Shown here one piece after another: positions 1 through 64,000 of a DNA stretch of 64,000 nt. Below the pieces are notes generated by a model. The model saw only the letters and a program-made list of their open reading frames with translations. It ran no database searches and was not told the DNA's origin. How positions within the stretch are numbered: the first letter of the stretch is position 1; each line of letters begins with the position of its first letter. Both the position numbers and the translations under genes were made by a program. This DNA is from Gammaproteobacteria bacterium (lineage in GTDB: Bacteria; Pseudomonadota; Gammaproteobacteria; JASBUN01): NCBI GenBank assembly GCA_030147845.1, contig JASBUN010000035.1, positions 1 to 64,000 on the forward strand, given 5' to 3'.

Positions 1-155
1 CCGGCATGACCAATCAGTGGTTAGAGAAACAGGGGCTCGTCTCGGTGAGAGATCGTTGGATCGCGTTTCACTATGCTTGACGAACCGCCCGGTGCGGACC
101 CGCATGCCGGGTGGTGTGGGGACTGGGGGTTAGAGACCCCCCCCGGTTACCCGAT
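1..155 (+). mobile_element. Group II intron, 3' end (domains V and VI), truncated by window start
   Basis: Directly after the maturase stop codon comes a strong hairpin at about 83-114 with the layout of group II intron domain V. A second C/G-rich stem follows (about 117-147), corresponding to domain VI, and the element appears to end at the CCGAT around 151-155. The order maturase tail, domain V, domain VI is the standard 3' end of a bacterial retrointron. The 5' part lies outside the window. The inferred 3' end is 7 bases beyond the stop codon of the leftward DUF4326 gene, so the intron sits right at the cassette border. The domain assignment is by eye from base pairing and family knowledge. 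Confidence 0.75.
3..80 (+). CDS. ltrA: Group II intron reverse transcriptase/maturase, C-terminal tail (partial)
   Basis: The reading frame entering the window at base 3 encodes a 25-residue tail with the pattern TNQWLEKQGLVSVRD followed by RWIAFHYA and a TGA stop at 78-80. This is the usual C-terminus of LtrA-type intron-encoded proteins, which reverse-transcribe and help splice the intron RNA. The frame is open to the window edge and the expected intron domain V follows at once, which supports the call. Nothing can be said about whether the missing part is intact. Confidence 0.75.
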   Translation, partial: GMTNQWLEKQGLVSVRDRWIAFHYA

Positions 156-162
156 TAGCCGA

Positions 163-756
163 TTATTTGTTATCATCTAGCGTATTGAGGTATTCCACTA
201 ATATATCACCGTGACATGCTGCAGGCTTACAATGACAACCAAGAGTTTTACCCTTTAACTCCAGAACATCTTCTTTAGTAAACTTCAAAAATCCCCTTTC
301 AAAATCATATTTGTACTTTTGGATGACCTTTTCACGACTACCATCGAACCCAATAGCGTATGGATTTCCCCATTTAGACCCTCTTCCAATATACACATCA
401 AATTTTTCGCCTTTGTCAATATTTACTACCTTTGTTGGTTCAGCATCGATAATTCGCGATTTTACGCCTGCTAGTTTTGTGTGCTCGATAAGGTCCGAAT
501 AGGATTTTCCGTCATTAAATATGATAGCGTGCGTGATGCCTTCGATGTGATTCACATCAACATGACTTGGCGTATCTATAAGTCGCATATCTGATGAGAA
601 ATATCTAGAGATAAATTGGTTATCATCCGCAATAAAGGCGAGATGGAACGCGGAAAGGCCCGACAATATATTTGATACCTTTTCCTCAAACTTTCGGTAG
701 TTGGAAAAACCTTTAGGATATGCGACTAGAACAGTTGGCGCTTGATGAATGCTCAT
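163..756 (-). CDS. SLOG-like domain fused to DUF4326
   Basis: 197 residues. The C-terminal half (about 105-197) is a DUF4326 domain: YIGRGSKWGNPY near 122, then LGCHCKPAACHGD and VEYLN at the end, with Cys/His residues that could bind metal or act in catalysis. The N-terminal half has the layout of a Rossmann-like SLOG domain (DUF2493 style): a short strand with YPKGFSNY, an IADDN segment, and HAIIFNDGKSYSDL before an IID strand. SLOG domains bind nucleotide-derived ligands in predicted conflict systems; the exact function of DUF4326 is unknown to me. The start ATG overlaps the stop of the DUF488 gene by four bases (ATGA), so the two are translationally coupled. The gene is AT-rich compared with the rest of the window, which suggests transfer. 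Confidence 0.75.
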   Translation of the reverse strand: MSIHQAPTVLVAYPKGFSNYRKFEEKVSNILSGLSAFHLAFIADDNQFISRYFSSDMRLIDTPSHVDVNHIEGITHAIIFNDGKSYSDLIEHTKLAGVKSRIIDAEPTKVVNIDKGEKFDVYIGRGSKWGNPYAIGFDGSREKVIQKYKYDFERGFLKFTKEDVLELKGKTLGCHCKPAACHGDILVEYLNTLDDNK

Positions 757-1193
757 ATCAGATGTACCACTTCTATATTAGAACCCCAATACTGATTTAG
801 GTATTCGACAACTAGACGACGATGACAATGGTGCGGCTTTTGCTCACTGCATAGCAGGCACCCTCTATCAAGCAGCGGTTTGTCTATTGAACGCTCAATA
901 TTTCGCTGCGAGATCAAATTAAGGAATTTATCCTCATATGCCTCCCAAGTAATAATCTTTTTCTTATATGCATCTAAAATATCTTTTGTCGGAGCCAACT
1001 CCTTTAAATGAATATAATCAGCATCACATAAAGCACGTAAAAAGAACTTCAAGTCATCTCTCTTGGCAAAACCTGATAATTGAGAGATGTTATTCAAGCG
1101 AACATCTATAACACGAGCAATATCATTGCTTTTTAATAAATCAAAAAAGCGTTCCGCAGATTTCTGAGTAAAACCTACAGTATATGTTTCCAT
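753..1193 (-). CDS. DUF488 family protein
   Basis: 146 residues. The start, METYTVGFTQKSAERFFDLL, is typical of DUF488 proteins (YTIGH/F...), as are VIDVRLN near 29-35 and the C-terminal CLLCSEQKPHHCHRRLV motif. DUF488 members are uncharacterised; several occur in predicted nucleotide or defence contexts. It is the middle gene of a tight three-gene unit, 6 bases after the Dual-OB gene and overlapping the DUF4326 gene by 4 bases. Its C-terminal Cys-Lys-Pro-Cys-His-VEYLN pattern closely parallels that of its DUF4326 partner, so the two domains may be related or act on the same substrate (inference). AT-rich like its neighbours. Confidence 0.8.
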   Translation of the reverse strand: METYTVGFTQKSAERFFDLLKSNDIARVIDVRLNNISQLSGFAKRDDLKFFLRALCDADYIHLKELAPTKDILDAYKKKIITWEAYEDKFLNLISQRNIERSIDKPLLDRGCLLCSEQKPHHCHRRLVVEYLNQYWGSNIEVVHLI

Positions 1194-1199
1194 TGGAGG

Positions 1200-1907
1200 T
1201 TATTCATACCTTCTAGCGGTTTCAAAATAATCAGGAAAGCTATATATCCCATTTACCTGCATCCAATACCCAGCTCTTCCATTTGGTGCTTCATAGAAAC
1301 GACTCAACCCTATGCGCACATACACTTCATCCTGAGAATGAATAAGGCTATTCAAATCCATATAATTACCAGCTTCATTGTAATGATTTTCTGCGTAGCT
1401 GTGCAGACCAAGGTCTGTAACTGACAGAAAGCTATACTCCCTTCCAGAGGCATCAGTTATATGCGCTTTGATTTTGGTTTCGTTATATTGATCCTGAACA
1501 ATCCTAATCCCATTTGGCTCCGCCCTAATAGTTATCAATGATCTTTTTGGCGCCGATTCACGAGGTATGTGCTTGTGGCGATCTTCGAGCTCTACCGCAA
1601 ATCCTTCTTCAATTGTTTGATACGCAGAGCCAGAAAGTAAATTACGAAACTCCTCTGACTCACATTGGCCGTTGTACGTAAGGTTGCTGTAATTCATATC
1701 TTCGACATGAGGGGGATCTACATGCTGGGGCCTCGTGAATTCGCCTGCGAGAATAGCTCCTGGAAGCATATTAAGCTCTTTGCATCTATTTGCATTTAGA
1801 TAGGGCATAGGACGAATACATTGGCCGGTATCGGTGTCAATGCCAGCCGTACATAATATTTCTCTATTGGAGAATCTCGTTAGGTCCGTGATTATTATCC
1901 TGCTCAT
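1200..1907 (-). CDS. Dual OB-domain-like protein
   Basis: About 235 residues, first gene of the cassette. The N-terminus MSRIIITDLTRF, then CTAGIDTDTGQCIRPMPY and GAILAGEF, resembles proteins annotated as dual OB-containing domain. Those are predicted to be two beta-barrel folds that bind nucleic acid or a nucleotide. The C-terminal half has VYVRIGLSRFY and a WMQVNGIY strand. No catalytic motif is apparent. An ATG at 1922 is also in frame. I prefer the one at 1907 because an AGG sits 8 bases before it and the family usually starts at this point. Genes downstream are DUF488 and SLOG-DUF4326. The family name is from memory and less certain than the ORF itself. Confidence 0.65.
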   Translation of the reverse strand: MSRIIITDLTRFSNREILCTAGIDTDTGQCIRPMPYLNANRCKELNMLPGAILAGEFTRPQHVDPPHVEDMNYSNLTYNGQCESEEFRNLLSGSAYQTIEEGFAVELEDRHKHIPRESAPKRSLITIRAEPNGIRIVQDQYNETKIKAHITDASGREYSFLSVTDLGLHSYAENHYNEAGNYMDLNSLIHSQDEVYVRIGLSRFYEAPNGRAGYWMQVNGIYSFPDYFETARRYE

Positions 1908-1942
1908 ATGCTGTACCTGCATTTATCGTCTAACAGTAACCA

Positions 1943-1981
1943 GACGGAAACTGTCCGTGTTTAATCACGGACGTTGTCCGT
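1943..1981. promoter_or_regulatory. Palindromic operator-like site upstream of the AT-rich cassette
   Basis: A perfect inverted repeat GTCCGTG (1953-1959), a 6-base AT-rich spacer, and CACGGAC (1966-1972) lies 46 bases upstream of the preferred start of the Dual-OB gene. Further half-sites flank it: ACGGA at 1944-1948 and GTCCGT at 1976-1981. Four alternating half-sites in 40 bases are what a dimeric repressor site looks like. No regulator gene is encoded within the visible cassette, so the binding protein is unknown. Confidence 0.5.
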
Positions 1982-2555
1982 ATATTGCGCGCGGCATAAA
2001 CGGCAATACTCACACCGGCGAATCGCGAAAAGGCTAAACCAACAAGGTTGGCGCGCGCGTGAGCGGACGGCGTAGCGAAAAACATATTGTTGATATCGAG
2101 CCATAAGCGGCGCGATTGCGCACGCGCGCTCGTGGCGCATGTGTGTTAATGATGTTCGTGCCGCGTGGGCAGGGTGGTTGGTTCACGGCGGTGGCGTTTG
2201 GATCGCCAGTGTGCGGCAGTAGGCACGCTACCGCCCTGCAAAGCACCGAACTTCCGTGTTTCGCATGGTGGGTCCCTAATGCGATCTCGGTCCATAGTGG
2301 CAAAAAACCAGATGAATTAGAAGGGCTATGGGCGGCGGATATTTGGCGCGGCTGAAGCGCGAGCGGAGCAACCGGGGGGTGGGGTGCGAGAGGCGTTTCG
2401 GGCTACCCGTGGACGAAAAAGCCCGCTCGGGCCGGTCGCCGATGCTGCGGTTTGAGCCGTTGGGGCCTATAAAGATGGATTTTTGAAGTGCAGGGGGGCA
2501 GGTGGCAGGCGCCTTCGAAGGCGGGAAATCGAACGCTCGGTGGTTTGGGCGTTAT
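1982..2555. other. Gene-free region between the cassette and the REP cluster
   Basis: No convincing gene. Short open frames on both strands here have no recognisable motif and overlap each other. The base composition changes from AT-rich to GC-rich at about 1990-2040, marking the right border of the presumed island. An isolated GTAGGCAC at 2219-2226 resembles the head of the REP elements further right. Confidence 0.5.
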
Positions 2556-2818
2556 GCACGGATGAATCCGTGCCTACGTGGTTCGGTGTTATCGGGTACG
2601 CGACCGGGTAGCGGGAAGGATGCGGCGGGTCTAGTGGGCCGCATCCAACGCATCGAGCAATCCGGGTACCGTGAGATGCACGGATGAATCCGTGCCTACG
2701 TGGTTCGGTGTTATCGGGTACGCGATCCGGGTAGCGGGAAGGATGCCGCGGGCCTAACGAGCCATATCCAATACATCGAGCAATCCGGGTTCTGTGAGAT
2801 GCACGGATGAATCCGTGC
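2556..2818 (-). repeat. REP-like palindromes in a ~122-bp tandem duplication (three palindromes)
   Basis: The 18-base imperfect palindrome GCACGGATGAATCCGTGC occurs three times, at 2556-2573, 2678-2695 and 2801-2818, each followed by CCTAC or CTAC. Read on the minus strand each copy is GTAG, G, then the palindrome. That is the head-plus-hairpin layout of REP elements mobilised by RAYT (TnpA-REP) Y1 transposases. The first two palindromes belong to two near-identical units of 122 and 123 bases (2556-2677 and 2678-2800), differing mainly by small substitutions around the GGATGC segment. No RAYT gene is in the window. Confidence 0.7.
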
Positions 2819-2858
2819 CTACAGGGTGCTAGGTGTCGAGGTCGTGATCTGCGTGCAT

Positions 2859-2884
2859 GTAGGTACGCATGAACCAGTGCCTAC
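2859..2884. repeat. Degenerate REP-like inverted pair
   Basis: GTAGG at 2859-2863 and GCCTAC at 2879-2884 face each other across a degraded version of the same palindrome, 40 bases right of the third copy. It looks like an older or inverted member of the same repeat family. The rest of the stretch from 2819 to 2956 shows nothing else. Confidence 0.4.
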
Positions 2885-2956
2885 ACAAACCATGCGCGCT
2901 TACGTCTGTCGCCCAGTCGAGTTCGCGCGCCTCGGTCGCAGTCGATGCCGAAACGC

Positions 2957-3403
2957 TTATGGCGGTGAGTGAGTTGAGTCCGTCGGTGTTTCAGTCGAGG
3001 CGCTGCGGTCGCGGTCGATTACTTTGCGATCCCATATCTCTTTAACGGTGGTCGCCAGGGTTAGCGCGTCGAAGGGTTTTTTGATGACCTCGATGGCGCC
3101 CAGTTCGAGGTAGCCTTTGCGTTCACTGGCGCTCGCGCGGGCGGTCATGAAGATCACCGGCGTGGCGGCGCAGGTGGGTAGTTCACGCAGTTTGGCCAGC
3201 GTCGCCGGTCCATCCAGCCCCGGCATCATGACGTCGAGCAAAACCAGGTCCGGTGCCAGTTCGGGCACGTGACGCAGGGCTTCCTCGCCGGAAGCAAACG
3301 CGTGGACTTGGTATCCACCCATGCTCTCCAGGGCGAGCTGGGCGATATCGCGGATATCCACGTCGTCTTCGATCATGAGGATTTGGTGCAGGCCAGCGGG
3401 CAC
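2957..3403 (-). CDS. Single-domain response regulator (CheY-like)
   Basis: 148 residues, a lone receiver domain. Visible elements are the acidic pair in MIEDDVDI (about 10-16), the phospho-acceptor Asp in VLLDVMMPGLDGP near 57, Thr/Ser in VIFMTARAS near 85, and the Lys in VIKKPFDALT near 109. All the catalytic residues of a receiver are there, so it should be phosphorylated by a histidine kinase encoded elsewhere. No output domain is present. It starts at a GTG. It stands alone, between the REP region and the degP operon, so its partner kinase cannot be inferred. The C-terminal tail after 125 is Ser/Thr/Asp-rich and probably disordered. Confidence 0.85.
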   Translation of the reverse strand: MPAGLHQILMIEDDVDIRDIAQLALESMGGYQVHAFASGEEALRHVPELAPDLVLLDVMMPGLDGPATLAKLRELPTCAATPVIFMTARASASERKGYLELGAIEVIKKPFDALTLATTVKEIWDRKVIDRDRSASTETPTDSTHSPP

Positions 3404-3684
3404 CGGTCAGCCTGTCGGGTGTGTGTGCATGTTCATACTGTATACGTTATGCCGGGCCCCAGCGGCGGCGCAATCGAAAACAATTGTCACAACTCGCCGG
3501 GCGCGGCCGCTGCGGCAGCGCCACACCGCCAGGAAATACAGGGTCATTGAGCCGCCTATTGATACCCCGGCCGACGATGATGAGCGGATCGATTTCGGTT
3601 ACGGGCGCAAGTTGCCGCTGCGGCTAGCGCATAGCTGCCGCAAGCTGACCATGTGAACTGCCGCGCGAGCCGCGGTCCGGGCCG

Positions 3685-5052
3685 TCAGCGCAAGATCAGA
3701 AACAGGGCGTTGTCACCGCGACGGATATTCAACAGGATTTGTTGCGCGCCGGATTGCATGGCGTGCTTGAACTGCGCCACGTCGCGTACCTGCTGATGAT
3801 TGACCGAAACGATGACGTCGCCCTTGCGTAAGCCGGTTTGCCACGCCGGACTGCCCGGCTTTGAGGCGATAACGACGACGCCGCTGACGTTGCTGTATTG
3901 CGGCGAATTCTCCGGTATGTTGCCGAGCGTGATACCCGCCAGCCGTTGATCTACCGAGCCGGCGTCCAGTTTGACCAGCTTCTGTTGTGTGATGACCGGG
4001 GATAGGGTCATCGCTTTGCCGTTGCGCAGGATATCGAAACGGACCTTGTCGCCGACGCTGAGCAGACCGATGGTGTTACGCAGTTTGGATGCGCTGGACA
4101 CTTCGTGACCGTTGGCGGCGATGATGATATCGCCGGCCTTGATGCCGACCTTGGCGGCCGATGAGTTGGGCGTGACGCGCGTAACCACGGCGCCGGAACG
4201 CTGCCGGATGTGGAACGCCTGCGCCAACTCCGGCGTCAGGTTTTGTACCTGCACGCCGAGCAGACCGCGGCGCACATGGCCGTGTTTGATCAATTGGTCC
4301 ATGATCTGGCGCGCCATGTCGATCGGGATGGCGAAACCGATGCCGATGTTGCCGCCGCTGCGCGACAGAATGGCGGTGTTGATGCCGATCAACTGCCCAC
4401 GCAAATTGACCAAGGCGCCGCCGGAGTTGCCGGGGTTGATCGAGGCATCGGTCTGAATGAAGTCTTCATAGCCCTCGATGCCGAGCCCGGAGCGACCCAG
4501 GCCACTGACGATGCCCGAAGTCACGCTTTGGCCGAGACCGAACGGGTCGCCGATGGCGACGACAAAATCGCCGACGCGCAACTTATCGGAATCACCGACC
4601 GGCACGGCGGTGAGATTTTTGGCCGGGATCTGCACTACGGCGACATCCGATTCGGGGTCCGTGCCGATCAATTTGGCATTGAAGCGCCGACCGTCTTGCA
4701 GAATGACGGTGATCTTGTCGGCGCGCGTGATGACGTGGTTGTTGGTCAGCACATATCCCTTGGCGGCGTCGATGATGACACCCGAACCGAGGCTGTGAAC
4801 CTGCTCGGTGCGTGGCTGCTGCGGCATGCCGAAGAAGCGGCGGAACAGCGGATCGTCGAAGAACGGATCGCGTACCTGCACCTTGCCTTCGGTCGAGATA
4901 TTGACCACGCCCGGCACCACCTTCTGCAGCATCGGCGCCAGTGACGGCAGCAGTTGGCCGTTGACTTCTGCCGGAATGGCGGCCAGCGCGACGTTGCTCC
5001 CGCCGGCGCTGATCAACAGCAGGCAGGTCAGGGCGGTCAATACTCTTCTCAT
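3685..5052 (-). CDS. degQ: DegP/DegQ-type periplasmic serine endoprotease (Do family)
   Basis: 455 residues. It has an N-terminal signal peptide with cleavage expected near ALA-AIP, then a trypsin-like protease domain and two PDZ domains (about 250-340 and 365-450). The catalytic triad is visible as His106 (LTNNHVI), Asp136 (ESDVAVV) and Ser210 (INPGNSGGA). It degrades or refolds misfolded periplasmic proteins. The length matches DegQ/MucD better than DegP, since the Q-linker is short. The start codon follows the stop of the upstream hsp20 gene by 2 bases, so the two are co-transcribed. The paralogue (degP, degQ or mucD) cannot be fixed from sequence alone. Confidence 0.92.
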   Translation of the reverse strand: MRRVLTALTCLLLISAGGSNVALAAIPAEVNGQLLPSLAPMLQKVVPGVVNISTEGKVQVRDPFFDDPLFRRFFGMPQQPRTEQVHSLGSGVIIDAAKGYVLTNNHVITRADKITVILQDGRRFNAKLIGTDPESDVAVVQIPAKNLTAVPVGDSDKLRVGDFVVAIGDPFGLGQSVTSGIVSGLGRSGLGIEGYEDFIQTDASINPGNSGGALVNLRGQLIGINTAILSRSGGNIGIGFAIPIDMARQIMDQLIKHGHVRRGLLGVQVQNLTPELAQAFHIRQRSGAVVTRVTPNSSAAKVGIKAGDIIIAANGHEVSSASKLRNTIGLLSVGDKVRFDILRNGKAMTLSPVITQQKLVKLDAGSVDQRLAGITLGNIPENSPQYSNVSGVVVIASKPGSPAWQTGLRKGDVIVSVNHQQVRDVAQFKHAMQSGAQQILLNIRRGDNALFLILR

Positions 5053-5054
5053 AG

Positions 5055-5558
5055 TCAGTCAGCCTTTATATCGATTCGGCGGCGCATGGCAGCCGGAGTC
5101 TTGGGAAGACGTACATGCAGTACGCCGCGTCGATAGCGCGCTTTGGCACGCGAGTCGTCGACCGTTGCCGGCAACGGAATGGCGCGCTCGAAGGCGCCGT
5201 AGGCGCATTCACGAATATGATATGCGCCTTGCCGCTGCGTGCGCTCGATGCGCTTTTCGCCGCGCACCACCAGCATATCGCCTTGGGCAAAAAGCTCGAA
5301 GTCGTCCGATTCCAAGCCCGGCGCTTCCAAGCGCACGACGACCTCGTCGTCCTCATCGCGCACTTCGGCGGCCAGCAAGCCCCAGCGCGCGGCGCCGTCG
5401 ATGGCCTGATCGGCAACCGTTTGCATATCATCACGCCGGCCGGACGGTTGAAACCGCGTCAGCGCCTGGTCGGCGCGCTGCCGTAATTGTGTCCAACCTT
5501 CGGAGACCCAATCCCAGGCGCGCTCCAGTCCTTGCTGCAACTGATGCAATGTAGTCAT
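5055..5558 (-). CDS. Small heat shock protein, Hsp20/alpha-crystallin family
   Basis: 167 residues. The alpha-crystallin domain spans about 65-160, with VVRLEAPGLESDDF at its start and the conserved GVLHVRLPKTP near the end. The protein acts as an ATP-independent holdase for unfolding cytosolic proteins. The N-terminal 60 residues are rich in Gln and Trp and less conserved, as is usual. It is the middle gene of an hsp20-hsp20-degQ run, 113 bases after the first hsp20. Its ATG has a GGGAG sequence 6 bases upstream. The two Hsp20 proteins differ clearly from one another, so this is not a recent duplication. Confidence 0.92.
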   Translation of the reverse strand: MTTLHQLQQGLERAWDWVSEGWTQLRQRADQALTRFQPSGRRDDMQTVADQAIDGAARWGLLAAEVRDEDDEVVVRLEAPGLESDDFELFAQGDMLVVRGEKRIERTQRQGAYHIRECAYGAFERAIPLPATVDDSRAKARYRRGVLHVRLPKTPAAMRRRIDIKAD

Positions 5559-5671
5559 GGGGTGACTCCCGTAAACGTATTAAACGATTCGATCATGCGC
5601 TCCCGCAACCGCGCCGGACCCACCGTCCCTGGCGGGTCCGGACGCCCGCCGTCCCTGGCGTGCCCTGGTCG

Positions 5672-6118
5672 TTAGTGTTCCACCGCGATCTTGCGCGGCT
5701 GCAAGGCCTCGTGCTTGGGGATGGTGACTTCGAGCACGCCATTCTTGCATTTTGCCACGATCTTGTCGGCGTCGGCGGTGTCGGGCAGGCTGAATCGGCG
5801 CAGGAAGCTGCCGCGCGAACGTTCGACGCGTTTGTAGCCGTCCTGCTCGCTGCGGACTTCCGACTCACGCCGGCCGCTAATGCTGAGAATGCCTTTCTCC
5901 ATATGTACGTCGATATCGTTGGGGTCGACGCCGGGGATGTCGGCATGAATCAGGAAGCGTTCGTCCTCTTCCTTGATGTCGACCGCCGGCACCCAGTCGC
6001 TGGCGACGATATTGCCCTGCTCGTCGGTCATGCGCGGTGTGCGCTGTTCGAGCAAACGGTTGAGTTCGTTCGAAAACTGGTTGAACAAGGTCCAAGGTTC
6101 ATAGCGGGTCATAGCCAT
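5672..6118 (-). CDS. Small heat shock protein, Hsp20 family (IbpA/HspA-like)
   Basis: 148 residues from the ATG at 6118, which is preceded by GAGGAG 6 bases upstream. The frame stays open 26 codons further, but without a ribosome site. The alpha-crystallin domain covers about 40-145: WVPAVDIKEEDE, then ILSISGRRE, and the terminal GVLEVTIPKHE motif. It is a holdase chaperone. As first gene of the operon it lies just behind a sigma32-like promoter, which fits heat-induced expression. Confidence 0.92.
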   Translation of the reverse strand: MAMTRYEPWTLFNQFSNELNRLLEQRTPRMTDEQGNIVASDWVPAVDIKEEDERFLIHADIPGVDPNDIDVHMEKGILSISGRRESEVRSEQDGYKRVERSRGSFLRRFSLPDTADADKIVAKCKNGVLEVTIPKHEALQPRKIAVEH

Positions 6119-6174
6119 GGTCGTCTCCTCATGTGTTGAATGGGCGGAATCATCCGCCGTTGCGATACTCGATA

Positions 6175-6202
6175 ACATGAAGGCGCCGCAGCGCATTTCA
6201 AG
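6175..6202 (-). promoter_or_regulatory. Sigma32-type heat-shock promoter of the hsp20-hsp20-degQ operon
   Basis: On the minus strand CTTGAAA (6196-6202) is followed, after 13 bases, by CTTCATGT (6175-6182). The sigma32 consensus is CTTGAAA, 13-16 bases, CCCCATNT: the -35 element matches fully and the -10 matches 6 of 8. It would start transcription about 50 bases before the first hsp20 ATG. Between this site and the nrdJa promoter (6203-6387) I see one NrdR-like box and otherwise only AT-rich sequence. Confidence 0.65.
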
Positions 6203-6260
6203 AGCGCGGTTTGCACTCGATGGAGGACCGTTTGTCGGTTGGTGATGGTGTAGCGCAACG

Positions 6261-6276
6261 CCACAAGATATAGTGT
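6261..6276. promoter_or_regulatory. NrdR box, upstream copy
   Basis: CCACAAGATATAGTGT matches the NrdR box consensus ACACWATATATWGTGT at 14 of 16 positions. It lies 166 bases before the second, better box. NrdR is the (deoxy)ATP-sensing repressor of ribonucleotide reductase genes and usually binds pairs of boxes, although normally closer together. Confidence 0.5.
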
Positions 6277-6387
6277 TGGGTGTACCCGCTGTATGCGCCC
6301 GCCGTATCTGGCTGAAATTAAAAGAAATATTAATAACTATATGATTTTGTTGGTTAAAATTTAAACGAATTTACCCATCGAGACGGC

Positions 6388-6416
6388 TTGACAGTGCGCC
6401 AAGGTCTGCCTAATCT
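6388..6416 (+). promoter_or_regulatory. Sigma70-type promoter of nrdJa
   Basis: TTGACA (6388-6393), a 17-base spacer and TAATCT (6411-6416) form a near-consensus promoter. The expected start of transcription is around 6423, immediately before the downstream NrdR box. The 5' leader would be about 120 bases. Confidence 0.65.
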
Positions 6417-6426
6417 TGACGCCCAT

Positions 6427-6442
6427 ACACAATATCTTGTGT
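6427..6442. promoter_or_regulatory. NrdR box at the nrdJa transcription start
   Basis: ACACAATATCTTGTGT matches the NrdR consensus ACACWATATATWGTGT at 15 of 16 positions and sits just downstream of the predicted nrdJa -10 element. A repressor bound here would block initiation, which fits deoxynucleotide feedback on a ribonucleotide reductase gene. Confidence 0.75.
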
Positions 6443-6543
6443 ATTCCCGTTTTCGATATCCCTGCGGCACCGGATGGTGTCCGACACAAGGCGCATCGAC
6501 AGCTTAGAGCCTAATAACTACAGCAAAGGGGATCCGTCGCACG

Positions 6544-9500
6544 ATGAAATCTGCGCACCTGAAAGCCGTCTCCGGACGCACCGCTGAAATACCGTATCAA
6601 TCCGCATCGCTGGATATCTGGGATAAGAAATACCGATTAAAAACCAAAGACGGCGTCGCCATCGACGCCGAGTTGGACGATACCTACCGCCGCATCGCCG
6701 CGGCGCTGGCCGAAGTCGAAGAGCCGGGCGAGAAGCGCGAATACTGGTTCGAGCAATTCTTGTGGGCGCTACGCCACGGCGCCATCCCGGCCGGGCGCAT
6801 TACCTCCAATGCCGGCGCCTGGGAACACAAACCGGCTACCTCGACCATCAATTGCACCGTCTCCGGCATCATCGAAGACTCCATGGACGATATCCTTGAG
6901 AAGGTGCATGAGGCCGGCCTGACGCTGAAGGCCGGTTGCGGCATCGGCTACGAGTTCTCGACCCTGCGCCCGCGCGGCGGCTACGTTTCCGGCGCCGGCG
7001 CTTATACCTCCGGGCCGCTGTCGTTCATGGATATCTACGACAAGATGTGCTTTACCGTGTCGTCGGCCGGCGGCCGGCGCGGCGCGCAGATGGCGACCTT
7101 CGATATCGGTCATCCGGATGTCACCGATTTTATTCGTGCCAAGCGCGAGGACGGCCGCTTGCGGCAGTTCAACTTATCGCTGCTGATCACGCAGGAATTC
7201 ATGCAGGCGGTGCAGGACGACAGCGACTGGCAACTGGCGTTTCCGATCAAGGCGAAAGAAGTCGAGGCCGGCGAGATCGACCTGCAGGATCCGCAGCAGG
7301 TGGTGTGGCGTGATTGGCCGTACAAGGCCGACTACGCCGTCGGCGAGGACGGGCGCGTGGCCTGCCGGATCTATCGCACGGTGCGCGCGCGGCGCCTGTG
7401 GGACATGATCATGGCGTCGACCTACGACTTCGCCGAACCGGGCTTCATTCTCATCGACAAGGTCAATGAGATGAACAACAACTGGTTTTGCGAGAATATC
7501 CGCGCCACCAATCCTTGTGTAACGGCAGATACCTGGGTGCATACCGGCCGTGGTCCGCGCCAGGTACGAGAGCTGGTCGGCACGCAATTCGCGGCGCGTG
7601 TAGACGGCGTCGATCACGCCAGCGGTGCAGAAGGCTTCTTTCGGACGGCGACCAAACCGGTTATCCGTTTATGCACCGCGGAGGGTTACAGTTTGCGCCT
7701 GACGCAGGATCATCGCGTTCGCCGCGTCACCCGGTTCAGCCGCTACGCCACCGATACCGAATGGTGTGCGGCGGGGGAGCTCGAGCCCGGCGATCGTGTG
7801 CTGTTGAATGACCACCGCACCAATAGCGCATGGGCGGGCGACCATGGCGGCGACGAAGGTTATCTGGTCGGTTTGCTGGTGGGCGACGGTACGCTGAACA
7901 AGGACGCCGCGGTGTTGTCGGTATGGCAACCGGCGTTAGCGGTCAATGACCGCCAAGCGGCGGTCGCTGCCGGCGTGCGAGGCATTATGGATCATGCGCA
8001 ACGCGCGACGAAAAGCCTGTCGCACCGTAGCGATTTCCAAGGCTGGCACGAGATCGAGGGCCGGGGTGAATACCGTCTCAAGTCCGCAGCATTACGCGAC
8101 ATGGCGTTTGCGCTCGGTATGCGGCCCGGTGATAAAGCGATTACAGCCCAGCTCGAGCGTTGCTCCAGCGAGTTCTATCGCGGTTTTCTGCGCGGCTTGT
8201 TCGATGCCGACGGCTCGGTGCAAGGTTCGCAGGCCAAGGGTGTGAGCGTGCGACTGTCACAGTCCGATTTGGCTCGCCTGGAAGCGGTACAACGCATGTT
8301 GTTGCGTCTCGGCATGGCTTCGGCGCTCTATCAGAACCGCCGCGCCGCCGGCGTCAGACAGCTCCCGGACGGTAAGGGTGGCTACGCTGAATACGCTACA
8401 CGGTCGCAACACGAACTGGTTATCAGTGGTCAGAACCTGAGCCGCTTCCGCGATCTCGTTGGCTTTTCGGATAGCACTAAGGCCGCGCGTCTGCGTCAGC
8501 TACTGAATACCTACCAGCGTCGGCTCAATCGGGAGCGCTTCACTGCACGGGTGACGGCCATCACGCCGGAGGGCATCGAAGACGTGTTTGACGTACAAGT
8601 GCCGGGCGTCAATGCCTTCGATGCCAACGGTTTGTATGCACACAACTGTGGCGAACAACCGCTGCCGCCGTACGGCTCGTGTCTGCTCGGCTCGGTCAAT
8701 CTGACCAAGTTCGTGCGTGAACCGTTCGGCGACAAAGCCAATTTTGATTGGGACGAGTTCGCCAAGGCGGTGGGAATTTTCACCCGCATGCTCGACAACG
8801 TGGTCGAGATCAACGGCCTGCCGTTGCAGGGTCAGCGTGACGAAATTTTGCGCAAGCGCCGCCATGGCATGGGCTTTCTGGGTTTGGGTTCGACTCTGAC
8901 CATGTTACGTATGAAATACGGGTCGCCCGAGTCGGTCGAATTTACCGAACGTGTGTCGCGTGAGTTGGCGCTGGCCGGCTGGCGCGAAGCGCTGGAGTTG
9001 GCGCGTGAAAAAGGTGCGGCACCGATCATGGAAGAAGAATTCGAGGTCGATGCGGAAATGTTGCGCCGGCGTCCGGAAATGACGCAGGACGGTTACCGTA
9101 TCGGCGACCGCGTCAAAGGCAAGGTGCTGCACGCGCGCTACAGCCGCTATATGCAGCGTATAGCGGAGGCTGATCCGGGCTTGGTCAGCGAATTGGCCGA
9201 GGTGGGTGCGCGCTTTACGCATCACAGTTCGATCGCGCCGACCGGCACTATTTCGCTGTCATTGGCCAATAACGCCAGCAACGGTATCGAGCCGAGTTTC
9301 GCGCACCACTATTTCCGCAACGTGATTCGCTCGGGGCGCAAGACCAAGGAAAAGGTCGATGTCTATTCCTTCGAGTTGCTGGCCTATCGGGAATTGATCA
9401 ACGAAAAGGCGTTGCCGGAGAGCGCCAACCCGGAGGAGCAGTTGCCTGATTATTTTATTACCGCGGAAGACATCACGCCGCGCGAACATGTGGATATCCA

Positions 9501-9828
9501 GGCGGCGGCGCAGATTTGGATCGACTCGTCGATCTCGAAGACGGCCAACGTGCCGACTGATTATCCGTACGAGGATTTTAAGGATATTTATCGGTACGCT
9601 TACCAGAAGGGCTTGAAAGGTTGCACCACATTCCGCTTTAATCCCGAGGCGTTTCAGGGCGTGCTGGTCAAGGAGAAAGATTTGGCCAACACTACCTACC
9701 GCTTCACGCTCGACGACGGCTCGGTAGCCGAATTCAAGGGTAATGAGGAGATCGAATACGACGGTGAAATTCATAGCGCCGCCAACCTCTACGACGCCTT
9801 GAAAGAAGGTTATTACGGCAAGTTCTAG
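6544..9828 (+). CDS. nrdJa: Adenosylcobalamin-dependent ribonucleotide reductase, large part (NrdJa), with intein
   Basis: 1094 residues as translated, about 717 after removal of a 377-residue intein. It reduces ribonucleotides to deoxyribonucleotides by a B12-generated thiyl radical. Visible elements are the redox Cys104 in STINCTVSG, the radical-site motif N-P-C-G-E split by the intein (Cys702 is the +1 residue), Cys713 in GSCLLGSVNL, and the phosphate loop IAPTGTISL. The C-terminal Cys-rich tail that single-chain NrdJ proteins carry is absent and is supplied by the next gene, as in the split NrdJa/NrdJb of Pseudomonas aeruginosa. The start ATG has AAGGGGAT about 10 bases upstream. A strong promoter and NrdR boxes precede it. 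With this enzyme the cell can make DNA precursors with or without oxygen. Confidence 0.95.
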   Translation: MKSAHLKAVSGRTAEIPYQSASLDIWDKKYRLKTKDGVAIDAELDDTYRRIAAALAEVEEPGEKREYWFEQFLWALRHGAIPAGRITSNAGAWEHKPATSTINCTVSGIIEDSMDDILEKVHEAGLTLKAGCGIGYEFSTLRPRGGYVSGAGAYTSGPLSFMDIYDKMCFTVSSAGGRRGAQMATFDIGHPDVTDFIRAKREDGRLRQFNLSLLITQEFMQAVQDDSDWQLAFPIKAKEVEAGEIDLQDPQQVVWRDWPYKADYAVGEDGRVACRIYRTVRARRLWDMIMASTYDFAEPGFILIDKVNEMNNNWFCENIRATNPCVTADTWVHTGRGPRQVRELVGTQFAARVDGVDHASGAEGFFRTATKPVIRLCTAEGYSLRLTQDHRVRRVTRFSRYATDTEWCAAGELEPGDRVLLNDHRTNSAWAGDHGGDEGYLVGLLVGDGTLNKDAAVLSVWQPALAVNDRQAAVAAGVRGIMDHAQRATKSLSHRSDFQGWHEIEGRGEYRLKSAALRDMAFALGMRPGDKAITAQLERCSSEFYRGFLRGLFDADGSVQGSQAKGVSVRLSQSDLARLEAVQRMLLRLGMASALYQNRRAAGVRQLPDGKGGYAEYATRSQHELVISGQNLSRFRDLVGFSDSTKAARLRQLLNTYQRRLNRERFTARVTAITPEGIEDVFDVQVPGVNAFDANGLYAHNCGEQPLPPYGSCLLGSVNLTKFVREPFGDKANFDWDEFAKAVGIFTRMLDNVVEINGLPLQGQRDEILRKRRHGMGFLGLGSTLTMLRMKYGSPESVEFTERVSRELALAGWREALELAREKGAAPIMEEEFEVDAEMLRRRPEMTQDGYRIGDRVKGKVLHARYSRYMQRIAEADPGLVSELAEVGARFTHHSSIAPTGTISLSLANNASNGIEPSFAHHYFRNVIRSGRKTKEKVDVYSFELLAYRELINEKALPESANPEEQLPDYFITAEDITPREHVDIQAAAQIWIDSSISKTANVPTDYPYEDFKDIYRYAYQKGLKGCTTFRFNPEAFQGVLVKEKDLANTTYRFTLDDGSVAEFKGNEEIEYDGEIHSAANLYDALKEGYYGKF
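7516..8646 (+). other. Intein with LAGLIDADG homing endonuclease, inside nrdJa
   Basis: Residues 325-701 of the NrdJa precursor. The first residue is Cys325 (CVTADTWVHTGRG, block A). Block B is LRLTQDHRV with His390. Two dodecapeptide endonuclease motifs follow, YLVGLLVGDGTL from 440 and FLRGLFDADGSV from 547. Block F is VFDVQVPG...NAFDANGLYAHN, ending in His700-Asn701 before Cys702. All the residues needed for protein splicing are present. Both endonuclease motifs keep the acidic residue, so homing activity may be intact. Removal rejoins the catalytic NPCGEQPL sequence. Confidence 0.95.
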
Positions 9829-9950
9829 CGCGAGTCCCGGCATGGAATATGTGGCGTACAGATGAGTAGCGCACCGCGGTAAACATCGGATTTGTGACGG
9901 CGAATCGGATCGTGAGCGGCGCCGAAAAAAATTATTGAGGGGTGACCGGT

Positions 9951-10640
9951 ATGGCTACCAAAATCGAGAACAAGATCGTCAAATACAACGTTGTGCGGGA
10001 TGACGAGACGCCAGCGCCCGAAGCGCCGTTGGCGCAAGAATCCAATGTCGTGCAGCTCACAGAAAAATTGGAACGGCCGGAGATGCTGCTCGGCTCGACC
10101 TACAAGATTAAGACGCCATTGTCCGAACATGCGTTGTACGTCACCATCAACGACGTCATTCTCAACGCCGGCACCGAGCACGAGCTACGGCGGCCGTTCG
10201 AGATTTTCATCAACTCCAAGAATATGGACCATTTCCAATGGATCGTGGCCTTGACCCGGATTATATCGGCGGTGTTTCGCAAAGGCGGCGACGTCACGTT
10301 TTTGGTCGAGGAAATGCGCTCCGTATTCGATCCGCGCGGTGGCTATTTCAAGAAGGGTGGCAAATACATGCCGTCGCTGGTGGCTGAAATCGGCGATGCG
10401 ATCGAATGCCATCTGCGCATGATTGGATTGCTCAAAGACGACGGACTGGACGAGCACCAGCAGAAGCTGGTGGCGGAGAAGCGAGCACAATATGCCTCCT
10501 TGTCCGAACGCGCCAAGTCGGACGAGTGCGCGGATTTTCCCGAAGGCGCGCAGTTGTGCGTCAAATGCAGCACCAAGGCTGTGATTCAGATGGATGGTTG
10601 TATGACTTGTCTGAACTGCGGCGAATCGAAATGCGGTTGA
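9951..10640 (+). CDS. nrdJb: Class II ribonucleotide reductase small part (NrdJb), TSCPD/Cys-rich tail protein
   Basis: 229 residues from the ATG at 9951, which has GAGGGG 8 bases upstream; an in-frame GTG at 9942 overlaps that site and is less likely. The first 150 residues hold the TSCPD-type domain (GTEHELRRPFEIFINSKN near 70). The last 30 residues carry LCVKCS and CMTCLNCGESKC, the cysteine pairs that re-reduce the active-site disulfide of NrdJ and may bind zinc. It completes NrdJa, encoded 122 bases upstream. In most bacteria the two are one chain. Confidence 0.9.
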   Translation: MATKIENKIVKYNVVRDDETPAPEAPLAQESNVVQLTEKLERPEMLLGSTYKIKTPLSEHALYVTINDVILNAGTEHELRRPFEIFINSKNMDHFQWIVALTRIISAVFRKGGDVTFLVEEMRSVFDPRGGYFKKGGKYMPSLVAEIGDAIECHLRMIGLLKDDGLDEHQQKLVAEKRAQYASLSERAKSDECADFPEGAQLCVKCSTKAVIQMDGCMTCLNCGESKCG

Positions 10641-10717
10641 ACTGAAGACCGTAAATGATCGCTGGGCACACACCCAGGGAGTGGTCCCACTAAATTAATC
10701 GTCAACGGGGGCGGTGC

Positions 10718-10954
10718 ATGACGCAACGAAACAAGCCGGTGCCCGGCTATTATTACATCAATGTCGCGGGACAATTAGTCAAAGTCAAAGTGTTGCTGTA
10801 CGTGGCCGGCAAGCTGGCGCGCGTCATTATTGAATATCTCGATGGCCGCGTGAGCAACGTTGCCGCGGCCGAATGGGATTGGCTTGATCTGGCCTGTTAC
10901 AACGAGTGGCTCACCGAGCGCGCCGAGCGCAACGGTATCGAGCGCGAACTTTGA
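10718..10954 (+). CDS. Small protein of unknown function
   Basis: 78 residues, not recognised. It is rich in aromatic and beta-forming residues (GYYYINVAGQLVKVKVLLYVAGK) and then has a Trp-rich helix (AAEWDWLDLACYNEWL). That gives the look of a small folded domain rather than noise. It starts at an ATG with GGGGGCGG upstream. It follows nrdJb by 77 bases on the same strand and could be part of that transcript. Composition and codon choice resemble the neighbours. No signal peptide or metal motif is seen. Confidence 0.6.
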   Translation: MTQRNKPVPGYYYINVAGQLVKVKVLLYVAGKLARVIIEYLDGRVSNVAAAEWDWLDLACYNEWLTERAERNGIEREL

Positions 10955-10971
10955 CCGCATCGGCCGCGCGC

Positions 10972-11001
10972 TTGGGTGCGGGCGGTCTTAACTGGTATAA
11001 T
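10972..11001 (+). promoter_or_regulatory. Promoter of the lipoprotein gene
   Basis: TTGGGT (10972-10977), an 18-base spacer and a perfect TATAAT (10996-11001). Transcription would begin near 11008, about 70 bases before the lipoprotein start codon. Confidence 0.6.
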
Positions 11002-11076
11002 TCCCAGCCATTGTCAGTGTCCGTCGCCGGTAAATGCGGCGCGGCGCGTTATTCCCGCCGCCGTTCTGAGGTTTTG

Positions 11077-11664
11077 ATGCGATCGCCCAAAATTTTGCTG
11101 CTGGCAGTCCCGGTATTGGCAGCGCTTGCCGGCTGTCAGAATCGCACGCCACAGGGTGATCCCAAGGATGCCGTGCCGGTGCGGGCATTGATCCAGAATT
11201 TGACCAACTACCATGCTCGTTTTGGCCAATTAATGGACATGCGAGCCCGTGTTGACCGTCAGCGGCAAAAGCTCGATAGCGAGAAGGCCGGCTTGGAGAA
11301 GCAGCGCAGCGAGCTGGAGCGCGCCCGGGCGCAACTCGCCAAGGGCAGTATGACGCAAGCCGAGTTCGACCAAAAGTGGGAGGCATCCGGTCGCGCGGCG
11401 CGTTATCAGAAAGACCTCGACGCCTTTCAGGCGGAAGTCAAACAACACAATGTCTATATTGGCCAGTTCAACCGCGCCGCTGAGCAGTTGTCGACACACT
11501 TGAAAAAGCGCTCGCCAGCCGATTTGTATGCGTTGATGGCCGATATGGTCAAGCTTAAAGACACCCTGCAAGATAACTTGGACGCCAAGGATTACGTCAA
11601 GGCCGACTATGTTGCGCAGCACTCTGCGGTGGCGACGGAATTCGGTTATAGCGGGCATCATTAA
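11077..11664 (+). CDS. Putative coiled-coil lipoprotein of unknown function
   Basis: 195 residues from the ATG at 11077. The frame extends further upstream, but this start gives a clean lipoprotein signal: MRSPKILLLAVPVLAALAGC with the lipobox Cys at 20. After the anchor comes a charged helical region, about 50-115, with QRQKLDSEKAGLEKQRSELE and a heptad-like pattern, probably a coiled coil. The C-terminal third is also helical. It is expected on the outer or inner membrane facing the periplasm. No known family was recognised. It has its own predicted promoter and precedes the hydrolase gene by 60 bases. Confidence 0.75.
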   Translation: MRSPKILLLAVPVLAALAGCQNRTPQGDPKDAVPVRALIQNLTNYHARFGQLMDMRARVDRQRQKLDSEKAGLEKQRSELERARAQLAKGSMTQAEFDQKWEASGRAARYQKDLDAFQAEVKQHNVYIGQFNRAAEQLSTHLKKRSPADLYALMADMVKLKDTLQDNLDAKDYVKADYVAQHSAVATEFGYSGHH

Positions 11665-11724
11665 CACCACCATCATGCGCCCGCCGCGGCGTCCCTCATT
11701 CGCCGTGCACCCAAGGCAGTTGCC

Positions 11725-12411
11725 ATGACTTCATCTTCCATCGATTCCGACCCCAGCGGCGCAGTAGCCGCCGAATTTGGCTGCCCGAGCGATATGCGTT
11801 CGATTCCGGGCCCGGCCGGCAGCCTTGAGGTGCTGATGTCGTGTCCGGCCGATGAGCGCGGTGATGCCATCGCCGTGCTATGCCACCCGCATCCTCTGCA
11901 TGGCGGTAGCATGCGCAACAAGGTGGTGCATTATTTAGCCAAGACCTTTAACGAACTCGGTCTGCCGGCATTGCGTTTCAACTTCCGTGGTGTCGGCGCT
12001 AGCGACGGCAGCTATGACAACGCCGTCGGCGAAACCGAGGATTTGCGCGCCGTGCTCGCATGGGTGCGCAAACACCTGCCGCAACGGCGAATTTGGCTGG
12101 CCGGCTTCTCGTTTGGCGCCTACGTAGTATTGCGCGAGGGTTGTAGCGAACAGGTGCAACGCATCATCACGGTGGCGCCGCCGGTGAATTTGTTCGACTT
12201 TGCCGCCCTGCGGCTGCCCACTTGCCCGTGGCTGTTGGTACAGGGCGAACGCGACGATGTGGTGCCGCCTGACGACGTGCGCCGCTGGGCGCATTCACTT
12301 GCGCAGCCGCCGCAATGGGCGGCGCTGCCGCAGGCCGATCATTTCTTCCACGGTCAGCTCAACGCATTGCGTGATGCACTGCTGCAGCATTTGCCGGGGC
12401 CAAACTCTTAG
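11725..12411 (+). CDS. Alpha/beta hydrolase
   Basis: 228 residues of a compact serine hydrolase. The motif CHPHPLHGGSMRNKVV near 51-66 and LRFNFRGVGASDG near 85 are characteristic of a proteobacterial dienelactone-hydrolase-like family. The nucleophile is Ser in AGFSFGA near 131, the acid is in GERDDVVPP, and His is in ADHFFHG near the end. No signal peptide is apparent, so it is probably cytosolic. The substrate is unknown; carboxylesterase activity is the usual guess. It faces the LRV-repeat gene tail to tail. Confidence 0.85.
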   Translation: MTSSSIDSDPSGAVAAEFGCPSDMRSIPGPAGSLEVLMSCPADERGDAIAVLCHPHPLHGGSMRNKVVHYLAKTFNELGLPALRFNFRGVGASDGSYDNAVGETEDLRAVLAWVRKHLPQRRIWLAGFSFGAYVVLREGCSEQVQRIITVAPPVNLFDFAALRLPTCPWLLVQGERDDVVPPDDVRRWAHSLAQPPQWAALPQADHFFHGQLNALRDALLQHLPGPNS

Positions 12412-12455
12412 CGGCGTGCGGGCGAACGCCGCGTGCGCCGCCTAAGTCCTGCGCG

Positions 12456-12983
12456 CTACTGGTCCTGCGCGGATAACTGTTGCAAAGCCGTGATGCGGAT
12501 GTCGTCGTAGCTGTCCTGGGCCAGTTTCTCGAGCGTGGCGCGGCGAGTGTTATAGGCGCGCGCCACTTCCAGTCGGACCGACGGATCGGGGTCGCTGGCC
12601 AGCACGTCGAGGACATCCGGCGGCACGTACTCGAAGCGCGCCACGACGCTGCGCACCACCGGGCTGGGGTCATTGGCGAGCAGCATGAAGGTAGCCTCCG
12701 AGGTGGATAAATTGGTGGCCACCGCAATACGCACCGCGATTTCGGGGTCGCGCGCCAAGCGGTCGAGCAGTTTGGCGCCGGCGCGGCGATTGCTGGCTAC
12801 CGCTGCGCGAACCTGCCACGCGGCATCGCCGGCCAACACCGCCAACTGTGCTGTAGTGGTCGAAGGTAGGCGCGCCGCGCGGATACGGTTCTCCAGGCTG
12901 TCGGCGCGGCCGGCCAGCGGCGCCAGCAACAGAAATAGCGACAGCGCCGCGCCGACCAACAATGAGGGAGACTCGCTGATCAT
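12456..12983 (-). CDS. Exported LRV/HEAT-repeat protein
   Basis: 175 residues. A hydrophobic N-terminus (LLVGAALSLFLLLAPLAGRA) reads as a signal peptide. The rest is tandem helical repeats of about 24 residues of the type LA-x-DP-x3-VR-x2-VA: LARDPEIAVRIAVATN, LANDPSPVVRSVVARF, LASDPDPSVRLEVARA. This is the leucine-rich-variant (LRV) or HEAT-like pattern seen in protein-binding scaffolds. If the signal peptide is right it works in the periplasm. The partner is unknown and nothing in its neighbourhood suggests one. Confidence 0.75.
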   Translation of the reverse strand: MISESPSLLVGAALSLFLLLAPLAGRADSLENRIRAARLPSTTTAQLAVLAGDAAWQVRAAVASNRRAGAKLLDRLARDPEIAVRIAVATNLSTSEATFMLLANDPSPVVRSVVARFEYVPPDVLDVLASDPDPSVRLEVARAYNTRRATLEKLAQDSYDDIRITALQQLSAQDQ

Positions 12984-13140
12984 GTCGGTTGCCTCAATCG
13001 CGACGGGAGCTGACGTCTATTATGATCCAGCTCGGCCGCAAAGCAAACGCGCCGGCGTAATGTTTAGAAAGTGGTAACTTGTCTCGAGCGCTGCATTTTC
13101 TTATGGTGGGGCGTTCTACGGTAACAATAGGGGGTCAGGC

Positions 13141-13605
13141 GTGCTGGACCGCATGCGTAAATTTTTGGAAGATCGTCTGCAAGGCGGGGCCGGTGGGTCC
13201 GGCAGCAAGGATGAGCAGCATGACCTGCATTTGGCTATGGCCACTCTGCTGATGGAAATCAGTCGGGCCGACATGCATGTCAGCGACCAGGAACGCGCCG
13301 CGGCTGCCGATGCGTTGCGCCGCTTATTCGATCTCGGGCCTGCCGATGCCGAGCAGCTCGTTGGTCAGGCCGAACGCGAGGCCGAGGGTGCAGTTTCGCT
13401 TTTTCCATTCACCCAACTGGTCGATCATCAATTTTCGATGGAGCAGAAAAAAGATATCGTCGAGTTGTTGTGGTCGGTGAGTCTTGCCGACGGTGAGTTG
13501 GACAAGTATGAAGAACACGTCATTCGCAAGATTGCCGATCTTCTACACGTCGCGCATGTCGACTTCATGCATGCGAAGCATAAAGCGCTGAATCGGCAAA
13601 ACTGA
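13141..13605 (+). CDS. TerB family protein
   Basis: 154 residues, an all-helical TerB-like domain: HLAMATLLMEISRADMHVSDQE near 31-52 and LLWSVSLADGELDKYEEHVIRKIADLL near 110-137, both with the conserved acidic residues that may bind metal. TerB proteins belong to tellurite/stress-associated systems, but stand-alone members like this are common in proteobacteria and of unclear role. It begins at a GTG with AGGGGG 9 bases upstream. The 270 bases after it, up to the HU gene, hold only the HU terminator. Confidence 0.8.
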   Translation: MLDRMRKFLEDRLQGGAGGSGSKDEQHDLHLAMATLLMEISRADMHVSDQERAAAADALRRLFDLGPADAEQLVGQAEREAEGAVSLFPFTQLVDHQFSMEQKKDIVELLWSVSLADGELDKYEEHVIRKIADLLHVAHVDFMHAKHKALNRQN

Positions 13606-13822
13606 TGTGCCGCACAGCCGGGCCGTGATCGATTCGCGTACTCGCATTTCGTTTTTGCGCCGACCATTACGTCATGTGTTTTCAATGAGAACTTAGTCAT
13701 GTCGGCGCGCGTGCTACGCCGACCGATCGATGCTTCGCCCGCGCCCAAGTAATCCGCCGCTGGTACTAATCACTCGATGCTACGCGGTTGGCTCAGTAGT
13801 TATCATCATGCGCCGGACCCCT

Positions 13823-13855
13823 AAAAAAACAGCCCCGGACGATGCCGGGGCTGTT
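13823..13855 (-). terminator. Rho-independent terminator of the HU-like gene
   Basis: An 11-bp stem AACAGCCCCGG / CCGGGGCTGTT (13828-13838 with 13845-13855) is flanked on the left by a run of seven A (13823-13829). On the minus strand this is a GC-rich hairpin followed by a U-tract, 24 bases after the HU stop codon. Confidence 0.85.
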
Positions 13856-13878
13856 TCTCTCTAAAGACACGATGGCTC

Positions 13879-14265
13879 TCAGTTGGCCATGTCCTTCAGT
13901 GACTTCAGTGGGGCGATCTTGACGACGGTGCGTGCGGGCTTGGCCTTAAATATGGTTGGCTCACCCGTAAACGGGTTGTTACCTTTGCGCGCTTTGGTAG
14001 CAGGCTTGCGGACGGTTTTGATTTTCATCAGGCCTGGCACAGTGACGGTGCCAGCGCCGCCCTTCTTGATATGACCATTGACGATGCTGGTAAGCGAGTC
14101 GAACACGGACTGGACGTTCTTTTTGGTCAGACCAGTTTGCTCCGCGATCGTGCTCATCATTTGAGTTTTGGTCATCGCTTCCTTGATGGTTTTGACCGCG
14201 GGCTTGGTCGCTACGGCGCGCTTCGCGGTCTTCTTTTTGGTGGCAGTTTTCTTTTTCACAGCCAT
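13879..14265 (-). CDS. HU-family DNA-binding protein with basic N-terminal tail
   Basis: 128 residues from the ATG at 14265, which has GAGAGGAG 7 bases upstream. A Lys/Ala-rich tail (MAVKKKTATKKKTAKRAV) precedes the HU core. The core begins at TKTQMMSTIAEQTGL and includes VTVPGLMKIKTVRKPATKARKGNNPFTGE, the DNA-clasping beta arm. It is a nucleoid protein that bends or coats DNA. The tail resembles histone H1-like or mycobacterial-type extensions and sets it apart from the usual 90-residue HU. A strong terminator follows. Upstream on the minus strand, TTTACC and TATAAC 18 bases apart could be its promoter. Confidence 0.88.
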   Translation of the reverse strand: MAVKKKTATKKKTAKRAVATKPAVKTIKEAMTKTQMMSTIAEQTGLTKKNVQSVFDSLTSIVNGHIKKGGAGTVTVPGLMKIKTVRKPATKARKGNNPFTGEPTIFKAKPARTVVKIAPLKSLKDMAN

Positions 14266-14393
14266 TCGTCGCTCCTCTCTCAAATAGGTACAAGTTTAGA
14301 TACCGCTGGCTAAGATAGCACAAACGTAGTTATATTGGGACATATGCGAGCCGGTAAATAAAGGCTTTTTGCGCGTTCTCGTCACCTCTGCCA

Positions 14394-15095
14394 ATGCCTG
14401 TTGATGCCACATTTCTATCCGCGTTCTTGGTCGGTCTGTTAGGCGGCGTGCACTGTGTTGGCATGTGTGGCGGCATAGTGGGTGCGCTGAGCTTTGGCTT
14501 GCCCGAGTCGGTGCGCGCGCGCCGCACCGCCGGACTGCCCTATATATTGGCGTATAACCTCGGCAGGATTTGCAGTTATACGTTAGCTGGCGCACTCATG
14601 GGTGGTGTCGGTGTGTTGGCGGCCAACCTTACCTCAGTGCATCACGCGCAGCAGATTTTACAGTTGTTGGCGGGCTTGTTTATGTCCGCACTCGGATTGT
14701 ATCTGGCCGGTTGGTGGAGCGGCATACGAGTGATCGAGCGCGCTGGTGGCGTGATTTGGCGACGGATTCAGCCGTTTGGGCGGCGATTGTTGCCGGTGCA
14801 CAGTCCCGGGCAGGCATTCGCGTTGGGTCTGTTATGGGGGTGGCTGCCGTGCGGTTTGGTCTATTCGGTGCTGATTTGGGCGATAGCGGCCGGTAGTTCG
14901 GCGCGCGGCGCACTGTTGATGTTGAGCTTTGGTGTTGGCACTTTGCCGCTGCTGTTCGCCATGGGTATGTCTGCCACCCGCTTAGCCGCACTGGTGCAAC
15001 GGCGCGGCGCACGTGCGGTCGCCGGTGTGTTGGTTTTGGCGTTCGGTATCTACACCCTGGTCATGGCGTCGGCCGGACTGCTGCAGAGTCTGTAG
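14394..15095 (+). CDS. Sulfite exporter TauE/SafE-like membrane protein (UreH/DsbD-2 type)
   Basis: 233 residues with six or so hydrophobic segments. The first contains GGVHCVGMCGGIVGAL, and a later one LLWGWLPCGLVYS. These paired Cys-containing half-repeats are typical of the family annotated as sulfite exporter TauE/SafE or heavy-metal transport proteins, which often neighbour cytochrome cbb3 oxidase genes. The HCxxMC motif could handle copper (inference). No cbb3 genes are in the window. It is divergent from HU and converges on the GGDEF-EAL gene. Confidence 0.8.
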   Translation: MPVDATFLSAFLVGLLGGVHCVGMCGGIVGALSFGLPESVRARRTAGLPYILAYNLGRICSYTLAGALMGGVGVLAANLTSVHHAQQILQLLAGLFMSALGLYLAGWWSGIRVIERAGGVIWRRIQPFGRRLLPVHSPGQAFALGLLWGWLPCGLVYSVLIWAIAAGSSARGALLMLSFGVGTLPLLFAMGMSATRLAALVQRRGARAVAGVLVLAFGIYTLVMASAGLLQSL

Positions 15096-15097
15096 GC

Positions 15098-15124
15098 GCG
15101 CCGGCGCCAGCGTGGCGCCGGCGC
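15098..15124. terminator. Perfect 12-bp hairpin between convergent genes
   Basis: GCGCCGGCGCCA (15098-15109) pairs fully with TGGCGCCGGCGC (15113-15124) over a 3-base loop. It lies between the stop codons of the TauE/SafE-like gene and the GGDEF-EAL gene. There is no U-tract, so it may be a weak bidirectional terminator or an RNA 3'-end stabiliser. Confidence 0.5.
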
Positions 15125-15131
15125 TTGGTCG

Positions 15132-17528
15132 CTATTGGTTGCCGATGCGTCTTGGCTCGACGCCGGAGGCGATTTGTGCGCCCGGCCGGCCTATGTAATA
15201 ACCCTGACCCATGTCGATGCCGATGGTGCGCAGTATATCCATGACTTCGGCATGTTCGATGCACTCGGCGATGGTGATGATACCGAGGCCGTGAGCGAGG
15301 TCGGCAATGGCTTTGACGAAGATCGCGTCTGTGCTGTCGGTGTGCAGATTGAGCACGAAACTGCCGTCGATTTTGACGTAGTCGACCGGCAAATTTTTCA
15401 GATAATAGAAGGACGAAAAGCCGATACCGAAGTCGTCTAAGGCGAAACGGCAGCCGAGACCTCGCAACGCATCGATAAATACGCGTGCTTCCGCCAGGTT
15501 TTCCACGGCCGCGGTCTCGGTAACTTCGAAGATGATATTGTGCGGATCGGCGCCGTGTTCCTCGATAGCCCGGCGTACCAGTTGCAGCACTTCGGTACGC
15601 CCGAAATGTCGACCGGAGAGGTTGACGGCGACGCAAATCGGGTGCCCTCGGCGCTGACTTTCGGCCTGTTCGCGGATGGTGGTGGCGAGCACCCAATGGT
15701 CAATGTCACGGATGAGGCCAAAACGTTCGGCTACCTCCAGGAAGGCGCCCGGGGCGATCAGCGAACCATCTTCGTCGCGCATGCGCAACAACGCCTCATG
15801 ATGACTGATGGCGCCGGAGGCAAGGTCGACGACCGGCTGGTAGTGGAGCACGAATTGGTTTTTCTGTAAGGCCCCGCGGATGCGTTCTTCCCAGTGGATC
15901 TTGGCGCGCATGCGGGCCACGTTGCGGTCTTGCTCGTCAAATACGTGGCACTGGTTGCGGCCGCGGTCCTTGGCCAAGTACATGGCGGTGTCGGCGCGCG
16001 CCAGCAACTCGCTGGCCGTGGTGCCGTGCGCCGGGAACAGAACGATGCCGATGCTGGCGCTGATGTGGGCATAGCCGCCGTTGTGTACTTCCACGTCATG
16101 TTCGGTCAGGGCCGCTAATAACGCCGCGGCGACCTGTTCAGCCTCCGCACGCGTGGTCTGCGGCAGCACGACGCCGAATTCGTCGCCGCCCAGGCGCCCC
16201 AGTACGTCGGTGCTGCGCAGCTTACTGTTGAGCCGATTGGCTACTTGTACCAGAAATTCGTCGCCTTGCTGATGGCCGAATGAATCGTTGATGTATTTGA
16301 ACTGATCCAGGTCGACGAAAAGCAGGCCGCCTTCGTGTTGATAGCGCAGCGCATAAGAAATATGGTGCTCGAGTTCCTCTTGGAAGCGGCGGCGGTTGTA
16401 GAGACTGGTGAGGGCGTCATGTTCGGCCAGATACAGGATACGTTCGTCGGCGGCCTTTTCGTCGGTAATGTCGATCATCAAGCCGCGAATGATGCCGCGG
16501 CCGGGATCGCGCGGATCGCTGGCGGCGATGTCGCGCACCCATAAGCAGCGGCCGCCGGCATTGAAAATCCGAAAATCCATGGTGAATGGGCCGCCCTGCT
16601 GCGAGCGCGTTTCGAGTTCGCGCAGCACCCAGGCGCGGTCTTCCACATGTAGGTGGAGACTGAGAAAGTTGGGTTTGAGCCATTGTTCCTGGGTGTAGCC
16701 GAGCAGGTTTTCGGCCTCGCGGCTGACGTAGGTGAACTGCTGCGTGGTGGCGTCGGCTTCCCACACCACTGCATGCACGCCGTTGAGCAGGGTGTCGAGG
16801 TGGCGCTTTTCCCGTTCGAGTGCGGTATGTTCGTGACTCAGTGCCGAACGCGTTTGTTCTAGATGTTCTGCCAAGTCGTTGAATGCGGCGGAAAGATCAC
16901 CGATTTCGTCGTTCGAACGAATATCAATACGGTGGTGCAGCTCGCCGCGGCGCAGCGCACGAGCGCCACTTTCCAGTTGCCGTAGATTGCGCGTCAACAC
17001 CAATCCCAGGGTTACCGTGGCGATGATACTCAGGAGTAGTTCCAGTGCCGCGATGGCGGTGTTTTGCGTGCGCGTTTTGTTGGTGAGGTGCTCGACCGCC
17101 GCAATGGAATAGCCGACGCGCAGGTCGCCCAGGCGCTGTCCGGCAACTGCGATGGGGCGATCGACGTCGAACACGCCGTCGGACTGGGCTTGCTTATACG
17201 TGTGGTCGATGGCTCGTTTGTCGCGTGCCGGTGGCTTACCCAGCGAGGCAAGCATGCGTCCGTCGCGGCTGTACACGGCCGCATACACCAGAATCGGATT
17301 GTCACGCAGCAGAGACAGCACATCCCTGAGCGTGGCGCGGTCATCGAAGGCCAGCCCGGGGGCGAGCGAATTGGCCAGCAAGATGCTTTGCTCACGGGTG
17401 GAGCGCTCCAGCAATTCGGCGTGACTGGAGCCAATCAGGCGCACGCTGTTCCACACCAGCACGCTCAGCATGACGGCCTCGATGACGACCACGGCGAATA
17501 TCAGGCGTGTGGCAAGGCGTAGGCGCAT
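15132..17528 (-). CDS. Membrane-bound GGDEF-EAL cyclic-di-GMP protein with HAMP and PAS
   Basis: 798 residues. Domain order: membrane segment (about 8-30), periplasmic sensor region (to about 145), second membrane segment (about 148-168), HAMP, PAS/PAC (about 240-360), GGDEF domain with intact LGGDEFGVV, and EAL domain with intact HHEALLRM and DDFGIGFSS. Both catalytic signatures are complete, so it may both make and break cyclic-di-GMP. I chose the ATG at 17528 because it overlaps the stop of the upstream gene as TGATG; ATG 17540 is an alternative. The coupling to a PhnD-like binding protein suggests that the periplasmic part responds to a ligand that protein carries (inference). Confidence 0.9.
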   Translation of the reverse strand: MRLRLATRLIFAVVVIEAVMLSVLVWNSVRLIGSSHAELLERSTREQSILLANSLAPGLAFDDRATLRDVLSLLRDNPILVYAAVYSRDGRMLASLGKPPARDKRAIDHTYKQAQSDGVFDVDRPIAVAGQRLGDLRVGYSIAAVEHLTNKTRTQNTAIAALELLLSIIATVTLGLVLTRNLRQLESGARALRRGELHHRIDIRSNDEIGDLSAAFNDLAEHLEQTRSALSHEHTALEREKRHLDTLLNGVHAVVWEADATTQQFTYVSREAENLLGYTQEQWLKPNFLSLHLHVEDRAWVLRELETRSQQGGPFTMDFRIFNAGGRCLWVRDIAASDPRDPGRGIIRGLMIDITDEKAADERILYLAEHDALTSLYNRRRFQEELEHHISYALRYQHEGGLLFVDLDQFKYINDSFGHQQGDEFLVQVANRLNSKLRSTDVLGRLGGDEFGVVLPQTTRAEAEQVAAALLAALTEHDVEVHNGGYAHISASIGIVLFPAHGTTASELLARADTAMYLAKDRGRNQCHVFDEQDRNVARMRAKIHWEERIRGALQKNQFVLHYQPVVDLASGAISHHEALLRMRDEDGSLIAPGAFLEVAERFGLIRDIDHWVLATTIREQAESQRRGHPICVAVNLSGRHFGRTEVLQLVRRAIEEHGADPHNIIFEVTETAAVENLAEARVFIDALRGLGCRFALDDFGIGFSSFYYLKNLPVDYVKIDGSFVLNLHTDSTDAIFVKAIADLAHGLGIITIAECIEHAEVMDILRTIGIDMGQGYYIGRPGAQIASGVEPRRIGNQ

Positions 17529-18478
17529 CAGTAGGGACATCCCAGTTGCGAAGCTGGGTCCGCCAGCGCACAGGCCGGCAGATATTTCGTCAACGCCGCG
17601 AACTCGGATGGCTTGGCCCACCGATAACCGCTGATCGGGTCACGCACGGCACGCAGAATTTTATGTCCCGCCTCGTCGTGCCTGAGCGCGACGAGTGCCG
17701 CGCCGATGCGGTGTTGCAGCGCCTCTGAGAGGTGATTAGAGGTGAGAAAGCCGACTGCCGGCAGGTCGGCGCTGCGCGTGAGGATGCGCAAGTGGGCTTG
17801 CGCCAACTGCGGTACCTGCACAACGTTGACCGCGACCACCGCCGCGGCCGCTTCACCGCCCTCGACCGCTTGATAGGCGGCGTTATGGCTGCGGTAATTG
17901 CGATACAACGGTGCGCGCTTGCCGGTAAGCCCGCTTTTGTCCAGCATGGCGCGTCCGACGATGGTCACCAAAGCCTCCGGCGGCGGTGTCGCAACCACGC
18001 GTCCGGCCAAATCCGCGACCTTGGCGATCGGGCCGTCGGTACGTACGAGCAGTACCGCCGATAGTGGCCGGGCATAGGTCGCTTGTAGTGTGTAGGCTCC
18101 GCTGGCAAGCGCCGGCGGTACAAAATGCGGCGCCGTGTAGACGATATCGTAACGCTGTTGCAAGGTACGGCGAAAAAAGGCTGGAAAGTCGTATGCGGTT
18201 TCCAGCAGCACGGGCCGATCGAGTTGTCGGCTCAGATAGTCACGTAACGGCGCGAAGCGCTTCAGCAGCGCGATCGGACTCATGAACGGCAGTATGCCCA
18301 TAGTCAGTGGCCGCTGCTGCGCGCCGGCCTCGACGCTGGCAATATCGGACGCCGAAACCGGATAGGCGCCGGTCAGCAGCAGAGCGCCTATCATCGCCAG
18401 CAAGCAGGAACGCAAACGCCCGAATGGACCAACTACCGTATTTGCCCGGCCGTTCGATTGTTGACGCTTCCCCACCAC
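17528..18478 (-). CDS. PhnD-like periplasmic solute-binding protein
   Basis: 316 residues, with a possible signal anchor near 28-44 (LLAMIGALLLTGAYPVSAS). It then follows the phosphate/phosphonate-binding (PhnD) fold: LTMGILPFMSPIALLKRFAPL, YDIVYTAPHF, and an ATPPPEALVTI hinge. Such proteins usually feed ABC transporters, but no permease or ATPase gene is adjacent. Instead the stop codon overlaps the start of a GGDEF-EAL sensor protein, so it probably serves as a sensory ligand-binding partner. The ligand is unknown; phosphonate is only the family label. Confidence 0.82.
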   Translation of the reverse strand: MVGKRQQSNGRANTVVGPFGRLRSCLLAMIGALLLTGAYPVSASDIASVEAGAQQRPLTMGILPFMSPIALLKRFAPLRDYLSRQLDRPVLLETAYDFPAFFRRTLQQRYDIVYTAPHFVPPALASGAYTLQATYARPLSAVLLVRTDGPIAKVADLAGRVVATPPPEALVTIVGRAMLDKSGLTGKRAPLYRNYRSHNAAYQAVEGGEAAAAVVAVNVVQVPQLAQAHLRILTRSADLPAVGFLTSNHLSEALQHRIGAALVALRHDEAGHKILRAVRDPISGYRWAKPSEFAALTKYLPACALADPASQLGCPY

Positions 18479-18503
18479 GAGCGGTTTCCTCTTGCGATTC
18501 AGT

Positions 18504-18530
18504 GTGCCCGGCGCGAAACGCGCCGGGCAC
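18504..18530. terminator. Perfect 12-bp hairpin after the DUF4426 gene
   Basis: GTGCCCGGCGCG (18504-18515) pairs perfectly with CGCGCCGGGCAC (18519-18530) over a 3-base loop. It begins 3 bases after the DUF4426 stop codon on the minus strand and 26 bases before the next start. There is no U-tract, so it may be a partial terminator that lowers expression of the downstream sensor pair. Confidence 0.5.
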
Positions 18531-18533
18531 GAT

Positions 18534-18980
18534 TCAACGGGTAAAAAATTGCTCCCGAAAACGCAACACGTCGGCGCCCGACCCCGGCAGGATCACGCGC
18601 ACGGTAAAGTTCAGTACTTCCTCGTTCTCGACCGGAAATTCGCCGATGTAATAGATGGCGTCGCCGTCGGTCACTTGGCGCATGCCAATGTCCTTGATCT
18701 GGCCGGTAAGATTGACCGCACGGGCGCTAACGTCGGCAGCGGTCGATTTGAAACCCTTTTCGGTACGTTCCTGTATCGAGATATTGAGCATTCCACGGTA
18801 GTGGCTGCGCGTAATATGGTAGTCGCGGGCTACTTTAGGGGTTAGGAAACTGGTCTGCACGGTGTTGTAATGGATGATGTATTTGCCGAATTTCATGGCC
18901 TGTTCCGCCTGCGAAACAGCGGGAAACGCGGCGACAACGGCTAATAGCAGCGTCAGCGGGTGAAATGCGAAGGGTTTCAT
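18534..18980 (-). CDS. DUF4426 domain-containing exported protein
   Basis: 148 residues from the ATG at 18980, which has AGGAGGT 7 bases upstream. The signal peptide has cleavage expected around SQAEQ. The mature part is a single DUF4426 domain: YIIHYNTVQTSFLTPKVARDY near 33-53, then ILPGSGADVLRFREQFF at the end. The function is unknown. The family is a small periplasmic beta-sandwich-like protein common in gammaproteobacteria, often near the proC-yggT-metX region, and that region is close by here. Confidence 0.85.
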   Translation of the reverse strand: MKPFAFHPLTLLLAVVAAFPAVSQAEQAMKFGKYIIHYNTVQTSFLTPKVARDYHITRSHYRGMLNISIQERTEKGFKSTAADVSARAVNLTGQIKDIGMRQVTDGDAIYYIGEFPVENEEVLNFTVRVILPGSGADVLRFREQFFTR

Positions 18981-19090
18981 TGGCGACCTCCTGGGGTAGC
19001 GTTCAACCCTACTATAGCTCAAGCAAAGCTCGGGTCGTTCCAATGTTGTTGCTCCGAGATGGCGCAAAGCCGTGGCCGTACGCCCCGGCT

Positions 19091-21052
19091 TCAGGCGGCG
19101 CTACAGGACTGGTACGAGGGCGGTCTCGAGACGCGCTCGCGGATGTCGATCAAGGCGTCGATTCGTGTTTGCAGGGCGGCGATTTCGTGCTCCAATTCCT
19201 TCAGTTTTCCGTCCAGGGTGTCGCGCGACTCGTTGATCTTGCGCAAGGTCTTCAGCCGCCGTTCCATCATGTGTTTATGTTCCTTGATTTGCGCGATGAG
19301 CGGATTCATGACCTCGCGTAACCACGCTTCGGCGTCCTTGTGCGCCTTGAAGAAGACGTCGCGCGCCTGGCTTACCAGATTGATAAAGAATTTTTTGATC
19401 ACCAAACCTTGTTCGGTCATGGTGGTCACCGGGCTCTTGCGGAATGCATCGGCTTCCTCGTACAGGCTGGCCATTTGCTCGGTATAGGATTTGACCGAGA
19501 AGGTGCGTGGTGTAATCGCAGGCAGTCCGTGTTCGACATGAAATTTCTTATAAATCGCCAACACCAAACGACGCGCCTGGTCGGCTTGCTCTACCGACTG
19601 TTCCACGGTCGCGCGGGCGCCGTCGAAGAACGTTTTCATACCACGCTTGAGCCCGCCCGTTGTCCAGCTGCCGAGCATGGCGCGACGGGTATTACCGATG
19701 AGTTGGTCGATGGCCTCGGGGCTCAGGGTGTCGAGCAAACTCGTCGCCTGGCGCTGTAACAATCGATGGCTGGCCTGGAAGCTTTCGACGTTCTTCTGGT
19801 AGGTAGTCTGTTCCTCGCGCGTTTTGCGCATTAAATGCAGGATGACGTCGGCATTCTTGCCGCTGAGGTTGCGCAGCTCTTTGTGTTGGCGGCGCAGGTT
19901 CTCGGCGCGCGTGCGCAGCACGTCGTGCTGTTCCTCAATCAGGCCGCCCAGTTCGCTGATGATGTTCTCGCGTAGAATGGCCTCACGTGCGGGCAGGACT
20001 TCGTTGCACAGGTAATCTTCGAGCCCGCCCAAGCGGCTGCGGGCGAGTAGTTCTTGATCGTTGCGAACCTTGGCCAGCAGTCCTTTCTGTGCCGAAACAG
20101 GAAAGATCGAACGCGCTTCGACGCCGAGCATGGTGGCGGTTTTACGTACCTGGGAATCGATGCTGGCCAGTATGGAATTGGCGCCGCGCAACTCGTCCCA
20201 CATGGTATCGATCTTGTTCAGTACGACCGCGACACCTTTTTGGCGGCGGCTGCGCCGCGCGCCGTCGATGTGGTACTGCCAGACGTCGAGGTCGCTGCGG
20301 GTGACGCCGGTATCGGCCGCCAATACGAACAATATCGCCTGTGCCGAGGGCAGCATCTTCATCGTCAATTCGGGCTCGCTGCCGAGCGCATTGAGGCCGG
20401 GGGTGTCGAGGATGACCAAGCCCTGCTTGAGCAGCGGATGCGGAAAACTGATCAGCGCATGCCGCCACATCGGGATTTCGACTTCGGTCGGCTCTTTGCC
20501 GTGCTCGGTCAGGTGCGGGTACATCTCCGGGCTGTACAGCCCCAGGCGTTTGGCTTCCTGTACGCTTACGGTCTTGGTGCGGACGACTTCCTGCAACGCG
20601 GTTTCCATCTGTTCGACGGAATCGAGATCGAGCGGCACGGTGGTCCAATACACTGGATCGTGTTTGTACTCGGCGACACTGGTGTCTTCGTCACGTGTTT
20701 CGATCGGCAGCAGACGTACGTAGGCGCGATCGGCGTCACGGTCGTAAAATAACTCGGTCGGGCACATGGTGGTGCGACCGGCCTCGGAAGGCAGCAGGCG
20801 ACGGCCGTGATCGGCGAAGAAGATGGCGTTGATCAGCTCGGTTTTGCCGCGCGAGAATTCGGCCACGAAGGCGATGTTCAGCCGGTCGCTACGTAGCGCT
20901 TCCATGGCTTCGAACACGCGCAAGGTATGTTCGCCGTTGTTGGGCTCGCCATCATCGAGCCAATCCTGAAAATCTTGGATGGCGGCGACGAGTTGGATCT
21001 TCCATTGATCGAAGGCGGTGATCTGCGCCTGAAAGTGGTTTTCGACCGTCAT
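19091..21052 (-). CDS. Dynamin-like GTPase
   Basis: 653 residues from the ATG at 21052. GTPase elements are a P-loop at about 64-71 (AEFSRGKT; most relatives have GEFSSGKS), G3 DTPGLNALG near 218-226 and G4 VVLNKIDTMWDE. The region after about 360 is long and helical, with coiled coils near 370-430 and again near the C-terminus (LDGKLKELEHEIAALQTRID). No transmembrane paddle is obvious. Bacterial dynamins remodel or protect membranes. It is a single gene with no dynamin partner beside it, unlike tandem bacterial dynamin pairs. Confidence 0.88.
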   Translation of the reverse strand: MTVENHFQAQITAFDQWKIQLVAAIQDFQDWLDDGEPNNGEHTLRVFEAMEALRSDRLNIAFVAEFSRGKTELINAIFFADHGRRLLPSEAGRTTMCPTELFYDRDADRAYVRLLPIETRDEDTSVAEYKHDPVYWTTVPLDLDSVEQMETALQEVVRTKTVSVQEAKRLGLYSPEMYPHLTEHGKEPTEVEIPMWRHALISFPHPLLKQGLVILDTPGLNALGSEPELTMKMLPSAQAILFVLAADTGVTRSDLDVWQYHIDGARRSRRQKGVAVVLNKIDTMWDELRGANSILASIDSQVRKTATMLGVEARSIFPVSAQKGLLAKVRNDQELLARSRLGGLEDYLCNEVLPAREAILRENIISELGGLIEEQHDVLRTRAENLRRQHKELRNLSGKNADVILHLMRKTREEQTTYQKNVESFQASHRLLQRQATSLLDTLSPEAIDQLIGNTRRAMLGSWTTGGLKRGMKTFFDGARATVEQSVEQADQARRLVLAIYKKFHVEHGLPAITPRTFSVKSYTEQMASLYEEADAFRKSPVTTMTEQGLVIKKFFINLVSQARDVFFKAHKDAEAWLREVMNPLIAQIKEHKHMMERRLKTLRKINESRDTLDGKLKELEHEIAALQTRIDALIDIRERVSRPPSYQSCSAA

Positions 21053-21224
21053 TGTGCGTCCATCTCCCCCAATACCCTTTAATTCTGCCCCCAGTACCGG
21101 TATAGCCCGGTATCGGCTCCCTGCGCAAACTCTTGAGTGTGAACCAAAAGCTTCGCCGCGATGGGTCAGTATAAGGCAGACGGCCGACGCGCCCGGTCGG
21201 ACTTCCTGCAAATTGTGACGACGG

Positions 21225-21518
21225 TCACAATATGCCGTTTAGCGCTACCGGGATACGGGCAGGTCGCTGTATCCGCAGCCGCTTGTCGCGACCGTGGTGG
21301 CCGCCAAGCAGTTCGATTTGAGCACGACCGACGCCAAATGTCTTGGCCAGAAAGGCGATTAAGTGACGGTTGGCCTGACCGTCAACGGCGGGTGGGGTGA
21401 TGCGGACTTTTAGGGCATTGCCATGCAAACCAGCTAATTCGTCGCCTCGCGCGCGTGTCTGCACATGCACGCAGAGTAGTAAATCCTCGCCCTTCCAGCG
21501 CGCCGCGCGGGTATTCAT
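21225..21518 (-). CDS. yggU: DUF167 (YggU) family protein
   Basis: 97 residues: a DUF167 domain with LCVHVQTRARGDEL, LKVRITPPAVDGQANRHLI and LGGHHGRDKRLRI, the standard conserved blocks. The function is unknown; the fold is a small alpha/beta domain. It overlaps the end of yggT by 4 bases and closes the yggS-proC-yggT-yggU gene run typical of gammaproteobacteria. Confidence 0.9.
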   Translation of the reverse strand: MNTRAARWKGEDLLLCVHVQTRARGDELAGLHGNALKVRITPPAVDGQANRHLIAFLAKTFGVGRAQIELLGGHHGRDKRLRIQRPARIPVALNGIL

Positions 21519-22090
21519 CCGAGTAGTAGTTGCAGCAGTCCAGCTTGCAAATGCGGAATCGCCAGCACGATCAAATTGAGTATCACCAGCGCTACCAGTG
21601 GCGACAAATCAAGGCCGGAGAACACCGGCACGAAGCCGCGTATAGGGCGCAGGATGGGGTTGGTCAGCTGCTGAATCACGACCGTCATCGGATTATAGGC
21701 GCCGGGCTGTACCCAGCTCAGGACCGCCTGCACGATAATGGCGATGATGAAAATGTACAACGCCGTGGTCACCAGCTTGCCAATGGCGAATACCAGCACC
21801 ACCAGGGGATGAAGGTTCTGCGCGGTGAGCAGTGCGATCAAATAGATCTCGGCGATCTGCAGCAGCAACAGCAGCACGATGGCGGCCAGGTCGACTCCAC
21901 CCACCCCCGGAATGATGCGCCGTAGCGGCCTGAGTACCGGCGTCGTGAATTTTACGATGAACTGGGACAGCGGGTTATAAAAATCGGCGCGTACCGCTTG
22001 TAGCAGAAAGCGCAACATAACCATAAGGATATAGAAGCCGAAAACGACGCCGATTAAAAACACGCCGGCTTGTGAGAAGTAGCCGTTCAT
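21515..22090 (-). CDS. yggT: YggT family membrane protein
   Basis: 191 residues with two YggT modules, each a pair of hydrophobic helices around a conserved loop: NPLSQFIVKFTTPVLRPLRRIIPG near 39-62 and the similar NPMTVVIQQLTNPILRPIRGFVPV near 133-156. It is an inner-membrane protein linked to osmotic or membrane homeostasis in other bacteria, with no defined biochemical activity. It overlaps proC by 4 bases upstream and yggU by 4 bases downstream. Confidence 0.92.
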   Translation of the reverse strand: MNGYFSQAGVFLIGVVFGFYILMVMLRFLLQAVRADFYNPLSQFIVKFTTPVLRPLRRIIPGVGGVDLAAIVLLLLLQIAEIYLIALLTAQNLHPLVVLVFAIGKLVTTALYIFIIAIIVQAVLSWVQPGAYNPMTVVIQQLTNPILRPIRGFVPVFSGLDLSPLVALVILNLIVLAIPHLQAGLLQLLLG

Positions 22091-22914
22091 TTGTCCCCCA
22101 ACATGGTTGCCAACTCCGCCGAACGCGTGTGCGCCGCGTCCAGGGCGGTTTGTATGAGACCGCGCAGGTTGCCCTGTTCGAGGACCGCCAGGGCGCGCTC
22201 GGTAGTGCCGCCGGGCGAGGTCACCCGCTGGCGCAATTCAGCCGGGCCGTCGCTGCTCTCGATGGCCATCTTGGCGGCCCCCAGCGCCGTCTGTATGGTC
22301 AGCAGGCGGGCTTGCTGCGGTGCCAGGCCAAGATGCCTGCCGGCTTCTTCAAGTGCCTCCATAAGCAGAAAAAAATAGGCCGGGCCGCTACCTGACAGCG
22401 CGGTCACGGCGTCCATCAAGGTTTCGTCTTCGACCCAAAGCGTCAGGCCGACGGCGCGCATCACCGATTCGGCCATGTCGCGCTGTAGCGCGCTGACGTG
22501 CGCGTTGGCGAACAATACGGTGGCGCCGCTCTGTACCAATGCCGGCGTATTCGGCATGGTGCGCACCACCGCCGCGTCGCCTCCCAGCCAGCGCCGCAGG
22601 TCCGGCTCGCGCACGCCCGCAGCGATAGACAGAATCAGGCTCGGGCGACGCGCCAGGTCGGCGGCCAGCTGCTCGGCTACGGCTTTGATCAACTGCGGTT
22701 TGACCGCCAGTACGATGACCTCGGCGTCGGCGATGGCGGCGTGGTTGTCACTGCCGGTTTGCACCGCATAACGGCTACGTACGCGCTCGCGCTGAGCGTC
22801 GTTCGGTTCGGCTACGTGGATGCGTTCGGCATTCCAACCGTCGGCGATCAGACCGCCGATCAGGCTGGCAGCCATGTTGCCACCGCCGATAAAGGCAATA
22901 GTCGGATTTTGCAT
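22087..22914 (-). CDS. proC: Pyrroline-5-carboxylate reductase
   Basis: 275 residues. It reduces 1-pyrroline-5-carboxylate to proline with NADPH, the last step of proline synthesis. The Rossmann motif IAFIGGGNMAASLIGGL is at 5-21, VLAVKPQ is near 70, and the C-terminal signature SGSGPAYFFLLMEAL...VTSPGGTTERALAVL is complete. The length is normal. It lies between yggS (86 bases upstream) and yggT (overlapping), an old gammaproteobacterial arrangement. Confidence 0.95.
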   Translation of the reverse strand: MQNPTIAFIGGGNMAASLIGGLIADGWNAERIHVAEPNDAQRERVRSRYAVQTGSDNHAAIADAEVIVLAVKPQLIKAVAEQLAADLARRPSLILSIAAGVREPDLRRWLGGDAAVVRTMPNTPALVQSGATVLFANAHVSALQRDMAESVMRAVGLTLWVEDETLMDAVTALSGSGPAYFFLLMEALEEAGRHLGLAPQQARLLTIQTALGAAKMAIESSDGPAELRQRVTSPGGTTERALAVLEQGNLRGLIQTALDAAHTRSAELATMLGDK

Positions 22915-23000
22915 GATTTTTTTGATCCAGCGGCTTGCGCAAAGGCGCTACAGTCTAGCGCATCGCGCGCCGCGACGACAACGCGGCGGTAGTCGCTTGT

Positions 23001-23693
23001 TCAACCCTTACGGTCGCGCGCACCGAATATCGCAGTACCGACCCGTACCAGCGTGGCGCCTTCGGCGACCGCCGCTTCCAGGTCGTCGCTCATGCCCATG
23101 GACAGGGTGTCGAGCGCCACACCTTGTCGGCCCAGGCGCTCCGCGAGCTGGCGCAGATGGCGAAATGCGCGTTGCCGGCCATCGAGGCCATCGCCGGCGG
23201 CCGGGATGGCCATGAGTCCACGCAGCTGCAAGCGCGGCTGGGCGTTGACCAGTTTGGCGAGATCGTGCAAATGGCCGGGTTCGACGCCCGATTTGCTCGC
23301 CTCGCCGCTGATATTGACCTGGATGCAAGCCGCCAAGGGCGGCAAATGCGCCGGGCGATGCTGATTGAGGCGCAGCGCGACTTTGTCGCGGTCGATACTG
23401 TGAATCCAGTCAAAGTGTTCAGCGATGTTTTTTGTTTTATTGGACTGGACGGGCCCGATGAAGTGCCACTCGAGCGCCAAATCGGTCAGCGCCGCCATCT
23501 TGTCCATGGCCTCCTGCAGGTAACTTTCGCCGAAGCGCCGCTGCCCGGCCGCGAAAGCGGCGCGGATATCGGCCGCCTGGTGTCCCTTGCTGACCGCCAG
23601 CAGTTGGACGGCGCCCGGCGTGCGTCCGGCGCTGCGCTCGGCTTGGGCGATACGCGCCAGAACGATTCGCAAATTCTCGATAATGTTCGGCAT
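23001..23693 (-). CDS. yggS: YggS/PLPBP family pyridoxal-phosphate homeostasis protein
   Basis: 230 residues. It is a single TIM-barrel PLP-binding protein; the PLP lysine is in LLAVSKGHQ near 34-42. WHFIGPVQSNKTK near 82-94 and LSMGMSDDLEAAVAEGATLVRVGTAIFG at the end are diagnostic. It buffers free PLP and influences amino-acid balance, and has no known catalytic reaction. It is divergent from pilT across a 148-base intergenic region, the classic pairing in pseudomonads and relatives. Confidence 0.93.
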   Translation of the reverse strand: MPNIIENLRIVLARIAQAERSAGRTPGAVQLLAVSKGHQAADIRAAFAAGQRRFGESYLQEAMDKMAALTDLALEWHFIGPVQSNKTKNIAEHFDWIHSIDRDKVALRLNQHRPAHLPPLAACIQVNISGEASKSGVEPGHLHDLAKLVNAQPRLQLRGLMAIPAAGDGLDGRQRAFRHLRQLAERLGRQGVALDTLSMGMSDDLEAAVAEGATLVRVGTAIFGARDRKG

Positions 23694-23841
23694 GGTGTTG
23701 AATTTATGGGGAAGCTATACTCGTTGGGTGTTAAACGACGGCGCCGTGGTTTAAGAATTCGCCGCAAGCAACGATAAATCTAACACACGTGGATGTGAAG
23801 CCACGCTTCTCGAGTTTTTCTGTTGCCGGGGGTTACGTTAA

Positions 23842-24879
23842 ATGGATATTGCGGAGTTGCTTGCGTTTGCGGTGAAAAATAATGCTTCGGACCTGCATTT
23901 GTCGGCCGGCTTGCCGCCCATGATTCGCGTCGACGGTGATATTCGGCGCATCAATGTTCCGGCGCTGGACCACAAAACCGTACACGGCCTGATTTACGAC
24001 ATCATGAATGACAAGCAGCGTAAGGACTTTGAAGAGTTCTTCGAGACTGATTTTTCGTTCGAGATACCGGGCTTGGCGCGTTTCCGCGTCAACGCTTTCA
24101 ATCAGAATCGCGGCGCCGGTGCGGTGTTTCGTACCATTCCTTCAAACATTCTCAGTCTCGAGGATCTGGGCTGCCCGAAAGTGTTTCAGGAAGTTTCCAT
24201 GAACCCGCGCGGACTGGTGCTGGTGACCGGGCCGACCGGCTCCGGCAAGTCGACCACCTTGGCGGCGATGATGAATTTCGTCAACGAAAGCCAGTTTGCG
24301 CATGTTTTGACTATCGAGGATCCGATCGAATTCGTGCACCAAAGCAAGAAGTGCCTGGTCAATCAACGCGAGGTGCATCGCGATACGCTCGGCTTTTCCG
24401 AGGCATTGCGTTCGGCGCTGCGCGAAGACCCGGACATCATTCTGGTCGGCGAGATGCGTGACCTCGAAACCATTCGTTTGGCCTTGACGGCGGCCGAGAC
24501 CGGTCACTTGGTATTTGGCACCCTGCACACCTCGTCGGCGGCCAAGACCATCGACCGTGTGATCGACGTATTTCCGGGCGGCGAGAAAGACATGGTGCGC
24601 TCGATGCTTTCAGAGTCGCTGCGCGCGGTTATTTCGCAGACCTTGCTCAAACGCGTCGGCGGTGGCCGTACGGCCGCCTGGGAGATCATGATCGGCACGC
24701 CGGCGATCCGTAACTTGATCCGCGAAGACAAAGTTGCACAGATGTATTCGGCCATACAGACTGGCCAGAACCAGGGCATGCAGACCCTGGATCAGCACTT
24801 ACAACAGTTGGTTGCCAAAGGTATGGTCAGCAAGCAGGACGCGCTGGTCCGTGCTCAAAACAAAGACATGTTTCGTTGA
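23842..24879 (+). CDS. pilT: Type IV pilus retraction ATPase PilT
   Basis: 345 residues. This hexameric cytoplasmic motor depolymerises type IV pili. The N-terminal PAS-like domain begins MDIAELLAFAVKNNASDLHLSAG. Walker A is GPTGSGKST near 132, the Asp box IEDPIEFVH follows, Walker B is near DIILVGEMRDLET, and the His box is GTLHTSSA. The AIRNLIRE motif near 287, needed for retraction in PilT, is present and separates it from PilU. The start follows GGGGGTTACGTTAA. pilU follows after 33 bases on the same strand. Confidence 0.96.
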   Translation: MDIAELLAFAVKNNASDLHLSAGLPPMIRVDGDIRRINVPALDHKTVHGLIYDIMNDKQRKDFEEFFETDFSFEIPGLARFRVNAFNQNRGAGAVFRTIPSNILSLEDLGCPKVFQEVSMNPRGLVLVTGPTGSGKSTTLAAMMNFVNESQFAHVLTIEDPIEFVHQSKKCLVNQREVHRDTLGFSEALRSALREDPDIILVGEMRDLETIRLALTAAETGHLVFGTLHTSSAAKTIDRVIDVFPGGEKDMVRSMLSESLRAVISQTLLKRVGGGRTAAWEIMIGTPAIRNLIREDKVAQMYSAIQTGQNQGMQTLDQHLQQLVAKGMVSKQDALVRAQNKDMFR

Positions 24880-24912
24880 CGCGGAGCATATTATAGTTAC
24901 CAAGGGGTCGAT

Positions 24913-26037
24913 ATGGATTTCAATTCACTGCTCAAGTTGATGGTCAGCAAAAAGGCGTCGGATTTGTTCATCACCGCCGGCGTCGCGCCTTCCATGAAGG
25001 TCAACGGTAAGATTGCGCCCGTGGCGCAGAACACACTCACGCCCGATCAGGCGCGTGAGGTGGTGTTTAGCGTCATGAACGCGGAGCAGCGCAAGGAATT
25101 CGAGCGTACGCGGGAGTGCAATTTCGCCATCAGTGCCAGCGGCGTCGGACGCTTTCGCGTTAGCGCCTTCATCCAACGAAATTTCGCCGGCATGGTGTTG
25201 CGCCGCATCGAGACACGCATTCCGAAGGTGGAAGAACTCTACCTGCCGCCGATCACCAAGAATCTGGCCATGGTCAAGCGCGGTCTGGTCATCATGGTCG
25301 GCGCCACCGGCTCGGGCAAGTCAACCTCATTGGCGGCCATGATCGGTTATCGAAATCAGAACAGCACCGGCCACATCGTCACCATCGAAGATCCGATCGA
25401 GTACGTGCATCAGCACGGCGGTTGCATCATCACACAGCGTGAAGTCGGTATCGATACCGAGAATTTTGAAGTGGCGCTGCGCAATACCTTGCGCCAAGCA
25501 CCCGATGTCATCCTCATCGGCGAGGTACGCGCGCGCGAAACCATGGATTACGCTATCGCATTTGCCGAGACCGGGCATTTATGCCTGTGTACCTTGCACG
25601 CCAACAATGCCAACCAGGCGCTCGATCGCATTATCAACTTCTTTCCGGAGGATCGTCGCTCGCAGTTGCTAATGGACTTGTCGCTCAATCTCAAGGCCAT
25701 TGTCGCCCAGCAACTCATCCCGCAGCCTGATGGCAAGGGTCGGCGTGTGGCGGTCGAGACGCTCATCAATACGCCGCTGGCTGCTGATATCATCCGTAAG
25801 GGCGAGGTCCACAAGCTCAAGGAATTGATGAAGAAATCCGCCCAGCAGGGCATGAAGACCTTCGATCAGGCGCTCTACGAACTGCATGCCGCCGGTAGTA
25901 TCAGCTACGAGGACGCGATCGCCTACGCCGACTCGGCCAACGAAGTGCGACTCATGATCAAGCTTGGTGGCGGCGATCCGGAACGGTTTGCCGAAGCCAT
26001 GGATGGTGTGTCGATCGTCGAAGACGCGACGCGCTGA
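24913..26037 (+). CDS. pilU: Type IV pilus retraction ATPase PilU
   Basis: 374 residues, the PilT paralogue that assists retraction. Walker A is GATGSGKSTSLAAMIGYRN near 133; Walker B is VILIGEVRARETMDYA. The C-terminus is longer than that of PilT and lacks the AIRNLIRE sequence, having NTPLAADIIRKGEVHKLKELM instead. It starts at an ATG preceded by AAGGGG. Together with PilT it is the force generator steered by the Chp system encoded at 35.3-47.1 kb. Confidence 0.95.
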   Translation: MDFNSLLKLMVSKKASDLFITAGVAPSMKVNGKIAPVAQNTLTPDQAREVVFSVMNAEQRKEFERTRECNFAISASGVGRFRVSAFIQRNFAGMVLRRIETRIPKVEELYLPPITKNLAMVKRGLVIMVGATGSGKSTSLAAMIGYRNQNSTGHIVTIEDPIEYVHQHGGCIITQREVGIDTENFEVALRNTLRQAPDVILIGEVRARETMDYAIAFAETGHLCLCTLHANNANQALDRIINFFPEDRRSQLLMDLSLNLKAIVAQQLIPQPDGKGRRVAVETLINTPLAADIIRKGEVHKLKELMKKSAQQGMKTFDQALYELHAAGSISYEDAIAYADSANEVRLMIKLGGGDPERFAEAMDGVSIVEDATR

Positions 26038-26060
26038 GCGCCGCGCGCGCGGCGCGTCTC

Positions 26061-26939
26061 TCAGTCCGGGAATACGGCCGCAGCGTCGAATACCGGGCCG
26101 TCGACACACACGCGTTTCATGGCCGGACCGTGTTCGGTGCGCACTTCGACCGTACAGCCGGCGCAGCCACCCACCGCGCAGGCCATGAATTCTTCCAGCG
26201 ACACCTGACACGGTAGCCGGTAGTCGCCTGCCAGTCGGGCCACCGCTTGCAACATCGGGTGCGGGCCGCAAGCGAATATCTCGACTTGCGCCAGACCGCG
26301 CTCATCCAGCCGATCGAGCCAGGCGCGCGCCAAATCAGTGACGTAACCCTGGTAGCAACCGGCGAACTCTTGTTGACTGGCCAGACGGCTGGCCACGCCC
26401 CAGTCTTCCATCAGCGGCATGGCGGCGATGACGCCGTCGGGCATGCCCGGCACCAGGATCTCCGAAGGCCGAAGCGTGAACGGGAACGGCACTTCCGAGC
26501 CCATAAGCACCAGCGGCGCAAACGCTGCGCGCGTGCGCATCAGGCTTTCGGCCAAAAACACCATCGGCGGAATGCCTACGCCGCCGCCGATCAACAGGGT
26601 CCGCGGTCGTTCCGCATGCGCTTGAAAGGCTCGGCCGATCGGGCCCATGAGGCTGATGGTTTCGCCGACTTGGCGTTTGGCCAGTAGCGCCGTGCCGTGG
26701 CCGACGTTCTTGTACAGCAGATCCACCCAGCCGGCCTCGGCTGAGGCGCGCATGATCGACAACGGGCGACGCATGGGCAACAGCGTGTCGCACTGCAGGT
26801 GGACGAAACTACCGGCCTCGGCGCGCTGCGCGCACTCCGGCGCGTGCAGGCGCAAGATATATTGGTCGCCGGCGTAGCTTTGATGCGTGAGGACCTTGGC
26901 ATCCTCGATGGCAATGGTGTCGCGCTGGGCTGGTTTCAT
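26061..26939 (-). CDS. pyrK: PyrK-like dihydroorotate dehydrogenase electron-transfer subunit
   Basis: 292 residues. An FAD-binding barrel with MRRPLSIMRA is followed by an NAD-binding lobe with GGGVGIPPMVF and ACGPHPML. The C-terminal [2Fe-2S] site has CAVGGCAGCTVEV and a later VCVDGPVFDA Cys. In class 1B dihydroorotate dehydrogenases this subunit passes electrons from dihydroorotate, through the PyrD flavin, to NAD+. No pyrD is adjacent here: the next gene is the opposite-strand pilU. It is the last gene of the gshB-to-pyrK operon, 53 bases after pyrC'. Its partner must be encoded elsewhere, or it serves another oxidoreductase. Confidence 0.88.
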   Translation of the reverse strand: MKPAQRDTIAIEDAKVLTHQSYAGDQYILRLHAPECAQRAEAGSFVHLQCDTLLPMRRPLSIMRASAEAGWVDLLYKNVGHGTALLAKRQVGETISLMGPIGRAFQAHAERPRTLLIGGGVGIPPMVFLAESLMRTRAAFAPLVLMGSEVPFPFTLRPSEILVPGMPDGVIAAMPLMEDWGVASRLASQQEFAGCYQGYVTDLARAWLDRLDERGLAQVEIFACGPHPMLQAVARLAGDYRLPCQVSLEEFMACAVGGCAGCTVEVRTEHGPAMKRVCVDGPVFDAAAVFPD

Positions 26940-26992
26940 GATTGGTCACGTATCGTGTTGGCTGAGCATGGTCGGTGATGGTGTCGAGGCGG

Positions 26993-28273
26993 TCAATTTG
27001 CGCGCTTGAATACCATTCTACCGGCCAGCAAGGTGTAATTGACGCGGCCGTCGAATTCCCAACCGACGAACGGCGTGTTACGGCCGCGGCTGACCATGTC
27101 CGCGGTGCGCAAGGTCCAATGCGCCTGTGGATCGAATATACACACGTCGGCCAGCACACCTGGCGTCAGGCTGCCGGCGTCAATGTGCAGAATCTCGGCC
27201 GGGCCACAGGTCAGCCGCGCAATGGCTTGCGTCAAGTCGAGGCTGCCGTTATGCACCAATCGCAACGTCAACGGTAACAACGTTCCCAGTCCGGAGATGC
27301 CGGCCGCAGTGGCGCAAAACGGCGCCTGCTTGGCGTCCGCCTCGTGCGGTTGATGGTCAGAACAGATGGCGCTGATGGCGTCATGCACGACGCCGTCGCA
27401 CAATCCCTCGCGGTCGCGCTCGGTGCGCAGCGGTGGATTGACGTGACAGTTGCTGTCGAATTGCGCGGTGTCGAGCTCGGTCAATGCCAATTGGTGCGCG
27501 GCGACATCGGCGCTCACGGGCAAGCCGTCATACCGCGCACGCGCAATCATGCGCACCGCTCGCGCGGTCGACAAGCGACAGAAATGTGCGCGCACGCCGG
27601 TTTGTGCAATGAGCGCCAAGTCGCGCGCCACAGCCGCGGTCTCGGCTGCTTCCGGAATTCCCGGCAGGCCGAGGCGAGTGGCTACCGCGCCTTCATGCGC
27701 GCAACCGTTGTTACGTAACCATGGATCCTCCGGCGTCAAAAAAACCGTCAGTCCTTGAGTGGAGGCATACTCCATCGCGCGGCGCATGATCTGACTGTTG
27801 ACCATACCGCCGACATTGCCAACACCGACGCAGCCGGCCTCCAGCAACTCCGCCATTTCGCTCAATTGTTCGCCGGCCAAACCGTGCGTCAGTGCGCCGA
27901 GCGGCACCAGGCGCGCGTGCCCGGCCTGTTGCGCGCGTCGACGTACCAATTGCGCTACCGCAGGTGTGTCGATAATAGGGTCGGTATCCGGTGGGCAGCA
28001 CAACGTGGTGATGCCGGCGGCCGCGGCGGCCGCGGTCTCCGAAGCAATAGTGGCTTTGTGTTCGTGCCCCGGTTCGCGCAGTCGCGCGCAAAGATCCACC
28101 AGACCGGGACAGACGACTTGGCCGCCGGCGTCGATCTCGTGCTCGGCGCTGAAGCCGTCCGGCGCGGCGCCGACCGCGACGATGCGTTTATCGGCGATGT
28201 AGACGTCGCAGATTCTGTCGATCTGATTGACGGGATCGACCACGTGGCCGTTACGAATCACGCTGCGCATCAC
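26993..28273 (-). CDS. pyrX: Inactive dihydroorotase homologue (PyrC'/PyrX type)
   Basis: 426 residues with an overall dihydroorotase fold (CPGLVDL...[27 protein letters not shown]). The first metal-binding motif H-x-H is replaced by Cys62-Ala-Arg64 ([10 protein letters not shown]). The HVS-type ligand region reads HFCRLST, and the usual PHHL region reads AAHQL. Several zinc ligands are thus lost. In Pseudomonas such a PyrC' has no activity but is needed to assemble aspartate transcarbamoylase with PyrB. Here too it overlaps the end of pyrB by 4 bases. A separate active dihydroorotase should exist elsewhere. The start is an ATG; MMRS may begin at either methionine. Confidence 0.9.
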
Positions 28274-29241
28274 GTCGCCTCCCGTGCCGCGGCTTCGCGG
28301 CTGCGCATGGCCATGGACATGACCGCCATGCGCACGGCAATGCCGTGCGAGACCTGCTGCAGGATGACCGAGCGCGGACCGTCGGCGACCTGTGAGTCCA
28401 TTTCGACGCCGCGATTGATCGGCCCAGGATGCATGACGATGGCGTCGTCTTTGGCATGGCTGAGGCGTTTTTCGGTCAATCCGTAGCGATAGAAATACTC
28501 GTGCGCGCTGGGTAGCAGGGCACCCTGCATGCGCTCGCGCTGCAGGCGCAGCATCATGATCACGTCGGCGTCATGGATGCCTTGTTTGAGATCGGTAAAG
28601 GCGCGTACACCGAGGCTCTCGACCTCGAGCGGCAATAAGGTGCGCGGTGCGACCACGCGCACTTCGCCGGCGCCGAGCATGTTGAGCGCCTGGATCTGCG
28701 AGCGGGCCACGCGTGAATGCAGTATGTCGCCGACGATGGCGACGCATAACGGACCAAAGTCACCTTTTTGTCGCCGAATGGTGAACATGTCCAGCATGGC
28801 CTGGGTCGGGTGCGCATGGCGGCCGTCGCCGGCGTTGATGACGGCAACATGCGGCTGCACGTGTGCGGCCATGAAGTGTGCGGCGCCGCTGTCGGCATGG
28901 CGCACCACGAACATGTCGCAGTGCATAGCCTCCAAGTTACGCAGCGTATCCAGCAAGGTCTCGCCCTTGACCGCACTGGAGGCGTTGATATTGATATTGA
29001 GCACGTCCGCCGACAGGCGTTTGGCGGCCAGTTCAAAGGTCGTGCGTGTGCGTGTACTGGCCTCGAAGAATAGGTTGACGATGGTCTTGCCGCGCAGCAG
29101 CGGGACTTTTTTGACGGTTTGCTCGGGTACACCGGCAAACGATTCTGCGGCGTCAAGTATGTCGACCAGAATGTCGCGGTTGAGACCGTCGACTGACAAG
29201 AAGTGGCGTAGTCGGCCCTGATCGTCGATCTGCAAATTCAT
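28270..29241 (-). CDS. pyrB: Aspartate carbamoyltransferase catalytic chain
   Basis: 323 residues. It condenses carbamoyl phosphate and aspartate in pyrimidine synthesis. The carbamoyl-phosphate loop [18 protein letters not shown] is near 59-76, [12 protein letters not shown] near 143, and [10 protein letters not shown] near 281. A short N-terminal extension precedes the LSVDGL start of the fold, as in the Pseudomonas type. It has GGTGGAGGA before its ATG. The upstream leader ORF ends across its start (ATGA), and pyrC' overlaps its end. Confidence 0.95.
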
Positions 29242-29333
29242 ATTCGCTGCGTTCCTCCACCTGCGGTAGCCGACAATCGCGCGTCGGTGCCGCTGGCGAA
29301 GGTCCCCGTGGTCGTGTTGTTATCGTTATTCAT
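29238..29333 (-). CDS. Possible 31-residue leader ORF before pyrB
   Basis: In the 104-base gap between pyrR and pyrB an ATG at 29333 opens a 31-codon frame ([15 protein letters not shown]...GGGTQRI). Its TGA overlaps the pyrB ATG as ATGA. It is rich in Asn, Thr and Gly. Its own ribosome site is poor. The exact end at the pyrB start suggests translational coupling, but a frame this short could arise by chance. Confidence 0.35.
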
Positions 29334-29345
29334 GGTTTGCTGAGC

Positions 29346-29879
29346 TTATGCATCCCGGCGCCCGGCGCCGCGCTCGCTGACGGCTGAAATGGTGAGATGC
29401 AAGGGCTCCGGGCCGGTCAGTTTAACCTGTTGGCCGGGTTCCAGCGCCAGCCGCTTGCCGACGACGTTGGCTTGTATGGGTAGCTCGCGTCCGCCGCGAT
29501 CAACCAGCGTCACCAATAAGATCGAAGAGGGTCGGCCGTAGTCGAAAATTTCGTTCATGGCCGCGCGTACGGTGCGGCCGGTAAATAGTACGTCGTCGAC
29601 CAGTATGATATGGCGGTCGTCGACGCTGAACGGCAGTTCGGAAGGCTTTACCTGTGGGTTCATACCGATACGGGTAAAATCGTCGCGATAGAACGAGATA
29701 TCCAAAGTGCCCAGCTTTTCGCTCAATACGAGACTCCGGTGCAAGTGCTCGGCGATCCAGACGCCGCCGGTATGGATGCCGACCAAGAGCGGGTCGTCGA
29801 TACCGCGCCGAGTCAGTAGGGCACGCAACTGCTGCGCCATCTCGCCGATAATTTGCTCAACTTCGTTGTCGTCAGTCAC
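29346..29879 (-). CDS. pyrR: PyrR: pyrimidine operon regulator / uracil phosphoribosyltransferase
   Basis: 177 residues of the type I phosphoribosyltransferase fold. The PRPP loop is ILVDDVLFTGRTVRAAMNEI near 92-111; LVDRGGRELPIQANVVGK follows. In Bacillus PyrR attenuates pyr operons by RNA binding. In pseudomonads it lies upstream of pyrB-pyrC', exactly as here, and its regulatory mode is less clear. It overlaps yqgF by 8 bases. I see no clear anti-terminator in the 104 bases before pyrB. Confidence 0.92.
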   Translation of the reverse strand: MTDDNEVEQIIGEMAQQLRALLTRRGIDDPLLVGIHTGGVWIAEHLHRSLVLSEKLGTLDISFYRDDFTRIGMNPQVKPSELPFSVDDRHIILVDDVLFTGRTVRAAMNEIFDYGRPSSILLVTLVDRGGRELPIQANVVGKRLALEPGQQVKLTGPEPLHLTISAVSERGAGRRDA

Positions 29880-30327
29880 CGCTGGACTCCTGCCGGCGCT
29901 GCAGCCAGTCCTGCAGGATGATTTGTGCCGCTACCGGGTCGAGGTCGCCCCGGCGTACCTTGCCGCGCGTGCCGGCCGCGCGCGCACGCGTGGTCACTTC
30001 GCGCGCCTCGCGTGAACTTAGGCGCTCTTCGGCCTCGAAAACCGGCAAACCGAAGCGGCCGTGCAACTGGCGTCCGAAACGGCGCGCGGCGCGGGTCATC
30101 GTGTGCTCGCGGTCGTCCATCGATACCGGCACGCCAACCACCAATGCGTCGGGCTGCCACTGTTTCAACAGCTTGTCGATGGCGTCCCAGTCGGGACGAT
30201 TTTGCGCCGCATGCAGCGTCGTCAGAGCGCTGGCGGTGGCGGTGATTTCCTGCCCGACCGCGACACCGATCTTGCGGGTGCCGAAATCGAAGGCGATCAA
30301 AGTGCGTTGCCCGAGCGCTGTCATCAA
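29872..30327 (-). CDS. yqgF: YqgF/RuvX family RNase H-fold nuclease
   Basis: 151 residues. The family has been described as a Holliday-junction resolvase candidate and as a pre-16S rRNA maturation nuclease. IAFDFGTRKIGVAVGQ near 11-26 carries the catalytic Asp; VVGVPVSMDD is near 65, EERLSSREA near 100, and a final D in GDLDPVAAQIILQDWL. It sits between algH and pyrR, the standard gammaproteobacterial order. It overlaps pyrR by 8 bases. Confidence 0.93.
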   Translation of the reverse strand: MMTALGQRTLIAFDFGTRKIGVAVGQEITATASALTTLHAAQNRPDWDAIDKLLKQWQPDALVVGVPVSMDDREHTMTRAARRFGRQLHGRFGLPVFEAEERLSSREAREVTTRARAAGTRGKVRRGDLDPVAAQIILQDWLQRRQESSGD

Positions 30328-30342
30328 TGTCGGCCGGCATGC

Positions 30343-30906
30343 TCAAGCGTGTCCGGCATCGCCGGAGAGAAGATTCAAATCGACGCCGAGTAGTGCGGCG
30401 GCTTGCCGCCAGCGATCATCGTCGGGGGTGTCGAACAGCACGTTGTCGTCGGCCGGACCGCTCAACCAAGCGTTGTCGGCCAGTTCGCGTTCCAGTTGCC
30501 CGGCGCCCCAGCCGGCGTAGCCGAGCGCGATCAAGGCGCGCTTAGGCCCCTCACCGCGAGCGATGGCGGCGAGAATGTCGCGCGATGTGGTCAAGCCGAT
30601 GCGATCCGTGACCGACAGGGTCGATTCCCACTCGGCGGTCGGATGGTGGAGCACGAAGCCGCGCTCGCGCTGTACCGGACCACCCATGTATACCGGCCGT
30701 GCGGCGATGCCGCCGTCCGGTGTCTGGATTTCCATGTGTTCAAGGATTTCGCCCAGGGTCAACTCCAGGGGGCGGTTGATGACGATACCGAGCGCGCCCT
30801 CTGCAGTATGTTCGCAGATATAGGTGACCGTATGAAAGAAATTCGGGTCCGCCAGTCGGGGCATGGCGATAAGAAAGTGATTGGTAAGATCGGTGCTAGC
30901 CGTCAT
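30343..30906 (-). CDS. algH: YqgE/AlgH family protein
   Basis: 187 residues: HFLIAMPRLADPNFFHTVTYICEH at the start, then GIVINRPL, VYMGGPVQRERGFVLH, and GYAGWGAGQLERELADNAWL near the C-terminus, all family hallmarks. The role is unclear; in Pseudomonas it was linked to alginate regulation and redox sensing. It is 15 bases upstream of yqgF and 47 bases after tonB. Confidence 0.94.
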   Translation of the reverse strand: MTASTDLTNHFLIAMPRLADPNFFHTVTYICEHTAEGALGIVINRPLELTLGEILEHMEIQTPDGGIAARPVYMGGPVQRERGFVLHHPTAEWESTLSVTDRIGLTTSRDILAAIARGEGPKRALIALGYAGWGAGQLERELADNAWLSGPADDNVLFDTPDDDRWRQAAALLGVDLNLLSGDAGHA

Positions 30907-30953
30907 GGCGTATAGTATCCGGTAGATCGGCGCAACCGATCAAGTACGCTGCG

Positions 30954-31841
30954 TCAACGTCCTACAAGTTCGTTGCCGCTGGTAAACATCCACACGCGCA
31001 CGATGCGCAATTCGCTTTTGCCGTCCAATACCGCGCTCGGCACCGGCGCGAACGGCGAGGCGAGATGCACAATGCGGATGGCGGCGTCGTCGAGTTCGCG
31101 GTGGCCCGATGAGTCGATGATCTTGACACTCACCACACTACCATCGGCGCGCTCGGTTACTTCCATGACTAAACTGCCGGACAGGCCCTTGCGGCGCGCC
31201 GCGTCCGGGTAATTCAGGTTGCCAATACCCTCGACCTTACGCGTCCAGGACTCCAGGTACGCGGCATCTTCGGTCTTGCGCGTGTTGGCGTAGATGTATT
31301 TGGGGTCCGGCCGGTTTGAATAAATCTGCCAGGAGCGCTGTGTGCGGGCCTCCAGCCGCGCAATTTCCTGCGTGCTGCTTTGCATCAGTTGTTGTGCCGA
31401 GATACGCGGTTTAGGCGCTGCCTCGGGCCGCGGTGGCGCGCTGTCGGCTGTGCGATCCGACTTCTCCGTCGTCAGCACCGGCCGACGTTTGGCCGTCGGC
31501 GGTTTTGGATGGGTCGGCGGCGCATTGACCGTGGCGCGCCTGGGTGTTTTGCTGGGTGTCGGCACGGTGGTTGGCGCTTTTTTCGGTACACGCTTGGCGG
31601 TATTGCCGCCACCGGCCTGATTTTCCTGCGCCCGGTAGTCGGCTTTATCGGGTGCTTTCGGACTGCGGGTGTTGACCAGTGTGATGTCCAGGGTATCGAT
31701 GATCTTCGGCTTGTCGTGATCGGTGAGCGTGAAACTTACGCCCAAGATCAACAGCGCGTGGAAGGCCAAGGCCAGGAACAGCGTCAGGACCAGGCGGTCA
31801 CTGGAGGTGATGATCGGTCTTTTGGGCGCGCTCGTCGACAC
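30954..31841 (-). CDS. TonB family energy-transducing protein
   Basis: 295 residues. One N-terminal membrane helix (LVLTLFLALAFHALLILGVSFTL) is followed by a long Pro/Lys/Thr-rich periplasmic spacer (about 75-145) and a C-terminal TonB domain with YPDAARRKGLSGSLVMEVT and SSGHRELDDAAIRIV. It would link the inner-membrane proton-motive force to an outer-membrane receptor. No exbB/exbD genes are nearby. It lies between the Gx-transporter-like gene and algH in the same operon, a position seen in many gammaproteobacteria. Confidence 0.88.
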   Translation of the reverse strand: MSTSAPKRPIITSSDRLVLTLFLALAFHALLILGVSFTLTDHDKPKIIDTLDITLVNTRSPKAPDKADYRAQENQAGGGNTAKRVPKKAPTTVPTPSKTPRRATVNAPPTHPKPPTAKRRPVLTTEKSDRTADSAPPRPEAAPKPRISAQQLMQSSTQEIARLEARTQRSWQIYSNRPDPKYIYANTRKTEDAAYLESWTRKVEGIGNLNYPDAARRKGLSGSLVMEVTERADGSVVSVKIIDSSGHRELDDAAIRIVHLASPFAPVPSAVLDGKSELRIVRVWMFTSGNELVGR

Positions 31842-31869
31842 GGATTCCTCGGTGGACTGCCAGCGGCGG

Positions 31870-32397
31870 TCAGTGGCCTTGCGGCAGATGTTTCAACAGG
31901 CTGCGGACGATTATACCGTTGACGATGCCGAACAGCACCGCCGCGGTCATCAAAACCGGCAACAAATGTAGCAATGCCGGATGCGGAATGAACAGCGCGT
32001 AGGCGGCCCCGAACTGCGCCGCCATGTGGCTCATCGCCGCCAGCAAACTATAGCCAAGAGGACCAAAACCGCGCCCCGGTAAGTGTATTGCCAAGCCCAA
32101 AACCGCCAAACTGGCGACTGCGCCGCTGGCGCTGAGCACAAAAGTGGGCGATAGAAAGGTGCCCAGCAGCAGGCTGCCGGCGAGCACCCGCAAGAGCCCC
32201 ACCCAGACTGCGGTGCGCCAACCGAAGCGCATCAGCACGGCGATGGTGACGACGTTGGCTAAGCCCGGTTTGACGCCCGGCAGCGGTGTCGGCAAGGCGC
32301 TTTCGGCGATATGGATGGTAACCGCCAAGGCCGCCAACCAAGCGATCAGGTAATCCTCGCGGGTGGCGATGAGTGTTTTCATGTTCGGCGTCGGCAA
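31870..32397 (-). CDS. Gx transporter family / heptaprenyl diphosphate synthase component I-like membrane protein (EetB-like)
   Basis: 175 residues, mostly membrane helices. The diagnostic motif LPGVKPGLANVVTIAVLMRFG is near 38-58, and LLRVLAGSLLLGTF follows. The family (Hpre_diP_synt_I) is misnamed from early annotation. Members neighbour ApbE and NusG-II genes, and in Listeria a member (EetB) takes part in flavin-based electron transfer. Here it follows the NusG-II gene by 13 bases in an operon that also has apbE. The role as an electron-transfer or precursor-transport membrane component is inferred. Confidence 0.8.
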   Translation of the reverse strand: MPTPNMKTLIATREDYLIAWLAALAVTIHIAESALPTPLPGVKPGLANVVTIAVLMRFGWRTAVWVGLLRVLAGSLLLGTFLSPTFVLSASGAVASLAVLGLAIHLPGRGFGPLGYSLLAAMSHMAAQFGAAYALFIPHPALLHLLPVLMTAAVLFGIVNGIIVRSLLKHLPQGH

Positions 32398-32410
32398 GGC
32401 GGCGGCCGGA

Positions 32411-32770
32411 CTAGAAGTTGATGCTGTCGTATTTGCGCTTGCCGCCCAGGATTTCTATGCTCACGCGGTTGGGCACGCAGGCGGCCAATTCGCCGCTGTG
32501 GGACTGCCAGCCCGAATGGATACAAATCTTGCCGCTGCAAGGCGAGGACACGAAGCGTGCTTTGCCGTGTTGGATTTTGATCACGCTGTCGCCAAGCGCG
32601 CCATGTACATGCACGGTGCGGTCCTGATCGAGCGACAAGATTTTTGTCGGTTGTCCGGCCGCCCAGATTTCCACCTGATCACCGAGTCCGCCACGCTGCC
32701 ACAGAGTGGCGTACAGCAACGGCAGTAACGCCAGTGTAACGACGATGAGTATCCAGTCGGCTCGGGTCAT
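32411..32770 (-). CDS. NusG domain II-containing exported protein (EetA-like)
   Basis: 119 residues. One N-terminal membrane anchor (WILIVVTLALLPLLYATLW) is followed by a small beta-rich domain of the NusG-II/DUF1312 type with SSPCSGKICIHSGWQ near 78-92 and CVPNRVSIEI. The two cysteines in PCSGKIC are typical of the family. It is predicted outside the membrane. It overlaps apbE by 4 bases and is followed by the Gx-transporter-like gene. In Listeria the equivalent pair is EetA/EetB. Confidence 0.82.
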   Translation of the reverse strand: MTRADWILIVVTLALLPLLYATLWQRGGLGDQVEIWAAGQPTKILSLDQDRTVHVHGALGDSVIKIQHGKARFVSSPCSGKICIHSGWQSHSGELAACVPNRVSIEILGGKRKYDSINF

Positions 32771-33822
32771 AGCGGCGGGCTGAGCTCGATTTTGGGCGTT
32801 TTGCCGCCCTCGAAATGGATGCGTTTTGCCATCGCGGGGTTCATATGCACAGTACCGCTACTGTCCACGAGCATGACGTAATGTATGCCCATGGCCTTGG
32901 CGATTCTATACCAGTCCTTGGGTCCGGCGACGAACAGCGCGGTGGCGGCGGCGTCGGCGTCGGCGGCCACGTTATGGATCACCGTCACCGAGGTTGTGCC
33001 GCGCGCCGGATAACCGGTGCGCGGATCCATGATGTGGTGATAGCGCGTACCTTTGTAAATGAAAAAGCGCTCATAGTCGCCGGACGTGAACACGCTTTGG
33101 TCGCCTTCGACATCGACCCAGGCGATCACGCCTTCGCCGCGTGGATTGCGGATGCCGATGCGCCACGGCCGATCGCCATGCCGGCCGATCGCGCGCAGAT
33201 CGCCGCCGGCGTTGATGATGGCGTTGTGTACGCCTTCGCGTTTCAAATAGTCGATGGTCTGATCAATGCCGTAACCCTTGGCGAAGGCGCCAAAGTCGAG
33301 CACTGTGGCGGGGTTGTCACTGCGTGCGCGGATGCCGTCCAGGTGAATGTCGGACATGCGTGGGTTGTCCGCCACCAGCTTGGCGATCTGTTTGGCGTCG
33401 GGCGGCGGCCCCGGTGCGCGCGGTTCTTGATCGAAGCCCCAAAGTTTGATCAGCTTGCCGATGGCCGGATCGAATAAATTGTCACTCTCTTTGGATAGCA
33501 CCTGCGAGCGTACGATCAATGGCCGCACCGACGGCGCGATCGAGAACCAGTCGGTCGTGCCGAGCAGCGAATTGACGCGCGCCAATGCGCTCGGCTGCCA
33601 TGGCTGCCAGGTGTCTTCCATGTAGTGGAATTGGCCCTCGACGTTGTCCATGAGGGTTTTGGCTCGGCTTGGATCGACCCCGTAGAGGGTGATTTCCACT
33701 AGCGTACCCATGGCCAGGAACTTGCGCTCCTGGACCGGGTCGGGGTGGCTGCAGGCGCTCAGCAAGGCCGCCGCGAGCACGAACGCCAAGCCGCGCTGGA
33801 ACACTACCCGCGCGCTTCTCAC
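32767..33822 (-). CDS. apbE: FAD:protein FMN transferase, lipoprotein (ApbE family)
   Basis: 351 residues from a GTG at 33822 that overlaps the gshB stop as GTGA. This start gives a signal with the lipobox LLSAC, so the enzyme is anchored on the periplasmic side. ApbE attaches FMN covalently to a Thr of target proteins. Motifs are DFGAFAKGYGIDQTI near 180, NAGGDLRAIG, SGDYERFF, YHHIMDPRTGYPARG and ATALFVAG. No obvious FMN-binding-domain target is encoded in the window; the RNF/NQR subunits or an exported flavoprotein elsewhere are candidates. Confidence 0.92.
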   Translation of the reverse strand: MRSARVVFQRGLAFVLAAALLSACSHPDPVQERKFLAMGTLVEITLYGVDPSRAKTLMDNVEGQFHYMEDTWQPWQPSALARVNSLLGTTDWFSIAPSVRPLIVRSQVLSKESDNLFDPAIGKLIKLWGFDQEPRAPGPPPDAKQIAKLVADNPRMSDIHLDGIRARSDNPATVLDFGAFAKGYGIDQTIDYLKREGVHNAIINAGGDLRAIGRHGDRPWRIGIRNPRGEGVIAWVDVEGDQSVFTSGDYERFFIYKGTRYHHIMDPRTGYPARGTTSVTVIHNVAADADAAATALFVAGPKDWYRIAKAMGIHYVMLVDSSGTVHMNPAMAKRIHFEGGKTPKIELSPPL

Positions 33823-34763
33823 GTGCGCATTTCCTCGATCCGGTCGAGTAATTGGGCGGCGATATTGAGGCCGTATTGGGCGTCCAGTTCGCGGATACAA
33901 GTCGGGCTGGTGACGTTGATTTCGGTGAGGTAATCGCCGATTACGTCGAGACCGACGAATAGCAGCCCGCGTTCACGCAGAGCGGGCCCCACTTGCGCGC
34001 AGATCCAGCGGTCGCGTTCGCTCAGCTCGACGCCCACGCCGCGCCCGCCGGCGGCCAGATTGCCACGCGTCTCGCCGGCGGCGGGGATGCGCGCCAGGGC
34101 GTAGGGCACCGGCTCGCCGTCGACCATAAGGATGCGCTTGTCGCCGGCGGCGATTTCCGGCAGGAAGCGCTGCGCCATGGTGAAGCGCGTGCCGTGCGCG
34201 GTCAGGGTCTCGAGGATGACATTGGTATTCGGATCGCCGGCGGCGATGCGGAATATCGAGGCGCCGCCCATGCCGTCGAGAGGTTTGACGATAATGTCGC
34301 CGTGCTCACGCAAAAAATCGCGTATACGCGCGGCGTTGCGGTCTACCAACGTCGGCGGGCAGCACTGTGTAAACCAGGCGGTGAACAGCTTCTCGTTGGC
34401 GTTGCGTATGCCGAGCGGGTCGTTGACCACCAGGGCGCCGTCGGCCTGCGCGCGCTCCAGCAGATAAGTGGCGTAGACATACTCGGTATCAAACGGCGGG
34501 TCCTTACGCATCAGCACCGCGTCCAGGCTGCCCAGGCGCAGTTCCTGTTCGGCTCCGAACTGGTACCAGGCGTTGGCGTCGTCGCTCACCTGTAAGCGCC
34601 GGCTGCGCGCGTGGGCGACGCCGTCGCGCAGAAACAGATCGCCCAATTCCATGTAATACAGCGGCCAGCCGCGCGCCTGCGCCTCCAGGAGCATGGCGAA
34701 GGTGCTGTCTTTGTGGATTTTGATGGACCCGATGGGATCCATGACGACGCCGAGACTGATCAT
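33819..34763 (-). CDS. gshB: Glutathione synthase
   Basis: 314 residues. An ATP-grasp enzyme joining gamma-glutamylcysteine and glycine. The N-terminus SLGVVMDPIGSIKIHKDSTFAMLLEAQ is diagnostic; VKPLDGMGGASIFRI near 160 is the ATP-grasp lid, and ITEINVTSPTCIRELD near 283 binds metal and substrate. The length matches E. coli GshB. It is the first gene of the long leftward operon to pyrK. Confidence 0.95.
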   Translation of the reverse strand: MISLGVVMDPIGSIKIHKDSTFAMLLEAQARGWPLYYMELGDLFLRDGVAHARSRRLQVSDDANAWYQFGAEQELRLGSLDAVLMRKDPPFDTEYVYATYLLERAQADGALVVNDPLGIRNANEKLFTAWFTQCCPPTLVDRNAARIRDFLREHGDIIVKPLDGMGGASIFRIAAGDPNTNVILETLTAHGTRFTMAQRFLPEIAAGDKRILMVDGEPVPYALARIPAAGETRGNLAAGGRGVGVELSERDRWICAQVGPALRERGLLFVGLDVIGDYLTEINVTSPTCIRELDAQYGLNIAAQLLDRIEEMRT

Positions 34764-35326
34764 AGCTGCACAAGTTTCGTGCCACTGGCGTCAAGTTACA
34801 AGACCCCGGCGACGTTCAACGCGCCGCCGGGCGCTTGTCGGGCCCGGGCGGTCGTAACCAGGCGAAGCCAGATTAAGGCCAAGGGTCCGCGCGTTAGAGG
34901 TGCACAACTATCGTTATTTGACGGGCGGGAACGTACATTTCGGTCAAAACGGTGTTGCCGCAGTAGATCAGCCCCGAGTCTGACAGGCTCGCAGACGACG
35001 AAATTTCGTGCCGGCCCTCAAGATCTACCGATCGGACGCCGATATGACCCATAACAGGTGACCGGGGACGCAAAGCGCAGGTGGAGACGGTTACGGCCGC
35101 CGACCCAGGCAGACCCGAAATTGATGGATGATTCGCTGTTGGACACAGCGCTAGAATAACCGGGAAGCAGGGACGCGCAAGCCTGCCGGGCGGCCTCAAG
35201 CGGAGCCAAAACCTACGGATTGCTAGTTGGTTATTGGCTTAAATTGAGCGCATGTGTTAAATACAGCTTGGAAAATATAGAAATATTATGGATCTACATC
35301 ACGCACGAACCAGGGAGACGGACGCG
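34764..35326. other. Intergenic region between gshB and pilG
   Basis: About 560 bases separating divergent operons. The short open frames on the minus strand (34894-35209) lack motifs and are not called. Two segments, 35064-35076 (GGGGACGCAAAGC) and 35168-35183 (CAGGGACGCGCAAGCC), resemble the core of c-di-GMP-I riboswitches, but I could not fold a full aptamer. A candidate pilG promoter is near the right end. Confidence 0.4.
35234..35263 (+). promoter_or_regulatory. Candidate promoter of the pilG-chpC cluster
   Basis: TTGGCT (35234-35239), an 18-base spacer and TAAATA (35258-35263). The expected start of transcription is near 35270, about 57 bases before the preferred pilG start. The match is moderate. 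Confidence 0.4.
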
Positions 35327-35767
35327 GTGGCTGACCACCTAGAAGGGGCTGTGGCAATCGACGAACTGCATGACCTGACCGGACTCAAGGTCATGGTCAT
35401 CGACGACAGCAAGACCATCCGCCGTACCGCAGAGACGTTGCTGAAGAAAGAAGGCTGCGAGGTAGTTACCGCAACCGACGGCTTCGATGCACTGTCCAAA
35501 ATCACCGACCAGTCTCCCGATATCATCTTCGTCGACATCATGATGCCGCGTCTAGACGGCTATCAGACCTGCGCGCTGATCAAGCACAACCAGGTTTTCA
35601 AGCGTACGCCGGTCATCATGCTATCGAGCAAGGATGGCTTGTTCGATAAGGCACGCGGGCGCATTGTCGGTTCCGAGCAGTATCTGACCAAACCCTTCAC
35701 CAAAGACGAATTGCTGGGTGCCATCAAGCGCCATGTACGGAAGCGGATTGCTGAAAAAACGGATTAG
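35327..35767 (+). CDS. pilG: Response regulator PilG
   Basis: 146 residues from a GTG at 35327 with AGGGAGA about 9 bases upstream; an ATG at 35288 is in frame but lacks a ribosome site. It is a lone receiver domain nearly identical in key blocks to Pseudomonas PilG: LKVMVIDDSKTIRRTAETLL, IIFVDIMMPRLDGYQTC with the phospho-Asp, VIMLSSKDGLFDKARGRIVGS, and YLTKPFTKDELL. Phosphorylated by ChpA, it promotes pilus extension and twitching. First gene of the Chp cluster. Confidence 0.93.
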   Translation: MADHLEGAVAIDELHDLTGLKVMVIDDSKTIRRTAETLLKKEGCEVVTATDGFDALSKITDQSPDIIFVDIMMPRLDGYQTCALIKHNQVFKRTPVIMLSSKDGLFDKARGRIVGSEQYLTKPFTKDELLGAIKRHVRKRIAEKTD

Positions 35768-35949
35768 ATACGTCGCATGTACTGGACGCAGGCGTTGCGA
35801 TATTGGTTGCCGTCGTTCGGCTGCAACCGCCGGCGATCAATAGGCCGGCGGGCGTCGACACCTACCGCAGCACGCAACGATACTCACACTGGGATTTAGT
35901 AATTTTGTTTTGTAGTGTTTCGCCGAACTATGAAAAGGGGACGAGCAAA

Positions 35950-36318
35950 ATGGCGCGTATATTAATCGTGGATGATTCGCCTACCGAAATCCATGTGTTG
36001 AAGACGATATTGGAAAAGAACGGTTTCGAGACGATCTCGGCGACCAGCGGCGAACAAGGTATCGAGGTCGCGAAGACGGAGCGTCCCGACCTGATCCTAA
36101 TGGACATCGTCATGCCGGGGCTGAATGGCTTTCAGGCCACCCGCCAGTTGACTAAGGGTACCGACACCGCGGCCATACCCGTGATCATCGTTACCACCAA
36201 GGATCAGAAGACCGACGAGATGTGGGGCATGCGTCAAGGCGCCAAAGGCTATATCACCAAGCCCGCCAAGGAGGCTGATTTGGTGTCCAAAATCAATGCC
36301 GCCCTGGGGGCCGCATAG
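35950..36318 (+). CDS. pilH: Response regulator PilH
   Basis: 122 residues from the ATG at 35950, preceded by AAGGGGA. Receiver domain: ARILIVDDSPTEIHVL, phospho-Asp in LILMDIVMPGLNGFQ, VIIVTTKDQKTD, and KGYITKPAKEADL. In the Pseudomonas Chp system PilH opposes PilG, acting as a phosphate sink or steering retraction. 182 bases separate it from pilG, with no gene in the gap. It is followed immediately by pilI. Confidence 0.95.
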   Translation: MARILIVDDSPTEIHVLKTILEKNGFETISATSGEQGIEVAKTERPDLILMDIVMPGLNGFQATRQLTKGTDTAAIPVIIVTTKDQKTDEMWGMRQGAKGYITKPAKEADLVSKINAALGAA

Positions 36319-36876
36319 GTGAGCACCGTCATGGCGCGCGAATCGAGCAAGAATCCCGTGCTCATACTGCTCGACATGGAGCGGCGTAGTCGTGAGCACG
36401 CCGCCGGACTGCCGCAACAAATAGAAGTCAAGGCGCTATGGAGCGGCATCGGCTTTCGTATCGGCGAGCTGCGCTTGTTGGCGCCGCTCGCTGAAGTCAC
36501 TGAAATTCTGACGTTGCCGGCGATGTCGCGCGTGCCGGGAACGAAGGCGTGGGTGCTTGGTATTGCCAATGTGCGCGGTAACCTGCTGCCGATCATGGAT
36601 CTCAACGGCTATCTACAGGGCCGGCGTACCGACGTCGGCAAGCGTAGCCGGGTACTCGTGGTTAACCATCAGGGCGTTTTCGCCGGGCTGTTGGTGGATG
36701 AGGTTATGGGATTGCGTCATATCGAGCAGGAGAATCGAACAACGCAACTGCCAGAGATTGATAGGGCGCTCGCGCCCTACTTGGACAACGGATTTCGCGT
36801 CGATGATGACACCTGGGTGGTTTTCAGCATGCGTAAGCTGGCTGAAAGCCCGTTGTTTATGCAGGTCGCGATGTGA
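36319..36876 (+). CDS. pilI: CheW-like adaptor PilI
   Basis: 185 residues. A CheW domain from about 40: IGFRIGELRLLAPLAEVTEIL, VPGTKAWVLGIANVRGNLLPIMDL, and LLVDEVMGLRHI. It couples the receptor PilJ to the kinase ChpA. The GTG start directly abuts the pilH stop codon; an ATG four codons later is a possible alternative. Confidence 0.93.
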   Translation: MSTVMARESSKNPVLILLDMERRSREHAAGLPQQIEVKALWSGIGFRIGELRLLAPLAEVTEILTLPAMSRVPGTKAWVLGIANVRGNLLPIMDLNGYLQGRRTDVGKRSRVLVVNHQGVFAGLLVDEVMGLRHIEQENRTTQLPEIDRALAPYLDNGFRVDDDTWVVFSMRKLAESPLFMQVAM

Positions 36877-36981
36877 TGACGGGAAAGCCATTGGGGCGTG
36901 TCCGCGTGGCGGATACGGATACTGAATTACGGAACTCGAGTTGGGATAAGTAATGCCAGCCTGTGTCAGGAGACGGGAACA

Positions 36982-39012
36982 ATGAATAACTTCAGCGCAG
37001 ACGCACTCAAGAAATTGGGTGCAAACCGCCAGTTCGCAGTAACCATCGCCGTGCTGTTGATCGCCATCGTGGTGATGGCGGCAACCTTCGGCTACGTGGC
37101 GCTGCTTACCAAATACGATCGCGAGTATCTCGCCGTCGCCGGCGAACAGAAAGTCTTGTCGCAAACCATCGCCAAGTACGCGCTTGAGGCGGCTAGCGGT
37201 AATCAAGGCGCATTCAAGTCGCTCAAAGAAGGCCGTGATCGTTTTCAGGAAACGATGGCGTTGCTGCGCGATGGCAACAAGGCTACCGGCTTGCCGCCAA
37301 GCGCCGCGAAAATCAAGAACGATCAGCTGGCGCGTGTCGGCACACTCTGGGGTGAGTTCGACAAGAACGTCAATACCATCCTAAAGGGTCAGGGCCCGAT
37401 TCTGGATATACGTAAAAACGCCACCTCCATTAATGACCTGATTCCGCAGTTGCTGGCGGACTCCGATGAGGTGGTTGGCATTCTGGTGGACAAGAACGCG
37501 CCGCCGCAACAGATCTATAAGGCGAGCGTGCAGCTCATGCTCAGCCAGCGTATTGCCAACAACGTCAATAAAGTGTTGGTGGGCGGCCAGGGTTCAGTTA
37601 CCGCCGCCGACCGGTTCGGTCGCGACATCACCATTTTCGGTAACGTACTGACCGGCATGTTGCGCGGCGATTCGGCCCAGGGTATCGCGAAAGTCACGGA
37701 CAGCGAGGCGCGTAAGAAGCTCGAAGAAGTCACCAAGTATTTCGGCACGGTGAGCAACGAGGTTGGCGCGATCTTGCAGCGTTCGCCGGAACTGTTCGAG
37801 GTGCAGAGCGCGGCCGGCAAGGTGAGTGGAAACAGCGACGCGTTGATTTCTGCAACCGACAACTTGGTCGCTGCCTATACCAAAGCCAGCAACCACTTGC
37901 CGCTCGATATTGTTGCCATGCTGGCCGGTGCCGTGGCGTTGATCACTTTGATCATTCTCGGCTACGGTCTGAAACGAGACGCCGATCGTCGTACGGCGAT
38001 TGCGGAAAACGAAAATGAGCGTAACCAGGACGCCATTATTCGTTTGCTCGATCAGATCCAGGGCCTTAGCGAAGGTGATTTGACCGCCGAAGCCGAGGTG
38101 ACCGAGAACTTCACCGGCGCAATCGCCGATGCGTTCAATAGTGCGACCGATGAGTTGCGTAAGCTGGTCACCACCATCAATGAAACATCGGTGCAGGTGT
38201 CCTCCGCGGCCCAGGAAACGCAGGCCACGGCCATGCATCTGGCCGAGGCCAGTGACCACCAGGCGCAGCAGATCACCGCGGCCAGCACCGCCATCAATGA
38301 AATGGCGGTGTCGATCGAGGAGGTTTCCAAGAACTCGGTCGAGTCGACCGAAGTGGCGCGCCACTCGGTGAATGTGGCGCATAAGGGCGCGGAAACGGTG
38401 CGCCGTTCCATCCAGGCTATGGACACCATCCGTGAGCAAATCCAGGAGACCTCGAAGCGCATCAAGCGCCTCGGTGAAAGCTCTCAGGAGATCGGCGATA
38501 TCGTCGAACTGATCAACGATATTTCCGATCAGACCAACATTCTGGCCTTGAACGCCGCCATCCAGGCGGCCATGGCCGGTGAGGCGGGACGCGGCTTCGC
38601 GGTGGTTGCCGACGAAGTACAACGGCTCGCGGAGCGTTCGGGTAACGCAACCAAGCAGATCGAAGCATTGGTCAAGACCATCCAGACCGACACCAATGAA
38701 GCGGTCATTTCCATGGAGCAAAGCACCGCTGGTGTGGTGCGTGGTGCGCAATTGTCGGAGGACGCGGGTGAGGCGTTGGCGGAAATCGAAACGGTTTCGA
38801 ATCGACTGGCTGAACTGATCGAGTCCATTTCGCAGACCGCGGCACAGCAGTCGAGTGCGGCGGCGAATACGTCCGACACCATGAACGTGATCCAGGAGAT
38901 TACCACGCAGACTTCCGCCGGCACCAACGAGACCGCCGCTTCGATCGGTAATCTGGCCGAGTTGGCCAACGATCTGCGTAAGTCCGTGGCCGGCTTCAAG
39001 CTGCCGCAGTAA
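36982..39012 (+). CDS. pilJ: Methyl-accepting chemotaxis receptor PilJ
   Basis: 676 residues from the ATG at 36982, with AGGAG 10 bases upstream. Two membrane helices (about 17-40 and 305-325) enclose a periplasmic region of about 260 residues containing two PilJ-type repeats ([14 protein letters not shown] and [14 protein letters not shown]). A HAMP-like linker follows, then a signalling domain with the tip [23 protein letters not shown]. It senses pilin or surface contact in Pseudomonas and feeds ChpA. The tip matches the consensus except for [13 protein letters not shown], where most receptors have IEAARAGE. Confidence 0.94.
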
Positions 39013-39032
39013 GGGACTCTGGGTGCTGACGG

Positions 39033-39944
39033 GTGACCACTGCGCCGCAAAAAGTGCAGGACGCTGAGTTGGGCATTCTTGCGCCCTTGCCGGAGATGGA
39101 TGATGTCCAGTTTCGGCAATGGACCGAGTTGCTCGAGCAGCGTACCGGCACGGTCCTCCCTCCGGAACGCAAGTCCTTCCTGGTGACCAGTCTCGGTTTG
39201 CGTATGCGCGAAATCGGTTGCGAGTGCTACCAGGAATACTACGACAGGCTAAATTCCGGCGTGAACGGCGCGCTGGAATGGTCCACCCTGGTCGACCGGC
39301 TTACGGTCCATGAAACGCGCTTTTTTCGCCACTCGTCCTCCATGGAATTGGTGCGCGAGCAGGTCAGCAAAACGATCCGCCGCGGAGTCGGACGGGCCAA
39401 GTCGATTCACGCGTGGAGCGTCGGTTGTTCAACCGGCGAAGAAGCATACACCCTGGCCATGGTGATCGACCAAAGCATACGTGCTGCAGGCGCCCGCGAT
39501 GCCTATTTCGGCGTGTTGGGTAGCGACATAAGCCAACCATCATTGCAGGTCGGACGCCGTGGAATCTACAACGTCCGTCGTGTGAAAGATATCGACGCCG
39601 ATGTGCGCGAAGAATATTTCGAAGCGCTCGACGATGGGCGGTTTCAAGTACACGCCGAACTGCGTAAACGCGTGTGCTTCGCCCGCTTGAATATATTGGA
39701 TATAGAACGCGAGCCGCTTGCGGAAATGGACATTATCTACTGCCAGAACGTGCTCATCTATTTCGATCGGGCGCGACGAAAGCAAATTGTCGAACGCTTG
39801 GCCGAACGTTTGCGCCCCGGAGGTCTTTTAATCCTCGGCTCGGGCGAGTTGGTGAACTGGCGCCATGCGGACATGGACAAGGTGCAGTGTGCGCACACGC
39901 TAGCATTCCAGCGGCGCGTTTTGGCAGGAAACGCTGAGGCATGA
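39033..39944 (+). CDS. pilK: CheR-type methyltransferase PilK
   Basis: 303 residues. CheR domain: LLEQRTGTVLPPERKSFLVTSLGLRM, then VHETRFFRHSSSMELV, the SAM site AWSVGCSTGEEAYTLAM near 131-147, and DIIYCQNVLIYFD. It methylates glutamates of PilJ. It starts at a GTG and overlaps chpA by 4 bases (ATGA). Confidence 0.94.
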   Translation: MTTAPQKVQDAELGILAPLPEMDDVQFRQWTELLEQRTGTVLPPERKSFLVTSLGLRMREIGCECYQEYYDRLNSGVNGALEWSTLVDRLTVHETRFFRHSSSMELVREQVSKTIRRGVGRAKSIHAWSVGCSTGEEAYTLAMVIDQSIRAAGARDAYFGVLGSDISQPSLQVGRRGIYNVRRVKDIDADVREEYFEALDDGRFQVHAELRKRVCFARLNILDIEREPLAEMDIIYCQNVLIYFDRARRKQIVERLAERLRPGGLLILGSGELVNWRHADMDKVQCAHTLAFQRRVLAGNAEA

Positions 39945-42900
39945 CGATGCATGACAATATTGATTACAGTACGCTGAGCTGGGTCAAACAGGAAATCGAC
40001 GAAACACTCGATCAGGCACGGCATGCGCTCGAGGACTACGTCGAGAACCCCGACGATGCCACGCAGCTGCGTTTCTGCAGCACCTACATACACCAGGTCT
40101 ACGGCACATTGCAGATGGTGGAGTTGTACGGTGCGGCGCTGTTTTCGGAAGAAATGGAGCAACTTGCCCAAGCGTTGTCGGACGATACGGTGGCGCACAA
40201 GGACGAAGCTTACGAAGTCCTTATGCGTGCCATTTTGCAGTTGCCGGAGTACCTGGAACGCGTCCAGACCGGGCTTGCCGATGACCCGCTGATTTTACTT
40301 CCGCTACTAAACGATCTACGCGCCGCCCGCGGACAAAATTTATTGTCGGAAAATTCGCTATTCGCACCCGACCTGGCGGTCGCCGGGCCACTTCACGTCG
40401 AACGCCGTACGCCGGGCGCCAATGTGGCTAAATTGGCGAAGAAGCTAAGGCATAAATTCCAGGTGGGCTTGTTGGCGTGGTATCGCGACCAGGACAGTAA
40501 AGGCGGCCTTGGCAAAATGCGCGAAGTGCTCACTGATCTGGAACGCGCCTGTGAGCATGACGACGTCGTTCGGCTTTGGTGGGTTGCCGGTGGCGTTGTC
40601 GAAGCGCTTTTGGACGATGGGCTGAGTGCAGGCCTGTCGCTCAAGCAGCTGCTGGGCCAGGTTGATCGCGAAATAAAAGGCTTGATTGATCATGGGGAGG
40701 CCGAATCGGCCGACAGTCACGCGACCGAGTTACTGAAAAATCTTCTTTACTATGTGGCGCGCGCTTCGTCCGCTGGCGAACGCGTAAGCGCCGTGAAGGA
40801 TAAGTTCAAGCTGGGCGGCATGGTACCAAGTGCGAACGAATTGGAAACTGCGCGCGAGCGGTTGGCGGGACCGAATCTCAGCATGATGCGAACGGTGTCG
40901 GAAGCCATTCGTGAAGATCTGGCCAGCGTCAAGGACGCGCTTGATCTGTACCTGCGCAGCAACGAGCCGAAAGTCAGCGATCTGGAACCGCAGGTCGAGA
41001 CGCTGCGTAAAGTTGCGGATACATTGGGGATGCTCGGTTTGGGCATCCCGCGCAAGTTAATTCAAGAGCAGGGCGCGGTCGTCGCCGACATACTCAGCGG
41101 TGCAGTCGAAGCAAACGAAACCCGAATGATGGAGATTGCCGGGTCGCTGTTATTTGTCGAATCATCACTGGATGGGTTGATGCAGAGTCGCATCGCGCGC
41201 GGTAGCGAAGAAGCAAGGGCTGCGCACGAATCGGAAGGCGCGCCTACGCGTATACCACGCGCGGAGTTCCAGCAGATTAAGTCGGTGGTGATGAAGGAAA
41301 TCTCCGGCAGTCTGGCCAAGGCTAAGGACGCCGTTATCGCGTTCATCGATGCGCCGTGGGACCATGATCTGATTACCGACGTACCGCAGATGATCGAACA
41401 GGTACGTGGTGCACTCGAGATCATTTCGCTGGAGCACGCTGCGCGCCTGCTGGGTGCGATCAACGACTACATACGCGAACAATTATTGCAGCAGCGCAGA
41501 CAGCCATCGGCCGACGAACTGGACCAATTTGCCGACGCCGTATCGAGTGTCGAATACTATCTCGAAGCGGTAGATGAGCCCGGGCGCAGCGGCGTGTCAA
41601 TTCTGCGTGTTGCACACGAAAGTTTGGAAAAACTCGGCTATCCCGTCGAGACGCCGGCCGCCGTCATGGAGGATGAGGTTACGGCGGTAGCCGAAGCGGC
41701 TGATGATTTTGGCGCTGCTCCGTTTGTGATGGAAGATGAGGCGATCGAAAGTGTCGAGATCGAAGCTCTGCCGGCGGAGATCGATGCACAGCCGGCCGAG
41801 ATCGCGATCGAGGAAAGCGACATTGAAGAAATTACGCTGGAAGCACCACCCGCGACCGACGTACCCATCGAGTCGCCGGAGCCGAAAGCATTCACGGCGC
41901 CGCCCGCGCTTGCCAACGATATAGATGACGACATTCTCGATATTTTTGTCGAGGAGGCTGAAGAAGAATTGGCGGCCATCAATGAAATGATGCCGCGCTG
42001 GGAAAACGACACCGATAATTTTGAACCGCTACAGACCGTGCGACGTTCGTTTCATACCCTGAAAGGTAGTGGTCGCCTGGTCGGTGCGTTGGATATCGGC
42101 GAGCTGGCGTGGTCGATCGAAAATATGCTCAACCGCGTGCTCGACCAAACCATTCCGGTGCATGCCGATATGGTCGGCTTGATTCACGCGGCAGCAGATG
42201 CGGTGCCAGGGTTATTGGTCAAGCTGCGCGGAGGCACGCCGCCCGAGGTGGATGTCCAGGAACTTACCGATCGCGGTTTCGCTTTGGTCGAGGCAGCGAA
42301 GGCGGCCGGGACAAGTCCCGAAGATCAGTTGGCCGAGGAGGCGCGTTCGGCGTTGCCTGCGGACGAGTCCGAACAGGATGCACGTCCGGCGGAGGTAATG
42401 GACCCGACTTTGTTCGATATTTTCAGCAAGGAATCGGCCGGGCATCTGGATGAGATCAAGGCATTTATCGACGCCTGTCAGTCCAACGCACAGCAATGCG
42501 CGGTCACCGACGCGTTGGTGCGCGCACTGCACACCTTGCACGGTAGTGCGCGCATGGCGGGCGCCAAGAGTGTTGCCGAGTTGGGTGGTCTGCTGGAGAA
42601 GTACGTCAAAGCGTTGATGAGCAACGAGGCGCCACTACCGGCGGACGGTATGTCGGCCCTGGTGGATGGGGTTGGTGCTATTTACAGCATGCTTGGCGAC
42701 CTCAATCGCCCGGGCGTGAACCCGCTAGAAGCGTGGGGTGACTTGCTCGAACGCGTACGTGTGCTGTGTACGTCTGAACAGGCGCGTCTCGAAGATCGCC
42801 TGCGCCAGGAACAGATCGAGGCAAGCGGCGCGCAGGCAGGCGCCGGCGAAGATCAGGCCGCGGCTGAGTACGATACCGAGCTGGTCGAGGTGTTCCTGGA

Positions 42901-45289
42901 GGAAGGCGCCGAAATCATGGATTCCAGTGAAATGATTCTACAGCGCTGGAGTAAAGATACCGCTAACCTCGAGCTGGTGGTCGAGCTGCAGCGCGAGTTG
43001 CACACGCTGAAAGGTGGTGCGCGCATGGCGGGGATTGCGCCCATCGGTGATTTGAGTCATGCCGTCGAGTCGTTGCTCAGCGACATCGCCGAAGGTAAGG
43101 CTGCGGTTTCGAGCCCGGTGATTGATGTGCTGCGCCGTGTTCTGGATCGCTTGTTCATGATGCTCGAACGTACTCAGGAGCGTCGCGCGGTCGAGCCGGC
43201 TCCGGAGTTGGTCGATGAGCTCGAAGACTTGCGTCATGGCCGCGCTCCGGCTGTGCAGACGCCGGACGATGAGGCCGCTGCCGCTGCTACAACCGGCGAG
43301 GACGACAGCGATGTTTCGGCAACGGTTGACGAGCCGGAATCGGCGCCCGAAGCCTTGCCGCACACCGCAGCCGTGGTGCCGTTCCCGGTGCGTCCCACGG
43401 CGGCCGAACGGGCTGCCGCCGAGGCCGCCGAAGAGCATGCCGCCAAGCGTGCCCAAGGTCCGCAAGAGATGGTGCGCGTGCGCGCCGAGTTACTCGATGG
43501 ACTGGTTAACTACGCCGGCGAGGTCAGTATTTACCGCGCCCGCCTTGAGCAACAAAACGGTGCCTTCCGATTCAATCTGGTGGAACTGGGGCAGACCGTT
43601 GCACGTCTGCGCGAACAGCTTCGCAAGTTGGAGATCGAGACCGAAGCGCAGGTTTTGTACCGGTACGAACAAGAAGGCGGTGCGCACGAGGGTTTTGATC
43701 CGCTGGAGATGGACCGCTATTCGCAAATGCAGCAGTTGTCGCGCGCTTTGATGGAAAGCGTGGCCGACATATCCAGCATCGACGGCCTGCTCGGCAATCT
43801 GGTGCGTGAGTCTGAAACGCTGCTATTGCAGCAATCACGCGTCAACACCGAATTACAGGAAGGGCTCATGCGCACGCGCATGGTGCCGTTTACCGGTTTG
43901 GTGCCGCGCCTGCGTCGCTTGGTCCGGCAGACCTGCCAGGAGTTGGGTAAGACCGCGGAGTTGCACGTCTTGGGAGCCCAAGGCGAAATGGACCGCACGG
44001 TTCTGGACCGCATCCAGGCGCCTTTGGAACATATGCTCCGCAACGCTATTTCGCACGGCATAGAGACGCCGCAAGCGCGCAAGAAATTGGGCAAGCCCGA
44101 GACCGGCAATATTACGCTGTCGGTTACGCGCGAGGGCGCGGAAGTGGTCATTCAAATGGCCGATGACGGCGCCGGTATGGATTTGGGCGCAATTCGCGCC
44201 AAGGCCAGGGAGCGGGGTCTGCTGGATGAACACGCCCAGCTGACCGATAACGACATCATACAGTTTATTTTGGAATCAGGTTTCAGTACCGCGCAACAGG
44301 TTACGCAGATCTCGGGACGTGGTGTTGGCATGGACGTGGTCAACAGCGAGATTAAGCAACTGGGCGGCTCGCTGCATATCGATTCGCGTCTTAAGCACGG
44401 TTCCGCTTTCACCATACGCTTGCCGTTTACGCTGGCCTTGAATCAGGCGTTGTTGGTCGCCGTGGCGGAAGACACCTACGCCATTCCTCTGACCAGTATC
44501 GAGGGTATCGTGCGTCTGCCGCGGGCCGAGGTCGAGCACTTCTTGAGTGAGCCGAACGCCACCTACAGTTATGCCGGCATGGAGTATCAGGTGCAGAATC
44601 TGGGCGCGGTACTCGGCTCCGGCAGCGGCCACCTTGCCGCGGGCGCTAAAGTCTTTCCCGTGTTGCTGGTGCGCTCGGGTGATCGGCGTATGGCGCTGCA
44701 AGTGGACGGCCTGCTCGGTAGCCGTGAAATCGTCGTCAAATCGGTCGGTCCGCAGATCAGTACCGTGCGCGGCATTTCCGGCGCCACTATACTCGGCGAT
44801 GGCCGGGTGGTCCTGATCCTCGATGTCGCCGCGCTGACCCGCGTCAGTATTTCGACGCGTTTGGCGATGGATATCGCGCCGCCGGAGTCGGTGCAGGCGC
44901 CGAAACGGGGTATCAATGTCATGGTGGTCGACGATTCGATTACCGTGCGTAAGGTAACCACGCGTCTGTTGGAGCGCAACGAGATGCATGTGGTCACCGC
45001 CAAGGATGGTGTCGACGCGGTTACCCTGTTGCAGGAACACGTTCCTGATGTCATGCTGCTGGATATTGAGATGCCACGCATGGATGGATTCGAGTTGGCT
45101 ACGCATATCCGTAATGAGCCGCGCCTGAAACATATCCCGATCATCATGATTACGTCACGTTCCGGTGACAAGCACCGCCGTCGTGCGGAGGAAATCGGCG
45201 TGAATCGGTACCTCGGCAAGCCTTTCCAGGAGACCGATCTCCTCCAGAACATTCAAGAGTTGGTAAAGGAGCCGCGGGGTGATACCTGA
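39941..45289 (+). CDS. chpA: ChpA hybrid histidine kinase of the pilus chemosensory system
   Basis: 1782 residues, against about 2470 in P. aeruginosa. Order: N-terminal FimL-like region (about 1-570) without phosphotransfer His, an acidic Ala/Glu-rich linker (about 570-655), then three HPt domains with His705 (FHTLKGSG), His864 (LHTLHGSA) and His1021 (LHTLKGGA). A CheA-type dimerisation domain (from about 1180), ATPase domain (MLRNAISHGIE, DDGAGMDL, GRGVGMDVV), CheW-like domain (about 1500-1630) and a C-terminal receiver (VMVVDDSITVRK, MLLDIEMPRMDGFEL) follow. It phosphorylates PilG and PilH in response to PilJ. It overlaps pilK and chpB. Confidence 0.95.
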   Translation: MTMHDNIDYSTLSWVKQEIDETLDQARHALEDYVENPDDATQLRFCSTYIHQVYGTLQMVELYGAALFSEEMEQLAQALSDDTVAHKDEAYEVLMRAILQLPEYLERVQTGLADDPLILLPLLNDLRAARGQNLLSENSLFAPDLAVAGPLHVERRTPGANVAKLAKKLRHKFQVGLLAWYRDQDSKGGLGKMREVLTDLERACEHDDVVRLWWVAGGVVEALLDDGLSAGLSLKQLLGQVDREIKGLIDHGEAESADSHATELLKNLLYYVARASSAGERVSAVKDKFKLGGMVPSANELETARERLAGPNLSMMRTVSEAIREDLASVKDALDLYLRSNEPKVSDLEPQVETLRKVADTLGMLGLGIPRKLIQEQGAVVADILSGAVEANETRMMEIAGSLLFVESSLDGLMQSRIARGSEEARAAHESEGAPTRIPRAEFQQIKSVVMKEISGSLAKAKDAVIAFIDAPWDHDLITDVPQMIEQVRGALEIISLEHAARLLGAINDYIREQLLQQRRQPSADELDQFADAVSSVEYYLEAVDEPGRSGVSILRVAHESLEKLGYPVETPAAVMEDEVTAVAEAADDFGAAPFVMEDEAIESVEIEALPAEIDAQPAEIAIEESDIEEITLEAPPATDVPIESPEPKAFTAPPALANDIDDDILDIFVEEAEEELAAINEMMPRWENDTDNFEPLQTVRRSFHTLKGSGRLVGALDIGELAWSIENMLNRVLDQTIPVHADMVGLIHAAADAVPGLLVKLRGGTPPEVDVQELTDRGFALVEAAKAAGTSPEDQLAEEARSALPADESEQDARPAEVMDPTLFDIFSKESAGHLDEIKAFIDACQSNAQQCAVTDALVRALHTLHGSARMAGAKSVAELGGLLEKYVKALMSNEAPLPADGMSALVDGVGAIYSMLGDLNRPGVNPLEAWGDLLERVRVLCTSEQARLEDRLRQEQIEASGAQAGAGEDQAAAEYDTELVEVFLEEGAEIMDSSEMILQRWSKDTANLELVVELQRELHTLKGGARMAGIAPIGDLSHAVESLLSDIAEGKAAVSSPVIDVLRRVLDRLFMMLERTQERRAVEPAPELVDELEDLRHGRAPAVQTPDDEAAAAATTGEDDSDVSATVDEPESAPEALPHTAAVVPFPVRPTAAERAAAEAAEEHAAKRAQGPQEMVRVRAELLDGLVNYAGEVSIYRARLEQQNGAFRFNLVELGQTVARLREQLRKLEIETEAQVLYRYEQEGGAHEGFDPLEMDRYSQMQQLSRALMESVADISSIDGLLGNLVRESETLLLQQSRVNTELQEGLMRTRMVPFTGLVPRLRRLVRQTCQELGKTAELHVLGAQGEMDRTVLDRIQAPLEHMLRNAISHGIETPQARKKLGKPETGNITLSVTREGAEVVIQMADDGAGMDLGAIRAKARERGLLDEHAQLTDNDIIQFILESGFSTAQQVTQISGRGVGMDVVNSEIKQLGGSLHIDSRLKHGSAFTIRLPFTLALNQALLVAVAEDTYAIPLTSIEGIVRLPRAEVEHFLSEPNATYSYAGMEYQVQNLGAVLGSGSGHLAAGAKVFPVLLVRSGDRRMALQVDGLLGSREIVVKSVGPQISTVRGISGATILGDGRVVLILDVAALTRVSISTRLAMDIAPPESVQAPKRGINVMVVDDSITVRKVTTRLLERNEMHVVTAKDGVDAVTLLQEHVPDVMLLDIEMPRMDGFELATHIRNEPRLKHIPIIMITSRSGDKHRRRAEEIGVNRYLGKPFQETDLLQNIQELVKEPRGDT

Positions 45290-46610
45290 GCTCGACCGGG
45301 CATCGTTGCGTGTCGCCATCTTTTCGCGCTCGACCAGGCAACGGGATTGCCTAGCCCAGATTTTGCAGAACAATGGCCTCGATGTAGTGCCCGATGACCT
45401 GATGCAGCAGCGACTGCCGGCGGGCGTCGATCGTGATATTGCTGACGTACTGTTGGTCGATCTCGATGATGGCGATGCGGCACAGGAAGAATTACTCGAT
45501 CAGTTGTTCGACCGCACCGACCTACCCATATTACTGAACGACAGTGCGGCTACGCAGTTGCCCGGAAGTCTGAGCGGTCAAGCGTGGGGGCGGCGGCTGG
45601 CGGGAAAGCTGGCCGGCCTGGTTAAGGACGATCAGGCCGGCAGCAAACCGGCGCCGCCGCCGTCGAAGGAAGAAACGTCTTCGACGCCGACCGAAATCAC
45701 CGAACTCCGTTCACCCGACCAACGCGATGCCGCGGCAAGCATCGATAACGATGTGCCGAGCGGTGGAGTGTTAACCGACGCTGCGTGTGAAATCCCCGAC
45801 CTTGATACGCCGATCGATGATTTACCCTTGTTCGCGGAGACCAATGCGCACATCAAGGCGGTCAACGCGGCGCCGGAGCAAAGCGCGTCAGCGGTCAGCG
45901 ACGAAGCGATACCGGGCGGCGATACGAGCACTATGGAATTTAATTCGCTGCCGCTTGTTGACGATGTTTTCGAAATTGATGAGTCGGCTTTCGGTGGGTC
46001 TGCATCGACGTTTGCGCGCATCGGTGGCGATGATGCCGCCGAGACGGTATGGGTTCTCGGCGCATCGATCGGTGGTCCGCAGGCACTCAAGGCCTTTCTG
46101 GCCGAGTTGCCGGCCGACATCCCGGTTGGTTTCGTGCTCGCGCAGCACATCGGTGCAGGCTTTGTAAGTTTATTGGCCGAGCAGCTGGGGCGAGCCACCG
46201 CGTTAAACGTCTGCTGCGCCGAAGCGGGCATGCGCGTACGCAACGGCGACGTTTTGATCGCACCGGTCGAGGAACGCTTGGCATTTGGTGTCGACGGCCG
46301 CATCGAGTTGCAGCCGGTGGCGCAGCGCAGCGTGTATAGTCCATCAGTCGACGCGGTGATGTATGACGTGGCAAGTCACTATGGTAGCAACGCGCATGCC
46401 ATCGTCTTCAGTGGAATGGGTAACGATGGCCTTAACGGCTGCCGGGTGATCGCTGAAAAGGGAGGCGCCATCTGGGCGCAAGAGGCAAGTACCTGCGTCA
46501 TAAGCAGTATGGCCGACGCCGTGCGTTTTGCTGGTCTGGCCGATCGTTCGGGCACGCCGCAGGATTTGGCGCAGGCGCTGTTAACTTATCTCAAACGGAG
46601 TGTGGCGTAA
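45279..46610 (+). CDS. chpB: CheB-type methylesterase ChpB with degenerate receiver-like N-terminus
   Basis: 443 residues. The C-terminal CheB domain (about 245-440) has the triad Ser in GASIGGPQAL, His in AQHIGAGFV and Asp in FSGMGNDGLNG, so it should demethylate PilJ. The first 115 residues have receiver-like strands (LRVAIFSRS, VLLVDLDDG) but lack the acidic pair after the first strand, so they are unlikely to be phosphorylated. A long acidic linker joins the two. The gene starts at a GTG inside the chpA end, overlapping by 11 bases. Confidence 0.92.
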   Translation: MIPELDRASLRVAIFSRSTRQRDCLAQILQNNGLDVVPDDLMQQRLPAGVDRDIADVLLVDLDDGDAAQEELLDQLFDRTDLPILLNDSAATQLPGSLSGQAWGRRLAGKLAGLVKDDQAGSKPAPPPSKEETSSTPTEITELRSPDQRDAAASIDNDVPSGGVLTDAACEIPDLDTPIDDLPLFAETNAHIKAVNAAPEQSASAVSDEAIPGGDTSTMEFNSLPLVDDVFEIDESAFGGSASTFARIGGDDAAETVWVLGASIGGPQALKAFLAELPADIPVGFVLAQHIGAGFVSLLAEQLGRATALNVCCAEAGMRVRNGDVLIAPVEERLAFGVDGRIELQPVAQRSVYSPSVDAVMYDVASHYGSNAHAIVFSGMGNDGLNGCRVIAEKGGAIWAQEASTCVISSMADAVRFAGLADRSGTPQDLAQALLTYLKRSVA

Positions 46611-46611
46611 T

Positions 46612-47079
46612 ATGGTCGATATCACGGTTTCCGTGCCGAGTCTGCTGATCCCGGTGCATGGTAAGACGCTGATTTTGCCGAATGCTGCGGTCGCTGAAAT
46701 TGTCGACTATCGGGATCCCGAAGCGGTTGAAGGTGGACCCGATTGGCTGCTGGGGTCAATCTCCTGGCGCGGCAAACAGCTACCCGTGATTGCCTGCGAA
46801 GCGGTTATGGGTGGGGAGTTGCCGCCAGCCCAGGGAGCGCAACGTATCGCCGTGGTCAACACGCTCAACGAAAATCCGGATCTACCGTTCTTCGCCCTCG
46901 TGCTGCAGGGAATTCCTCAATTGGTGGGCGCCGTCGAAGCCGTGGTTGCGGCTGCCGCGGATGACGCTGCCACGCCACCCACCGGCGTCTTGACCGAAGT
47001 GACTGTAAACGGCCAGCCGGCGTTGATTCCTGATCTCGACGCACTCGAACGCATGATTAGCGAAGCCTACCGCCGCTAA
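46612..47079 (+). CDS. chpC: CheW-like protein ChpC
   Basis: 155 residues from the ATG at 46612, one base after the chpB stop and with ACGGAG upstream. It has a CheW fold: LLIPVHGKTLILPNAAVAEIV, DWLLGSISWRGKQLPVIAC, FALVLQGIPQLV. It is a second adaptor beside PilI, the last gene of the Chp cluster, and converges on rsmE. Confidence 0.9.
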   Translation: MVDITVSVPSLLIPVHGKTLILPNAAVAEIVDYRDPEAVEGGPDWLLGSISWRGKQLPVIACEAVMGGELPPAQGAQRIAVVNTLNENPDLPFFALVLQGIPQLVGAVEAVVAAAADDAATPPTGVLTEVTVNGQPALIPDLDALERMISEAYRR

Positions 47080-47106
47080 GTCGCCGTTGTCGGGCCGCCT
47101 CGATAA

Positions 47107-47847
47107 TTAGCCGGTACGAAAGTCTCCCCACAGCGTTTGCAGTGCAGCCAGCATGGCGATAGCGGCGGTCTCGGTCCGCAACACGCGCGGTCCTAGGCGC
47201 ACGCCAACGAAACCGGCCTGCCTGGCGGCATCCGCCTCCTGCGCTGTAAAGCCGCCTTCCGGTCCCGATAACACCATTGCCTGGTCACACGCGGGCGTAA
47301 AATCCGATAACGCACGGCTCGACTCAGGGTCCATCATGAAGGCGTTGGCGACGCTACCAATGTTGGCCAGCCAAGTATTCAAAGGTAGCGGCGGTTGAAC
47401 GTCGGGTACGCGGTTGCGTCCGCATTGTTCGCAGGCGCTGACCGCGACTGCCTGCCAGTGGGAGGTACGCCGGTCCAATCGTTCGCCCTTGAGTTGCACC
47501 ACTGCGCGTGCCGAAAATACCGGAACGATCGCGTGGACGCCGAGCTCCACGGCCTTCTGCACGGTGTAGTCCATGCGCTCGCCCTTGGAAATCGCTTGAA
47601 CCAAGGTAATCGACAGAGGGGATTCCACTTCCTGTTCAACAAATGCATCGATGCGTAGCGATAGCGTTCCGCGCCCCACGCGGTCGATCGTGCCGTGGTA
47701 TTCTCCACCGCTACCGTTGAATACGGTGAGTGGCTGCCCGACCTGCATGCGCAGCACGCGGATGGCGTGATTGGCGCTCATACCATCCAAGTCGATAAGC
47801 GCGCCGACGGCCAATGGCTGAGGCGTGTGAATGCGGGTCAGACGCAT
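47107..47847 (-). CDS. rsmE: 16S rRNA (uracil(1498)-N(3))-methyltransferase
   Basis: 246 residues. An N-terminal PUA-like domain (NHAIRVLRMQVGQPLTVFNG) is followed by a SPOUT knot domain. The SAM-binding C-terminal motifs are LSGPEGGFTAQEADAA and LGPRVLRTETAAIAML. It methylates U1498 of 16S rRNA. The length is normal. It lies 7 bases after bioA on the same strand, a pairing seen in many gammaproteobacteria. Confidence 0.95.
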   Translation of the reverse strand: MRLTRIHTPQPLAVGALIDLDGMSANHAIRVLRMQVGQPLTVFNGSGGEYHGTIDRVGRGTLSLRIDAFVEQEVESPLSITLVQAISKGERMDYTVQKAVELGVHAIVPVFSARAVVQLKGERLDRRTSHWQAVAVSACEQCGRNRVPDVQPPLPLNTWLANIGSVANAFMMDPESSRALSDFTPACDQAMVLSGPEGGFTAQEADAARQAGFVGVRLGPRVLRTETAAIAMLAALQTLWGDFRTG

Positions 47848-47854
47848 GCGCGGT

Positions 47855-49204
47855 TCAGTCCGCTACCGCCAGCCCGATACCTTCGCGCGCCACCTCGGCC
47901 AAAAAATTGATTTGGTCTTCGGTGATGACATAGGGTGGCATGAAATACACAACATTGCCGAGTGGGCGCAATAGCACGCCACGTTGTAACGCGTGTTGAT
48001 AGACGCGCAAACCGCGCCGTTCCTGCCAGGGGTAGGCGCGGCGCGTTGTTTTGTCCGCGACCAATTCAACCGCGGCGATCATGCCTGTCTGGCGAACTTC
48101 GGCTACCTGCGGATGCTGGTTCAGTTCGGTTAACGCATCGGACATGGCGCGCGCCAGTGAGCGATTGTTTTCGATTACATTGTCCTCGGCGAAGATATCC
48201 AAGGTCGCGAGTGCGGCCGCACAACCCAAAGGATTGCCGGTGAAGCTGTGCGAGTGCAAAAACGCACGCAGGTTTTGATAGTCGTCATAGAACGCCGAGT
48301 AGATCTCATCGCTGGTCATGGTCACCGACAGCGGCAGATAGCCGCCGGTTAGTCCTTTCGATAAACACATGAAATCCGGGCTGATGCCGGCCTGCTCGCA
48401 GGCGAACAGGGTGCCCGTGCGGCCAAAGCCGGTAGCAACTTCGTCAGCGATCAAATGTACTTGGTAACGGCTACAAGCTTCACGCAAACGTTCCAAGTAG
48501 ATAGGGTGGTACATGCGCATGTTGCCGGCGCACTGAACCAGCGGCTCGACGATGACCGCACAGACCTCGTCGGCATGCTCCGATAAGGTCTTTTCCATAT
48601 GTTCGAACATGCGCGAACTGTGCTCTTCGCAAGTCTCGCCGGCCGCACGCGTATAGCAGTCCGGCGACGGCACCGTAATGACATCCATGAGTAATGGCGC
48701 ATAGGTTTGTTTATACAGTTCGACATCGCCAACGGCTAAAGCGCCGAGCGTTTCGCCGTGGTAGCTGTTGCTGAGCGTAATGAATCGACGCTTGTTGTTG
48801 CGGCCGTGGTTATGCCAGTAGTGAAAACTCATTTTCAGCGCAACTTCGACTGCTGATGAGCCGTTGTCAGCGAAGAAGCAACGGCTCAGTCCGTTCGGCG
48901 TAAGCTGCACCAGCCGCTCCGAGAGTTTCAGCGCGGGTTCATGGCTGAAGCCGGCCATGATGACATGTTCGAGCTGATCGATTTGCGCTTTTACGGCCGC
49001 GTTGGTGCGCGGATTGGCGTGTCCGAATAAATTGACCCACCACGAACTGATGGCGTCTAGGTAGCGCTTACCGTCGAAATCTTCCAGCCAGACACCTTCG
49101 CCTCGCCGAATGGGGATCATCGGCAGCCATTCGTGGTCTTTCATTTGCGTACACGGATGCCAGATGGTGCGTAAGTCGCGTTCGATGAAGTCGGCGTTGT
49201 TCAT
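47855..49204 (-). CDS. bioA: Adenosylmethionine-8-amino-7-oxononanoate aminotransferase
   Basis: 449 residues. A class III PLP aminotransferase of biotin synthesis that uses SAM as amino donor. WHPCTQMKDHE near 15-25 is diagnostic of BioA; ISSWWVNLFGHANPRTN, the PLP motif DEVATGFGRTGTLFACE, and the Lys in CLSKGLTGGYLPLS are present. No other bio genes are in the window. It shares the SAM-related neighbourhood (metK, ahcY, metF) about 3 kb upstream. Confidence 0.95.
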   Translation of the reverse strand: MNNADFIERDLRTIWHPCTQMKDHEWLPMIPIRRGEGVWLEDFDGKRYLDAISSWWVNLFGHANPRTNAAVKAQIDQLEHVIMAGFSHEPALKLSERLVQLTPNGLSRCFFADNGSSAVEVALKMSFHYWHNHGRNNKRRFITLSNSYHGETLGALAVGDVELYKQTYAPLLMDVITVPSPDCYTRAAGETCEEHSSRMFEHMEKTLSEHADEVCAVIVEPLVQCAGNMRMYHPIYLERLREACSRYQVHLIADEVATGFGRTGTLFACEQAGISPDFMCLSKGLTGGYLPLSVTMTSDEIYSAFYDDYQNLRAFLHSHSFTGNPLGCAAALATLDIFAEDNVIENNRSLARAMSDALTELNQHPQVAEVRQTGMIAAVELVADKTTRRAYPWQERRGLRVYQHALQRGVLLRPLGNVVYFMPPYVITEDQINFLAEVAREGIGLAVAD

Positions 49205-49308
49205 GATAGATCGGTAGCAGTGGGTGGGGGCGAATGGTATCGCAGCTTGGAGTTAACCATGGGTCACTATAGTGAAACGCGGAGAAGCCATCAAGGTGCC
49301 AAATGGCG

Positions 49309-50406
49309 TTAAAGAATTGGGCTTTCGCTATTGGGCTCTTCGGCGGCATCGTCGAGTTGATGTTCCTCCTGAAAGGCCTCGAGTCGCGCGGAAACATTTT
49401 CAGAGGTACGAAAGCGGGCGATATGAAACAGCGCATCACCTTCGTTTGCCAACGGCAGATTGGTACGACCGATGACAACGCCATCGGTGGGAGAGAGTAT
49501 TTCGGTCTCCTGCTCGCCGAATGGATCGGCAAGCATGCCCAGTAAACCGCCGTGTGTGACTGACGCCCCCAACGGCACGATGGTGCGGAGAACGCCGCTG
49601 ACCGGCGCACGCACCCAAGCGCTCGAACGTGCTGAGACCGGTTCCGGTATCTGTCTCGGGGCGCTACGCGAGGGCGGCAGCATATGTAGCGCACGCATCA
49701 CGTTGACGATGCCGCGCACCCCGGCGCGGATCGAGACCTCGTCGAAACGTAACGCTTCGCCGGCCTCATAGAGGAGCATGGGAATACCCATCTCGGCGGC
49801 GGCTTGGCGCAGTGAGTTGTCGCGCACGTCGGCGTTGAGCAGCACCGGAACGCCGAAGGCCCTGGCTAGTCGATTGGTTTCTACGTCGTCCAGATTGGCC
49901 CGGATTTGCGGCAAGTTGGTGCGATGTATGGCGCCGGTATGCAGGTCGATGCCGTGAGTACAGCGGCTGACCACTTCGGTCATGAATAAATGCGCCAGGC
50001 GCGCCCCCAGTGAGCCGCGTTCGGAACCAGGAAAAATGCGATTGAGGTCGCGCCGGTCGGGCAAGTAACGCGAGTGATGGATAAAGCCGTGCACGTTGAC
50101 GACGGGAACGGCAATCAGTGTGCCGCGTAGGCGCTTCAAGGCCGGAAGCTTGAGCAGTCGGCGGATGATCTCCACGCCGTTGAGCTCATCGCCATGAATG
50201 GCAGCGCTGACAAACAGCTGCGGCCCTGCCTTGTTTCCGCGCACGACCTGCACCGGCATGGCGACCTGCGAATGGGTGTAGAGCTTTGTTACAGGGAAGC
50301 TGATGGTCGCTCGTTCGCCCCTGCGCACGTGCGTGCCGCCAATCTCTAATTCTGCCGGGTCTAGATCAGCCCTTGCCACGTGTGCGCGTCCGATGAGGCT
50401 TGGCAT
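49309..50406 (-). CDS. Succinylglutamate desuccinylase/aspartoacylase-family zinc hydrolase
   Basis: 365 residues, M14-like zinc amidohydrolase. The metal site begins [18 protein letters not shown] near 68-85. [22 protein letters not shown] near 119-140 and [19 protein letters not shown] near 152-170 complete the signature. The C-terminal barrel region ([15 protein letters not shown]) resembles a lipoyl-like hammerhead. It overlaps the rimK end by about 40 bases from the ATG at 50406; a GTG at 50379 would shorten the overlap. Genes of this family repeatedly accompany rimK and may remove glutamate or related groups. The substrate is unproven. Confidence 0.85.
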
Positions 50407-51271
50407 TGGTCTCGATGAAGGCGATGATCTGCCCGGCGATATCTTTTTGTGTCGCGTTTTCTATTCCACCCAGGCCAGGTGAAGAATTAACTTCCATGAC
50501 CACGGGCCCGTGGTTGGATCGCAGTATGTCGACGCCGGCGACGTTCAAGCCCATGATGCCGGCCGCGCGCGCTGCGGTTGAGCGCTCTTCCGGCGTAATC
50601 TTTATCAGGCTGGCCGTGCCGCCCCGATGCAGGTTGGAGCGGAATTCACCTTCTCGCCCTTGGCGCTGCATGGCGGCGACGACCTTGCCGTCGACAACGA
50701 AACAGCGGATGTCGGCGCCGCCGGCTTCCTTGATAAATTCCTGCGCGAGTATGTTTGCTTTCAAACCCATGAAGGCTTCGATGACGCTTTCCGCCGCCTT
50801 TTGCGTCTCCGCCAAAACGACACCGATACCTTGCGTGCCTTCGAGTAATTTAATTACCAACGGCGCGCCGCCGACCTCTTTGATTAAGTCGTCGACGTCA
50901 TCCGGACTGTGCGCAAAGCTGGTCACCGGCAGGCCGATACCTTTGCGTGCGAGTAGTTGCAGAGAACGTAATTTGTCACGCGAGCGCGTAATGGCAACCG
51001 ATTCGTTGACGGGATAGACGCCCATCATCTCAAACTGCCGCAAAACCGCCGTGCCATAAAAGGTGACCGAAGCGCCTATTCGCGGAATCACAGCATCGAA
51101 ACCGGTCAGTTCGTTGCCTTTGTAGTGGATGCTCGGTTTGAGCGAGGTAATGTTCATGTAACAGCGCAATGGATCCAGTACTTGGACTTCATGACCCCGT
51201 TGCGTGCCGGCTTCAACAAGGCGGCGGGTTGAATAAAGCTTTGGGTTGCGGGAGAGAATGGCGATTTTCAT
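50366..51271 (-). CDS. rimK: RimK, ATP-dependent glutamate ligase
   Basis: 301 residues from the ATG at 51271, which has GAGGT 8 bases upstream. It closely matches E. coli Rim[57 protein letters not shown] and [13 protein letters not shown]. An ATP-grasp enzyme, it adds glutamates to the C-terminus of ribosomal protein S6 and makes poly-glutamate. It lies between a RimB-like protease gene and an AstE/AspA-like hydrolase, so modification and its reversal may be encoded together. Confidence 0.95.
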
Positions 51272-51308
51272 AGAGTGACCTCGTGATAACGAGCCTCGAC
51301 AATACACA

Positions 51309-51764
51309 TTAGTCGTGGGTGGGCCGGTTTCCGTGCATGTATGAGTGCGCGGGATCGACTACGAAGCGATTGAGCAAGGCGGTGCGCCCGAGTAGCATCC
51401 GAAAACGCATGGTGTCGCGATTGGTTAGCGTCATTTCGATGTCCCAGGTTAGACGGCCAAGCGTAATAGGAGTGGTGATCACATAACGCTCCTCGCGATG
51501 GCCACCGGAATCAGTCACCCAGCGCTGATCGACGACAGGCGCTGTGCATTCCGCAACGACATCTGTACGCTGCTGTAACGGATGGACCTTGAAGCGCACC
51601 ATCGGTGCACCGCCGTCATGGAAAAAGTCGATTGCAAACGTATGCAGCGCCGAGGTGCGGGCGCCGGTGTCCACTTTGGCTTTGATGTGCTCGATACCGA
51701 GATCCGGTAGACAAGCCCACTCGCGCCAGCCGACGCGCGCCCGATTGTTGGTAACATCCGTCAT
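51309..51764 (-). CDS. rimB: RimB-type retropepsin-like protease (ATP-dependent zinc protease family)
   Basis: 151 residues from the ATG at 51764; the frame extends 28 codons further, but family members begin near [15 protein letters not shown]. The motif [16 protein letters not shown] near 29-44 carries the Asp-Thr-Gly-Ala of retropepsin-like proteases, and [13 protein letters not shown] near the end is conserved. In Pseudomonas RimB acts with RimK in controlling S6 glutamylation. It ends 37 bases before rimK starts. The annotation name is historical and no zinc motif is seen. Confidence 0.88.
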
Positions 51765-51848
51765 GTCTGGTTCGATAGCCGTTCGACCTGTGTCTGGACG
51801 CCCAATTCTCTCTACAGCGCGAGCACTGCGCACGCGATCCCGCGGCAT

Positions 51849-52703
51849 TCAGGATGCCGCCAGACCCAGATTCTTCCAAATAGCGAGTGTGGCCGCCGAT
51901 TGATTCATGGTATAGAAATGCAGCCCCGGTATACCCGCCTTAAGTAAATCATCGCACATGCGACTGACGACTTCCTCGCCATAAGCGCGAATACTCTTGC
52001 GGTCATCGCCGAAGCCTTCGAGGCGTTTGCGCAACCAGCGTGGGATTTCCGCGCCGCACATGTCGGAGAAGCGCGCGAGTTGGCTGTAGTTGGTGATCGG
52101 CATGATGCCCGGCACGATCGGTAACGTTATACCGAGTCGTTCGCAGTCGTCGATAAAACGAAAGAAAGCGTCGGTATTGAAAAAATATTGCGTAATAGCG
52201 CCATTGGCGCCCGCGTCGACCTTGCGTTTGAAGTTGCATAGATCGTCGTGCGCACTGCGCGCTTGCGGGTGGATTTCGGGATATGCGGCAACCTCGATGT
52301 GAAAGTGATCGCCGGTTTCGGCGCGTATGAATTCCACCAATTCAGTCGCGTAGCGGAAGTCGCCGCCACGTTGCATGCCCGAAGGCATGTCGCCGCGAAG
52401 GGCGACAATGCGCTTGAGGCCGGCGTCAATATAGAGTTGCAACACTTCCCGCAAGCGGGCGCGACTGGAGCTGATGCACGACAAGTGCGGTGCGGCCTCA
52501 TATCCGGCTTCTTTGATCTCTATAACCGCGTCCAGCGTGCCTTGCTGTGTGCTGCCGCCGGCGCCAAACGTGACCGAGAAATACAGCGGTTTCACGACAC
52601 CTAATTCTTCCCTGGTTTTGCGCAGTTGTTCGGCGCCCTCCGGTGTTCGTGGAGGAAAAAATTCGAAACTGATATTTTTTGGCACAACGGATTTCGAGGT
52701 CAT
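51849..52703 (-). CDS. metF: Methylenetetrahydrofolate reductase
   Basis: 284 residues from the ATG at 52703. A TIM-barrel flavoenzyme that makes 5-methyl-THF for methionine synthesis. ISFEFFPPRTPEGAEQL near 10-26 holds the catalytic Glu; SVTFGAGGSTQQGT, ALRGDMPSG, ITQYFFN and PGIMPITNY follow in family order. It comes 163 bases after ahcY on the same strand; nothing recognisable lies in that gap. It completes a methyl-cycle run with metK and ahcY. Confidence 0.95.
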   Translation of the reverse strand: MTSKSVVPKNISFEFFPPRTPEGAEQLRKTREELGVVKPLYFSVTFGAGGSTQQGTLDAVIEIKEAGYEAAPHLSCISSSRARLREVLQLYIDAGLKRIVALRGDMPSGMQRGGDFRYATELVEFIRAETGDHFHIEVAAYPEIHPQARSAHDDLCNFKRKVDAGANGAITQYFFNTDAFFRFIDDCERLGITLPIVPGIMPITNYSQLARFSDMCGAEIPRWLRKRLEGFGDDRKSIRAYGEEVVSRMCDDLLKAGIPGLHFYTMNQSAATLAIWKNLGLAAS

Positions 52704-52866
52704 AATGGGTATCCCAACAATCTTTCCATGGCGCTTGTGGAGAATCGAAATTAAGCCTGCGATGGCCAAACTGCCGACCGCCAGCCGATCCGGGCAAACC
52801 CGTTCGGGCGACCCGCAACGTGCAGCAAAAGGCCGTACTGCAGGTCGCAGGTCTCCGTCGTGGGTA

Positions 52867-54288
52867 TCAGTACCTATAGTGATCGGGCTTGTATGGACCG
52901 TCTATCGGTACACCGATATAGTCCGACTGCTCCTGGCTGAGCCGAGTCAGGTTGATGCCGATTTTTTGGATGTGCAGGCGCGCGACTTTTTCGTCGAGCT
53001 GCTTCGGTAATATATAGACCTTGTTCTCGTAGCGTTCGCCATGATTGAACAGTTCCATCTGCGCGATCACCTGATTGGTGAATGAGGCGGACATAACGAA
53101 GCTCGGATGGCCGGTAGCACAGCCCAGGTTGACCAAACGGCCCTTGGCAAGGACGATAATTTTCTTACCGTCCGGGAAGATTACGTGATCGACCTGCGGC
53201 TTGATCTCTTCCCAGGTGTATTTTTCCAGCGCGGCGATATCGATTTCGGAATCGAAATGACCGATGTTGCAGACGATGGCTTCGTTCTTCATGGCCGCCA
53301 TGTGGTCATGAGTGATGACATCGACGTTGCCGGTGGTGGTGACGAATATGTCGCCCTGTGGCGCCGCTTGTTCCATGGTAATGACCCGGAAGCCCTCCAT
53401 GGAGGCTTGCAGCGCGCAGATCGGGTCGATCTCGGTGACCCAGACCGTTGCGCCCATACCGCGGAAGGCCTGTGCACAGCCTTTGCCGACATCGCCGTAG
53501 CCGGCGACGATACAGATCTTACCGGCGATCATGACATCCGTGGCGCGCTTGATACCGTCGATGAGCGATTCGCGGCAGCCATATAAGTTGTCGAATTTGC
53601 TCTTGGTCACGGAGTCGTTGACGTTCATGGCAGGAAACAGCAGCTGATTTTTTTCCTGCATCTGATACAGGCGGTGTACCCCGGTTGTGGTTTCCTCGGT
53701 GACGCCGCGCAGAGCGCCGGCCATCTTGGTCCACTTGCCAGGATGTTCACTCAGATTGCGCTTCAATACGCCGAGAATGGTCTTCCATTCGTCGTTGTCA
53801 GACGCTTTCGGTTCCGGTACTGCGCCCGCGGCTTCGAATTCGACGCCTTTATGCACCAGTAAGGTAGCATCGCCACCGTCGTCCAGAATCATGTTGGGGC
53901 CGTCGCCGTCCGGCCAGTTCAGCGCTTGTTCGGTACACCACCAATACTCGTCCAGTGTTTCACCCTTCCAGGCGTATACCGGGATGCCCCGTGCGGCAAT
54001 GGCCGCTGCGGCATGGTCCTGGGTCGAAAAAATGTTGCATGATGCCCAGCGTACTTCGGCGCCCAACTCAACCAGCGTTTCGATCAGCACGGCGGTCTGG
54101 ATGGTCATGTGCAGGCTGCCGGTGACGCGCGCACCCTTGAGCGGTTTCTGCGCGCCATATTCTTCACGCAAGGCCATCAGCCCGGGCATTTCGGTTTCGG
54201 CGATCTCGATTTCCTTGCGGCCCCAGTCGGCCAGCCCAAGATCGGCTACCTTGAAGTCAGTGAACTTCGAATCGATAACAGCGTTCAT
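52867..54288 (-). CDS. ahcY: S-adenosylhomocysteine hydrolase
   Basis: 473 residues from the ATG at 54288, with GGAGAGAG 7 bases upstream. It splits S-adenosylhomocysteine into adenosine and homocysteine. Motifs: [23 protein letters not shown], the NAD site [16 protein letters not shown], and the C-terminal [10 protein letters not shown] that caps the neighbouring subunit. The length fits the proteobacterial type with the 40-residue insert. An SAH riboswitch lies in its leader. Confidence 0.96.
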
Positions 54289-54305
54289 AAGTCTCTCTCC
54301 GTATC

Positions 54306-54384
54306 GAGACGAGCGCGGTTGAGCAAATTGACAATGCGACCCTGAGCCTCGCGGACTAATGCCGCTGCAGCGCTCCTCAAGGTG
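54306..54384 (-). ncRNA. SAH riboswitch in the ahcY leader
   Basis: Read on the minus strand the leader contains TTGAGGAGCGCTGCAGCGG, then GAGGCTCAGG, then CAACCGCGCTCGTCTCG. These are the three conserved blocks of the S-adenosylhomocysteine riboswitch in order and at normal spacing (GAGGAGCGCUGC, GGCUC and the pseudoknot partner GCGCUC). It ends 17 bases before the ahcY start codon, so it could expose the ribosome site when SAH accumulates. Strength of match was judged by eye. The remaining bases to metK (54385-54568) hold only an AT-rich, presumably promoter-bearing stretch. Confidence 0.85.
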
Positions 54385-54568
54385 CATCGTAAATGAATAA
54401 CTAAAATATACGCCGATCGCAGCCGCAATGCCCACTCGGGCAGCGTGGGTACTGACGCTGGAGCGGTCGCGGTCGTCGCGCTAATGTCTGGACCCGGGCC
54501 GGCTGCTGCCGACCAGGATAAAGAAACGATCGGTTGGCCTCCGTGTCGAGTTTTCGTCGCTTAAAAGT

Positions 54569-55735
54569 TCAAAGCCCGGCGGCTTCGCGCAGCATCTGGG
54601 CCTTGTCGGTGCGTTCCCACGGCAGATCCAGGTCGTCGCGACCGAAATGCCCATAGGCGGCGGTCTGCTGGTAACGCGGCTGCAGCAGGTCGAGCATGGT
54701 AATAATGCCCCACGGCCGCAAGTCGAAATGCTCGCGGATGAGCGCGATGATTTTGTCTTCACCGAGGTGCTGGGTGCCGAATGTGTTGATGCTGATGGAC
54801 GTCGGTTCGGCGACGCCGATGGCGTAGGAGATCTGGATCTCACATTTATCGGCCAGGCCACCGGCGACCAGGTTCTTGGCCACATAGCGTCCGGCATAGG
54901 CGGCCGAACGGTCGACCTTGGACGGATCTTTGCCGGAAAATGCGCCGCCACCGTGCCGCGCCATACCACCATAGGTGTCGACGATGATCTTGCGTCCGGT
55001 CAGGCCGCAGTCACCGACTGGGCCGCCGATGACGAAGCGTCCGGTTGGGTTGATATGCACATGTTCCTTTTTGCAACGATCCAACCATTTGGCCGGCAGT
55101 ACCGGCTTGATGATTTCGTCCATCACCGCTTCGCGCAGTGTGCCGATGTCGATATCTTCGCTATGTTGCGTCGATACCACGACGGCATCGATGCCGACCG
55201 GCTTGCCGTCTTCGTAGACAAACGTGATCTGGCTTTTGGCGTCCGGGCGCAGCCAAGCCAACGTCCCGCTTTTGCGTAGTTCGGATTGGCGTCGCACCAG
55301 CCGATGAGCATAGGTGATCGGTGCCGGCATAAAGACATCGGTTTCGTTACTGGCGTAGCCGAACATCAAGCCCTGGTCGCCTGCGCCTTGTTCTTCGCGA
55401 CTGGCGCGGTCGACACCCTGATTAATGTCGCGCGACTGCTCGCCCAAAGCGTTCAGTACGGCACAAGTGTGGCCGTCGAAACCGATATCGGAATGATTGT
55501 AGCCGATGCCGTTGACGGTCTCGCGCACCAAGCGCTCGTAATCCACGCGGGCACTGGTGGTAATTTCACCGGCTAATACCACCATGCCGGTTTTTACCAG
55601 CGTTTCGCAGGCGACGCGCGCGTGTGAATCTTGCGCGATGATGGCATCGAGCAATGCGTCAGAAATTTGGTCGGCCATTTTGTCGGGATGACCTTCGGAA
55701 ACGGATTCAGATGTAAAAAGTTGGGTGTCTGCCAT
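54569..55735 (-). CDS. metK: S-adenosylmethionine synthetase
   Basis: 388 residues. It forms SAM from methionine and ATP. Motifs: [21 protein letters not shown] at the start, [12 protein letters not shown] near 115, [19 protein letters not shown] near 258. The length is normal. It lies upstream of ahcY and metF on the same strand, separated from ahcY by 280 bases carrying the SAH riboswitch, so the two are probably separate transcripts. Confidence 0.97.
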
Positions 55736-56354
55736 ACAAGCCTCATGGACGCAAACCGGTGTGTTGCCGGCGATCTGCTGTTTATTGATGTGTAACCCGA
55801 CGCGCTGGCGAATTCCGGCGCCGCGATATAACTGGCGGGTTTGTCAGAGAATTCTAACGTAACTGTGCGGCATTCTACATGGTTTCGGCGCGTTTGCCAC
55901 GTGCCGCCGGCGCGCATGCCCCCCTGCCGGCGGTCATATTCGGCGCCAAACGGGCGTAGCAGCGCCGGATAGCGCCTGCTTTTTGGGTCGCCGGATCAGC
56001 GTAACCTACGGCCCAAAGGATCCGTGCCGGAGGTCGCCGCCGGCGTCAAAGGAACGCACACGGCTCCAGCCGCTGCCAAAGCCATCGACGCGTTACCGTG
56101 GTGCCGGCATAGGGGTTGTCCCGGATCTGCCGTAGTCAGGTGCACATACGCGGCCATCGTTTGACGACGTTTAACGATACTGTCATGTAACGGTAATGAA
56201 CGGCATGCGCGGGCTGCGTTTGCGTGTTCGCGCCATATGACTGCGTGGAATTGTACGGTCATCGTCATCGCAGCTTTAGCCGGTTAAGTTAGCGTACGTG
56301 TGCGTGCGTCGGGCCGCGCGGGACGCGGCTTAAGACACAATGGCTGCGTTGGAG
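55736..56354. other. Divergent intergenic region between metK and the GH15 gene
   Basis: No convincing gene. A 90-codon minus-strand frame (55996-56268) has no recognisable motif and is not called. I saw no SAM riboswitch in the metK leader. Confidence 0.4.
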
Positions 56355-56383
56355 TTGATCGCGCACGCAGCGGTCAAAATAAT
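56355..56383 (+). promoter_or_regulatory. Candidate promoter of the GH15 gene
   Basis: TTGATC (56355-56360), a 17-base spacer and AATAAT (56378-56383). It would give a leader of about 140 bases. Only a moderate match. Confidence 0.35.
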
Positions 56384-56529
56384 GGTTTGAGTAATTCACT
56401 ACATCATTTTCTTCTCCACAACCCATTTCGGCGCGAGCGGGCAGAGAACGCGTTACGCCCGTGCGCTTCGTTGAATTCCAAAAATCGACACTTATACTTC
56501 GCTTCGTATTCGCCGACTCTCTGCGAGCC

Positions 56530-58353
56530 ATGAGTAAACACCAGGAAAAACAGTCTGCGATTGATCCTTATCGACCGATCGCCGACTACGCGCTGATCGG
56601 CGATTGTCACTCCGCGGCGCTGATTTCGCGCACTGCTTCGATCGATTGGTGTTGTCTGCCGCGATTCGATTCCGACAGTTTGTTCGGGCGCGTGTTGGAC
56701 TGGGATCAGGGCGGCTTTTGCGAAATCCGTCCGTGCGGCGATGAATGGCAAACCAGTCGCCAATACCACGATGGCACGTTGGTCTTGGTAACCACGTTTC
56801 GTAGTGCCGACGCCGAGGTTCGCGTTACCGACTCTTTCGCCATGCGCGAGGGCGGTCACAAGCATCCCTATCACCAAATATTACGCGTGGTCGAAGGCGT
56901 GCGCGGTAGCATGGAATTGGATGTACGCGTCTCGCCGCGATTCGATTTCGGTGCCGTCAAGCCGTGGCTGCGCACGCATGGAGATGGCGTGTTCACCGCC
57001 GTCGGCAGTAGCACTGGTCTGGTTATTTTCGCCGACATGCCGTTGGCGTTCGACGGAAAGTATGACTTGTTTGCGCGTACCAAGGTGCACACCGACCAGC
57101 GGCTGCATCTGTCGCTCCAATTCGCGCCGCCGGCGTCACTCGACGATGGACCGCAATCGACTCCCAACGCGGAGGAGATCGATACGCGTTTGAGCGAGGC
57201 GATCGACTGGTGGCATACCTGGTCGAAACGCGTCAACAGCAACGACGATGATGGCGCCGCTTTGCGGCGTTCGGCAATCGTCTTGAAGGCATTGACCTAT
57301 GCGCCTACCGGCGCAGTGATCGCCGCGCCCACGACTTCATTGCCGGCCGGTTTCGACGGAGAGAGGGCGTGGGACTACCGCTATAGCTGGGTGCGTGATG
57401 CCGCCTTTACCATCGACGAATTGATTGATCTGGGGCTCGAGGCGGAAACGCAGCGCTTCCGTAAATTTGTCGAGCGTAGTGCGGCCGGAAGCGCGCAGCA
57501 ATTGCAGACTCTGTACAGCATCGACGGCAAACGCCGGCAGCCGGAGTTCACTCTCGATCACATGGATGGATACGGCGGTGAATGGCCGGTTCGTATCGGC
57601 AACCAAGCCGTGCACCAACTGCAGCTCGATATTTTTGGTGAACTGCTCGAGCTGTCGTGGCGTTGGCACCAACATGGTCATACGCCGAATGACGAATACT
57701 GGCGCTTCGTGGTCGAATTGGTCGACTCGGTTGTCGAGCGGTGGCAGGAACCGGACAGCGGCATCTGGGAGATGCGCGGTGAACCACAGCATTTCGTCCA
57801 TTCTAAAGTCATGGCCTGGGCCGCCTTGCATCGCGGCGTATGTTTGGCCAAGGACACCGGTCGGAGCGCACCGATTGAACAGTGGGAAAAAGTTCGCGAC
57901 CAAGTGTGGCAGTGCGTCGCCGAGCGCGGTTACGACGACAAACGCGGTATTTTCGTTCAGGCTTTTGGATCGGAATATCTCGATGCGGCATTGCTGTTGC
58001 TGCCGCGCTTGGGGTTTGTCGAATATAGCGATCCACGCATGCTGCGTACGGTGGATGCCATTCGCGATGAATTGGATCAAGGTGGTCTGCTTCAGCGCTA
58101 CAACAATCCGGATCATATTCCGGGCCGGGAAGGCGCTTTTCTGGCGTGTTCATTTTGGTTAGTGGAGTGCTTGGTCCGGCAAGGGCGTCGCGATGAGGCG
58201 AATGAGTGGTTCGATCGCGCCTGCGCCGGCGCCAATGATCTCGGCTTATTTGCCGAGCAGTTCGATACCAAGACCGGTTTATTGCTTGGAAATTTCCCTC
58301 AAGGCCTGACACATCTGTCGCACATCGCCGCCACGCTCGCGCTGCAGCGCTGA
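56530..58353 (+). CDS. Glycoside hydrolase family 15 protein (trehalase/glucoamylase-like)
   Basis: 607 residues from the ATG at 56530. An N-terminal trehalase-like domain (IADYALIGDCHSAALISRTASIDW) is followed by an (alpha/alpha)6 barrel. The first catalytic Glu is in SGIWEMRGEPQHFVHSKVMAW near 418, and the second is probably in LFAEQFDTKTGLLLGNFPQGLTHLS near the end. AWDYRYSWVRDAAFTIDEL near 280 is typical. Relatives include mycobacterial trehalases and bacterial glucoamylases. No signal peptide is seen, so it probably acts on internal alpha-glucosides. The substrate is not decidable from sequence. Confidence 0.9.
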   Translation: MSKHQEKQSAIDPYRPIADYALIGDCHSAALISRTASIDWCCLPRFDSDSLFGRVLDWDQGGFCEIRPCGDEWQTSRQYHDGTLVLVTTFRSADAEVRVTDSFAMREGGHKHPYHQILRVVEGVRGSMELDVRVSPRFDFGAVKPWLRTHGDGVFTAVGSSTGLVIFADMPLAFDGKYDLFARTKVHTDQRLHLSLQFAPPASLDDGPQSTPNAEEIDTRLSEAIDWWHTWSKRVNSNDDDGAALRRSAIVLKALTYAPTGAVIAAPTTSLPAGFDGERAWDYRYSWVRDAAFTIDELIDLGLEAETQRFRKFVERSAAGSAQQLQTLYSIDGKRRQPEFTLDHMDGYGGEWPVRIGNQAVHQLQLDIFGELLELSWRWHQHGHTPNDEYWRFVVELVDSVVERWQEPDSGIWEMRGEPQHFVHSKVMAWAALHRGVCLAKDTGRSAPIEQWEKVRDQVWQCVAERGYDDKRGIFVQAFGSEYLDAALLLLPRLGFVEYSDPRMLRTVDAIRDELDQGGLLQRYNNPDHIPGREGAFLACSFWLVECLVRQGRRDEANEWFDRACAGANDLGLFAEQFDTKTGLLLGNFPQGLTHLSHIAATLALQR

Positions 58354-58482
58354 CGTCGGTATCGCGCGGCAGTGTGCGACGGATGGGTTTCCGGTGTTAG
58401 GTGGAACGGCTTTCTGCTTCTGGCCGTGCGTACTGCGAACTGGATAGCGCGGACGGATTTACGCATCTAAAGGAGAATAGAC

Positions 58483-60309
58483 ATGAGCAAGAGCGTAGGA
58501 GATTACTTGCTTGAACGGCTCAGCGAATGGGGCGTCAAGCGGATTTACGGATTTCCCGGTGACGGCATCAACGGCATCATGGGCGCAATGGGTCGGGCAA
58601 GCGATCGCTTCGACTATATACGCGTTCGCCACGAAGAGATGTCGGCATTCATGGCCTGCGGCCACGCCAAGTTCACCGGCGAGATAGGCGTGTGCTTGGC
58701 GACCTCGGGTCCGGGCGCGATCCATTTGCTCAACGGCCTATATGACGCAAAGATGGATCATATGCCGGTATTGGCGATCGTCGGCCAACAAGCGAGTTCG
58801 GCCCTGGGTAGCGATTACCAGCAGGAAGTCGATCTTCAAACTTTATATAAAGACGTTTCCAATTACGTCGAAATGATTTCCAGCCCGGCCCAGGTCCGTC
58901 ACGTGCTCGACCGCGCGTTGCGGATTGCCGCCGCCGAGCGCGCCGTGACCTGCGTCATCGTGCCCAATGACATCCAGGAAATGGATGCGGTGCCGAGTCC
59001 GCCGCGCTCGCATGGCAACGTTTATTCCGGTGTCGGTTACGCGCCGGCGCATGGCGAGCCTGCGGACCGGGAGTTGCGCGCCGCCGCCGAGATTCTCAAC
59101 GCCGGCAGTAAAGTCGCCATATTGGTCGGCGCCGGCGCGCTCGACGCCAGCGACGAGGTAATCGAGTTAGCCGATGTGCTTGGCGGCGGCGTCGCCAAGG
59201 CGCTACTTGGCAAGGCGGCATTACCCGACGACTTGCCTTTCGTGACCGGTTCAATCGGCCTGCTGGGTACGCGCCCGAGCTGGAAGATGATGCAGGCTTG
59301 CGACACCTTGTTGATGATCGGCACGACGTTTCCGTATGCCGAATTTCTTCCCAAGGACGGCCAGGCACGGGCGGTACAAATCGATATCTCCCCGCGCAAC
59401 GTATCCATGCGCTACCCGACCGAAGTCAACTTGATCGGTGACAGTGCGCAAACATTACGGCGTCTGCTGCCGTTATTGGAGCGCAAACAGGATCGATCCT
59501 GGCGCGAAAGCATTGAAGCCGATGTCGCTGATTGGTGGAAAGAGCTGGAAGACAAGGCCATGGAGCCGGCCGAGCCGATCAATCCGCAGCGCATTTTTTG
59601 GGAACTGTCTTCGCATTTGCCGCAGGGTGCCATCTTATGCGGCGACTGTGGTTCGCACACCAACTGGTACGCGCGCGATATCAAGATGCGCCGCGACATG
59701 ATGGGCTCGCTGTCAGGAAAACTGGCCACCATGGGCAGCGGCGTGCCCTACGCGATCGCAGCCAAAATGGCCTATCCGGACCGGCCGGTGCTGGCGATGG
59801 TCGGTGACGGCGCCATGCAGATGAATGGCAACGCCGAGCTGATTACGGTCAAGGAGCAATGGCAACGTTGGCAGAACCCGTGTTTTGTCGTCATGGTGCT
59901 GGCCAATCATGACTTGAATCAGGTCACCTGGGAGCAGCGCGCCATGGCCGGTGATCCGAAGTTCGAGACCGCGCAGCGGGTCGAGGATTTCCCGTATGCG
60001 CGTTACGGTGAACTATTGGGCTTCAAGGGCATACGCGTTGATAACCCCGACGATATCGGGCGGGCGTGGGACGAGGCTTTCGCCGCCGATCGGCCGGTAG
60101 TGATTGAGTTTATCGCTGACCCGGACGTTCCGCCGTTACCGCCGCACATCACGTTTGATCAGGCGCGCGCGTTCATGTCCATGCTGGTACACGGTGATCC
60201 CGACGAAGGCGGTGTCATCAAACAAGCCGCGCGCCAAGTCAAGGATGGCGCAAAGCACATCGTCGAGAGCGCACTGCCGGGTCATCATCGTCACCATGAG
60301 GACGATTGA
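58483..60309 (+). CDS. Thiamine-diphosphate-requiring enzyme (pyruvate oxidase/acetolactate synthase superfamily)
   Basis: 608 residues. Domain order is PYR domain (RIYGFPGDGINGIMGAM, RHEEMSAFMACGHAKFTG with the catalytic Glu), central domain (about 190-330), and PP domain with the ThDP signature VGDGAMQMNGNAEL...LANHDLNQVTWEQ. It is most like PoxB-type and uncharacterised thiamine pyrophosphate-requiring proteins. It starts with AAAGGAG 9 bases upstream. The C-terminal tail is His-rich (GHHRHHEDD). It precedes an enolase-superfamily gene with essentially no gap, which suggests a shared pathway on a keto acid. Confidence 0.88.
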   Translation: MSKSVGDYLLERLSEWGVKRIYGFPGDGINGIMGAMGRASDRFDYIRVRHEEMSAFMACGHAKFTGEIGVCLATSGPGAIHLLNGLYDAKMDHMPVLAIVGQQASSALGSDYQQEVDLQTLYKDVSNYVEMISSPAQVRHVLDRALRIAAAERAVTCVIVPNDIQEMDAVPSPPRSHGNVYSGVGYAPAHGEPADRELRAAAEILNAGSKVAILVGAGALDASDEVIELADVLGGGVAKALLGKAALPDDLPFVTGSIGLLGTRPSWKMMQACDTLLMIGTTFPYAEFLPKDGQARAVQIDISPRNVSMRYPTEVNLIGDSAQTLRRLLPLLERKQDRSWRESIEADVADWWKELEDKAMEPAEPINPQRIFWELSSHLPQGAILCGDCGSHTNWYARDIKMRRDMMGSLSGKLATMGSGVPYAIAAKMAYPDRPVLAMVGDGAMQMNGNAELITVKEQWQRWQNPCFVVMVLANHDLNQVTWEQRAMAGDPKFETAQRVEDFPYARYGELLGFKGIRVDNPDDIGRAWDEAFAADRPVVIEFIADPDVPPLPPHITFDQARAFMSMLVHGDPDEGGVIKQAARQVKDGAKHIVESALPGHHRHHEDD

Positions 60310-60311
60310 GC

Positions 60312-61409
60312 GTGGCGGTTACCCGTACTGCGGTCGAGAAGATCGACGTCAGCGCTTACACCATCCCAACTGATAAGCCGGAAGCGGACGGCACGCTGGA
60401 ATGGAATTCGACCACGCTGGTCGTGGTGCATGCGTTCGCCGGTGGCTGTAAGGGGCTGGGCTGGACCTATGCTCATCCGGCCGCCGCTCAAGTCATCGCC
60501 CATACGTTGAGCGATATCGTGTGCGGCGGCGATGCCTTTGACGTGCCGGCTCAATGGCGACGAATGAATCGCCAGTTGCGCAATGCCGGTCGTCCGGGTG
60601 TCGGCCTCATGGCAATTGCGGCGGTCGATCATGCACTGTGGGATTTGAAGGCGCGGCTGCTTGATGTTGCCCTGGTGGACCTGTTTGGTTCGGCGCGCCG
60701 TTCGGTGCCGGTCTACGGCAGCGGCGGTTTCACATCGTATTCCATCGATGAATTGACCGCTCAGCTTGGCGGCTGGGTGGAGCAAGGTATTGCGCGTGTG
60801 AAAATGAAAGTCGGCACGCACCCGGACGCCGATGTCGATCGTGTGCGCGCCGCGCGTGACGCCATTGGCGGCGAAACCGAATTGATGGTTGACGGCAATG
60901 GCGCTTACTTACGCAAGCAAGCCTTGCAACTCGCCGAGCAGTTCGCGCAACTGGGCGTAGTTTGGTTCGAAGAACCCCTGTCGTCCGACGATCTCGAAGG
61001 CTTGCGCGTGATGCGCGATCGGGCTCCGGCCGGTATGTCCATTGCCGCCGGCGAGTACGGCTGGGACAGTTGGTACTTCCGCCGCATGCTGCAAGCCGGT
61101 GCCGTGGATGTGCTGCAAGCCGATTGCACCCGTTGCGGCGGTTTTACCGGCTTCATGCAAGTCGATGCACTGTGCCAGGGTTTCGGTATTCCGTTATCGG
61201 CACACTGCGCGCCGGCTTTGCACGTACAGGTCGCCAGCGCCGCGCAGAGCTTTTTGCACATCGAGTATTTTCATGATCATGTGCGCATCGAGCACTTGGC
61301 CTTCGATGGCGTGCCGGAACCGCGTGACGGCGAATTGGTGGCCGACCGGGCGCGGCCGGGCATGGGTTATACACTTCGAAAGAACGACATCGAACGATAT
61401 AGGATCTGA
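60312..61409 (+). CDS. Enolase-superfamily protein (mandelate racemase/muconate cycloisomerase type)
   Basis: 365 residues from the GTG at 60312, with GAGG 10 bases before; a TTG at 60306 overlaps the previous stop. Metal and acid/base residues are visible: KMKVG near 163, LMVDGNGAYL (Asp), WFEEPLSSDD (Glu), IAAGEYGWD (Glu) and SAHCAPALH (His). The Lys-x-Lys plus His arrangement is that of mandelate-racemase-like dehydratases and racemases, so a sugar-acid dehydratase is plausible. It sits between a ThDP enzyme and a flavin/Fe-S oxidoreductase. Confidence 0.87.
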   Translation: MAVTRTAVEKIDVSAYTIPTDKPEADGTLEWNSTTLVVVHAFAGGCKGLGWTYAHPAAAQVIAHTLSDIVCGGDAFDVPAQWRRMNRQLRNAGRPGVGLMAIAAVDHALWDLKARLLDVALVDLFGSARRSVPVYGSGGFTSYSIDELTAQLGGWVEQGIARVKMKVGTHPDADVDRVRAARDAIGGETELMVDGNGAYLRKQALQLAEQFAQLGVVWFEEPLSSDDLEGLRVMRDRAPAGMSIAAGEYGWDSWYFRRMLQAGAVDVLQADCTRCGGFTGFMQVDALCQGFGIPLSAHCAPALHVQVASAAQSFLHIEYFHDHVRIEHLAFDGVPEPRDGELVADRARPGMGYTLRKNDIERYRI

Positions 61410-61410
61410 C

Positions 61411-64000
61411 ATGGATGTAAATGCAGCACCGAAGGTTGAGCGGGTCGAGGAGTTGCGCGCGGCGTTGGCGCAAGGCATCAAAGGCGAGGCGCGTTTTGAT
61501 GATGGCAGTCGCGCGCTGTATGCGACCGACGCTTCGATTTATCGCCAAGTCCCGATCGGCGTAGTCATCCCGCGTGATCTGGACGATGTCGTTGCTACCG
61601 TAGCCATTTGCCGTGAATACGACGCGCCGGTATTGCCGCGCGGCGCCGGCACCAGTCTGGCCGGGCAGTGCTGCAACACGGCGGTCGTGATCGACTTCAC
61701 CAAGCACGTCAATGGCATCCTCGAAATCAACGTCGAACAGCGCTACGCCGTGGTTGAGCCAGGCTGCGTGTTGGATCATTTGCGCGAAGCGGCGGTCGAA
61801 CACGGCCTGACCTTTGGTCCCGACCCTGCCACCCATCGTCACAATACCCTTGGCGGCATGATCGGCAACAACTCTTGTGGCGTGCACTCCATCATGGGTG
61901 GCCGTACGGCCGACAATGTTCAAGCATTGGAGATCCTGACCTACGACGGTCTGCGCATGTGGGTGGGGTCGACCAGCGAAGAAGAATTGCAGCGCATCAT
62001 CGCCGAAGGTGACCGCAAAGGCGAAATTTACGCTGGATTGAAACGGCTCCGCGACGAGTACGCGGACCGCATACGCGAGCGCTATCCGGATATTCCGCGA
62101 CGCGTCTCCGGCTTCAATTTGGATGAACTGTTGCCGGAAAACGATTTCAATGTCGCGCGTGCGCTGGTCGGCTCCGAAGGCACCTGCATGGTCGTGCTGC
62201 GCGCACGCTTGCGTTTGATCGACAACCCCAAGGTGCGCAGTCTGCTCGTGCTCGGCTATGAAGATGTCTACTGCGCCGGCGATCATGTGCCGGAAGTATT
62301 GGAAGCCGGCCCCATTGGTCTGGAGGGCATCGACAGCGTATTGATCGACTACATGCGCCGCAAACACATGCATCCCGAGGACCGCGCGCTGCTGCCCGAT
62401 GGTAAGGGCTGGTTGATGGTCGAGTTCGGCGGCGCTGACCGTGAGGCCTCCGATGCCAAGGCCAAGGCGCTCATGGAGCGCCTCAAACAGGAAGACAATC
62501 CGCCGAGCATGAAATTGTTCGACGATCCGGAAGAGGAAAAAATGCTTTGGGAGGTGCGCGAGTCCGGCTTGGGTGCGACCGCGCATGTGCCCGGTGAGCC
62601 GGAGAGTCATCCCGGCTGGGAGGATGCCGCCGTGCCGCCGCAAAAAGTAGGCGCGTACCTGCGCGATTTTCGCCGTTTGCTGCAGCGCTTTGACTACGAC
62701 TGCGCGCTGTACGGTCATTTCGGTGATGGCTGCATCCATGTGCGTATTGATTTCGACCTCAGTAGCGACGCCGGTGTACGCACGTGGACTCAATTCATGC
62801 ACGCGGCAGCGGATCTGGTACTGAGCTATGGCGGCTCATTGTCCGGCGAACATGGCGATGGCCAGCTACGCGCCGGATTGCTGCCGAAGATGTTCGGCGA
62901 ACCGTTGGTGGACGCGTTCGGCGCTTTCAAGGCACTTTGGGACCCGCGCGGGCGCATGAACCCGGGTAAGGTAGTCGATCCGTTTCCGATGGACTCGAAT
63001 TTGCGCGTCGGACCACAGCGCCGGCGCGTTCAGTTGCCGACCTATTTTGCCTACGCCGACGACGGCAACAGTTTCGAACGCGCTACGCGCCGCTGCGTCG
63101 GCGTCGGCAAGTGCCGCAATCTCAAGGGTGGCGTAATGTGCCCGAGTTTTCGCGCCACCCACGAAGAAAAGTATTCCACGCGCGGACGCGCGCGACTGTT
63201 GTTCGAAATGATCGAAGCGGACCCCATGGCCGGCGGCTGGCGCAGCGATACGGTGCGCGACGCGCTCGATTTATGTCTGGCCTGCAAGGGCTGCAAAGGC
63301 GACTGTCCGTTGAATGTCGATATGGCCACCTACAAGGCCGAATTCATGGCGCACCATTACCGCCATCGGCTGCATCCGCGCAGCGCCTATTCGATGGGGC
63401 TGATTCACTACTGGGCGCGTGCCGCATCGCGCCTGCCACGCCTGGCCAATGCGGCCTTGCAGGCGCCAGGGTTAGGCGCCGCGCTGAAAGCGCTCGGCGG
63501 TATTGCCCGTCAACGGCAGGTGCCGCGATTCGCGACGCAAACGTTTCGTGACTGGTTCAAGGCGCGCGGCGGCTCCGGTGGCGACGGTCACGAGGTGCTG
63601 CTGTGGCCCGATACCTTCAACAACTATCTCCATCCTGAGCCGCTCAAGGCGGCGACGCGTGTGCTCGAGGCGGCCGGATGCCGGGTTTTGATTCCCGAGC
63701 GGCCGGTATGTTGCGGTCGCCCGTTGTATGCCGAGGGTATGTTGGATCTTGCGCGGCATCAGCTTCGCAAGACCATGGACGCACTGGCGCCGCTGATGGC
63801 GCGTCAGGTGCCGTTGGTGGGGCTGGAGCCGTCTTGCATCTCAAGCTTTCGCGACGAGCTGGCGGCGCTGTTTCCCGGCGACGGTCGGGCCACATATCTA
63901 AATCAAAACAGCTTTATGCTCAGTGACTATCTGGATCGCAAGCAATGGCAGCCGCCGAAGCTACATGGAAAAGCGCTGGTACAGGCGCATTGTCATCACC
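61411..64000 (+). CDS. FAD-linked oxidase / Fe-S oxidoreductase fusion (D-2-hydroxyacid dehydrogenase-like), cut by window end
   Basis: 863 codons are visible with no stop before the window edge. The first part is a GlcD-like FAD-binding domain (PVLPRGAGTSLAGQCC near 70, GPDPATHRHNTLGGMIGNNSCG near 135), then the FAD-oxidase C-terminal domain (YGHFGDGCIHVRIDF near 435). A GlpC-like iron-sulfur part follows from about 555: RCVGVGKCRNLKGGVMCPS, CLACKGCKGDCPLNVDM, and the CCG-type motif PVCCGRPLYAEGM. It should oxidise a hydroxy acid such as lactate or a longer sugar acid and pass electrons to the quinone pool. It starts 2 bases after the enolase-family stop, so it belongs to the same operon. 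Confidence 0.92.
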   Translation, partial: MDVNAAPKVERVEELRAALAQGIKGEARFDDGSRALYATDASIYRQVPIGVVIPRDLDDVVATVAICREYDAPVLPRGAGTSLAGQCCNTAVVIDFTKHVNGILEINVEQRYAVVEPGCVLDHLREAAVEHGLTFGPDPATHRHNTLGGMIGNNSCGVHSIMGGRTADNVQALEILTYDGLRMWVGSTSEEELQRIIAEGDRKGEIYAGLKRLRDEYADRIRERYPDIPRRVSGFNLDELLPENDFNVARALVGSEGTCMVVLRARLRLIDNPKVRSLLVLGYEDVYCAGDHVPEVLEAGPIGLEGIDSVLIDYMRRKHMHPEDRALLPDGKGWLMVEFGGADREASDAKAKALMERLKQEDNPPSMKLFDDPEEEKMLWEVRESGLGATAHVPGEPESHPGWEDAAVPPQKVGAYLRDFRRLLQRFDYDCALYGHFGDGCIHVRIDFDLSSDAGVRTWTQFMHAAADLVLSYGGSLSGEHGDGQLRAGLLPKMFGEPLVDAFGAFKALWDPRGRMNPGKVVDPFPMDSNLRVGPQRRRVQLPTYFAYADDGNSFERATRRCVGVGKCRNLKGGVMCPSFRATHEEKYSTRGRARLLFEMIEADPMAGGWRSDTVRDALDLCLACKGCKGDCPLNVDMATYKAEFMAHHYRHRLHPRSAYSMGLIHYWARAASRLPRLANAALQAPGLGAALKALGGIARQRQVPRFATQTFRDWFKARGGSGGDGHEVLLWPDTFNNYLHPEPLKAATRVLEAAGCRVLIPERPVCCGRPLYAEGMLDLARHQLRKTMDALAPLMARQVPLVGLEPSCISSFRDELAALFPGDGRATYLNQNSFMLSDYLDRKQWQPPKLHGKALVQAHCHH

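Follow-up and report, generated by a model that had tools for sequence, protein, structure and literature searches.

The closest described relative of the locus reported here is PDC-M45, a candidate defence system listed by PADLOC that consists of DuOB, DUF488 and DUF488 genes in a compact three-gene layout. Its component A is a DuOB protein, component B a 202-aa DUF488 protein and component C a 145-aa DUF488 protein; in Allochromatium (L027), the DuOB gene and the two DUF488 genes (PDC-M45B and PDC-M45C) lie beside type III CRISPR genes. By Pfam family, DUF488 and DUF4326 proteins belong to the RapZ-C/DUF488/DUF4326 enzyme clade, and DUF4326 is predicted to act on ADP-ribose phosphates (PMC9503650). 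A second point of comparison is provided by the integron cassettes that carry phage-defence genes, and by the group IIC-attC introns, which insert at the R'' box of attC sites in the orientation opposite to the cassette genes (PMC7923331).

We analysed a window of 64,000 nucleotides that starts at the end of contig C20 in a gammaproteobacterial genome of 68 contigs. It carries a compact trio of DuOB, DUF488 and mSLOG-DUF4326 genes. Judged from its sequence, the trio is a sister form or variant of PDC-M45 that lacks the second DUF488 and has gained mSLOG-DUF4326, because its DUF488 is PDC-M45 component C (PDLC04658, 1.4e-68 in PADLOC) while PDC-M45 itself is DuOB-DUF488-DUF488. In the window, component B is absent, and its stand-in mSLOG-DUF4326 occupies the opposite end of the operon. 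The LANS-type DuOB proteins of sister triads match the PDC-M45A model, whereas the TDLTRF-type DuOB of the window had no match to it (PADLOC, E<=1). The PDC-M45 C proteins did not form one clade in the DUF488 tree (3 changes).

A preliminary description of this DNA had named the trio as a candidate for an undescribed system. This was too strong, given that PADLOC lists the DUF488 with a DuOB partner in PDC-M45, and that Pfam and published analyses place mSLOG, DuOB, DUF488-N3 and DUF4326 in conflict contexts.

Gene content of the locus

The features of the locus are as follows.

1 to 155, plus strand: 3' end of a group II intron (end of the reverse transcriptase gene, domains V/VI), opposite to the cassette genes; identified by Rfam RF00029 and likeness to the pLNU-11 intron
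156 to 160, minus strand: remnant (GGCTA) of an attC R'' box, split by the intron; the intact relative has GTCTAAC
163 to 756, minus strand: mSLOG-DUF4326 fusion, 197 aa, predicted nucleotide-binding domain and second cysteine enzyme (PF22565 and PF14216; AF2 model, fold matches, 59 relatives)
753 to 1193, minus strand: DUF488 protein, 146 aa, predicted cysteine enzyme (PF04343; PADLOC PDC-M45C; conservation in 53 relatives)
1200 to 1922, minus strand: DuOB protein, 240 aa, TDLTRF type, predicted tandem-OB DNA-binding subunit (PF22557; AF2 model, RPA70 and HIN-200 fold matches)
1928 to 1934, minus strand: core recombination site GTTAGAC of integron R' type, 5' cassette boundary; homology to L031 and to contig C36 breaks exactly here, and in L031 it is the R' of a canonical attC
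1929 to 1987, no strand assigned: palindromic attI-like boundary element, with an 88% identical copy at C36:5523-5581 of the same genome beside a different cassette

The three open reading frames (1922-1200, 1193-753 and 756-163) are separated by a 6-base gap and then overlap by 4 bases, as first described, and translation of DuOB probably starts at 1907. All Pfam matches exceeded the cut-off (DuOB, 2.5e-11; DUF488, 8e-25; mSLOG, 3.9e-26; DUF4326, 4.7e-22), and the third reading frame is an mSLOG domain fused to DUF4326. The A/T-richness noted earlier was confirmed, with a GC content of 39.8% over 163-1922 and 59.5% elsewhere in the window. The DuOB and mSLOG-DUF4326 proteins of the window had no match in PADLOC or NCBIfam, and none of the three proteins had a relative in a sequence search of the PDB. 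Elsewhere in the window, a ribonucleotide reductase gene (6544-9828) has an apparent in-frame intein, with C...HN junctions around ATNPCVTADTW and LYAHNCGEQ, and a SAH riboswitch is encoded on the minus strand at 54304-54384 (Rfam RF01057, 51.5 bits).

The trio as an integron gene cassette

The trio is almost certainly a single integron gene cassette, extending from about 156 to 1934. The sequence GTTAGAC at 1934-1928 fits the R' core GTTRRRY. The nearest relative, L031, is a contig of another gammaproteobacterial metagenome-assembled genome. Its 94% identity to the window starts at GTTAGAC, immediately ahead of DuOB, stops at TCGTCTAA, immediately behind the last stop codon, and is seen nowhere else. 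In L031, each of these limits coincides with the end of a canonical attC site, and a simple attC scan of the 14.6-kb locus detected only this pair of sites. The 3' attC of L031 is intact (GTCTAAC...GTTATAC) and starts 3 bases past the stop; the window keeps only the R'' remnant GGCTA before the intron. The preliminary description had called the unit mobile, which can now be stated exactly as an integron gene cassette with the attC boundaries seen in L031.

An attC begins 2-12 bases past the stop in L031, L036, L059, L083, L086 and L092, and three of the six have attC sites on both sides; the background of attC-like sites was 0.14 per kb. These counts are from the simpler scan, which replaced a stricter one that was blind even in true arrays. 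The triad of the Citrobacter plasmid pLNU-11 (L019) has an attC site on either side, and both sites are interrupted by oppositely oriented group II introns. The DUF488 genes in the integron cassettes of pLNU-11 and of Pseudidiomarina (L083) are nearly identical, which may be taken as a sign of recent transfer. In L031 (6379-7594), about 535 bases, covering the end of DuOB and most of DUF488, were lost between 9-base matching ends, which shows that selection on the unit is not constant in this relative.

Of the borders described earlier, the group II intron was confirmed by a match to Rfam RF00029 at 83-155 on the plus strand (43.1 bits, cut-off 40). Over the 116 bases at its 3' end, it shares 78% identity with a group II intron of pLNU-11; as the contig ends inside the intron, the 5' portion is lacking. 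The intron ends at 155, where it abuts T-AGCC (E2), the R'' remnant, and it lies on the plus strand with the genes on the minus strand. Thus the 3' attC is interrupted by an intron of opposite orientation, which fits the group IIC-attC rule, the intron being known here from its 3' end. A gene 3' of the Moraxella triad was considered as another intron and rejected, as it encodes a replication-initiator-like protein. As for the other border, the REP-like repeats exist at about 2540-2830, but they lie outside the cassette, since they are scattered over the whole genome. The palindromic repeat in this interval, GCACGGATGAATCCGTGCCTAC, has dozens of copies across the genome.

Upstream of the trio, the boundary element at 1929-1987 links the window to a second array. 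On contig C36, the copy of these 59 bases precedes a PD-T7-4-like gene (2.9e-9, PADLOC), followed by that gene's own attC. The conserved element swaps its partner exactly at the core site, and for this reason looks like an attI; it was absent from 35 other genomes. The region C36:4700-5581 (L009) thus holds an attI-like site, a PD-T7-4-like (DUF4145-type) cassette and a canonical attC, and the next cassette was apparently hit by an IS3-type transposase. We infer from the two copies that the element may be an attI, and we read this genome as carrying an integron that has decayed and become dispersed, and whose first cassettes are defence-like.

No integron integrase was found in the flank of the window, and no match in the genome exceeded the TIGR02249 cut-off. 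A complete integron includes an integrase, whereas a cassette does not, and integrase-less arrays (CALIN) are a known form. A degraded integrase-like fragment, frameshifted, truncated and resembling an N-terminus, was observed near a contig end (C58:560-861, L151). The window shares with the integron cassettes that carry phage-defence genes the attC-core boundaries, the first position beside an attI-like site and the opposite group II intron, but differs in having no integrase nearby, the fragment on C58 being the only one.

Conservation and distribution of the triad

A profile built from seven mSLOG-DUF4326 proteins was used to scan one genome per species from about 85,000 species, and 80 loci were returned. 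DuOB and DUF488 adjoin mSLOG-DUF4326 in 62 of the 66 full-length, de-duplicated loci, with the order DuOB, DUF488, mSLOG-DUF4326 on one strand and very few exceptions. The three genes thus co-occur far too regularly for rarity to argue against a unit. Otherwise equal triads carry either of two DuOB types, TDLTRF or LANS.

The hosts span several proteobacterial classes, mainly Gammaproteobacteria but also Zetaproteobacteria, and include Campylobacterota and Thermodesulfobacteriota. The occurrence of the triad is sporadic (matches in 7 of 399 genomes of the phylum), and plasmid-borne copies were detected in Citrobacter, Klebsiella, Leclercia, Moraxella and Acinetobacter. A search of 5,426 E. coli genomes for the triad of plasmid L023 found no close copy. 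Solo occurrences were found for DUF488 (L172, L173) and mSLOG-DUF4326 (L099); together with the DUF488 deletion in L031, they argue against an obligate pair.

Such independence bears on the possibility that the triad brings its host no benefit and persists, as a passenger or a selfish addiction cassette, through the mobility of integrons and plasmids, which we consider very improbable. Triads are indeed carried in integrons and plasmids, and toxin-antitoxin cassettes are common in integrons, but the triad has no known toxin or antitoxin domain, its DUF488 and mSLOG-DUF4326 occur alone, and L031 survived the deletion of DUF488.

Defence genes in the neighbourhood

To profile the neighbourhood, PADLOC models were run on three sets of genes, 335 in all, that lie no more than 4 kb from some 60 triad loci. 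The matched families numbered 168, 181 and 284 in the three sets, compared with six, mostly generic, in 126 control genes from arbitrary places in complete genomes of the same class. These counts are of families and not of genes, as one Gabija gene matches many models, and the control genomes were few; the gap is very large, though the control is small. The neighbours include Gabija (three members), CBASS, RmrA/RmrT, BstA, Lamassu, Juk, Druantia and Thoeris, as well as restriction-modification systems of types I, II and IV. The triads thus sit in a defence-island setting, and probably have a defence role. Anti-phage activity is our inference from this setting; a neighbourhood reveals company and not function.

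Protein folds and predicted active sites

The DuOB protein was modelled with high confidence (AF2 pLDDT 93.3). Its best matches among solved folds are tandem-OB, nucleic-acid-binding proteins, namely RPA70, the HIN-200 DNA sensors, LEF-3, Cdc13 and Teb1, with modest TM-scores (about 0.37, in a range of about 0.3-0.4) that support the type of fold and not a specific relationship. The model thus appears to share the tandem-OB fold with RPA70 and HIN-200, but at about 11% sequence identity DuOB is a bacterial family of its own.

The mSLOG-DUF4326 model was equally confident (pLDDT 93.4) and matched viral SLOG and DUF4326 proteins, one of them along its entire length, including DUF2493 and YspA-type SLOG proteins; the SLOG fold of the preliminary description is thereby upheld. 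A Foldseek search of this protein against the PDB gave no match below 1e-3. The mSLOG domain may sense a nucleotide. Homologues of DUF4326 were observed in 1,991 phage records (e.g. H31-H50), some beside ribonucleotide reductase or thymidylate synthase genes, and a few reach the full mSLOG-DUF4326 length.

In DUF488, residues C112, C115, E117, C123, H124 and R125 are invariant across 53 relatives, and in DUF4326, C174, C176, C181 and H182 are invariant across 59. The invariant loops suggest that both are likely still active enzymes. The two enzymes resemble each other in their terminal strand-loop-helix motif (C-P-x-x-C-H ... eyLN), and hhalign of the two families returned a weak link over the short motif only (probability 28-36%, E 4e-4 to 6e-4). 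The published prediction is for ADP-ribose phosphates, whereas for DUF488 we favour DNA ends or adducts; a DNA substrate for DUF488 and ADP-ribose phosphates for DUF4326 could both be true.

DUF488 in formaldehyde-resistance modules

The same DUF488 subfamily as in the triads, 53-60% identical, was found without DuOB or mSLOG-DUF4326 in formaldehyde-resistance modules of plasmids (L025, L026, L028, L153-L156). UvrA-DUF488-FrmR modules are carried by 82 plasmids of enteric bacteria, and DUF488-UvrB-repressor modules by 4 plasmids; the UvrB-type modules, with a formaldehyde-type repressor or dehydrogenase, are from Acinetobacter, Aeromonas and Comamonas. In a tree of 55 DUF488 proteins, those of the Acinetobacter modules grouped with the Acinetobacter triads (support 100/99), and the remaining module proteins grouped with a PDC-M45 protein (support 95/86). 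These well-supported branches force at least two separate recruitments into formaldehyde modules. A literature search found no paper on this DUF488 beside DUF4326 or in formaldehyde modules.

The partner shared by these modules is nucleotide excision repair of damaged DNA, which makes DNA lesions or ends the most economical guess for the DUF488 substrate.

Discussion

Overall, we judge the chances about even that the cassette is a DNA-targeting, probably anti-phage, module. That DNA is what the triad acts on is a similarly balanced proposition, and the division of labour, with DuOB as recruiter and DUF488 and mSLOG-DUF4326 in separate steps, is a tentative one. During phage infection, DuOB would bind exposed DNA (single-stranded DNA or ends) and recruit two related enzymes. 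DUF488 would modify or remove groups at DNA ends or adducts via its Cys-His-Arg loop, while mSLOG-DUF4326 would bind a nucleotide, which might be a derivative of NAD or ADP-ribose, and perform or gate a second, related step on a ribose phosphate. As a result, the phage DNA would be incapacitated. More speculatively still, triads may form a distinct integron-borne antiviral class. Its DNA sensor would be a tandem-OB protein comparable to RPA or HIN-200, and would guide two cysteine enzymes of the rhodanese/phosphatase type to the ends or adducts of phage DNA, which they would alter chemically or strip of their protection. Bacteria would have re-used one of these enzymes repeatedly, alongside UvrA/UvrB, for the repair of formaldehyde-damaged DNA.

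The target may instead be a small molecule and not DNA. Infection would raise an NAD or ADP-ribose derivative that mSLOG senses or makes, DUF4326 and DUF488 would process its ribose phosphates, and DuOB would be the sensor or effector. We regard such a nucleotide signal as rather unlikely, as the dedicated tandem-OB subunit and the repeated pairing of DUF488 with UvrA/UvrB both point to DNA, and the triad comes without a known signal synthase or effector.

It is less likely again that the cassette serves DNA repair or chemical stress, stripping aldehyde-type adducts or crosslinks from host DNA with no anti-phage role. The presence of the same DUF488 family with UvrA or UvrB in the formaldehyde-resistance modules of many plasmids speaks for it, but those modules hold solo DUF488 only, with neither DuOB nor mSLOG-DUF4326, and triads accompany defence genes, when compared with controls, and are sporadic.

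Three families of 'unknown function' can now be tested as a single unit whose borders are defined, which has a defence-island setting and for which there is a hint of a substrate. The PADLOC models of PDC-M45 would miss the sister form with mSLOG-DUF4326, and the trio adds a multi-gene example to integrons as carriers of defence genes. The independent appearances of DUF488 beside UvrA or UvrB are the first concrete substrate lead found here for DUF488 enzymes, and the formaldehyde modules suggest that parts are trafficked between antiviral defence and DNA-damage tolerance.
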